36,353 bases of DNA from Pyramidobacter sp. C12-8 (GTDB taxonomy: Bacteria > Synergistota > Synergistia > Synergistales > Dethiosulfovibrionaceae). The position numbers were made by a program, and so were the translations under genes. Positions 1-36,353 of the stretch are shown here, piece by piece. Numbering within the stretch: the first letter of the stretch is position 1; each line of letters starts with the position of its first letter. The DNA lies in NCBI RefSeq assembly GCF_002007215.1, contig NZ_MUHX01000028.1, positions 1 through 36,353 of the forward strand. The letters run 5' to 3'. The notes below the pieces were generated by a model, which ran no database searches, was not told the DNA's origin, and worked only from the letters and a program-made list of their open reading frames with translations.

Positions 1-2
1 CC

Positions 3-461
3 AACGAGGTTTTGCCCAAGCTCATCGCCAGGCACAATCGGAAGTTTGCCGTCACGCCGGCTGAGGGAGAGGACGTTTATGTGAAGCCGGAAGGAAAAGT
101 CGATTTGGATTTTCTCTTTGCGCGTCGCGAATCTCGCAGGACGGATCACGGCGGCATGATTTCCTATGGAGGTCGTCGGTACGTTCCGGCGGCGGACGAT
201 TGCCTCGGGATGGCCCAAACGACGGTTGAGGTGCGTGAAACGTCGACCGGGCGGATCTGGGGTGTTTCCAAGGGCAGACGGATCGAGATGAAGGAGGTTG
301 AAAGTCAAAAACGAGTCGACTCCGATGAGGCATCGGCAAAGAAACGGAAAAGCGGGCTTGTGAAAGCGCACAAGCCCGCTCCGGACCACCCATGGCGGCG
401 TGGCGTCGTCAAAAGGCAGGGATATCATAGCACATGTCGGGATAAATGTACGTTCGCGTAG
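3..461 (+). CDS. ISNCY-type transposase, C-terminal part (5' end outside window)
   Basis: This is the open 3' end of a transposase gene; the reading frame runs in from before the window, so the catalytic core cannot be seen. The visible part has the features I associate with the C-terminus of ISNCY-family transposases: an entry like NEVLPKLIARHNRKFAV, a beta-rich stretch ending TTVEVRETSTGRIWG then KGRRIEM, and a tail with KPAPDHPWRR. In the family this region follows the DDE integrase core and probably helps end binding. No frameshift is seen before the stop at 461. It is followed by a 25-base repeat pair typical of the terminal region of such elements. Family assignment is from motif memory only. 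Confidence 0.72.
   Translation, partial: NEVLPKLIARHNRKFAVTPAEGEDVYVKPEGKVDLDFLFARRESRRTDHGGMISYGGRRYVPAADDCLGMAQTTVEVRETSTGRIWGVSKGRRIEMKEVESQKRVDSDEASAKKRKSGLVKAHKPAPDHPWRRGVVKRQGYHSTCRDKCTFA
351..380. repeat. Perfect 12-bp inverted repeat inside transposase 3' end
   Basis: The 12-base arm at 351-362 (agcgggcttgtg) is exactly complementary to 369-380, with a 6-base loop. It lies inside the transposase reading frame, encoding part of KSGLVKAHKPA, and has no T-run after it, so it is not a usual terminator. It might be a structure in the transposase mRNA or chance from a GC-rich repeat; function unknown. Confidence 0.6.
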
Positions 462-638
462 ACGTTGTTATGGCGGCACGATGGGGAGTTCTTTCGAGAT
501 GTCTTGCTGTGATGGGAGTGTGAGGGGGTGACTTTTTCAATGAGCAGTTATGGTGACTTTTTTACTGGCTATTGACAGCTCTTTTTCGCGAGGGACGGGA
601 AAAAGCGGGGCGCCGGACCGACGGCCACCGGAAAAAAT
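462..638. other. Intergenic region between IS and kbl
   Basis: This holds the presumed right end of the insertion sequence and the 3' flank of kbl. A weak hairpin with arms ctttttc (581-587) and gaaaaag (599-605) could end kbl transcription on the minus strand, but it is AT-rich with a 11-base loop and no good T-run. No convincing gene is seen. Confidence 0.5.
527..576 (+). repeat. Two 25-base-spaced direct repeats at presumed IS right end
   Basis: The motif ggtgacttttt at 527-537 recurs at 552-562, exactly 25 bases on, and the following bases are partly alike (caatgagcagt against tactggctatt). Repeated GTGAC-type motifs just after the transposase gene are what I expect at the right end of ISNCY-like elements, where they would serve as transposase binding sites. 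The exact element border and any target duplication cannot be fixed because the left end is outside the window. Confidence 0.55.
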
Positions 639-1865
639 CTAACCCTTGAACGAGGCGATCGCCGACAGCACTTCGTCGATGTCGGCTTCGGTGTGGTCCG
701 CGTTGATCTGGAAGCGGATCTCCTCGGCGCCCTTGGGCACCACGGGATAGGTCATGCCGGTGGCCAGCACGCCGTGCTCCGTCAGGTGCGCGACCAGCGC
801 TTTGGTACGGGCCGTGTCGTGAAGCACGAGCGGCGTCACGGGGTGTTCGCCGGGGATCGTCTCGTAACCGAGAGCGACCAGGCCGTCCTCGAAACGCTTG
901 GTCACGGCGCGCAGATGAGCGAGGATCGTGCGGCCCTCTTCGCTGTCGAGGATCTCCAGCGCCTTTATGGCGGCATAGGCTTCGCCGACGGTGATGGGAT
1001 TGGAATAGATGTACATGGCGGCGTGCTCGCGCAGATACGTGATCAGCGCGCGCGAACCGACGACGTAGCCGCCGTTGACGCCGTACGCCTTGCCGAGCGT
1101 GCCCATCAGCACGTCGACGCGGGCGCCGGTGATCTCCTCCGTGCCGCGCCCCGTCCTGCCGAACGCGCCGACGCCGTGGGAATCGTCGACCACGACGAAG
1201 GCGTCCTCGGCGAAACGATCGTCATAGCTGTGCACCAGCTCGACGATCTCCTTCAAAGGCGCGTGGTCGCCTCTCATGCTGAAGATGCCGTCGGTCACCA
1301 CCAGAGCGCGCTTGGCCCCGCTCTTGACGGCTTCGTCCAGACAGCGCTTGAGGTCGTCAAGAGAGTTGTGCTTGGAGACGGCGCGCAGCCCCGACTTGCC
1401 CAGGCCGAGTTTGATGGCGTTGATGATGCTGTTGTGGTTCAGTTCGTCGCTGATGACGAAGGTTTCCTTGCTGATCAGCGAGGTCAGGACGCCGCCGACG
1501 GTCACGTAGGCGGCGCTGAAGATCATGGCGTCCTCGCGGCCGTGGAAGGCGGCCAGCTTGTGTTCCAGGTCGCGGTGCGCCTTGAAGGTGCCGCTGATGA
1601 AGCGGACCGCGCCGGGACCGACGCCGTACTTGCGCGTGCCCTCTTCCTCCGCGGCGATCATGTCCTCGCGCAGCGACAGGCCCAGATAAGAATTGGAATT
1701 CATGCGGATGAATTCCTTGCCGCCCTCCCCTTTCAGGAAATAACGGGGCCCCTTGGCGCCTTCGCCCTTTTTCACGTCGACGATGATCTGTTCTTTGCCC
1801 TTCAGACGGCCTTCCTGCTTCAACTTTTCAAGCTCCGCCGTCAGTACCGCTTCGAGTTTTTTCAT
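639..1865 (-). CDS. kbl: Glycine C-acetyltransferase (2-amino-3-ketobutyrate CoA ligase)
   Basis: A 408-residue PLP enzyme of the alpha-oxoamine synthase family. It cleaves 2-amino-3-oxobutyrate with CoA to glycine and acetyl-CoA, the second step of threonine breakdown. The PLP lysine is K259 in GTLGKAYGVNGGYV; DDSHGVGAFGRTGRG and DELNHNSI are other family signatures, and the length is close to the usual ~398. The ATG at 1865 has AGGAGG upstream; the longer open frame to 2387 runs through the neighbouring gene in the wrong frame and is ignored. It follows the threonine dehydrogenase by 32 bases in one operon, which favours Kbl over the related BioF (8-amino-7-oxononanoate synthase). Confidence 0.93.
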   Translation of the reverse strand: MKKLEAVLTAELEKLKQEGRLKGKEQIIVDVKKGEGAKGPRYFLKGEGGKEFIRMNSNSYLGLSLREDMIAAEEEGTRKYGVGPGAVRFISGTFKAHRDLEHKLAAFHGREDAMIFSAAYVTVGGVLTSLISKETFVISDELNHNSIINAIKLGLGKSGLRAVSKHNSLDDLKRCLDEAVKSGAKRALVVTDGIFSMRGDHAPLKEIVELVHSYDDRFAEDAFVVVDDSHGVGAFGRTGRGTEEITGARVDVLMGTLGKAYGVNGGYVVGSRALITYLREHAAMYIYSNPITVGEAYAAIKALEILDSEEGRTILAHLRAVTKRFEDGLVALGYETIPGEHPVTPLVLHDTARTKALVAHLTEHGVLATGMTYPVVPKGAEEIRFQINADHTEADIDEVLSAIASFKG

Positions 1866-1897
1866 CGTATGAATGCCTCCTGCCTTACGAGATTTTT

Positions 1898-2860
1898 TTA
1901 AAACTTCGCCTTGTCGCCGAGTTTGGCGCGCAGGTTCTTGAGCATGTCCACCGTCATGCTCTCCAGATCGTATTTGGGATCCCAGTCCCATTCCGCCCTG
2001 GCGGCCGAATCGTCGAGAGAGTTCGGCCAGCTGTCGGCGATGGCCTGGCGCACGGGATCGACGGCGTAATCCATCGTGAACGAAGGGATATGGGCGCGGA
2101 TCGCCGCGGCGACCTGTTCCGGCTCGAAACTCATGCTGGTGATGTTGAAGCAGCAGCGGTGGACCAGCCGCGACGGATCGGCTTCCATCAGCTGGATCAT
2201 GCCGTCGATCGCGTCGGGGATGTACATCATGTCCATGTAGGTGCCCCTGGCGATGTAGCTGGTGTACTTGCCCTGCTGCACGGCCTGATAGTAGATGTCG
2301 ACGGCGTAATCGGTGGTGCCGCCGCCGGGCAGCGTCTTGTAGGAGATCAGGCCGGGGAAACGCACGCCGCGGGTATCGACGCCCCATTTTTTATGGTAAT
2401 ATTCCGCCAGGAGTTCGCTGGCCACTTTCGTCACGCCGTAGATCGTATTGGGGCGCTGCAGCGTGTCCTGCGGCGTTTTGTCGCGAGGAGTATCGGGGCC
2501 GAAGGCGGCGATGGAACTGGGGAAAAAGACGGCGCTGTGATAGATCCGACCGCATTCGAGGGCGTTGTAGACCCCGTTGATGTTGATGTCCCAGGCGAGC
2601 TGAGGTTTCTTCTCGGCCGTCGCGGAAAGCAGTCCGGCCAAATGATAGATCGTGTCCGGCTTGAACTTTTCGACCTGCTCCGCGTACTTTTTGCCGTCGC
2701 GGGCGTCGAGAATCACAAAAGGCCCCTCGGGAAGGACATGGGCCGAGTCCTCGCGGATATCGGTCGCGAGAACGTTTTCCGCGCCGTAATCACGTCTCAG
2801 CTTGGTGACGAGCTCTGTGCCGATCTGGCCGAGACAGCCAGAAACCATGATCTTTTTCAT
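1898..2860 (-). CDS. tdh: SDR-type L-threonine 3-dehydrogenase
   Basis: A 320-residue extended short-chain dehydrogenase of the NAD-dependent epimerase/dehydratase fold. It oxidises L-threonine to 2-amino-3-oxobutyrate, the substrate of the next gene. The Rossmann motif GCLGQIG is at residues 8-14, an NAD-selecting aspartate at D34, and the catalytic pair Y141/K145 in YGVTK, with serines at 115-116. The segment TTDYAVDIYYQA is characteristic of SDR-type threonine dehydrogenases rather than sugar epimerases. The ATG at 2860 is preceded by GGAGG; an upstream in-frame start at 2923 lies in the promoter and is rejected. First gene of the tdh-kbl operon, with a near-consensus promoter 35 bases upstream. 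Confidence 0.92.
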   Translation of the reverse strand: MKKIMVSGCLGQIGTELVTKLRRDYGAENVLATDIREDSAHVLPEGPFVILDARDGKKYAEQVEKFKPDTIYHLAGLLSATAEKKPQLAWDININGVYNALECGRIYHSAVFFPSSIAAFGPDTPRDKTPQDTLQRPNTIYGVTKVASELLAEYYHKKWGVDTRGVRFPGLISYKTLPGGGTTDYAVDIYYQAVQQGKYTSYIARGTYMDMMYIPDAIDGMIQLMEADPSRLVHRCCFNITSMSFEPEQVAAAIRAHIPSFTMDYAVDPVRQAIADSWPNSLDDSAARAEWDWDPKYDLESMTVDMLKNLRAKLGDKAKF

Positions 2861-2894
2861 CAAAACGCCTCCAGTTGACTTCTTATTTTTCTTA

Positions 2895-2923
2895 AGTATA
2901 TGGAGGCGAAGTTTGTTTGTCAA
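2895..2923 (-). promoter_or_regulatory. Sigma-70-type promoter of tdh-kbl
   Basis: On the minus strand TTGACA (2918-2923) is separated by exactly 17 bases from TATACT (2895-2900). Transcription should start near 2888, leaving a short leader before the tdh start at 2860. It is the best consensus promoter in the window, so a strong unregulated output would be expected unless a repressor acts; the divergent GntR gene is the obvious candidate. Confidence 0.85.
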
Positions 2924-2925
2924 AT

Positions 2926-3009
2926 GAGTATAATTCGAAATGAGATTCTATATATAATAAAATAACATAAAAATAGGACGTGGATTTTTATACTCCGAGA
3001 GAGTAGAAT
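2926..3009. promoter_or_regulatory. Candidate GntR operators and gntR promoter
   Basis: The AT-rich gap between the divergent genes holds gagtata (2926-2932), just upstream of the tdh -35 box, and its inverted copy tatactc (2989-2995). The second copy is part of a perfect 5-5-5 palindrome, tactc-cgaga-gagta (2991-3005). A weak plus-strand promoter, TGGATT (2981-2986), 17 bases, TAGAAT (3004-3009), would have this palindrome in its spacer, so binding there could repress the regulator's own gene. The repeats are seen; their role as operators is inferred. Confidence 0.4.
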
Positions 3010-3061
3010 AATATAGTATCCAGGCAGAAATTTTGCTTTCGGGAAGGGAGAAATCTGAAAC

Positions 3062-3739
3062 ATGACATTGGAAGAGCTGATGCCTCGTATCAGCGGAGAC
3101 AAGGCCGCCTCGTACTACATCGCCAACGTGCTGCGCGAGGCCATTTATCGGGGAATTCTTCAGGAAAACGAGCAGTTGCTGCAGAACCAGCTCGCGGCGC
3201 GGATGGGCGTCAGCCCGATCCCGCTGCGGGAAGCTTTGAAGCAGCTCGAGATCGAAGGGCTGGTCGAATTCCGCGGCCGTCGCGGCGCGATCGTTTCCGG
3301 GCTGAGCCTTGAAGACGCCCGCGAAATTTACGACATGATCACCTGGCTCGAAGTCGGCATCATGAAAGTCTCCTTCGACCTGATCTCGAACGCGCTGATC
3401 CAGGAAGAAGAGGTCCTGCTGGACAGGATGGAAAAAGAGGAAGATCCCGTCAAATGGCGCGACATGAACGTGCTCTTCCATTCCTCGCTGTACGAGCCGG
3501 CCGACCGACCGATGACGCTCGATATGCTCGCCAAACTGCGCCGTCAGGTCGACCGTTACATCCGCAACCATCTCAGTTCCATGCGCAAGGAATCGGAGGA
3601 GCAGCACCGCGAAATCCTTGCCGGCGTGAAGGCCCATGACCTCGACCGCACGCTCAAGGCTCTGGAAAGCCACCTTGTCAACACGTCCAAGGACCTTCAG
3701 GCTTATATGCGCCACGTCCAGAATCGCAATCACGAATAA
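3062..3739 (+). CDS. GntR-family transcription regulator, FCD (FadR-like) type
   Basis: A 225-residue regulator. The N-terminal winged helix-turn-helix (about residues 15-80) has the usual GntR pattern: LREAIYRGIL, NQLAARMGVSPIPLREALKQLEIEGLVEF. The C-terminal all-helical FCD ligand-binding domain covers about residues 85-215. The ATG at 3062 is preceded by GGGAAGGGAG. It is divergent from the threonine dehydrogenase operon, so it most likely represses that operon and releases it on binding a threonine-related metabolite; the ligand is a guess from context. It ends in a bidirectional terminator shared with recN. Confidence 0.9.
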   Translation: MTLEELMPRISGDKAASYYIANVLREAIYRGILQENEQLLQNQLAARMGVSPIPLREALKQLEIEGLVEFRGRRGAIVSGLSLEDAREIYDMITWLEVGIMKVSFDLISNALIQEEEVLLDRMEKEEDPVKWRDMNVLFHSSLYEPADRPMTLDMLAKLRRQVDRYIRNHLSSMRKESEEQHREILAGVKAHDLDRTLKALESHLVNTSKDLQAYMRHVQNRNHE

Positions 3740-3754
3740 TTTGCCCGCCTCAAA

Positions 3755-3809
3755 AAAAAGCAGTCCCTTTCGATCGTCCACACCCGGCGATCACAAGGGA
3801 CTGCTTTTT
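3755..3809. terminator. Bidirectional terminator between gntR and recN
   Basis: A 15-bp perfect stem, aaaaagcagtccctt (3755-3769) with its complement at 3795-3809, and a 25-base apex. Both sides have an A-run or T-run, so it can stop the plus-strand gntR transcript and the minus-strand recN transcript. The right arm overlaps the last codons of recN (stop at 3791-3793), so that coding sequence doubles as terminator stem. Confidence 0.88.
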
Positions 3810-5500
3810 CCGTCAAAAAAACGGTCCGGATCAAAAACGATTTCCTCGTCGGCGGAGTCTGCCCCAAGCAGCTTGCGCGCATGCGAAAGCGCCTCTTCTT
3901 CCTGGTCGTTTCCGGAGAGCATCCGCGCGATCTCCCGGATCCGCTCTTCCCCCTCGACGCGCGTCACGGTGGAGAGCGTGCCCCGGCGCGTCACGCGGTA
4001 ATGTCGGTTTGCCAGCGCCGCGATGCTGGCTTCATGGGTGATCAGAATGACCTGGACGCGGTCGGCCAGCTCGCGCAGCTTCAGGCCGGTCAGATAGGCG
4101 GCCCGTCCGCCCAGCCCGGCTTCCACTTCGTCGAAAACGACCGTGGGCGGCATCAGTTCGTCGGGAAGCGAGATCTGGATGGCCAAAAGGATACGGCTCA
4201 GCTCGCCGCCGGAAGCCGCTTTCGCTACCGGAATTTCCTGATCGCCGCGCCGCAGGACGAAGTCCACCTTCTCGGCGCCGTTCGCTTTCAGTTTATTCGT
4301 TTCGGTGATGCGGATGCGGAACTGCGTGTTCTCCATCGCCATGCCGGCAAGGTTCTCGCTGACTCGCTGCTGAAGCGCCAGCGCCGCCGCGGTGCGCTGC
4401 TCCAGCAGCGTACGGGCTTCCTTCGCGACGGCTTTCTTGGCGGCCGCGATTTTCTCGTTCAGTTCGGCCTGGATTTTTCCCGATCCGGCCAGCCAGCGCG
4501 ATTCTTCCTCGCCTTTATGCCAGTATTCCAGCAGTTCCTCGACAGTGTTCACCTTGGCAAGGCGCTTGCTCTTGCGAATCTGACCGAGGGAAGCTTCAAG
4601 AGCTTCCAGTTCCGCTTCGAGATTCTCGAGCGCTTCCGAAGAGGCCAGCGCGCCGATCGCTTCCGCAAGGTCTTCGAGAACGGCGATCGCTTTTTGCGAC
4701 ATCTCGCCGAGCGCCTCGCGGTTCTCGCAGGGCACGAGCTCGGAAAGGCCGTTGAGGACGCCCGAAAGCTCGGAGATCAGTCCACCGCTTTCCTGGTTCT
4801 GCAGCATGCGGAAGCGGCCGCGCAGCTCGCGCAGGCGTTTGAGTTCCCGCTCCGTTTCGGCGAAGTCCTCATTCAGCCGTTCTTCGCTGTCGGGCTGCAG
4901 ACCGGCGCGTTCCAAAAAAGGCGCGATCTCGGCCAGCGCCCCGTACGCCGATGTGATTTCCTGTTCGCGCTGTTTGTTGCGGCGCAGTTCCCGCTCGCAG
5001 TCCAGGACTTTGTAAAATTCCTTTTCGAGCCGGACCTTCGTCTCTTTCAGCCCTTCGCCGCCGCAGGCGTCGAGGATTTTGAGCTGACGGTCGGGGTCGA
5101 GCAGCTCGAGCTGGGCGAACTGGCTTTGAATCGTGAGCAGCCGGGGAGCCAGATCCAGGACGGCGTTCAACGGCACCGTCTGCCCCTGGACGGAACACCT
5201 GCCGCGCCCGGAGCGCGACAGTTCGCGCCGCAGCGCCAGCGAACAATCCTGAGGCTGCAGCTCCTCGCCGACGCCCTCCAGGCGGTCGGGCTGATAAAAG
5301 AACGCCTCCGCGACGGCGATCTCATCTCCGGCGCGAATCGTGCCGCTGGAACTGCGCTTTCCACAGACCAGTTCAAGCCCGCGCACCAGACTGCTTTTTC
5401 CGGCCCCGCTCTCCCCCGTCACCGCCGTCAATCCGGCGCCGAAGCGCAGCGAAACCTGCCCGATGCCGCCCACGGAAACGAGTTTCAGCTCTTCAAGCAC
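3791..5500 (-). CDS. recN: DNA repair protein RecN
   Basis: A 569-residue SMC-like ATPase acting in double-strand break repair. The N-terminal half-site has Walker A GESGAGKSS near residues 29-37; the middle is a long helical coiled coil; the C-terminus has the ABC-type signature ASGGELSRILLAIQ, Walker B VVFDEVEAGLGG and the ITHEASIAALANRHYRV switch segment. The chosen start is the GTG at 5500, since AGGAG lies eight bases upstream and the protein then begins with EELKLVSVGGIG as in the family; the open frame extends further to 5623 without support. The start overlaps the end of nadK by eight bases, suggesting translational coupling. Confidence 0.95.
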   Translation of the reverse strand: MLEELKLVSVGGIGQVSLRFGAGLTAVTGESGAGKSSLVRGLELVCGKRSSSGTIRAGDEIAVAEAFFYQPDRLEGVGEELQPQDCSLALRRELSRSGRGRCSVQGQTVPLNAVLDLAPRLLTIQSQFAQLELLDPDRQLKILDACGGEGLKETKVRLEKEFYKVLDCERELRRNKQREQEITSAYGALAEIAPFLERAGLQPDSEERLNEDFAETERELKRLRELRGRFRMLQNQESGGLISELSGVLNGLSELVPCENREALGEMSQKAIAVLEDLAEAIGALASSEALENLEAELEALEASLGQIRKSKRLAKVNTVEELLEYWHKGEEESRWLAGSGKIQAELNEKIAAAKKAVAKEARTLLEQRTAAALALQQRVSENLAGMAMENTQFRIRITETNKLKANGAEKVDFVLRRGDQEIPVAKAASGGELSRILLAIQISLPDELMPPTVVFDEVEAGLGGRAAYLTGLKLRELADRVQVILITHEASIAALANRHYRVTRRGTLSTVTRVEGEERIREIARMLSGNDQEEEALSHARKLLGADSADEEIVFDPDRFFDGKSSPL

Positions 5501-6368
5501 GGCGGGCGCTCCTTTCGGAAACTGGATTCCAGCCCCACAGGAGCTTTTCGTGGAGCAGATCGTAATAGTCGAACTGAGGCAGCGAGATGGTGTTGACGCC
5601 GTGATCCCTGGAGAGCCGCACATCGAGACGATCGCGGCTGGAAAGAGGGTAAACGTCGGCGCCGTCCACCGTCAAAAACAGCTCGGAATTTTCCGTCGGG
5701 CGCAGCGTCAGGCAGTCGTCCGGCCCCAGCAGCGTGGGGCGCGCATATAACGTGTGCGCGCAAATGGGGACCAGCAGCATGCAGTCCAGCGACGGCGGCA
5801 CGATCGGCCCGCCGGCCGAGAGGGCGTAAGCGGTGGATCCCGTCGGCGTCGAAATGATCACGCCGTCGGCGCGGTATTCGCATATCGGCTTCCCCTGCAC
5901 CTGCACGTCGAGAGAGACCAGCCGCGCCTGGATCCCCTTGCTGAGCACGAGATCGTTGAGAGCGAAAACGCGCCGTTCTTTCTCCTCCGTCGCCAATACG
6001 CCTTCGAGACAACGCCGCCGTTCGATCTTAAAATCGCCCTTTTCGATTTGCTCGATCTGTTCGCGCACGCGCCGCGGATCGCCGACCGCCAGGAAGCCCA
6101 GGTGTCCCACGGAGACGCCGAACAGGTTGATGCCGCTGTGCTGCACCAGATGGGCGGCCTGCAGAAAAGTGCCGTCGCCGCCGATCACCAGCGCCGTCTC
6201 CACCTCCGCCAGCCAACGGTCGAGAGGGATCCCGCTCTGACGGAGCGCGGCCGCCTCATCGGCAAAGAGCAAAAAGGGATTGTCCCTCTTTCTTCCCCAC
6301 GCGCACAGCTCCTCAGCCAGCTGGACCGCTTCGGGCTTCGACAAATTAACAATCAGGCCGAATTTCAT
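5493..6368 (-). CDS. nadK: NAD kinase (ATP/polyphosphate NAD+ kinase)
   Basis: A 291-residue cytosolic enzyme phosphorylating NAD+ to NADP+. The family motif GGDGT is at residues 63-67, followed by FGVSVGHLGFL, the NDLVL stretch and the nucleotide-binding loop DGVIISTPTGSTAYALSAGGPI. The ATG at 6368 has GGAGGA upstream and starts with the expected MKFGLIVN beta strand; an upstream in-frame start at 6410 adds residues with no homology and no ribosome site. It leads a two-gene operon with recN, the common nadK-recN pairing. Confidence 0.96.
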   Translation of the reverse strand: MKFGLIVNLSKPEAVQLAEELCAWGRKRDNPFLLFADEAAALRQSGIPLDRWLAEVETALVIGGDGTFLQAAHLVQHSGINLFGVSVGHLGFLAVGDPRRVREQIEQIEKGDFKIERRRCLEGVLATEEKERRVFALNDLVLSKGIQARLVSLDVQVQGKPICEYRADGVIISTPTGSTAYALSAGGPIVPPSLDCMLLVPICAHTLYARPTLLGPDDCLTLRPTENSELFLTVDGADVYPLSSRDRLDVRLSRDHGVNTISLPQFDYYDLLHEKLLWGWNPVSERSARRA

Positions 6369-6427
6369 CGACTGTCCTCCATCGGAAATACACCAGGGAT
6401 TCCGTTTCACAAAAAGAATTCAATGCG

Positions 6428-6455
6428 ATTATAGCAGATTTCACGAAGCCGACAA
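6428..6455 (-). promoter_or_regulatory. Promoter of nadK-recN
   Basis: Minus-strand TTGTCG (6450-6455), 16-base spacer, perfect TATAAT (6428-6433). It sits between the tlyA terminator and nadK and gives a leader of about 50 bases. Confidence 0.65.
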
Positions 6456-6490
6456 TTCAAAGGCGGCGATTTCCGCAACAAAACAACAAA

Positions 6491-6532
6491 AAGGCGTCGG
6501 AGGAAACAAGACGCAGTTTCCTCCGACGCCTT
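6491..6532 (-). terminator. Terminator after tlyA
   Basis: A perfect 16-bp stem (6491-6506 with 6517-6532) and a 10-base loop, followed on the minus strand by a T-rich tail (tttgttgttttg). It lies 12 bases after the tlyA stop and closes the xseB-ispA-dxs-tlyA operon. Confidence 0.88.
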
Positions 6533-6543
6533 AAAAGTTCAGC

Positions 6544-7356
6544 TCATTCGGCGAGGGCTTCGTGGCTCATGCGCACCAGCTCATGAAAATCCACTGCCAC
6601 CGAGGCGACGTTTTTTTTCAAATGAAACAGGAATTCGATGTTGCCTTTGGGGCCCTTGATCGCCGACCAGGCCGCCCCCGCGAGTCCCCACGGCGTCTCG
6701 CCGCCGATGAACGCCGACAGATCTTCCAGCACGCCGCAATGAACGTCCGCGGAACGGACCACGCCGCCCTCGCCGACTTCCTCGCGGCGGACTTCGAACT
6801 GCGGCTTGACCAGCACCACGGCTTCGGCGTCCGCCGATGTCGACGCCGCCAGCGGATTCAACAGCAGGCGCAGCGATATGAACGAGGCGTCGCTGCAGGC
6901 AAAATCCGGCGGCGGCGAAAACATCTCCCCCGTCAGGGAACGGGCGTTCCGGCGCTCCATCACCACCACCCGCGGATCGGTGCGCAGGCTCCAGTCCAGC
7001 AGTCCGTAGCCGACGTCGACGGCGTAGACTTTCGCCGCGCCATGTTTGAGCATCACCTGAGTGAAACCGCCGGTCGAAGCGCCGACGTCGAGGCACACGC
7101 GGCCGTCCAGCTTCAGATGGAAACGCTCGATCGCCGTCAGCAGTTTGTGGGCGCCGCGGCTGACCCAGCCGCCGGAACCGCTTTTCAGGCGCACGACGGC
7201 GGCGTCCTTCACCGGCTGTCCGGCGCTGGACGCCGGTTGACCGTCGATCAGGACCTCCCCGGCCATGATCAGCGCGCCGGCCGCCCGAACGGAATCGGAC
7301 AGCCCTTCGTCGACCAGGCGCAGATCGAGTCGTTTTTTAACGCATCTGACGCTCAT
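6544..7356 (-). CDS. tlyA: TlyA-family rRNA 2'-O-methyltransferase / putative hemolysin
   Basis: A 270-residue protein with an N-terminal S4 RNA-binding domain (about residues 5-65: RLDLRLVDEGLSDSVRAAGALIMAGEV split as usual) and an FtsJ-like SAM methyltransferase domain (CLDVGASTGGFTQVML for SAM binding, then AVDVGYG and KPQFEV). The family 2'-O-methylates cytidines in 16S and 23S rRNA; the hemolysin name is historical. It overlaps the end of dxs by 20 bases and is the last gene of the xseB-ispA-dxs-tlyA operon, the same neighbourhood as in many Firmicutes. No closer ATG than 7356 gives a full S4 domain. Confidence 0.93.
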   Translation of the reverse strand: MSVRCVKKRLDLRLVDEGLSDSVRAAGALIMAGEVLIDGQPASSAGQPVKDAAVVRLKSGSGGWVSRGAHKLLTAIERFHLKLDGRVCLDVGASTGGFTQVMLKHGAAKVYAVDVGYGLLDWSLRTDPRVVVMERRNARSLTGEMFSPPPDFACSDASFISLRLLLNPLAASTSADAEAVVLVKPQFEVRREEVGEGGVVRSADVHCGVLEDLSAFIGGETPWGLAGAAWSAIKGPKGNIEFLFHLKKNVASVAVDFHELVRMSHEALAE

Positions 7357-9175
7357 AGAACTCCACGATCCTTTCGGGCGTCAGGCCAAGACGCTTGCGT
7401 TGCTGCTCCGGCGTGCCCGGCGCGACGAAGGCCGCCGGCAGCGCCGCCGCCCGCACGGCACACTGCAGACCGCGCTCTGCGCAGAACAAAGACAGGTGCT
7501 CGCCCAGCCCGCCGCGCTCATACGCTTCTTCGGCCGTGACGAGGAGTTTTTTTCCGTCCAGCCGCGCCAGCGCCTCTTCCGGCAGCGGAGAAACGCGGTT
7601 CAGATAAAGCAGGTCGGGCGCTTCGCCGCCGCGTTCGTCAACCAGTTCGGCCGCCCGGCGCGCGATCTGGCAGGCCGATCCGGCCGCAGCGACGCACCAT
7701 GAGCTGTTTCGATTCACGAAAGCGAAATCGGCCCTCTCGAAAACGTCGGCCGGCGTCAGCCGTTCCACGGCGCTGCCGCGCGGATAGCGGATCAGCGACG
7801 GGCCTTCGCAGCGCGCCGCGCTCTCGAAGGCGGCTTTCAGCGAGCGACCGTCGTAAGGCGCCCAGACTTTCAGATTGGGGATGGCGCTGGCCCAGTTCAT
7901 GTCGAACAGTCCCTGATGCGTCTCGCCGTCCTCGCCCACCAGTCCGGCGCGGTCCACGGCCAGGATCACCGGCAGACGCTGCAGACAGATGTCGTGCACC
8001 AGCTGGTCCATCGCCCGCTGCAAAAACGTCGAATAGATGCAGGCGATCGGCCTGAGGCCGCCGGCCGCCTGTCCCGCGGCGAACGTGAGCATATGTTCTT
8101 CGGCGATGCCCACGTCGAAAAAACGCCGCGGGAAAACGGCGCGGAGACGATTCAGCGCGCATCCTTCCGTCATGGCCGGGGTCAGGATCGTGACGCGGGG
8201 GTCTTTTTCCGCCAGATCTTCGATGCACGCAGCCGCCGCCCTGCTCCAGCTCGCCGAACTCGCGGGAGCTTTCCCCGCGGCGGCGACGCCGTGATAGGCG
8301 ACGGGATTTTCTTCGGCCGGCGCATAGCCTTTGCCTTTTTCCGTGAGCACGTGGATCAGCAGGGGACCGTCGTAATTTTTCGCCAAAGCGAAGACGCGCT
8401 CGAGTTCCTGTTCGTCGTGTCCGTCGAAAGGGCCCCAGTACGTCAGCCCCATGTCGCTGAAAAGATTGCCGCGGCTCAGCGCTTTTTTGACGGCGTTCTT
8501 CATCCGCTCCAAACGCCGATAGACCCGGTCGGTGCGGAACGCCTTTCGGCAAAAGCTCTTCACGACGTTTTTCGTGCCCTTGTACAGCGCGGAAGTGGAC
8601 AGCCTCGCCAGATGCAGCGCCATGCCGCCCACGCGCGGGCTGATCGACATGGCGTTGTCGTTGAGGATGAAGATCACGGGATTGTCGAGGGAACCGGCGT
8701 GATTCAACGCTTCGAAGGACTCGCCGTTGATCAGCGCGCCGTCGCCGACGACGGCGACGACGTGATGCTTTTCGCCGCGCAGGTCGCGCGCGACCGCGTA
8801 TCCCAGGGCCGCCGAGAGCGAGGTGCTGCTGTGTCCGACGCCGAAGTGGTCGTACGGGCTTTCGCTCATTTTCGGAAAGCCGCTGATGCCGCCCTCCGTC
8901 CGCAACGTCTCGAAACGGGCGTTGCGCCCCGTCAGGATCTTCCACGCATAGGCCTGGTGCCCCACGTCGAACACGACGCGGTCGCGCCGCGGATCGAAGA
9001 CCCGCAGCAGCGCCACGATCAACTCCACGGCTCCCAGAGAAGAAGCCAGATGGCCGCCGTTTTTCAGCGTGACGTCGACGATGCGGGAACGAACTTCGCC
9101 GATCAGTCCGGGAAGCTCCTTCTCGGGGAGCTTTTTTACGTCTTCCGGTCCCTTGATGTCGTCCAGCAGCGCCAT
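7337..9175 (-). CDS. dxs: 1-deoxy-D-xylulose-5-phosphate synthase
   Basis: A 612-residue thiamine diphosphate enzyme making DXP from pyruvate and glyceraldehyde 3-phosphate, the first step of the MEP isoprenoid pathway. Seen are the entry HLASSLGAVELIVALLRVFD, FDVGHQAYAWKILTGR, the ThDP/Mg motif GDGALINGESFEALN (Ile-Asn where many have Thr-Gly), and in the pyrimidine domain IAEEHMLTFAAG and DRAGLVGEDGETHQG. The C-terminal transketolase domain is complete. The ATG at 9175 lies one base after the ispA stop. The pathway continues with dxr and ispG in another operon of this window. Confidence 0.97.
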   Translation of the reverse strand: MALLDDIKGPEDVKKLPEKELPGLIGEVRSRIVDVTLKNGGHLASSLGAVELIVALLRVFDPRRDRVVFDVGHQAYAWKILTGRNARFETLRTEGGISGFPKMSESPYDHFGVGHSSTSLSAALGYAVARDLRGEKHHVVAVVGDGALINGESFEALNHAGSLDNPVIFILNDNAMSISPRVGGMALHLARLSTSALYKGTKNVVKSFCRKAFRTDRVYRRLERMKNAVKKALSRGNLFSDMGLTYWGPFDGHDEQELERVFALAKNYDGPLLIHVLTEKGKGYAPAEENPVAYHGVAAAGKAPASSASWSRAAAACIEDLAEKDPRVTILTPAMTEGCALNRLRAVFPRRFFDVGIAEEHMLTFAAGQAAGGLRPIACIYSTFLQRAMDQLVHDICLQRLPVILAVDRAGLVGEDGETHQGLFDMNWASAIPNLKVWAPYDGRSLKAAFESAARCEGPSLIRYPRGSAVERLTPADVFERADFAFVNRNSSWCVAAAGSACQIARRAAELVDERGGEAPDLLYLNRVSPLPEEALARLDGKKLLVTAEEAYERGGLGEHLSLFCAERGLQCAVRAAALPAAFVAPGTPEQQRKRLGLTPERIVEFYERQMR

Positions 9176-9176
9176 G

Positions 9177-10070
9177 TCAATTCGACCTGTGCTCCAGATA
9201 GGCGGCCAGACTCCGCAGGAACGCGCCCTTTTCCCCGAACGGCTCCAGCTGCCTTTCGGCGTCTAGCGTCCTCTCATGAAGCAGCGCGCGGGCACCGTCG
9301 AGACCGTAGGCGCGCACGAACGTGCGTTTGCCCTGCGCTTCGTCTTTGCCGAGCGTCTTTCCCATCGCAGCCTGCGAACCGGTGCAGTCGAGGAGGTCGT
9401 CGGCGATCTGAAACGCCAGCCCGACGTTCTCTCCATACTTCATGAGCCGCTGCAAAAGCGCGCCGTCCGCCCCCGCCAAGATGGCGCCTGCGCACAACGA
9501 GGCGCGGATCAGCACCATCGTCTTCATTGAAGCGATGTCCATGACAAAACTCTGGTCGTTTGTCTGGCTGGCGCGATCCGTGTCGAGCACCTGGCCGCCG
9601 CAGATCCCTTCCGGGCCGAGCGCCTGCGCGAAAAGAGCGAGAGCCCGGACGCAGCGCTGCGGTTCGGCGCCGTTTTTCGACAGACCGTCGAGCGCGGTCT
9701 CGAACGCGTCAAGAAACAGCGCGTCACCGGCCAGCAGCGCCAGGGATTCGCCGTAAACGACATGGTTCGTCGGCTTGCCGCGGCGCAGCGTGTCGTTGTC
9801 CATGCAGGGCAGGTCGTCGTGAATCAAGGACGCGGTGTGCGCCATCTCGAACGCCGTCGCCATCGGCACAACGCTTTCGGCTTTTCCTCCCATGATCTCC
9901 GCTCCGGCCATGCACAAAACCGGGCGCAGGCGCTTGCCGCCCGCCAACAGAGAATAATTCATAGCCTCGCGCAGCCGCGCCGGAATGCGGCGGCGTTCCT
10001 CTCCGCAAAAAGTCCGCAGCGACCTTTCGAAAAAAGCCGAGCGGCGGCTCAGTTCTTCTTTAAAGTCCAT
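9177..10070 (-). CDS. ispA: Short-chain polyprenyl diphosphate synthase (farnesyl/geranylgeranyl type)
   Basis: A 297-residue all-helical prenyltransferase condensing IPP with allylic diphosphates. The first aspartate-rich motif is DDLPCMDNDTLRRGKPT and the second FQIADDLLDCTG; GGKRLRPVLC binds IPP. The position between xseB and dxs matches IspA, which makes farnesyl diphosphate, the primer for uppS. The start at 10070 (ATG GAC TTT) overlaps the xseB stop and has AGGAAG upstream; an upstream ATG at 10094 has no ribosome site. Exact product chain length cannot be read with certainty. Confidence 0.93.
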   Translation of the reverse strand: MDFKEELSRRSAFFERSLRTFCGEERRRIPARLREAMNYSLLAGGKRLRPVLCMAGAEIMGGKAESVVPMATAFEMAHTASLIHDDLPCMDNDTLRRGKPTNHVVYGESLALLAGDALFLDAFETALDGLSKNGAEPQRCVRALALFAQALGPEGICGGQVLDTDRASQTNDQSFVMDIASMKTMVLIRASLCAGAILAGADGALLQRLMKYGENVGLAFQIADDLLDCTGSQAAMGKTLGKDEAQGKRTFVRAYGLDGARALLHERTLDAERQLEPFGEKGAFLRSLAAYLEHRSN

Positions 10071-10284
10071 TTTCGTCTTCTTCCTGCCGGTCAAAGTCGC
10101 TCAACGTCCCGTCGTCCTCCAGCTTCTTGACCTTCCCCTCCGCTTCGGCAAGGAACCGGCGGCACTCGGCCACGAGCTTCTGCCCTTCTTCATAGAGCGC
10201 CAGCGTTTGCTCAAGCGGCATCGCCGTACGCTCCATGTTTTTCAAGATTTCTTCAAGGCGTCCGATTTTTGCTGAATAGTCCAT
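10060..10284 (-). CDS. xseB: Exodeoxyribonuclease VII small subunit
   Basis: A 74-residue helical protein matching XseB in size and pattern: IGRLEEILKNMERTAMPLEQTLALYEEGQKLVAECRRFL when read in pieces, followed by an acidic tail. It pairs with XseA, which is not in this window, to degrade single-stranded DNA. The start at 10284 has GGAG eight bases upstream; the open frame extends to 10398 but those residues are unlike XseB and lie in the promoter region facing rpmB. First gene of the xseB-ispA-dxs-tlyA operon. A run of six AG repeats (10313-10324) lies upstream. Confidence 0.92.
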   Translation of the reverse strand: MDYSAKIGRLEEILKNMERTAMPLEQTLALYEEGQKLVAECRRFLAEAEGKVKKLEDDGTLSDFDRQEEDENGL

Positions 10285-10364
10285 CTTCACGACTCCAATC
10301 AAAGCTCCCCGCAGAGAGAGAGAGAATGTTCTTCTTAAAAAAATATCCAGACCTCTGAAACCAT

Positions 10365-10394
10365 TTGCCTTAATGGCCGTACCTGTGTTAAAAT
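10365..10394 (+). promoter_or_regulatory. Candidate promoter of rpmB
   Basis: Plus-strand TTGCCT (10365-10370), 18-base spacer, TAAAAT (10389-10394), about 45 bases before the rpmB start. Both boxes are one or two bases off consensus. Confidence 0.55.
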
Positions 10395-10437
10395 TCACTG
10401 GCTGTTACTGAACACTACACAAAGGAGGCTGCTTTAA

Positions 10438-10632
10438 ATGTCCCAGGTATGTGACTGCTGTGGTCGCGGTCCTGCGACGGGAAATCAGCTGAGCCACTCT
10501 CATCGCAGAACTCGCAGACGCTGGCTGCTCAACCTTTTTTCCGTCCGCGTGGACCTTGGCGGCGGCGAAGCGAAGAGAATGCGCATCTGCTCCCGTTGCC
10601 TTCGTTCCGGAAAAGTCAAGAGAGCGCTCTAA
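10438..10632 (+). CDS. rpmB: 50S ribosomal protein L28
   Basis: A 64-residue basic ribosomal protein. It opens with CDCCGRGPATGNQLSHSHRRTRRRW, read here as the L28 pattern of a Cys pair, GNxxSHS and a basic stretch; a second Cys pair, ICSRCLRSGKV, completes a zinc-binding C-plus type. ATG at 10438 has AGGAGG eleven bases before. It is a single-gene unit on the plus strand, divergent from xseB and convergent with ftsK, with its own terminator. Confidence 0.96.
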   Translation: MSQVCDCCGRGPATGNQLSHSHRRTRRRWLLNLFSVRVDLGGGEAKRMRICSRCLRSGKVKRAL

Positions 10633-10708
10633 TCAAAACGGACAAGCCGCCGTTCCTTGTGCTGCCAATGATTTCAGCCGGAACTTTTCCGGTAGAACGG
10701 ACACGCCG

Positions 10709-10734
10709 AGAGGCCCGAAAGGGGCCTCTTTTTT
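10709..10734 (+). terminator. Terminator of rpmB
   Basis: An 8-bp GC-rich stem (agaggccc 10709-10716, gggcctct 10722-10729), 5-base loop, and a run of six T. A textbook factor-independent terminator, 77 bases after the rpmB stop. Confidence 0.9.
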
Positions 10735-10750
10735 ATCCCCGGCTCCTGCC

Positions 10751-10806
10751 ATGGCGGTGAAAAAGTCTGCGCCCGATGGGCGCAAACTTTTTCACCGCCA
10801 TTTTTT
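10751..10806. terminator. Long hairpin between rpmB and ftsK
   Basis: A 24-bp stem with one C/A mismatch (10751-10774 against 10778-10801) and only a 3-base loop, with six T following on the plus strand. It begins two bases after the ftsK stop as read on the minus strand. The T-run suits plus-strand termination; on the minus strand it could stop or protect the ftsK message, since the A-run there precedes the stem. Confidence 0.7.
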
Positions 10807-13422
10807 CTATTCGCCGCGGAGCTGCTCGAGAATCTCCAAAGCTTCCGCCTCGTCCACCAGGATTTCCCGGGGCTTGCCGCCATGCTGCGGTCCGACGATG
10901 CCCATGGACTCCATCGTATCGACCATGCGGGCGGCGCGGGTAAAACCGACGCGCATCTGGCGCTGCAGACCGCTCGACGAAGCCACGCCGGTGCTGAGCA
11001 CGATCTTGATGGCTTCCTCAAGGCGGCTGTCTTCAAGAAAGTCGGAAGAAGTCCCGCCCTTTTCGTCACTTGCCTCTTCCAGATCGACGTATTCGGGATC
11101 GCCGAAAGTGTTGCGCAGATATTCGACCACCCTGATGTTCGTCTGTTCGTCCAGGAACGGCGACTGGATCCGCAGCGGATGCGGCGTCTTGGTGCTGACA
11201 AAGAGCATGTCGCCCTTGCCCAGCAGATTCTGCGCGCCGGACTTGTCCAGAATGGTTTTCGAGTCGATCGCCGACGGCAGCACGAAAGACACTCGCGCCG
11301 GGATGTTCGCCTTGATGGTTCCGGTCAGCACGTTGACGGAGGGGCGCTGCGTCGCCAGCATCAGATGGATTCCGGAGGCGCGCGCTTTCTGCGCCAGACT
11401 CATGATGCAGTCTTCCACTTCTTTCTGAGCCGTCATCATCAGATCGGCCAGCTCGTCCACGATGATCACGATATGAGGCAGGCGATCCTTGGGAAGAACT
11501 TTACTGTTGTACGAAAAGATATCCTTGACCTTTGCCTGATAGCAGACGTCGTAGCGCCGCTCCATCTCGCGCACGGCCCAGGCCAAGGCGTGCACGGCCC
11601 CCGTCGCCGAGACGATGGGTTTGGCGAGGATATGCGGCAGCGACTCGTAGATGCCCATCTCGACCCGCTTCGGATCGACCATGATGAAGCGCAGCTCCGC
11701 GGGTGTGTTGTGATAGCACAGAGAGACGATGCAGTTATTGACGAAAATGCTCTTGCCCGACCCCGTCGTTCCGGCGATCAGCAGATGCGGCAGGTCTTCC
11801 AAACCGGAGATGAGGATGCGCCCGTCCACCGTCTGCCCCAGCGGCAGCGGCAGCTTGAGTTTCGTTTTCTGGAAAACTTCGCTTTCCAGAATCTGGCGCA
11901 GCGGCACGGAACGGCGATTGACGTTCGGCAGTTCGATGCCCACATACGAGGTGCCGATGATCGGCGCTTCCACTCGGATCGAGGAGACGCCCAGCGCCAC
12001 GGCAATGTCGTTGCCGAGAGCCATCACCTTGCTGACCTTGATGCCCGGAGCCAATTGAATCTGATACTGCACGACCGTCGGGCCGATGATCGTGCGCTTC
12101 AGTTCCGCGGAAACGCCGAAATCGGCAAGAGACAAGATCACTTTCTGTCCGTTTTCCTGCGCCTGCTGATCGTCGATGACCTCTTTGATGTCCCGATGCG
12201 GTCCGAGCAGATCGAGCGGCGGCGGGAAACTTCCCACGGGAATCGGGCGTCCCGCGCAGAACTGAACGTTCTCCGTCCCGACCAGATCTCCCGACGGTTC
12301 CACTTCCACGGAAGGCTTTTTGCTGATCGGCACGGAACCGGCCGCTGCAAAGGCGCTTTCCGCTTCGCCAGCGCTTCCGGATTCCCCGGAAGTGACGGCG
12401 GCGGACGCTCTTTCGCCATTCGTATCGGAAAGTTCATCTTCCCGCGCCTCCGCCGCTTCATGGCCATAGCGGTCGGACTGGGGCGCGTTGGCAAAATAAT
12501 CGCCGTAATCTTCGCTTTCGGCGTTCTCTCCCTGCTCGTCGGCGTATTGCTCGGCATACTCGTCGATGATCTCGCCGTTTTCGCGTTCCTTCCTGCCGTG
12601 ACCGAACAGCGCCTTCACGGCAGCGCCCAGCGAGCCCCAGAAGCCTGTTTTTCCGGCGCCGCCGCTTTGGGGCGGGCTTTCCGTTTCAGAAACGGCGGCC
12701 TCGGCAGCCTCGGCTTCTTCGCTGGGCAACGCCTCTTCGGGGATACTTTCTTCCGGTCGCGCCGTTTCGGCCTCACCCTGCACCGCCGGCGCGGCTTCCC
12801 CCTCGGCCTGCGCAGAAGCGGGGGCCTGGGACGCTTTTTCGCGGCGCCAGCGCGGCATGTGAACGAACGACAAACGCTCGCGGAGCCAGGCAACACGAGC
12901 AGCGTTGAGATGTCCATAATTGAATGCCGCCAGTCCGACAAGACACAGCCCCGTCAGCATTGTCCCGATCACGCCGATAAAACGGGGCAGCACCTGAGAA
13001 GAGACGTTCCCCAGAATACCGGGACTGAGAAGTCCGATATTTTCGCCCGCTCCGATGCGCCGAAGCATTCCCAGGAACAGAGTGACGGCGCCGTAAAGAC
13101 AAAACGTCCCCATCCACTGGCTGAAGACGGAATGAACCTGACGGTACAGCAAAGAACAAAAAAGGCCGTAGAAAAAATGCAACAGCAGCAGCACAAGACC
13201 GCCGCCCGCCAGCCGCAGCAGGCAGCTCGCCATGTCCTTACCCAGCACGCCGGCGCCTTTGGTGAACAACGAGGCCGTGACATACAGCAGGATCGCCGCC
13301 AGAAAAATCTGACACAGACGGAACAGCGCGCCGAATTCAAAACCGCGCTTGGCCATCCTGCCACGTGCAGATTGAGTTTTTGTGGCGCGCCGACGCGATT
13401 TAAAGCGATTTTTCGAACTCAT
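10807..13422 (-). CDS. ftsK: DNA translocase FtsK/SpoIIIE
   Basis: An 871-residue membrane-anchored motor for chromosome segregation at division. Four hydrophobic helices occupy about residues 30-180, then a long Ala/Glu-rich acidic linker to about 370, then the RecA-like motor with Walker A GTTGSGKS at residues 551-558 and the Walker B region HIVIIVDELADLMM. The last ~65 residues are the gamma winged helix that reads KOPS-type polar sequences (SSGLQRQMRVGFTRAARMVD). The ATG overlaps the tldD stop (ATGA). Last gene of the long nadE-to-ftsK run. Confidence 0.96.
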   Translation of the reverse strand: MSSKNRFKSRRRATKTQSARGRMAKRGFEFGALFRLCQIFLAAILLYVTASLFTKGAGVLGKDMASCLLRLAGGGLVLLLLHFFYGLFCSLLYRQVHSVFSQWMGTFCLYGAVTLFLGMLRRIGAGENIGLLSPGILGNVSSQVLPRFIGVIGTMLTGLCLVGLAAFNYGHLNAARVAWLRERLSFVHMPRWRREKASQAPASAQAEGEAAPAVQGEAETARPEESIPEEALPSEEAEAAEAAVSETESPPQSGGAGKTGFWGSLGAAVKALFGHGRKERENGEIIDEYAEQYADEQGENAESEDYGDYFANAPQSDRYGHEAAEAREDELSDTNGERASAAVTSGESGSAGEAESAFAAAGSVPISKKPSVEVEPSGDLVGTENVQFCAGRPIPVGSFPPPLDLLGPHRDIKEVIDDQQAQENGQKVILSLADFGVSAELKRTIIGPTVVQYQIQLAPGIKVSKVMALGNDIAVALGVSSIRVEAPIIGTSYVGIELPNVNRRSVPLRQILESEVFQKTKLKLPLPLGQTVDGRILISGLEDLPHLLIAGTTGSGKSIFVNNCIVSLCYHNTPAELRFIMVDPKRVEMGIYESLPHILAKPIVSATGAVHALAWAVREMERRYDVCYQAKVKDIFSYNSKVLPKDRLPHIVIIVDELADLMMTAQKEVEDCIMSLAQKARASGIHLMLATQRPSVNVLTGTIKANIPARVSFVLPSAIDSKTILDKSGAQNLLGKGDMLFVSTKTPHPLRIQSPFLDEQTNIRVVEYLRNTFGDPEYVDLEEASDEKGGTSSDFLEDSRLEEAIKIVLSTGVASSSGLQRQMRVGFTRAARMVDTMESMGIVGPQHGGKPREILVDEAEALEILEQLRGE

Positions 13423-14774
13423 CTATCAGCGGCCGTCCCTCCGACGACAAGCCCATCGATCAGCAACGATGGCTGTCCGTCTGTGACAGGGAGGCTTTGT
13501 CCCTCCTTTTCGCACATTCCCGGCTCCATGTGGAGCCTTTTGCCGACGGCGCGGATCCCCATCAGCGCGTCGATGCCGCGGCCGATCAGCGAAGCGCCCT
13601 TGACCGGGCGCGTTATTTTCCCGTCTTCGATCAGAGAGCCCTGCGTGACGTCGAAAACGAATTCCCCCGTCGTCGTGTTGACTTCGCCGCCGCCCATGCG
13701 GCAGACGAAGATCCCACGGGGAACGCTCTGGATCATCTCGCCCTGCTCGCGGGTCCCTTCGGCCACAAAGGTGTTGCTCATACGCGGCATCGGCAGGCCG
13801 GCATAGGACGAGCGCCGCCCGTTGCCGGTCAGGGGCAGGCCATACAAGCGCGCACATCGTTTGTCCGTCAGGTAGTTTTTCAGAATTCCCCGCTCGATAA
13901 GGACCGTCCGCCGGGAGGGCGTCCCTTCGTCGTCGCAGGCAAAAGAACCGTAGAGTCCGGGGATCGACGCGTCGTCAACGACCGTCACGTCCTCCGCCGC
14001 GACCTGTCTGCCGATTTTTCCCGCAAAGGACGACTGTTCCTCGAACGCGAGATCGGCTTCCATTCCATGCCCGCAGGCCTCATGGACAATGGTGCCGCCG
14101 GCTTCGTCGGATAAAAGCACCGGCATGGCGCCCGTCGGACACTCCACCGCTTCAAGGTTGAGCAAAGCCTCCCGAAGAGCTCTGCGAGCCACGTTGTTCG
14201 CGGAAAGCTCTCGAAAGAACTCACGGGCGTCTCCGGACAGGGAAAAAGCGTCATAGCCGCTTTCCAGACGTCCATTGCGTTCCACGATCACCTCGGCGGC
14301 AAAAGAACAATGTTCCACTTCCCCGGCACGGCTTCCTTCCGGTGAAACGACGACGTACCGGCGCGCGTTTGCGGAACAGGACAGCGTGATCTGCCTGATC
14401 CAGCCGCACTCTGCCCGCAGGCACCGGTCAGTTTCACCGAAAAAATCCACGTTCTCCGGAAAGAACGCCTGCACGCGGTCAATCGGAAAATTCATTGCGG
14501 GAACTTTCCCGCTTTTGACCGAAGCGATGCGGGCCGCCTCTGCAAGAGCCCGCGCCGCGCCGCCGCGTTCGACGCCGGAAACCACGGCAAAAGCCGAACT
14601 CCTGCCTTTCAGCAAACGGGCGGAACAACCAGCGGACGAAGAGCTGGAAACCTCTTCGACTTTTCCGTCACTGTAGGACAAACTGCGCGACGCGGAGCGC
14701 TGAAAGTACAGATCGCCCCCATCGATACCGGGCAGAGCGCTCAAAAACTGCCTGCAGTCCTCCAAAGCGGCCAT
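13419..14774 (-). CDS. tldD: TldD-family metalloprotease
   Basis: A 451-residue protein of the TldD/PmbA family, the metalloprotease half of the TldD-TldE heterodimer, which trims small peptides such as microcin precursors and CcdA-type antitoxins. The HExxxH zinc motif is in IVHEACGHGMEADL; GILKNYLTDKR, the RRSSYAGLPMPRMSNTFV stretch and the GGEVNTTTGEF stretch are family signatures. The ATG at 14774 shares a base with the yqeH stop (TAATG); the open frame extends upstream to 14876 but within yqeH. No TldE/PmbA partner is seen in the window, so this may be a stand-alone member or its partner is elsewhere. Confidence 0.93.
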   Translation of the reverse strand: MAALEDCRQFLSALPGIDGGDLYFQRSASRSLSYSDGKVEEVSSSSSAGCSARLLKGRSSAFAVVSGVERGGAARALAEAARIASVKSGKVPAMNFPIDRVQAFFPENVDFFGETDRCLRAECGWIRQITLSCSANARRYVVVSPEGSRAGEVEHCSFAAEVIVERNGRLESGYDAFSLSGDAREFFRELSANNVARRALREALLNLEAVECPTGAMPVLLSDEAGGTIVHEACGHGMEADLAFEEQSSFAGKIGRQVAAEDVTVVDDASIPGLYGSFACDDEGTPSRRTVLIERGILKNYLTDKRCARLYGLPLTGNGRRSSYAGLPMPRMSNTFVAEGTREQGEMIQSVPRGIFVCRMGGGEVNTTTGEFVFDVTQGSLIEDGKITRPVKGASLIGRGIDALMGIRAVGKRLHMEPGMCEKEGQSLPVTDGQPSLLIDGLVVGGTAADR

Positions 14775-15907
14775 TAATATTTTTTCTTCCCCTGCAGCCG
14801 CCGCGCCGGCGAGGGAATGAGCCAGGGACGCCGGACTCCCTTCACGAACGCGGGGGCGCGCAGCTTCGCCGTACAAGCGCCGCTGTACAGCGCGACCCAG
14901 CCGATGCCGGGGACGACCAGATCTTCTTCGGGGCGGATCCGGAACTCTTCTTCACGCCAGTTCTGCGTCCGCAGTTTCGCCGCGCACTTGCGGCACGGCG
15001 GCACCAGCAATTCGCCGACATGATCCTTCATCAGGCCGTCGATGCGTTCTTCGCGGGTGCGATGGATCGTGACGCTGTCAGGAGCGAAAATCCCCAAGCG
15101 GACCCAGCCGCGCTCGCCCGCATCCGCAACTGTAAGCTGCGCCAGGCCGCCCCAAAAAACGGTTTGACCGGTTTTCAGCACCTCGATGCTGCTCTGAAAA
15201 ACTTTTTTCGGCGAAAGAGCGGCGAGGCAATCAGGACAGAGCACGGGAACGAAGGGATCCTCCCCCTTCAAGCCGGGAGCGTCCACCAGAACGGGACCGT
15301 TCGCCATCCGGTATTCCGTCAGTCCCACGGTCGTGCCGGGCAGACGGGACACCGTCGGCACTTCATTCTTCAAAAGAGCGCCGAGGAGCGTGCTCTTGCC
15401 GATATTGGCGGCGCCGGCAAAAAGGAGCCGGTCGTCGGCGTCGAACGTCTCCTCGATGTGCCGTCGCAGTTCGGCCATATCGCCGCGGTTCTGCGCCGAG
15501 ACCAGGAGAATCTGTTCCTGACGGACGCCCGTGCGTTCCGACAGCCACTGCAGCACGTCTTTGCGGGTCGTCCACGGTTCGAGCAGGTCGATTTTGTTGG
15601 CGATAACAAAGACAGGCTTTTTCATGCTTTCCGCCCAGTCGAGATCGGGCAGGGAAATCTCCGGACGACTCACGTCAAGGACAAGAAACAGGGCGGCGGC
15701 GCCCAGCGCGCGGGCCCTGATATCCTTTTGGATCCCCGGGTCAGCGAGCAGCGCCTTGCGATAAACGCCGTAATGCTTCATTTGAAAGCAGCGTTTGCAA
15801 AGCACGCCTTCGTCGGGATTCTTGCCCGGCACAAGATAGCCGGGGAGATTCTCGTCAACGCTCTGAAAAACGGCTCCGCAGCCGGGACAACGTTTCTTTT
15901 CTTCCAT
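14774..15907 (-). CDS. yqeH: Circularly permuted ribosome-assembly GTPase YqeH
   Basis: A 377-residue GTPase that in Bacillus helps 30S subunit assembly. The N-terminal zinc finger uses C7, C10, C37 and C40. The GTPase motifs are in permuted order: G4 ANKIDLL and G5 VSAQN come before G1 GAANIGKSTL and G3 VDAPGLKG. The C-terminal part has further Cys pairs (LCPDC, PCRKC). The ATG at 15907 has GGAGA upstream. It lies 32 bases after mltG and overlaps tldD by one base. Confidence 0.94.
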   Translation of the reverse strand: MEEKKRCPGCGAVFQSVDENLPGYLVPGKNPDEGVLCKRCFQMKHYGVYRKALLADPGIQKDIRARALGAAALFLVLDVSRPEISLPDLDWAESMKKPVFVIANKIDLLEPWTTRKDVLQWLSERTGVRQEQILLVSAQNRGDMAELRRHIEETFDADDRLLFAGAANIGKSTLLGALLKNEVPTVSRLPGTTVGLTEYRMANGPVLVDAPGLKGEDPFVPVLCPDCLAALSPKKVFQSSIEVLKTGQTVFWGGLAQLTVADAGERGWVRLGIFAPDSVTIHRTREERIDGLMKDHVGELLVPPCRKCAAKLRTQNWREEEFRIRPEEDLVVPGIGWVALYSGACTAKLRAPAFVKGVRRPWLIPSPARRLQGKKKY

Positions 15908-15939
15908 CGGAAGCGTCTCCTTCTTCTGTTCCCACGAAT

Positions 15940-16932
15940 TTATTTGCTTTTGCGATAGAGCAGCACGTTCTTCTGGTGTTCGGCTTCTGTTTTGGCAAAA
16001 CGATGGCTTCCGTCGCCGCGGGCCACATAGTAGAGAAAATCGTTCTTCTCAGGTGCCAACGCGCCTTCCCAGGCTTGGGGCGAAGGAACGCAGACAGGAA
16101 GCGGCGGGAGCCCCGCGCTCTTATAGGTATTGTACGGCGAATCCACTTCGAGATGCTTGAACAGCACGCGCTTCAGCGTTTCGCCTTTCTGAAGATACCA
16201 CGCGTAGACGACGCTGGCATCGATCTGCAGCAGCATGTTCTGAGCCAGCCGGTTCTCGATGACTCCGGCGATCACAGGGTATTCGCTGTCGATCTGCGCT
16301 TCGCGCTGCAGCAGAGAGGCGATCACCGCCGTCCGCAAAGCGTTGTCCTTATCGTTCAGAAGCGCGCCGAAACGGGCATACCACGCCGCCGACGCCTGTC
16401 TGACAAGCTCCGGCAGAGATGCCTCCGTCAGGGAATAGGTCTCGGGCAAAAGGAACGCGGCGCGTCCTTCGGCGGCGTCGGGCAAAATGCGGCGCATGGC
16501 CGCGGGGAAGTTGTCGAGGTCATTCAGGGCCGCTTTCTGCGCTTCGTCGCTCCCCAGCGAAAAAGGCCTTTGCGGCAGCGCGCCGGGAACGATGATCGCG
16601 CTGAAGTACGAAGGCTCGCTGCTGCTCAGCTGTTCAGCGACATACCAGGAAGGGCCGGAAGATATGTGATACCCCCCGGCGCGAAGCGAACGATCGGCGC
16701 CTTTCCTGCCGAGCCAGTACAGCAGATTGCGGCGGTCGGCAACGAGGTCCTCTTCGGCGATCCTTTGTGCGAAGTGGCGCAGAGATTCTCCCTCTTTCAG
16801 GAAGAGCTGAGCCGTCTTTTCGTTCTTATGGAACGGCATGACGAAGACGTCTTTCCACTGCGAAGGCTTCCAGCGATACGCGGCGGCGGCGCCGACAAAA
16901 GCGAGCGCAAGGACTGCAAGGATTTTTTTCAT
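15940..16932 (-). CDS. mltG: Endolytic murein transglycosylase MltG
   Basis: A 330-residue YceG-like protein, anchored by one N-terminal helix (about residues 3-19) with the rest in the periplasm. It cuts nascent glycan strands and so ends their growth. The catalytic glutamate is in ASLLQREAQ, and LQIDASVVYAW, then SPYNTYKSAGLPPLPVCVPS, mark the active-site domain; residues 42-95 resemble the LysM-like part. It follows queA by 14 bases. Confidence 0.94.
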   Translation of the reverse strand: MKKILAVLALAFVGAAAAYRWKPSQWKDVFVMPFHKNEKTAQLFLKEGESLRHFAQRIAEEDLVADRRNLLYWLGRKGADRSLRAGGYHISSGPSWYVAEQLSSSEPSYFSAIIVPGALPQRPFSLGSDEAQKAALNDLDNFPAAMRRILPDAAEGRAAFLLPETYSLTEASLPELVRQASAAWYARFGALLNDKDNALRTAVIASLLQREAQIDSEYPVIAGVIENRLAQNMLLQIDASVVYAWYLQKGETLKRVLFKHLEVDSPYNTYKSAGLPPLPVCVPSPQAWEGALAPEKNDFLYYVARGDGSHRFAKTEAEHQKNVLLYRKSK

Positions 16933-16946
16933 CGCGGCGCCTGCCT

Positions 16947-18002
16947 TTATACGATCATCATGGCGTCCCCGAACGAAAAGAAGCGATATCGTTCCTTCAC
17001 CGCTTCGGCGTACGCTTTCATGGTCAGGTCATAGCCCGCAAAGGCCGCAACCAGCATCACCAACGTGCTCTTGGGAAGATGAAAATTCGTGATCAGCGCG
17101 TCCACGACCTTGTATTCGAACCCAGGATAGATGAACAGCTCCGTTTCCAGCACGCCCGGATGAAGCCCCCCAGAGGCGGCGGCCATGCCTTCGAGCGTCC
17201 TCACCACGGTCGTGCCGAGGGCGACGACGCGCCCGCCGTTCTTCTTGGCCATGACGATCTTGTCATAGGCATCCTGCGGGATCACGCAGTGTTCGACATG
17301 CATATGATGCCTTCGAATATCCTCCGTTTTGACGGGGCGGAACGTTCCCAGCCCGACTTCGAGCGTAATGTCGGCGATCGTCACGCCGCGCTCGGCGACT
17401 TTCCGAAGCAGCTCGCGAGTAAAATGGAGGCCGGCCGTCGGCGCCGCCGCAGAACGGGGATCCTTCGCATAAACGGTCTGATAATCCTCGGGGCGCGACG
17501 AGCGCTCATGAATATAAGGGGGCAGCGGCATCGAGCCGTTTGCCTCGGCCAGAGCGCGCACATCGCAGTCGGCGGGGAAAACGACGCGGCGCACGCCGTC
17601 TTCGCTTTTGACGGCGCCGATCGTGACCACGACGTCGCCGTCAAGGCGCACCCGCGATCCCTCGGGCAGCTTGCGGCCGGGGCGAACCAGAGCCTCCCAG
17701 CATTTTTCGCCGTCGTCCTCCGGACGCAGCAGAAGGACCTCCACCTGGGCGCTGCCGTTGACCTTCACGCCTCCGACGCGCGCGGCCATAACGCGCGTGT
17801 CGTTGCGCACAAGGACATCGCCGGGGCGAAGCCATTGGAGAACATCGTGGAAATGCTGGTGAAACAGCTTCCCGTCCGCGCGGCGTACGGTCAGAAGGCG
17901 GCAACGGTCGCGGGGGTCCGCCGGTTTTTGCGCGATCAGCTCGGGCGGAAGTTCGTAATCATAGGTATTGATGTCGAAAAAGTCCCTCTGCGTCATTGAC
18001 AA
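16947..18002 (-). CDS. queA: tRNA preQ1(34) S-adenosylmethionine ribosyltransferase-isomerase
   Basis: A 351-residue enzyme that moves the ribosyl part of SAM to preQ1 in tRNA, forming epoxyqueuosine. Signatures: YELPPELIAQKPADPRDRCRLL in two parts, the DTRVMAARV stretch, AAPTAGLHFT, and the C-terminal NFHLPKSTLVMLVAAFAGYD. The start is a TTG at 18002, seven bases after AGGAG; an ATG two codons later (17996) is the alternative but is 13 bases from that site. Next to a SpoIID-domain gene and ruvB, as is common. The other queuosine genes are not in the window. Confidence 0.95.
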   Translation of the reverse strand: MSMTQRDFFDINTYDYELPPELIAQKPADPRDRCRLLTVRRADGKLFHQHFHDVLQWLRPGDVLVRNDTRVMAARVGGVKVNGSAQVEVLLLRPEDDGEKCWEALVRPGRKLPEGSRVRLDGDVVVTIGAVKSEDGVRRVVFPADCDVRALAEANGSMPLPPYIHERSSRPEDYQTVYAKDPRSAAAPTAGLHFTRELLRKVAERGVTIADITLEVGLGTFRPVKTEDIRRHHMHVEHCVIPQDAYDKIVMAKKNGGRVVALGTTVVRTLEGMAAASGGLHPGVLETELFIYPGFEYKVVDALITNFHLPKSTLVMLVAAFAGYDLTMKAYAEAVKERYRFFSFGDAMMIV

Positions 18003-18040
18003 AAAGTCACTCCTGTAAAGGTTTGCCGTACGTTATCTCT

Positions 18041-19516
18041 TCATCTCTTTTGGATTGCCGTGCCGGGATAATAAAACTCAAGTATTTTTTCCGCCGACCA
18101 GCCTCGATCCGCCATGGCCTTGGCTCCCCACTGCGAGAGGCCAACGCCGTGCCCCCAGCCGCGCCCATACAATGTGACGCTGCCGCCGGCGAGGCTGGCG
18201 GAAACTGCCGTCCGGGCCAGATTCGGAATGCGCTTCGCCGTCTCCGCCGGCTGTTCGAGCGGTTCTCGTTTCCGCTCCATTGCCGGCGTCTCAACGCCTA
18301 AAGCTTTATACAGGTAATTCCGGCGCCGCTCGGGATAGAGGATCATGTCCAGGCGTTCGTCGACGTTGAATTTCTTTTGCTCGATCAGCGCCTTGAGCTG
18401 CGCGTCTTCAGCCGTCGTCAGAGGCGTCGGGTCAAAGGCGATTTTTCTCGCGGTCCGGGGCGCTTCGCGGCGCTGAACGGGATCGGGCACGTCGGTCGCA
18501 CGCGGGCCTTCGGGAGAAAACTCAAAGAACGTGCTGCGCACTTTTTTCGCGCCGATCAGGGTGCGAAAAGCCGCGCTGCTGAGCACGGAGCTTCCCGCAG
18601 AACCCGTAAATCTCAGCGCCGCCGCGCGCCCGGCAGCGTCCCGCCGCTCGATGGCGATCTGCGACACCGTTCCCACGCTTTTGCCTTTTTTGGCGAGAGC
18701 GTTCTGGATCTCGCCCGCCGACAGAGAGGCCTCCCAGCGAGCCTTGGGAGATCCGGAGGGAAAGGGTTCTTTGCGAACGACCAGATAGGGGACGCGTTTG
18801 CCCCACACGTCGCCGACATCAGCGGTGGCGCCGCCGCTGTCGGAACAGAAAAAGGTGTGCGCCAAATCGCCCCTGTACGTCAAAACTTGGCCGCGGGTCT
18901 GCGCGATCGCGCGGTCCGTCGAAGCGTGGAGCACGTTCGTGCCTCGATAGACCTGACAATGATCGGTCGTGCAGACGTCGTAACCGCTGGCTTCGTGACG
19001 CCCCATCTGCGCCAGCGCGTAGGTCCTGGAGATCACCGCCTGCGCCTTGAGGACTTCCATGGCCCATTGCGGATTGATCTCGTAGCCGAGGACGCCGCGA
19101 AGGTATTTTTCAACGTCAAGATGGTTGATCACCGTGACCTGCCCGCCGCGGGCCCGCAGCACCAGCTCGCCTTCATAGCTGACTTTGCCGCAGCGGATCT
19201 GATGCGGCGAGCTCACGATCACAGGCGAAGCATAACTTTTTCCCTGAATGACGACGTTCGATCCGCGCGCGTGAGCGCTGAAACTCGCCGGCAACGAAAA
19301 GCGGCGGCCGCCGCCATCCCTGCCGCTCAAGCTGCGTCCGGAAATCGGCGCGGAAGGCGCGGTCATGAGCCCCACGCGAATCCAGCGCGCCTGAGCCTCA
19401 GCCGAAAGGCACAGGCACAGCGAGAAAAAAAACACGGCGAGAGCGATCTTTTTACAGCAGTTCCAGTTGATCCGGCGCCGCCTGAGGCGGCGTCTTGCCA
19501 AGATAACGGTACGCAT
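18041..19516 (-). CDS. SpoIID/LytB-domain protein, probable peptidoglycan transglycosylase
   Basis: A 491-residue exported protein. The N-terminus has a very basic region followed by a hydrophobic core, IALAVFFFSLCLCL, and a likely cleavage after AEAQA near residue 43. The SpoIID domain spans about residues 120-330 and again near the end: LRGVLGYEINPQW, VISRTYALAQM, CTTDHCQVYRG, CSDSGGATADVGDVWG, and GRGWGHGVGLSQWGAKAM. In spore formers SpoIID cleaves glycan strands stripped of peptides; relatives in non-sporulating bacteria act on the wall in other ways. The chosen ATG at 19516 has GGGAGGA about 13 bases upstream and overlaps ruvB by 65 bases; a GTG inside the hydrophobic core would ruin the signal peptide. 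Confidence 0.85.
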   Translation of the reverse strand: MRTVILARRRLRRRRINWNCCKKIALAVFFFSLCLCLSAEAQARWIRVGLMTAPSAPISGRSLSGRDGGGRRFSLPASFSAHARGSNVVIQGKSYASPVIVSSPHQIRCGKVSYEGELVLRARGGQVTVINHLDVEKYLRGVLGYEINPQWAMEVLKAQAVISRTYALAQMGRHEASGYDVCTTDHCQVYRGTNVLHASTDRAIAQTRGQVLTYRGDLAHTFFCSDSGGATADVGDVWGKRVPYLVVRKEPFPSGSPKARWEASLSAGEIQNALAKKGKSVGTVSQIAIERRDAAGRAAALRFTGSAGSSVLSSAAFRTLIGAKKVRSTFFEFSPEGPRATDVPDPVQRREAPRTARKIAFDPTPLTTAEDAQLKALIEQKKFNVDERLDMILYPERRRNYLYKALGVETPAMERKREPLEQPAETAKRIPNLARTAVSASLAGGSVTLYGRGWGHGVGLSQWGAKAMADRGWSAEKILEFYYPGTAIQKR

Positions 19517-20495
19517 TTTCCGTTGCTTTCCTCCCTCGAGGGGTGCGTTCGATCATGCCCTTTTGAATCAGATAGGGCTCGTAGATGTCTTCGATCGTCT
19601 GAGGTTCTTCGTTCAGCGCGGCGGCAAGGGTCGAAAGCCCCACGGGACCGCCGTCGAAAAGGCTGACGATGGCGTCGAGTATTTTGCGGTCGCCGTCGTC
19701 CAGCCCCAGTCCGTCAAGGCCGAGCGTATCCATCGCCCGCGCCGCCAGAGCGGCTTCGACGGTCGGCACGCCGGCCACCTCGGCGAAGTCGCGGACGCGG
19801 CGCAGCAGCCTCAGGGCGATCCGCGGCGTCCCGCGCGAACGGCTGGCAATCGCGCGGCAGGCCTCGGGCTCCACTTTCATGTTCATCACGCCCGCGCCGC
19901 GGTCGAGAATGACGCACAGTTCCTCCGCCGTATAGAGCCGCAGCTGCTCGACGATGCCAAACCGCGCGCGCAGCGGCGCGCTGAGCAGCCCCAGGCGGGT
20001 CGTGGCCCCCACCAGCGTGAAGTGCGGCAGGTTCAGGCAGATGCTGCGCGCCAGAGGCCCCTTGCCGACGATGATGTGCAGCGTGAAGTCCTCCATGGCG
20101 GAGTACAGCACTTCTTCGATCGTCGTGGACATGCGGTGGATCTCGTCGATGAACAGCACGTCGTGATCCTGAAGGTTCGAGAGGATCGCCGCGAGATCGC
20201 CGGGCTTCTCCAGCGCCGGCCCCGTCGTCACTCGCAGCTCGCTGTCCATTTCATGGGCGATGATGCCGGCCAGGGTCGTCTTTCCCAAGCCGGGAGGCCC
20301 GTAAAAGAGGACGTGGTCCAGCGCTTCTTCGCGCTTCTTCGCGGCCTGGATATAGACTTCCAGCTTGGATTTTATCTCCGTCTGGCCGTTGAAATCGGAT
20401 AACTGGAGGGGGCGAAGGCCCCTCTCGTCTTCCCGCTCTTTGAGCTCTTCGAGCGGGGGCAGATCGAAACCGCGATGAATGTTTTCTTTGTCCAA
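19452..20495 (-). CDS. ruvB: Holliday junction branch-migration helicase RuvB
   Basis: A 347-residue AAA+ motor driving branch migration with RuvA. Walker A is GPPGLGKTTLAG, Walker B LFIDEIHR, sensor I is in LVGATTRLGLLSAPLRARFG, and a C-terminal winged helix ends with EPYLIQKGMIERTPRGRKATE. It starts with TTG at 20495, preceded by AGGTG seven bases away; an ATG between them is in another frame. It lies 11 bases after ruvA. Order ruvC-ruvA-ruvB is intact. Confidence 0.97.
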   Translation of the reverse strand: MDKENIHRGFDLPPLEELKEREDERGLRPLQLSDFNGQTEIKSKLEVYIQAAKKREEALDHVLFYGPPGLGKTTLAGIIAHEMDSELRVTTGPALEKPGDLAAILSNLQDHDVLFIDEIHRMSTTIEEVLYSAMEDFTLHIIVGKGPLARSICLNLPHFTLVGATTRLGLLSAPLRARFGIVEQLRLYTAEELCVILDRGAGVMNMKVEPEACRAIASRSRGTPRIALRLLRRVRDFAEVAGVPTVEAALAARAMDTLGLDGLGLDDGDRKILDAIVSLFDGGPVGLSTLAAALNEEPQTIEDIYEPYLIQKGMIERTPRGRKATENAYRYLGKTPPQAAPDQLELL

Positions 20496-20506
20496 AACGC
20501 ATCACC

Positions 20507-21118
20507 TCACTTGCGGGGCTGAAGGATGCGAAGGCAGCTCATAATGGCCTCGCTTTCGCCAAGAGACTCTCCCTGTTCAGCCACAACCGACTTGTAGGCG
20601 CGCACGGCCGAGGCGCGGTCGAATCCCAGGGATTCAAGAGCGTCGAGCACGCCGGCGGCCGCCTGCCGATCGCCGGCAGGCGCACCGTGCAGTTCGCCCG
20701 TCAGCTGGATAAAGCCTTTTTTATGAATGCGGTCGGAAAGTTCGAAACAAATGCGTTCGGCCGTTTTTTTGCCGATTCCCGGCACCGAAGTAAGCAGCCT
20801 GATGTCGTTCTGCTCCACGGCCGCGACGATCTCCGCAGGGGAAAGGTACTGAAGGATGGAAATGGCCGCCTTGCCGCCCACGCCCTTGGTCAGAATCATC
20901 AGTTTGAACGTCCGGCGTTCGGTATCGTCGGCAAAACCGTAAAGAGCCACGCCGGCGTCGCCGATCTGCAGCAGGGTGTAAAGAAATACCTGCGCTCCGA
21001 GTTCGCATCGTTCCGCCGCCTGGCGCGTCAAAAGGACCTCCACGCCAAAGCCGTTGCACTCGACGACGGCTGCAAATTCGGACCTTTCTACGACCTTTCC
21101 TCTGATGCTGGCAAGCAT
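20507..21118 (-). CDS. ruvA: Holliday junction complex subunit RuvA
   Basis: A 203-residue subunit that holds the four-way junction for RuvB. The N-terminal OB fold has MLASIRGKVVE and GFGVEVLLT; the tandem helix-hairpin-helix motifs include VGGKAAISILQYLSPAEIV and VPGIGKKTAERICFEL; the C-terminal domain III (about residues 155-200, ALESLGFDRASAVRAYKSV) contacts RuvB. It lies six bases after ruvC. Confidence 0.97.
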   Translation of the reverse strand: MLASIRGKVVERSEFAAVVECNGFGVEVLLTRQAAERCELGAQVFLYTLLQIGDAGVALYGFADDTERRTFKLMILTKGVGGKAAISILQYLSPAEIVAAVEQNDIRLLTSVPGIGKKTAERICFELSDRIHKKGFIQLTGELHGAPAGDRQAAAGVLDALESLGFDRASAVRAYKSVVAEQGESLGESEAIMSCLRILQPRK

Positions 21119-21124
21119 GGCCGG

Positions 21125-21643
21125 CTATCTCCTTCCATAGGCATACTGCGGACTGCGGACGATCGCCAGGCCGGCCAGAGCGATACCGAGCGCATCGGCC
21201 GTGTCGTCGGGACGGGGGATTTCCGGCAGGTTCAGAAGCTGCTGGATCATGAGCTGTACCTGACGTTTTTCCGCCGTGCCATCGCCGCAGACCGTCAGCT
21301 TCACTTCCGACGGTTTGGGTTCGACAACCGGCAGATGATATTGCGCTCCCAGCAACAGTATGGCCCCCCGAACCTGCCACACCGCTTCGGCAGTCGTGCG
21401 GTTCTGTCCGAAATAGAGTCTCTCGACGGACATAAAATGAGGGGAGCAGTTTTCAATCTGCTCCCTCACACCGTCATACAACGCTTTAATTCTCACTGAC
21501 GTATCCTGATGGGGAGGCGTCTCAAGACACCCGTAGGCCAGCGCCCGATAGGAGCTTCCCGATTGGCACACAAAGCCGTATCCGAGGCGGCCGATGCCCG
21601 GGTCGATCCCCAGACAGACAAGCCCCTTAGTCGTCGTTGGCAA
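21125..21643 (-). CDS. ruvC: Crossover junction endodeoxyribonuclease RuvC
   Basis: A 172-residue resolvase of the RNase H fold. Catalytic acids sit in GIDPGIGRLGYG (D14), MSVERLYFGQN and the C-terminal RPDDTADALGIALAG. The start is not certain: the track from TTG at 21643 gives a short leader before GLVCLGIDPG and overlaps the end of yebC by 17 bases; only a weak GAGG lies upstream. No ATG is available nearby, so translational coupling to yebC is likely. Confidence 0.94.
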   Translation of the reverse strand: MPTTTKGLVCLGIDPGIGRLGYGFVCQSGSSYRALAYGCLETPPHQDTSVRIKALYDGVREQIENCSPHFMSVERLYFGQNRTTAEAVWQVRGAILLLGAQYHLPVVEPKPSEVKLTVCGDGTAEKRQVQLMIQQLLNLPEIPRPDDTADALGIALAGLAIVRSPQYAYGRR

Positions 21644-22382
21644 TGGCCTCGTTCACCTCGTCGGTAAATTCAAAGTTCGCGTAGACGTTCTGAACGTCGT
21701 CGTGGCTGTCGAGCAGATCGAAGAGCTTGAGCATCTTGCGGGCTTTTTCCACGTCGCCGATTGTCACGGTCGTCTTGGGGACGAAGACATTTTCGGCGTC
21801 GGTGACCTTATAGCCCTTCTTTTCAAGCGCTTCGCGAACCTCCATCATGGCTGAAGGATCGGTCGTCACCGTGGCGCCCTCCTCATTGACGGCCACGTCA
21901 TCCGCGCCGGCGTCGATGGCATCTTCCATCAGCTGATCCTCGTCGACCGCCCCCTCGATGGCGATGCTGCCCTTGCGCTCGAAGTTCCAGGCCACGCTGC
22001 CGGCCGTCCCCATGGAACCGCCGTTGCGTTCGAGAATGGCGCGGATCTCGGGCGTGGTACGGTTGCGGTTGTCCGTCAACGACTCGCAGATGATGGCCAC
22101 GCCGTCGATGCCGTAGCCCTCGTACGTCAGTTCCTCGTAGGAAACGCCCTCGAGCTCGCCGGTGCCGCGTTTGATGGCCCTGGTGATCGTGTCGTTGGGG
22201 ACGCTGGCCGCCCGCGCGCGGTCGAGCGCCGCCTTGAGGCGCACGTTCATGCCGGGATCGCCGCCGCCCTCCTTGGCCGCGATGATGATCATCTTGATCA
22301 GCTTCTGGCGCTCGTTTCCTTTTTTGGAATCCTGCGCAGCCTTACGATGCTTGATATTTGCCCACTTCGAATGCCCTGACAT
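21627..22382 (-). CDS. yebC: YebC/PmpR-family protein
   Basis: A 251-residue protein of the YebC/PmpR/TACO1 family, described both as transcription regulator and, more recently, as a translation factor that relieves stalling on proline-rich stretches. The N-terminal signature MSGHSKWANIKHRKAAQDSKKG is present as MSGHSKWANIKHRK then AAQDSKKGN, and FERKGSIAI, DAGADDVAVNEEG and the acidic C-terminus match. AGGTGAT lies just before ATG 22382. It directly precedes ruvC, as in many bacteria. Confidence 0.96.
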   Translation of the reverse strand: MSGHSKWANIKHRKAAQDSKKGNERQKLIKMIIIAAKEGGGDPGMNVRLKAALDRARAASVPNDTITRAIKRGTGELEGVSYEELTYEGYGIDGVAIICESLTDNRNRTTPEIRAILERNGGSMGTAGSVAWNFERKGSIAIEGAVDEDQLMEDAIDAGADDVAVNEEGATVTTDPSAMMEVREALEKKGYKVTDAENVFVPKTTVTIGDVEKARKMLKLFDLLDSHDDVQNVYANFEFTDEVNEAIANDD

Positions 22383-22442
22383 ACAAAATCACCTCATAAA
22401 AAGTTTAAGGAATCGCACTCTGCAAAACATGCTTGAAATCGC

Positions 22443-23177
22443 TCAAACTGCGTCGATGACGCAGATTGGCGGCATTTTCCTTTTATGCTCCGAAATACGT
22501 CTGCGCCGCTCGATTTCCCTGCGGCTCTTCTCATCGACCGGCCGTCCGGAAACATACGCGTCGAGTACGTCGTAGGACAGCCCCATTTCCTGCTCGTCGG
22601 TCTGCCCTTCCCAGAGTCCGGCCGACGGCGGCTTTTCGATGACCGGAGAGGGCACGCCCATTTCGCGCGCGATCGCGCGCACCTCGGCCTTGGTCAGATC
22701 GGCCAGAGGCATAAAGTCGCTGCCGCCGTCTCCGTATTTGGTAAAGTAGCCCACGGTCAGCTCGTCCTTGTTGCCCGTACCGCACACCAGGTACCCGAGC
22801 GTCTGCGCGATGGAATACGCCGTGATCATGCGCAGGCGGGGCTTGATGTTGGCCGCTGCCAGCGCGGAAGGTTCCATGATCCGGCCGATCGTGCGCCGGT
22901 AGACGTCAAAAGTCTCCGACAGATCGACCGTCAGCATTTTCACTCCCAGCGCGTCGGCGGTCAGGCGCGCGTGCTCTCCGTCAAGCGGAATGCTGTGGCA
23001 CGGCATATACACCGTTATCACGCGTTCCGTCCCGAGCGCTTCTTTGAGCAGTGCCGCCGCCACGGCCGAGTCGATGCCGCCGCTCAGTCCGACCACGGCG
23101 CCGCCGGCTCCGGAAGCGGAAATAATCTGGCTCATCCATTTTTCGATGGCGTCGATCAATTTTCTGGCGTCTCTCAC
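22443..23177 (-). CDS. nadE: NH3-dependent NAD+ synthetase
   Basis: A 244-residue enzyme turning deamido-NAD into NAD with ATP and ammonia. The ATP pyrophosphatase loop is VVGLSGGIDSAVAAALL; other marks are CGTGNKDELTVGYFTKYGDGG read in two parts, LADLTKAEVRAIA and EKPPSAGLWEGQTDEQEMGLSY. No glutaminase domain is fused, so it uses free ammonia. The chosen start is the GTG at 23177 because AGGAGG is seven bases upstream; the ATG at 23207 has no ribosome site. It heads the run to ftsK. Confidence 0.95.
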   Translation of the reverse strand: MRDARKLIDAIEKWMSQIISASGAGGAVVGLSGGIDSAVAAALLKEALGTERVITVYMPCHSIPLDGEHARLTADALGVKMLTVDLSETFDVYRRTIGRIMEPSALAAANIKPRLRMITAYSIAQTLGYLVCGTGNKDELTVGYFTKYGDGGSDFMPLADLTKAEVRAIAREMGVPSPVIEKPPSAGLWEGQTDEQEMGLSYDVLDAYVSGRPVDEKSRREIERRRRISEHKRKMPPICVIDAV

Positions 23178-23246
23178 AGAAGCCCCTCCTCTTCCCTCAT
23201 GCGACATGACGTTTTATTTTACCACACTCGCTGTATTTAGGGCAGA

Positions 23247-23302
23247 AAAAAGCCGCCACGGAAAAATGAAGGGGACATATCATTCTTCCGTGGCGGCTTT
23301 TT
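23247..23302 (-). terminator. Terminator after ispG
   Basis: A perfect 17-bp stem (aaaaagccgccacggaa 23247-23263, complement 23286-23302) with a 22-base loop and a T-run on the minus strand. It begins directly after the ispG stop and ends the murA-to-ispG operon, insulating nadE. A TAAAAT box at 23216-23221 (minus strand) just beyond it may belong to the nadE promoter. Confidence 0.88.
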
Positions 23303-23303
23303 T

Positions 23304-24347
23304 TCAAGATTTTTTCGGCAGATGGCGCCGCAGCGCCTCGATCACGCAGCCGCTTTCGACGCGCTCGACGATCTTTCCGTCTTTGAAGATGACCGGGCCC
23401 GAAGGCGAACCGGCGACGCCGAGCTGGGCGCAGCGGGCTTCGCGCGGACCGTTCACCTCGCAGCCCATCACGGCCAGCGTGTAGCCGTCGGGCAGTTCTT
23501 CCAATATCGGGGCGAGCTGAGGAACGACGGCGGTCACTTCCAGCTGGCGCCGTCCGCAGGTCGGGCACGAGATCAGCCGCCCGCCGCGCTGGCGCAGATT
23601 CAGCGCCCGCAGGATGCTGTAGGCCGTCCGCACTTCGTCCGCGGGCGGCTGGGACAAACTGACGCGCATCGTGTCGCCGATGCCCAGCGCCAAAAGCCGC
23701 GACAGGCCGCAGGCGCTTTTGACGACGCCGTCCAATCCGCTGCCCGATTCGGTGATCCCCACGTGGAACGGGAAGTCGCCGTAGCGGCGCTGGAGAAGGA
23801 CATTGGCGCGCAGGGACTCTTCCAGATCGGTCGATTTGGCGGAAACGACAATGTCGTAAAATTTCAGCGACAGCAGCATTTCCATCTGCTCTCCGACTGC
23901 CAGCGCCAGAGCGGCGCCGCGGTCGCCGCCGGCGCGCCGAAGCTGCGCGTCATTGACCGAACCGCTGTTGGCGCCGATCCGGATGACGACCCGGCGCTCC
24001 CGCGCCAGGTCGACGACGGCCGCCAGGCGCCCGGGGCTGCCCATGTTGCCGGGATTGATGCGGATGGAAGGGCAGCCGGCCTCCATGGCCGCGACGGCAA
24101 GCGCCGGATCGAAGTGGATGTCCGCCATCAGCGGCAGCGGCGAGGAATCGTTCAGGGCGCGCAGCCGGTCTTTCAGCTCCGGCTTGGGAAACGCGACGCG
24201 CACCAGTTCGCAGCCTTCGGCCCGAAGTTCGGTCAGCTGTTTCAGACACGCGGCCGTGTCGTCGAGGCGCGTTTTCAGCATCGACTCGACCCGCACCGGC
24301 GCGCCCGCGCCCAGAGTCAGGGAACCAATCCGCACGGTTCTTTTCAT
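23304..24347 (-). CDS. ispG: (E)-4-hydroxy-3-methylbut-2-enyl-diphosphate synthase
   Basis: A 347-residue iron-sulfur enzyme of the MEP pathway converting MEcPP to HMBPP. It opens with MKRTVRIGSLTLGAGAPVRVESM, has the TIM-barrel stretch PLMADIHFDPALAV then RINPGNMGS, and ends with the cluster cysteines in ISCPTCGR and VMGCEVNGPREA. The ATG at 24347 has GGAGG six bases upstream and lies 14 bases after rseP; the open frame further up overlaps rseP and is ignored. Short bacterial type without the extra central domain seen in plants and Chlamydiae. Confidence 0.96.
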   Translation of the reverse strand: MKRTVRIGSLTLGAGAPVRVESMLKTRLDDTAACLKQLTELRAEGCELVRVAFPKPELKDRLRALNDSSPLPLMADIHFDPALAVAAMEAGCPSIRINPGNMGSPGRLAAVVDLARERRVVIRIGANSGSVNDAQLRRAGGDRGAALALAVGEQMEMLLSLKFYDIVVSAKSTDLEESLRANVLLQRRYGDFPFHVGITESGSGLDGVVKSACGLSRLLALGIGDTMRVSLSQPPADEVRTAYSILRALNLRQRGGRLISCPTCGRRQLEVTAVVPQLAPILEELPDGYTLAVMGCEVNGPREARCAQLGVAGSPSGPVIFKDGKIVERVESGCVIEALRRHLPKKS

Positions 24348-24361
24348 GATCGGCCTCCGCG

Positions 24362-25396
24362 CTAAAAGAGCTTCAAAATATCCTGCCAGGTCACGACGAC
24401 GATCAGAGCGAACAGGATCATAAAGCCGATGAAATGGATCTTCCCTTCCAGTTCGAGGGACATGTTTCTGCTCGTGATCATCTCGGCCAGCACAAAGAGG
24501 ATGTGTCCCCCGTCGAGGGCGGGAAAAGGCAGCAAGTTGATGATCCCCAGATTGAGGCTGATCACGGCGAGGAACGACAGCAGCGAGAAAAATCCGGCGC
24601 TGGCCGCCTGCCCGGCCATGGCGGCGATGCCCACGGGCCCGGAGACGTCGACTTTCGCCGGGTGAACGAGCATTTCTTTCAGCCCCTGGAGCATCGCCAG
24701 CGACATGTGGAAGGTCCACGCGATCGAGCCGCGCAGGGCCCGGCTCAGCGGCAGCTTCCTGATCGCGGGCTGGATGCCGATCAGCGGCGGCTCGCCCGCC
24801 TTTTCAGCTTTGGTTCCCATCGTCAGCGTCAGCTGCCGGGAACCGCGCCGGACCGTCAGCTCGAGTTTCTCCTGACCGGCGGCCTGGGAGCGGATCGCGC
24901 GGGTCATCTCTTCCCAGTTGCGGACGTCGACGCCGCCGACCCGCTCGATCACGTCGCCGCGCCGCAGCCCCGCCTCCGCCGCCGGAAAGCCGGGCATCAG
25001 CGCGCCGACTTCGCTGACGGAAAGGTCCATCACGCCGCGCGACATCAGCAGCACCGTCGCCAGCGCCACGACCAGCAGGATATTGTTGAAGGCGCCGGCC
25101 GCCAAAACGATCAGGCGCTTCCAGGCGGGCTTTTCCTGAAAGCTCTCCCCGGGAAGAAGCGATTCGCCCTCGTTTTCCTCGCCCATGCCGGCCAGACGGA
25201 CAAAACCGCCCACGGGAAACGCGCGCACCGACCACTTATTTTTGCGCCCCTGGCGCTGCCACAGCACGGGCCCCATGCCGAAGGAAAATTCGTGCACCTT
25301 GACACCGCACCAGAGCGCGGTCAGATAATGGCCGAACTCATGCACGATCACGCAGATCAGGATGATAAAAAGAAACGATATGACGCTCAGAATCAT
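24362..25396 (-). CDS. rseP: Site-2 zinc metalloprotease RseP
   Basis: A 344-residue inner-membrane protease. The zinc motif HEFGH is in the first helix (ICVIVHEFGHYLTALW), one PDZ domain covers about residues 125-200 (GFPAAEAGLRRGDVIERVGG), and the third zinc ligand is in NLLPFPALDGGH. It cuts anti-sigma factors or remnant signal peptides inside the membrane. Single PDZ, as in Firmicutes-type RasP, rather than two as in E. coli RseP. Its ATG follows the dxr stop with no gap (TAAATG). Confidence 0.95.
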   Translation of the reverse strand: MILSVISFLFIILICVIVHEFGHYLTALWCGVKVHEFSFGMGPVLWQRQGRKNKWSVRAFPVGGFVRLAGMGEENEGESLLPGESFQEKPAWKRLIVLAAGAFNNILLVVALATVLLMSRGVMDLSVSEVGALMPGFPAAEAGLRRGDVIERVGGVDVRNWEEMTRAIRSQAAGQEKLELTVRRGSRQLTLTMGTKAEKAGEPPLIGIQPAIRKLPLSRALRGSIAWTFHMSLAMLQGLKEMLVHPAKVDVSGPVGIAAMAGQAASAGFFSLLSFLAVISLNLGIINLLPFPALDGGHILFVLAEMITSRNMSLELEGKIHFIGFMILFALIVVVTWQDILKLF

Positions 25397-26572
25397 TTAA
25401 CTCCAAACCTTCTTCCTGCCCCAGGCCCTCTCGTTTGCCAACTCGAGAGCGTGGACCCGGCAACGTTCGTAAAGCGCGACGCGCGAAGAAATGTCTTCCA
25501 CGTCTCCGCCGTTATAGCCGTCCACGACGGCGGTCACGACTTTCGCAATGTCGGCGAAGCCGATCTTTCTTTCGAGAAACATCTGCACGGCCGCTTCGTC
25601 GGCGGCGATCAGAATGACGGGATAGGGCTCGCCCCTGCGGGCCGCCTCGATCGCCGTATAAAGCCCGGGGAAACGCGCCTCCTGCGGCCTTTCGAAATGA
25701 AGATCCAGGCCGTCCAGTTCGACTGGCTCGATCTTCTTCATCCGCAGCGGCAAGCGCATTGGCCACGAGAGGGCCGTCAACGCCGCAAGGCGCATATCGG
25801 GAGGGCTCAGGAGCATCTTCGTCGCCCCGTCGACGAAAGAAACCAGCGCGTGAACTTTCGAGCCGGGATGGATCACGGGCAGGATTTTCTCGCTCGAAAT
25901 CCCGAAGAGATCGCGCGCCTCAAGGAGCTCGATGCCCTTGTTGATCATCGTGGCGCTGTCGACGCTGATCTTGCGCCCCATGGGCCAGACGGGATGCGAC
26001 GCCGCCTGCTCGGGCGTGACCGCGTCGAGCTGTTCCAGCGACGTGCGCAGGAAAGGGCCGCCCGAAGCCGTCAGAACCAGCCGTTCCACATGATCGTAAT
26101 TTTCGCCGGCAAGACACTGCCAGAGCGCGTTATGTTCGCTGTCGAGCGGACGGATCTGACCGGCGCGCACGGCGGAGGCCAGGCGCTCGCCCATGATCAG
26201 CGCCGATTCCTTGTTGGCCAGGCTGATTTCCTTGCCCAGTTCCATCGCGCGCGCCAGCGCCTTTACCGCGACGACGCCGGACGAGGCGAAGACGATATGT
26301 TCCACTTCGTCGGACTCGACCAGACGAAGCAGCGCCTCGTCTCCCTGCCAGAGCTCCGCTCCTTTGGGCAAATCACAGCGCGGCTTCCGCAAGACGACGA
26401 TTTTAGGTCCGAACTCCCGACAAAGCGACGGCAGCGCCTCTCTTCCCGTCTCCGCTGCCAGCGCCGTCACCTGAAAGATCTCGGGATAGGAGCGGCACAC
26501 GTCAAGCGCCGAAGAGCCCACGCTGCCGGTGCAGCCGATCACGGCCACCTTTTTTCTCGTATTTTTCAACAT
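25397..26572 (-). CDS. dxr: 1-deoxy-D-xylulose-5-phosphate reductoisomerase
   Basis: A 391-residue NADPH enzyme making MEP from DXP, the target of fosmidomycin. The nucleotide motif GCTGSVGSSALDV is near residues 13-25; ANKESALIMGE, the substrate loop LTASGGPF, HPVWPMGRKISVDSATMINKGIELLEA (in two parts) and the C-terminal helices are present. ATG at 26572; GAAGG abuts it, so a TTG one codon on is an alternative start. Flanked by cdsA and rseP in the classical order. Confidence 0.96.
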   Translation of the reverse strand: MLKNTRKKVAVIGCTGSVGSSALDVCRSYPEIFQVTALAAETGREALPSLCREFGPKIVVLRKPRCDLPKGAELWQGDEALLRLVESDEVEHIVFASSGVVAVKALARAMELGKEISLANKESALIMGERLASAVRAGQIRPLDSEHNALWQCLAGENYDHVERLVLTASGGPFLRTSLEQLDAVTPEQAASHPVWPMGRKISVDSATMINKGIELLEARDLFGISSEKILPVIHPGSKVHALVSFVDGATKMLLSPPDMRLAALTALSWPMRLPLRMKKIEPVELDGLDLHFERPQEARFPGLYTAIEAARRGEPYPVILIAADEAAVQMFLERKIGFADIAKVVTAVVDGYNGGDVEDISSRVALYERCRVHALELANERAWGRKKVWS

Positions 26573-26582
26573 CCTTCAACTC

Positions 26583-27410
26583 TCAAAGCAGAAAAGCCCA
26601 CCAGATCATCCACGCGCACAGCGTGTTGACGAGGACGCTGTCAAAACGGTCGAGGAATCCGCCGTGGCCGGGGAAAATGTGTCCGCTGTCCTTGACGTCG
26701 TTCTCGCGCTTGATCAGAGATTCCACCAGATCGCCCAGCTGGCCGGCGCTGCCGCAGGCCGCGCCGACGAGGACGAACGCCATCGGGCTGAACTTGAAAA
26801 ACAGCGCGCACAGCGCACCGCACAGCGTGCTGGCGACAAAACCGCCGATAAAACCTTCAAGGCTCTTGTGAGGGCTGATATGAGGACAAACGCGCACCGT
26901 CCCCCAACGCGAGCCGACAAGATAGGCCATGACGTCGCAGGACCAGGTGCAGAGAAAGATGGAAAGCACCGCCGCCCATCCTACGGGATCGGGCAGAGCC
27001 CGAAAACGAATCATGCAGTACCACGGGATGACCGCGTACACCAAGCCGGTGATCACGGGCCCGACGCTGGCCGTGGAATGACTGTCGGCGGTCAGCTGGC
27101 GCCGCGCCAGTTCCATGAAATAGACGGCGAAGCAGCACAAGCCGAAAATCGCCATCAACCCCGTCTGCGACACGCGTTCGGAGGAAAAAAGCACCACCGT
27201 CGCGGCCACCAGGCCGACGCAACGGTCCGCTTTCGGCAGACCGGGCGACATGCGGTAAAACTCCCAGAGAGAACCCAAAGCCACAGACGCGGCATAGACA
27301 TGCCACCACCAGCCGCCGAGATAGAGCAATCCCAGCATCACCGCGACCAGTGCCGTGCCGGTGGCAGCGCGAACAGCCAGCGTATGCTCAAAACTTTTCG
27401 ACTCGTCCAT
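26583..27410 (-). CDS. cdsA: Phosphatidate cytidylyltransferase
   Basis: A 275-residue membrane enzyme forming CDP-diacylglycerol from phosphatidic acid and CTP. About seven to eight hydrophobic helices are seen and the CdsA signature near the C-terminus is complete: SAGQLGDLVESLIKRENDVKD followed by SGHIFPGHGGFLDRFDS. The ATG at 27410 has AAGGGA about nine bases upstream; an earlier in-frame ATG at 27431 is less well placed. It overlaps the end of uppS by 23 bases. Confidence 0.95.
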   Translation of the reverse strand: MDESKSFEHTLAVRAATGTALVAVMLGLLYLGGWWWHVYAASVALGSLWEFYRMSPGLPKADRCVGLVAATVVLFSSERVSQTGLMAIFGLCCFAVYFMELARRQLTADSHSTASVGPVITGLVYAVIPWYCMIRFRALPDPVGWAAVLSIFLCTWSCDVMAYLVGSRWGTVRVCPHISPHKSLEGFIGGFVASTLCGALCALFFKFSPMAFVLVGAACGSAGQLGDLVESLIKRENDVKDSGHIFPGHGGFLDRFDSVLVNTLCAWMIWWAFLL

Positions 27411-28089
27411 AGCGGCGTTCCCTTCCGGCATAGGACTGCAATGCCTTTTTCAGTTCCGCGGTGCCGAAATCGGGCCAGAGCGTGTCCGTAAAATAATATT
27501 CGCTGTATGATCCCTGCCACAGCCAGAAATTGCTGATGCGGAGCTCCCCGCTGGTGCGGATGATCAGATCGGGATCGGGGATGTCGGGGAGATAAAGATG
27601 TTTCCTCAGGTCTTCTTCGCCGGCGATCGTTTCCCCTTTGGACTGAGCGTCGGCAATGGCGTCCAGGATCTCCTGCCGGCCGCCGTAGTTGAAACAGACG
27701 ATCAGCGTCATGCGGCCGCATCGAGCCGTCTCCGCTTCGCTCCAGTCGATGATCCGAAGAACTTCGTCGGGCACGCCTCGGCGCGCCCCGCAAAAACGGA
27801 CTCTGACGCCGTTTTTCACAAGATCGGGAACTTTCTTGCACGCGTAGTGCCGAAGCAGCTCCATCAACCCCGCCACTTCGAGCCGGGGACGATTCCAATT
27901 TTCCGTTGAAAAAGCGTAGACCGACAGGAAGCCAATGCCCATCTCGCCGGCCGCCCGCACCGTCCGTTCCAGAGCGGCGATCCCGGCACGGTGCCCCAGC
28001 AGGCGGGGCAGGCCGCGCTTTTTAGCCCAGCGGCCGTTGCCGTCCATGATCAGGGCAACGTGTTTCGGTAAGTTCGCGCAACGTTCCAT
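27388..28089 (-). CDS. uppS: Undecaprenyl diphosphate synthase (cis-prenyltransferase)
   Basis: A 233-residue enzyme adding isopentenyl units to farnesyl diphosphate to make the C55 lipid carrier. The catalytic aspartate D16 is in HVALIMDGNGRWAKKRG; GHRAG, YAFSTENWNRP, NYGGRQEI and DLIIRTSGELRISNFWLWQGSYSE are family signatures. It lies three bases after the uracil-DNA glycosylase gene. In many genomes pyrH and frr come first; here they are replaced by murA and two unrelated genes. Confidence 0.97.
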   Translation of the reverse strand: MERCANLPKHVALIMDGNGRWAKKRGLPRLLGHRAGIAALERTVRAAGEMGIGFLSVYAFSTENWNRPRLEVAGLMELLRHYACKKVPDLVKNGVRVRFCGARRGVPDEVLRIIDWSEAETARCGRMTLIVCFNYGGRQEILDAIADAQSKGETIAGEEDLRKHLYLPDIPDPDLIIRTSGELRISNFWLWQGSYSEYYFTDTLWPDFGTAELKKALQSYAGRERRYGRVEKF

Positions 28090-28092
28090 GCT

Positions 28093-28710
28093 TTATCCTC
28101 TCAAGCTCTCATAGCGCTGACGTATCTCCTGAATATCGCGCCACGTCAAATCCTTGGGGCCGCCGCGCTCACGGCTCTGGTTCCGCAGCAGATAACTGGG
28201 ATGGAACATCGGCATCAGCGCCGCGCCGCGCCACGTGAACCAGCGCCCGCGCATTTTGGTGATCCCCTCCGTGCCGTGCAGGAACCACTTCAGAGGCGTG
28301 TTCCCCAGACAGACGATGATCTGCGGCTGAAGCAGGGCGATCTGAGCCTCCAGCCAGCGCTGGCAGCTTAAGACCTCTTCGATTTCGGGAACGCGGTTGT
28401 TGGGCGGCCGGCACTTGACGATGTTGGTGATGTACACGTCGTCGCGGCTGAATTTGGCCGCCTCGAGGATGCGGGTCAGCAGCTGCCCGGCCGGACCGAC
28501 GAAGGGACGTCCCGAATTGTCCTCCACCTCGCCGGGGCCTTCGCCGACAAACATGATGCGTGCGGTCAGGCTGCCTTCGCCGACCACGACGTTCTTTCTG
28601 GAGCGGCAGAGCCTGCACTGTTCGCATTTGTTCGCCGCGTCCCGCAGCAATTGGTAGAGCGCCATGCGCTCTTGCGGAGAGCGCTGCGCCTGATAGAGTA
28701 TTTCAGTCAT
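28093..28710 (-). CDS. Family-4 uracil-DNA glycosylase (Fe-S)
   Basis: A 205-residue DNA repair enzyme removing uracil. The four cluster cysteines of type-4 enzymes fit C29, C32, C100 and C116, with the spacing expected of the family. The active-site loop is MFVGEGPGEVEDNSGRPFVGPAGQLL in two parts, and the C-terminal motif is MFHPSYLLRN. The start overlaps the previous gene by eight bases, so it is co-transcribed with cell-wall genes. Confidence 0.93.
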   Translation of the reverse strand: MTEILYQAQRSPQERMALYQLLRDAANKCEQCRLCRSRKNVVVGEGSLTARIMFVGEGPGEVEDNSGRPFVGPAGQLLTRILEAAKFSRDDVYITNIVKCRPPNNRVPEIEEVLSCQRWLEAQIALLQPQIIVCLGNTPLKWFLHGTEGITKMRGRWFTWRGAALMPMFHPSYLLRNQSRERGGPKDLTWRDIQEIRQRYESLRG

Positions 28711-29548
28711 TAAAGGTTACCTCTGCTATGGTCACGTCGACTCTCGCGACTTCCATTCCCGTCAGCTGTTCAACGGCAACCCGGACGCGCAGCGCCGCCT
28801 GAGCGGTCAGTTCCTTGAAGCTGAACGCGCCGGTTTCCACTGTCAGGGAAAGAGAAATGACCAGACGGTCGTTCTCTTCTTTCACTTTGGGCTCTTTGAC
28901 GGAGACTACCTGTACGGTGCCGCGGGCCACGTGCTCGGCGATCTGTTCGACGACGGCGGATTCGATCTTGAGCGCCCCGTAGTAGCTGAACGGAGGACGC
29001 ACAATGGTCTTTTCCGCCTCGTCCCGACTCGAGAAAAGATTTTTCAGACGGCCCACCAGTCGTCCCGTATAGTTCTTTTGGATCTGCGTCTGAGCGACGG
29101 GAATGACGTGACGCTTGTTCTGCTTGCGCTCGTAAAGCGCCTTTTCGATCTCGTCGTCGGAGGCGACCTGATCGATGCGCACGTATTCCGAAGGCAGCGG
29201 CAGTCCCAGCACCTCGCAGATCTCGTCGCTCATGCCCCGCGACGTGGCGAGAATCATGACGCGGCTTCCAGGGTGGCGCGCCAGGCAGCGCCGCACCTCG
29301 TCGCGGTGTTCGGGAAAATGGAACATGGCGCGCCGAATGGCCCGTACCATGTTGGGTTCCGTTTTGGCGCTTTTCCCGGCCAGGATTCGCCCGCGGGAAA
29401 TCAGCAGCCCGTCGTCGATGATGATGTCGACGCCGCGTTTCGACGCCACCATCTGCGAGCGCATGCTTTTTCCCGTTCCCGCCGGCCCGTAAAAGGCCAG
29501 GACTTCATATTTCCCCGGAAGGAGGTCAGAAACCGTCTTCGTCTTCAC
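28703..29548 (-). CDS. P-loop ATPase fused to an Asp23/Gls24-like domain
   Basis: A 281-residue protein of two parts. Residues 1-185 form a P-loop NTPase: Walker A GPAGTGKS at 21-28, an acidic strand end IIIDDGLLI at 42-50, a strand VMILATS at 97-103, and a basic segment with RHVIPVAQTQI near 146-156. Residues 190-281 look like an Asp23/Gls24 (DUF322) domain: YGALKIESAVVEQIAEHVA, two long strands, and TAQAALRVRVAVEQLTGMEVARVDV in pieces. Neither part carries a signal or membrane helix, so it should be cytosolic. It lies between murA and the glycosylase gene in one operon. Asp23 domains are linked to envelope stress in Firmicutes. I do not know a function; a role in sensing envelope state is inference. 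Confidence 0.8.
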   Translation of the reverse strand: MKTKTVSDLLPGKYEVLAFYGPAGTGKSMRSQMVASKRGVDIIIDDGLLISRGRILAGKSAKTEPNMVRAIRRAMFHFPEHRDEVRRCLARHPGSRVMILATSRGMSDEICEVLGLPLPSEYVRIDQVASDDEIEKALYERKQNKRHVIPVAQTQIQKNYTGRLVGRLKNLFSSRDEAEKTIVRPPFSYYGALKIESAVVEQIAEHVARGTVQVVSVKEPKVKEENDRLVISLSLTVETGAFSFKELTAQAALRVRVAVEQLTGMEVARVDVTIAEVTFND

Positions 29549-29579
29549 GACCGCTCCCCCTTCTGGAAGGCTAAACGCT

Positions 29580-30872
29580 CTAAAGCGAGTTTTCGTCTTC
29601 TTCCGCGATAGAAACTTTGGCGCCCAGTCCCTGCAGGGCGCGATCGAAATTTTCGTATCCTCTCAGGATATGATGAAGGCCGTAAACGCGGGTCTCGCCT
29701 TCAGCCGCCAGCCCCGCCAGCACCAAGGCGGCGCCGGCGCGAAGATCGGTTCCCTGCACGCTGGCGCCGTACAGAGCGGGTACGCCGTTGATGACCGCCG
29801 TATTGCCCTGGATCTCGATCGCCGCGCCCATTTTGCGAAGTTCCGCCACGTGCTGAAAGCGGGATTCGAAGATGCTTTCCTTGATCACGCTCGTGCCCTT
29901 GGCAAGGCACAGCGCGGCCATCAGCTGCGGCTGCACGTCGGTGGGAAAGCCGGGATAAGGCATGGTCTTGACCGACAGCTTTTTGAGCCTGCCGCGCGAG
30001 GGATAAACGGTGACGCTGCTTTCCTGCCGTTCATAAGACACGTCGGCCTCTTCCAGTTTGGCCAGAAGAGAATCGAAATGCTGAGGCGTCACGTCGGTCA
30101 CGGTCACTTCGCCGTTCGTGATCACGCCGGCCAAGAGGTACGTGCATGAAGCGATGCGGTCGGGGATGATCTGGACGCGGCCGGAAACCAATCCGGCCCG
30201 ACCGTTGACCTGGATCACGCCGGCGTTGTCCTTTTTATAACAGACCTCGGCCCCCATCGCCTGAAGCGCCTGAACCAAATTCGTGATCTCCGGCTCGCGG
30301 GCGGCGTTTTCGATCGTCGTCTCGCCGTCCGCCAGCACCGCCGCCATGACAAGGTTCTCCGTCGCGCCCACCGAAGGGAAATCCAGATATATTCTGCAGC
30401 CGCGCAGTTTCTTGGCGCTGGCATAGACGGCCCCGTGGCTGAGTTCGATCGAAGCGCCCATTTTCGCCAGCCCCTTGAGATGCAGATCGATCGGCCGGGC
30501 GCCGATCGCACAGCCTCCCGGCAAAGGCATGACCGCCCTTCCCGTCTGGGCAAGCAGCGGTCCCAAAAGGATCGAAGAAGCGCGCATCTTTTGCACCAGC
30601 GAGGCGGGCATTTCGCAGATCAGGTCGCCCCGACGGGTCACCGTGGCCGTGCCATCCTCGAACTGCACCCCCATCCCCAGCGCGCACAAAAGAGCGACCA
30701 GCGTCTCGGTATCGCGCAGAAGCGGCACATTGGTGCATGTCAGTTTTTCGCCGTCGCCGAGCAGAAGAGCCGCCGCCATCACCGGCAGCGCGGCGTTCTT
30801 GGATCCCTGGGTACGAACCTTCCCCTTGAGAGCCGCTCCGCCGGAAATCTTTAAAAACTGGGCATTACTCAT
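29580..30872 (-). CDS. murA: UDP-N-acetylglucosamine 1-carboxyvinyltransferase
   Basis: A 430-residue enzyme adding enolpyruvate to UDP-GlcNAc, the first committed step of peptidoglycan synthesis. The essential lysine is K25 in QGSKNAALP; the catalytic loop PLPGGCAIGARPIDLHLKGL carries C121, so it should be fosfomycin-sensitive in principle. MRASSILLGPLLA and GYENFDRALQGLGA also match. The ATG at 30872 has AGGAG eight bases before; a GTG at 30881 is an unlikely alternative. First gene of the operon that runs to ispG. Confidence 0.96.
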   Translation of the reverse strand: MSNAQFLKISGGAALKGKVRTQGSKNAALPVMAAALLLGDGEKLTCTNVPLLRDTETLVALLCALGMGVQFEDGTATVTRRGDLICEMPASLVQKMRASSILLGPLLAQTGRAVMPLPGGCAIGARPIDLHLKGLAKMGASIELSHGAVYASAKKLRGCRIYLDFPSVGATENLVMAAVLADGETTIENAAREPEITNLVQALQAMGAEVCYKKDNAGVIQVNGRAGLVSGRVQIIPDRIASCTYLLAGVITNGEVTVTDVTPQHFDSLLAKLEEADVSYERQESSVTVYPSRGRLKKLSVKTMPYPGFPTDVQPQLMAALCLAKGTSVIKESIFESRFQHVAELRKMGAAIEIQGNTAVINGVPALYGASVQGTDLRAGAALVLAGLAAEGETRVYGLHHILRGYENFDRALQGLGAKVSIAEEDENSL

Positions 30873-30926
30873 AACTCCCACTCCTAAGGCACGTTTTTAT
30901 GATAGCCAAGATACAAATACTTTTAC

Positions 30927-30956
30927 ATTATACAACAACTACAAGAAAGCCGTCAC
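30927..30956 (-). promoter_or_regulatory. Candidate promoter of the murA operon
   Basis: Minus-strand perfect TATAAT (30927-30932) with GTGACG (30951-30956) 18 bases upstream. The -35 box lies inside the stem of the terminator of the preceding operon, so the two signals share sequence. Leader of about 50 bases to murA. Confidence 0.55.
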
Positions 30957-30980
30957 CCTCGATCAGGGCGACGGCTTTTT
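30946..30980 (-). terminator. Terminator after the WecA-like gene
   Basis: Stem aaagccgtcaccct (30946-30959) with agggcgacggcttt (30965-30978), one G/T pair, 5-base loop. On the minus strand the tail is tttcttgtag, a modest T-run; on the plus strand it is better. It begins three bases past the upstream gene's stop. Confidence 0.75.
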
Positions 30981-30982
30981 CC

Positions 30983-31848
30983 CTATGAACGCAAAAGCAG
31001 ATAGGCGCAGGACAGACTGATGATCTGCAGGAAGCTCAAGACCGCCAGGACCCCGAACGGCGACAGCCCTTTATCCAGCAGACGATGATGAATATGGCTC
31101 CGATCGGGATAAAAAGGCGATTTCCCCGCGGCAGCGCGACGGATGATCGCCGCCAGAGTGTCGATCACAGGCACGCCGCCAATGAAAAGCAGCAGCGCGC
31201 AGAACTTGTAAATGCCGAGATTCATCGGCAGCAGCCAAAGCATCGTGACGGCCGCGGTAAAGTAGCCCAGCAGGTAGACGCCGCCGTCCCCCAGGAAAGT
31301 TCTCGCCCTGGGGAAATTCCAGAAAAAGATCCCTGCGATCATGGCAATGACCGGCATTACCATAGTCGAAGCGCTCATCCAGCCGATAAAGCTCAGACTG
31401 AGGAAGGCCATGGAAAGAGCCAAGCCGTTGATGCCGTCGATAAAGTTGTAAGCGTTCGTCACGCCGGCGACCCAGAACAACAGAACGCCCATATGCAGCG
31501 CATCCTGCCGTCCCACCATGAGCAACGAGACGGCGGCGGCAAGGAAATGCACGACCAGGCGCCCGAGCGGAGACAGAGAAAGCATGTCGTCCACATAGCC
31601 GGCAAAAAAAACGATCGTCGCGCCGGTCACGATGATCCTCAGTTCGAACGAAACCCGGGCAAAAAGCAGCGCCCACATCAGCAGGCCGCTCCACAAAACA
31701 AGCCCGGCGCCGCGCGGCACCGGGTCATGGTGGATCTTGCGCTGATCCGGGTAATCCATCATGCCGTAACGCTCCGCCAGCATGATGGCAATGGGAGTCA
31801 TCCCGCCGCCCCACAACAGAAAGATCACAAAAAGCCAGAACGGCTTCA

Positions 31849-31849
<1 letters not shown>
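30983..31849 (-). CDS. WecA/TagO-like undecaprenyl-phosphate sugar-1-phosphate transferase
   Basis: A 288-residue membrane enzyme of the MraY/WecA superfamily with about nine to ten helices. Motifs: the aspartate pair in AGYVDDMLSLSPLGR, the NAYNFIDGINGLA loop, FLGDGGVYLLGY, and HIHHRLLDKGLS; this last basic-histidine motif is typical of WecA/TagO, not MraY. It would load a UDP-HexNAc sugar phosphate on undecaprenyl phosphate to start a surface glycan. Exact sugar unknown. Starts at ATG 31849, sharing the stop of the upstream fusion gene (TGATG); a TTG at 31852 is possible. Firmicutes often have this gene after upp. Confidence 0.87.
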
Positions 31850-32961
<1,112 letters not shown>

Positions 32962-33029
32962 TCAAAAGAAGTCGATTCGCCGACCTTCAGTCATTTCCAC
33001 GGAACAAGGCTATTTTGCCACACTTGCAT

Positions 33030-33068
33030 AAAAAAAGCGAGGTCATCCACGAAAAGTGGATGCCTCGC
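33030..33068 (-). terminator. Terminator after the biotin carrier gene
   Basis: Stem gcgagg(t)catccac (33037-33050, one bulged T) with gtggatgcctcgc (33056-33068), loop gaaaa, and seven T on the minus strand. It closes the decarboxylase operon 18 bases past the last stop. Confidence 0.88.
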
Positions 33069-33086
33069 CTTCGGGACCGGCAGTTT

Positions 33087-33500
33087 TCAGCCAATAACCA
33101 CGAGAACGTCGCCGCTGTTCACGGCCGAGCCCTCGTTCACACGGATCTCCAGCACCTTGCCGTCGCGGCCGGCGGGAATTTCGTTTTCCATCTTCATGGC
33201 CTCGAGGATCAGAAGATTGTCATTGGCCGTCACGGTGTCGCCCACCTTGGCAAGGACGCGCAGGACTTTGCCGGGCATAGGCGCCGTCACTTCCGTGCTG
33301 CCCGCCGGAGCGGCAGCGGCCGGCGCCGCCACCGGAGCGGACGCAGCCTTGGGCGCCGGCGCCGGAGCAGCGGCAGGAGCAGAAACGGGAGCCGCCGCAA
33401 CGGGCGCAGCCTGAGGCGCCGCGACAGGAGCGGCGCCAGCAAGAGGCTCGACGTTTACGTCATAGGACTTGCCATTCACGGTAATCTTATACATCGACAT
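33087..33500 (-). CDS. Biotin carboxyl carrier subunit of the decarboxylase
   Basis: A 137-residue carrier. The N-terminus [15 protein letters not shown] is the usual lead of MmdC/GcdC-type proteins; residues 22-68 are an Ala/Pro-rich flexible linker; the C-terminal biotinyl domain has the target lysine in EAMKMEN and the PMPGKV start. The biotin shuttles carboxyl groups between the carboxyltransferase and the membrane decarboxylase. AGGAGG lies nine bases before the ATG at 33500. Could also serve other biotin enzymes, but the operon argues for the mmdA partner. Confidence 0.93.
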
Positions 33501-33578
33501 TATGAGTATCCTCCTCGGTTGTTTTTCAATGAGATAATTTTTTCGGATTTCAGGCGCACTGACCTGAACCGTCAGTCA

Positions 33579-33995
33579 CTAATTCCAGCGGTCAGAGAGA
33601 GCTCCCTGAAGCGCTTCGATGCGTCCGCAGGCGATCCATGCCGTTTCGTCGCTGCCGATCAGATGCACGCCGGCCGGAACGATCGATCTGATGGACATCA
33701 TAGTTCCCGTCTGCGCCGCGATCGCCGCCGCGATAACGGCCACGAGTTCGTCGTCCGAAGCCGTTCCGACGCGAACAGGCGCAGCGCCTGCAGCAACTTG
33801 CGCAGGAGCGGGAGCGGCCGCTGGAGCTTTTTGATTGCCGGCGACCTTGGAAACAACGCGCATGGCAAAGATAACCAACGTCAGTCCCGCCAAAACAAGG
33901 AAAACGACGCTGAAGGCGATCAGTGAAAGAGCCGTAGCACCGCCCATTCCTTCAAAGGACGCTGCTAATGTTTTTACTGCTTCGGTAGCGGGCAT
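33579..33995 (-). CDS. oadG: OadG-like membrane subunit of Na+-pumping decarboxylase
   Basis: A 138-residue protein with one membrane helix near residues 20-46 (ALSLIAFSVVFLVLAGLTLVIFAM), an Ala/Pro linker, and a conserved cytosolic part, DDELVAVIAAAIAAQTGTMMSI. This is the plan of the gamma/delta subunit (OadG, MmdD, GcdD), which holds the carboxyltransferase and the membrane beta subunit together. AGGAGG lies before the ATG at 33995. Positioned between mmdA and the biotin carrier. The name oadG is by family, the substrate is not fixed. Confidence 0.88.
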   Translation of the reverse strand: MPATEAVKTLAASFEGMGGATALSLIAFSVVFLVLAGLTLVIFAMRVVSKVAGNQKAPAAAPAPAQVAAGAAPVRVGTASDDELVAVIAAAIAAQTGTMMSIRSIVPAGVHLIGSDETAWIACGRIEALQGALSDRWN

Positions 33996-34010
33996 CGCTC
34001 TTCCTCCTCA

Positions 34011-35570
34011 CTAGTTGGGCATGACGCCGTGCTTCTTGCGGGGCAGAGCCTGGCGTTTCGTGCGGTGAGCCTTCAACGCCTGAATGACTTCGTACCGGGT
34101 TTCTTCGGGGAGGATGACCTTGTCGACGTAACCGCGGCTGGCCGCCTGATACGGCGTCGCAAAGGCGTCTTCATACTCGCTGATGAGCTCGGCGCGCTCA
34201 GCCTGAGGATCCTTGGCCGCTTCGATCTCCTTGCGGAAGATGATATTGGCCGCGCCGGCCGCTCCCATGACGGCGATCTGCGACTGAGGCCAGGCAAGGA
34301 CAGAATCGGCCCCCAGCGCCTTGGAACACATGCCGATATAAGCGCCGCCGTAAGCTTTGCGCATCACCACCGTGATCAGGGGCACGGTCGCCTCGCTGTA
34401 AGCATACAGCATCTTGGCGCCGTGACGGATGATACCGCCCCACTCCTGCGCCTTGCCGGGCAGGTAACCGGGGACGTCGACGAACGTCACGATCGGAAGG
34501 TTGAAGGCGTCGCAGTGACGGATAAAACGGCTCGCCTTATCAGAACAGTCGATATCGAGGCATCCCGCCATCACGCTGGCCTGATTGGCAACAATGCCGA
34601 CCGGCATACCGTCGAAGCTGGCATAGCCGATCACGATGTTCTTGGCCCACATCGCCTGAACCTCGACGAACTTGCCGTCGTCGACCACCGCCTTGATCAT
34701 GTTGTGCACATCGTACCCCTTGTTGGAATCGGTGGGCACCATGGTGCGCAGGGCCATCTCCGTGCGGGAGACGGGGTCGCTCGTCGCCACGCGGGGCGCG
34801 TCGCCCATGTTGTTGCTGGGCAAGTAGCTCAGCACGTCACGAACCTGCTGGAAGCATTCCTGCTCGGAAGCGGCGAAGAAATGCGCGTTGCCGGAGCGGC
34901 TATTATGAGTTTTGGCGCCGCCCAGCTCCTCGCTGGAAATCTCTTCGCCGGTCACCGTCTTGATGACGGCGGGGCCCGTGATATGCATGATGCTGATCTT
35001 GTCAACCATAAAGATGTAATCCGTCAGAGCGGGGCTGTACACCGCGCCGCCAGCCGTCGGACCGACGATGACCGACATCTGCGGGATGATGCCGCTGGAA
35101 ATGGTATTGCGGTAGAAGATTCCACCGTAGCCGTCCAAAGCGTCAACGGCTTCCTGAATACGAGCTCCGCCACTGTCGTTGATGCCGACGATCGGACAGC
35201 CGTTGCGAAGGGCAAGGTCCATGACTTTGCAGATCTTGGCGGCGTGCATCTGTCCCAGAGAGCCGCCGAGAACCGTAAAGTCCTGGCTGAAAACGTAAAC
35301 GATGCGTCCGCCGACCGTGCCGTAGCCCGTGACGACGCCGTCGCCTAAATATTTTTTGTTCTCCATGCCGAAATTCGTGCAGCGATGTTCCACAAATTCG
35401 TCGAGCTCGACAAACGATCCCTCATCCATGAGGAGATCGATCCTTTCACGAGCCGTGAGACTGCCCTTGGCCTTGTGCTTGGCAACGGCCTTCTCGCCGC
35501 CGCCGGCCGCCGCCTTGGCGCGCTTGTCGAGAAGCACATTGCAAAGCTCATCGATGGTTTTTACCGCCAT
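34011..35570 (-). CDS. mmdA: Acyl-CoA carboxyltransferase, methylmalonyl-CoA decarboxylase alpha type
   Basis: A 519-residue carboxyltransferase with two crotonase-like halves: SLTARERIDLLMDEGSFVELDEF as family lead-in (in two parts), GGSLGQMHAAKICKVMDLAL, GINDSGGARIQEAVDALDGYGGIF in parts, VGPTAGGAVYSPALTDYIFMV, and in the second half FVDVPGYLPGKAQEWGGIIRHGAKMLYAYSEA. It moves the carboxyl group from an acyl-CoA to biotin. In context with OadG and carrier it most likely acts in a Na+-pumping methylmalonyl-CoA decarboxylase; propionyl-CoA carboxylase beta or glutaconyl-CoA decarboxylase are alternatives. GGAGG precedes the ATG at 35570. Confidence 0.88.
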   Translation of the reverse strand: MAVKTIDELCNVLLDKRAKAAAGGGEKAVAKHKAKGSLTARERIDLLMDEGSFVELDEFVEHRCTNFGMENKKYLGDGVVTGYGTVGGRIVYVFSQDFTVLGGSLGQMHAAKICKVMDLALRNGCPIVGINDSGGARIQEAVDALDGYGGIFYRNTISSGIIPQMSVIVGPTAGGAVYSPALTDYIFMVDKISIMHITGPAVIKTVTGEEISSEELGGAKTHNSRSGNAHFFAASEQECFQQVRDVLSYLPSNNMGDAPRVATSDPVSRTEMALRTMVPTDSNKGYDVHNMIKAVVDDGKFVEVQAMWAKNIVIGYASFDGMPVGIVANQASVMAGCLDIDCSDKASRFIRHCDAFNLPIVTFVDVPGYLPGKAQEWGGIIRHGAKMLYAYSEATVPLITVVMRKAYGGAYIGMCSKALGADSVLAWPQSQIAVMGAAGAANIIFRKEIEAAKDPQAERAELISEYEDAFATPYQAASRGYVDKVILPEETRYEVIQALKAHRTKRQALPRKKHGVMPN

Positions 35571-35878
35571 ACTGGTACCTCCTTGAAAAATATGAACTGC
35601 CGTTAACGCCGTTTATCTTTAACGCTCATCAGACGTCAATCCGTGAGGCGCTTGACAAGAATGGAGCTCGCCCTTTCCTTCGCCGAAAAAACAATAATCA
35701 TACTCTATCAGTAATTCGGGCAAAGTCAATCACGAATCGCTCCTTGTTTTCCCGTGCGCACGAGGGCTGCGGAGGAAAGCGGAAACCGCCTACAAATAAT
35801 AACAGAGAATAACGAAAAAAGCTCTTATTCTTCTTGCTGAATTCTTAAAAAAATGCGAGAAACACGTCCGACAGAATT
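35571..35878. other. Intergenic region upstream of mmdA
   Basis: About 308 bases without a convincing gene. It holds the mmdA ribosome site, a long AT-rich leader and a candidate promoter. The stretch 35740-35880 has short palindromes (gtgcgcac; gcgg-aaa-ccgc; agaataa with ttattct around 35804-35827) but no good terminator for the small gene to the right. Confidence 0.6.
35697..35729 (-). promoter_or_regulatory. Candidate promoter of the mmdA operon
   Basis: Minus-strand TTGACT (35724-35729) with TAGAGT 16 bases on (35702-35707), or TATGAT (35697-35702) using an overlapping -35. It would give a leader of about 120 bases. Confidence 0.35.
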
Positions 35879-36109
35879 TTAAACATATCGAAAACCAAGG
35901 AGCGCTCCGAGAAACATCATCAGACCGCCGACAAGACAGAGCCATAAGATCGAACGGAGATAAAGCAACATCGCGCCGCCCCCGGGGTAACGGCCCGTCT
36001 GAATGCCGCGGATCAGCTTTACAAGGAAGAACGTCGCCGCAAAGAAAACAAGGCCCAACAAGGCCTGAAAATTTAGGGCCGGAAGCCCCATGATGATCTT
36101 TTTTTCCAC
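35879..36109 (-). CDS. Small two-helix membrane protein, unknown function
   Basis: A 76-residue protein starting with GTG at 36109, with AGGAGG six bases upstream. Two hydrophobic helices, about residues 13-30 (ALLGLVFFAATFFLVKLI) and 47-72 (MLLYLRSILWLCLVGGLMMFLGALLG), flank a short polar loop with GRYPGGG. I do not recognise the family. It stands alone on the minus strand, 308 bases ahead of mmdA, so a link to the decarboxylase is possible but not shown. The ribosome site and clear membrane pattern make it likely real. Confidence 0.7.
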   Translation of the reverse strand: MEKKIIMGLPALNFQALLGLVFFAATFFLVKLIRGIQTGRYPGGGAMLLYLRSILWLCLVGGLMMFLGALLGFRYV

Positions 36110-36141
36110 GTTGTCCCTCCTGGGTGCGAATATACGACGAT

Positions 36142-36170
36142 AATATCACAATCCAATATTCCCATGGCAA
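36142..36170 (-). promoter_or_regulatory. Candidate promoter of the small membrane protein gene
   Basis: Minus-strand TTGCCA (36165-36170), 17 bases, GATATT (36142-36147), 33 bases before the GTG start. -35 is one base off consensus, -10 two off. Confidence 0.4.
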
Positions 36171-36353
36171 CGAGTTCAATGATTGCGGCAATAATACTCC
36201 TCCATCAGTCAAAAAGCCGGACGCAAGGGCGCCGCGAGGAAGACTCACAAAGCGAGCGTCGCAGCGTACAGAAAACTATGTCACTGCGCTCTACCGAAAA
36301 TCATAACCACCGGCCGTGCCGGTGGTTTGCACAAGCCCCCTTGGGGCATCTTC
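36171..36353. other. Right-edge region with two hairpins
   Basis: No gene is supported in the last 180 bases. A perfect 10-bp stem with a 3-base loop, aaccaccggc-cgt-gccggtggtt (36305-36327), is followed after seven bases by gcccc-ctt-ggggc (36335-36347). A GC-rich hairpin near a gene-free edge could be a terminator for a gene to the right, or the end of an IS200/IS605-type element, whose ends fold in this way. The window stops before this can be decided. Confidence 0.5.

Follow-up and report, generated by a model that had tools for sequence, protein, structure and literature searches.

A widespread fusion of a P-loop domain and an Asp23/Gls24 domain in Synergistota and Bacillota

Proteins of the Asp23/Gls24 family (PF03780), e.g., Asp23 of Staphylococcus aureus and YqhY and YloU of Bacillus subtilis, are abundant and conserved, and their molecular role is unsettled. 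The known members are short, stand-alone proteins. In AmaP, the alkaline shock response membrane anchor, the N-terminus is the part that anchors the protein in the membrane. In S. aureus, Asp23 is bound to the membrane, and links with the membrane or with the synthesis of fatty acids are known for Asp23, AmaP and YqhY (PMC5437119). The B. subtilis protein YqhY is tied genetically to acetyl-CoA carboxylase, in that loss of yqhY selects for suppressors in the genes of this enzyme (PMC5437119), and yqhY has been reported to be essential in C. difficile (PMC12548448). A gene of Pyramidobacter sp. C12-8 (Synergistota), located in a stretch of 36,353 nucleotides (the window), departs from the short, single-domain pattern. 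It encodes 281 amino acids, of which the C-terminus matches the Asp23/Gls24 profile, preceded by a P-loop domain of 145 residues and a conserved linker. Stand-alone Asp23 paralogues occur alongside this fusion in the same genomes. For example, the genome of the window has a second Asp23 gene (L001 1390-1893, G000:C99) placed, judging from the translations, between efp-like and nusB-like genes, a setting of the YqhY type. The features of the fusion gene and of its operon are collected in Table 1.

Table 1. Position of the fusion gene, its parts and its operon neighbours in the window.
Feature	Position	Strand	Remarks
P-loop-Asp23 fusion gene	28703..29548	(-)	281 aa, GTG start; full-length homologues of the same size in all 116 good Synergistota genomes
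P-loop domain, residues 14-145	29114..29509	(-)	Four-stranded alpha/beta; AF2 pLDDT mostly >90
Walker A GPAGTGKS, residues 21-28	29465..29488	(-)	G21, G24, G26, K27, S28 invariant in 55 homologues
Asp-Asp-Gly, residues 45-47, end of second strand	29408..29416	(-)	Invariant, 55/55
Linker, residues 146-194	28967..29113	(-)	Two motifs; pLDDT <50 over most of 150-191
Asp23/Gls24 domain, residues 195-279	28712..28966	(-)	PF03780 match; fold alpha-beta-beta-alpha-beta (model)
GGGGGAG, Shine-Dalgarno-like	29554..29560	(-)	5 nt before the GTG of the fusion; from sequence
murA	29580..30881	(-)	Upstream of the fusion, 31 bp gap; TIGR01072 E=1.9e-150, above cut-off
Family-4 uracil-DNA glycosylase (UDG4)	28093..28710	(-)	Downstream, 8 bp overlap with the fusion; TIGR00758 E=4.2e-56, above cut-off
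uppS	27388..28089	(-)	TIGR00055 E=4.2e-71
cdsA	26583..27431	(-)	PF01148; NF008635 match below cut-off
dxr	25397..26572	(-)	PF02670, PF08436, PF13288
rseP-type site-2 protease	24362..25396	(-)	TIGR00054, above cut-off

A first, sequence-only reading of the window had recognised a Walker A motif at residues 21-28 and, in the same frame, an Asp23-like C-terminal domain, and both have stood up to closer analysis. The motif is not there by chance, since its key residues are the same in all the homologues compared, and this invariance of its G, K and S positions (55/55), together with an alpha/beta Rossmann-like model, places the N-terminal domain in the P-loop NTPase superfamily. The two halves were searched separately against profiles, as that reading had suggested. 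Residues 1-185 gave only generic P-loop matches with the Pfam and NCBIfam models, and no family covering the P-loop part was found in Pfam, NCBIfam, PHROG or PDB. The C-terminal half matched PF03780, weakly in the window protein itself (E=4.1e-5 and 24.4 bits for the whole protein; E=3.6e-6 and 27.8 bits for the C-terminal fragment, where the Pfam cut-off is 28). In 53 of the 55 homologues PF03780 was matched at E<=0.01 (best 1.3e-12), and a profile made from the fusion family picked out further Asp23-type positions in the genomes of Clostridia (E from 1e-8 to 1e-5). Judging by these profile comparisons we consider the Asp23 match genuine, even if weak in the window protein. The kinds of domain that make up the fusion are known ones; the P-loop family is uncurated. 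Structure prediction, also suggested beforehand, gave with AlphaFold2 (55 sequences) a full model of mean pLDDT 85.7 in which two confident domains are joined by a linker of low confidence at residues 150-191. The P-loop domain modelled alone reached a pLDDT of 91 and a pTM of 0.84, with the topology strand, P-loop, helix, strand ending in DDG, beta-hairpin, two helices, strand, helix, strand and helix.

Conservation was assessed in a diverse set of 55 homologues, whose other members are 30-62% identical to the window protein. There are 25 invariant columns, 20 of them among the 132 of the P-loop domain (G21, G24, G26, K27, S28, D45, D46, G47, G58, A61, K62, A74, T102, S103, M106, I110, L114, I125, A137 and R141), five in the linker (H147, P150, G162, P185 and G191) and none in the Asp23 domain, which is the least conserved region of the protein. 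An RHVIPV-type segment in the linker had been pointed out as a possible third functional element, and it does exist and is conserved, being part of one of two motifs rather than standing alone. The first motif, HVIPV...FxG (residues 146-168), is partly amphipathic, and the second is EKTIVRPxFSYxG (residues 179-191). With mean pairwise identities of 57% and 66%, respectively, as against 49% for residues 14-145 and 26% for the Asp23 domain, and with their invariant residues, the motifs are a real third element, and constraint is strongest in them, lower in the P-loop domain and lowest in the Asp23 domain. Residues 158-175 are moderately amphipathic (mean moment 0.42 versus 0.23 in the background, a value exceeded by 6.5% of background windows), which might hint at contact with a surface or membrane.

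The fusion is neither peculiar to the murA operon of the window nor rare. Our distribution searches covered two phyla, Synergistota (to which the window belongs) and Bacillota, and the fusion is present in essentially every genome of the former and in about half of the sampled members of the latter. A whole-genome search of Synergistota recovered it from 177 of 188 genomes, including all 116 with at least 90% completeness and at most 5% contamination. A contig scan provided 344 confirmed relatives, and the best 80 of these 344 (ranked against a Monoglobus query) came from Clostridia, Negativicutes or unplaced Bacillota bins. In the Natronincola phylum (398 genomes) there were at least 150 full-length matches, ca. 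175 in all by reading, and nearly all the other genomes gave weaker matches (E ca. 1e-4 to 1e-9), as expected of stand-alone Asp23 paralogues. When the P-loop domain alone was used as query, 49 of 101 genomes had a strong match, and no such match lay in a reading frame shorter than 269 aa, indicating that the domain is always fused, with none seen unfused. Nearly all genomes contain a single full-length match. The fusion is, in short, real, old, obligate and widespread. A phage or viral origin was discarded, there being no phage record, no similar viral structure at E<0.001 and only uncharacteristic PHROG matches, and so was a plasmid-borne element, because the sole plasmid record is a 286-kb Monoglobus replicon that carries rex, fba and aconitase. 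The one annotated homologue that we met, from Monoglobus, appears in RefSeq as "Asp23/Gls24 family envelope stress response protein". Annotation thus already recognises the gene, through its C-terminal domain. This is not an already well-studied family: no paper describing the P-loop-Asp23 fusion and no experimental study of it was found in the open-access literature, with subscription journals largely outside the search.

Among the readings of the fusion that we have considered, the best supported is that of a nucleotide switch, and one specific to murA is weak. The protein would be soluble and composed of two domains, the P-loop domain, of a family of its own, binding a nucleotide, most probably ATP-Mg, by means of Walker A (K27, S28) and of D45/D46, likely the Mg-binding or catalytic acid, and acting as a kinase-like or switch domain. 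The linker, disordered in the apo model, may be a lid or hinge that orders when nucleotide or a partner binds, as its position, its conservation and the low confidence of the model in this region suggest. By analogy with what has been reported for other Asp23 proteins, the Asp23 domain could be a scaffold that oligomerises the protein or keeps its hold on the membrane. Foldseek relates this domain to the C-terminal domains of CDF transporters (MamM, YiiP) and to a ring domain of the SctJ/PrgK type, a resemblance that would fit oligomerisation. The invariant columns, the confident model of the P-loop domain, its constant fusion in single copy and a resemblance, although weak, to the fold of small P-loop kinases speak for this reading. 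Taken as a whole, the combination of a switch or kinase-like domain, a lid and a scaffold is a tentative proposal that comes close to being probable. We regard as rather doubtful a bolder view, in which the fusion would be a P-loop enzyme or switch of a new class, universal in Synergistota and shared by about half of the sampled Bacillota, whose nucleotide cycle would be transmitted through the near-invariant linker to the Asp23 scaffold. If true, it would be the first known catalytic or energy-dependent member of the Asp23 family and a handle on the function of Asp23 proteins.

It is conceivable, instead, that the protein is a metabolic kinase acting on a small molecule or nucleotide (gluconate-, shikimate- or NMP-kinase-like), to which the Asp23 domain gives oligomeric stability only, without any part in the envelope. 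The enzymes at the top of the Foldseek results for the P-loop domain are small-molecule P-loop kinases, namely gluconate kinase (probability 0.99, TM 0.48) and also cytidylate, dTMP and APS kinases, although nothing in the PDB matched this domain with E<0.001. A phosphotransferase site would be compatible with the invariant residues D45-D46 and R141, and a clade of Clostridia has cmk as a conserved neighbour (60 of 81 loci). However, none of the kinase families is related to the protein in sequence over the full length. The P-loop domain is besides shorter than these kinases and has no recognisable substrate-binding module, and the neighbours vary, all of which makes a metabolic kinase unlikely. 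Along similar lines, a role of the fusion as stand-in for a missing CoaE was ruled out, as CoaE is encoded elsewhere in the genome.

The position of the fusion had been described as lying between the first peptidoglycan enzyme and lipid-carrier genes. This is correct for murA upstream, but the immediate downstream gene is the UDG4, and uppS comes only after it. A survey of the neighbours in Synergistota and Clostridia, another of the checks suggested at the outset, showed the order MurA-(HisC-like)-fusion-UDG4-UppS-CdsA to be fixed in 20 of 20 loci across the window's phylum (19 of them also with Dxr) and other, lineage-specific neighbours elsewhere. Since the murA order is confined to one phylum, the operon of the window cannot by itself assign a function. 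On the Clostridia side, the commonest neighbours in 81 loci are plsC (61), the above-mentioned cmk and bipA (48). Monoglobales have rex upstream and an OGG-type glycosylase downstream, and in loci of the Negativicutes type the fusion is preceded by SpoVS and a PHP protein and followed by DUF3870 (the coordinates given for these flanks in L111 are 2879-3166, 4769-5614 and 6818-7183). Among 20 widely drawn genomes no named marker gene recurs near the fusion in more than three, and in four loci (L203, L209, L210 and L211) both adjoining genes are on the opposite strand.

All this bears on a second alternative, in which the fusion would sense the state of the envelope and, jointly with murA and uppS, adjust the synthesis of peptidoglycan and of the lipid carrier. 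The constancy of the operon in Synergistota and the envelope links of Asp23 proteins (PMC5437119) would agree with it, but neither murA nor uppS adjoins the fusion in any of the 20 widely sampled and 81 Clostridia/Negativicutes loci (one non-adjacent murA was seen, in L037), some fusion genes have no same-strand neighbour whatsoever, and membership of an operon in a single phylum can be due to chance or to housekeeping co-expression. We therefore find such a sensor improbable. The broader original idea, that nucleotide binding is coupled to the state of the envelope, keeps its architecture, its Asp23 assignment and the importance that it gave to the linker, and loses the argument from the murA operon, which fails outside the phylum. 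An envelope or membrane role in general is conceivable on indirect grounds, namely the above-mentioned ties of Asp23, AmaP and YqhY and the fact that cdsA, in the window's phylum, and plsC, in one Clostridia clade, are phospholipid genes.

The neighbours also raise the possibility of a part in nucleic-acid maintenance, with the P-loop protein as helper of base-excision repair or nucleotide handling. The UDG4, directly downstream in the window and present in all 20 loci of the phylum, the unrelated OGG glycosylase that takes this place in Monoglobales and is near the fusion in a few others, and the PHP protein that adjoins it in Negativicutes-type loci would all be in keeping with such a helper, and yet a glycosylase is nearby in only one of the 20 widely sampled loci, most of the sampled Clostridia loci have none, and no role with nucleic acids is known for the Asp23 domain, so that we judge it very unlikely. 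DNA glycosylases (UDG4, OGG) and, likewise, genes for phospholipids (cdsA, plsC) do recur in separate lineages, but this recurrence is not strong. Finally, an ordinary AAA+ ATPase is scarcely credible, since the Pfam AAA matches at E<=0.01 in 27 of 55 members are equalled in number by those of ABC_tran, the PF00004 match of the window protein is confined to the P-loop (residues 17-43, 16.7 bits against a cut-off of 21.2), the predicted topology has no recognisable lid helical domain, sensor 1/2 arrangement or arginine finger pattern, and AAA+ chains in the Foldseek list are few and of low probability.

Some other features of these regions deserve mention. In 11 of the 20 Synergistota loci, including L118, L119 and L121, murA and the fusion are separated by a HisC-like aminotransferase gene (TIGR01141 best, below cut-off), which is absent from the window's own operon. 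In two different lineages, unrelated DNA glycosylases directly follow and overlap the fusion (L033 8842-9678, OGG-type; window 28093-28710, UDG4). What might have been taken for two tandem cmk genes in Clostridia loci is, by sequence, cmk followed by plsC. At 31849-32946 (-) of the window, RpiB (ribose-5-phosphate isomerase B) is joined to uracil phosphoribosyltransferase in one protein of 365 aa, and a cluster of about this length (ca. 365 aa) is found upstream in 18 of the 20 phylum loci. The gap before murA contains a hairpin of 14 pairs (30946-30978, (-)) that overlaps a promoter-like site, and the upstream unit may end and the murA unit begin here; the numbers of such sites in the region are at chance level.

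The fusion is a clear and testable conserved unknown and, on present evidence, not a new kind of system. An Asp23 member that occurs in single copy, throughout a phylum and in many Clostridia, and is always joined to a P-loop domain whose nucleotide-binding residues are intact, makes the role of Asp23 proteins testable. It also exposes a gap in the family libraries, where a dedicated model for the P-loop domain is missing and the databases name the gene after the region that is least conserved.

Among known systems, HPr kinase/phosphorylase (PF07475) has, like the fusion, a P-loop followed by a strand ending in Asp-Asp, and an HPr-kinase-like P-loop (VADD motif) was ruled out by a profile comparison of 19% probability over 33 columns. 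The Era-type GTPases with a KH domain also combine a P-loop domain with a small C-terminal alpha/beta domain, and one is the top Foldseek row for the full model, but at probability 0.57 and TM 0.18 this is no real superposition. The small P-loop kinases (gluconate, cytidylate, APS) share with the fusion the Walker A motif and an acidic residue after the second strand, within limits of TM <=0.48 and E >0.001. The profile comparison with cytidylate kinase, E. coli GntK/IdnK and HPr kinase aligns ca. 32 residues around the P-loop and no more; homology to gluconokinase or cytidylate kinase beyond the P-loop was thus ruled out, and neither profile nor fold match makes the whole domain a member of these kinases. 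On the C-terminal side, AmaP (NF033218) is the best NCBIfam match (E=4.7e-4, 20 bits, below the cut-off of 55). In AmaP, as in the fusion, an Asp23-like C-terminal domain stands behind an N-terminal part of another kind, which in AmaP is the membrane anchor and in the fusion is the P-loop domain.
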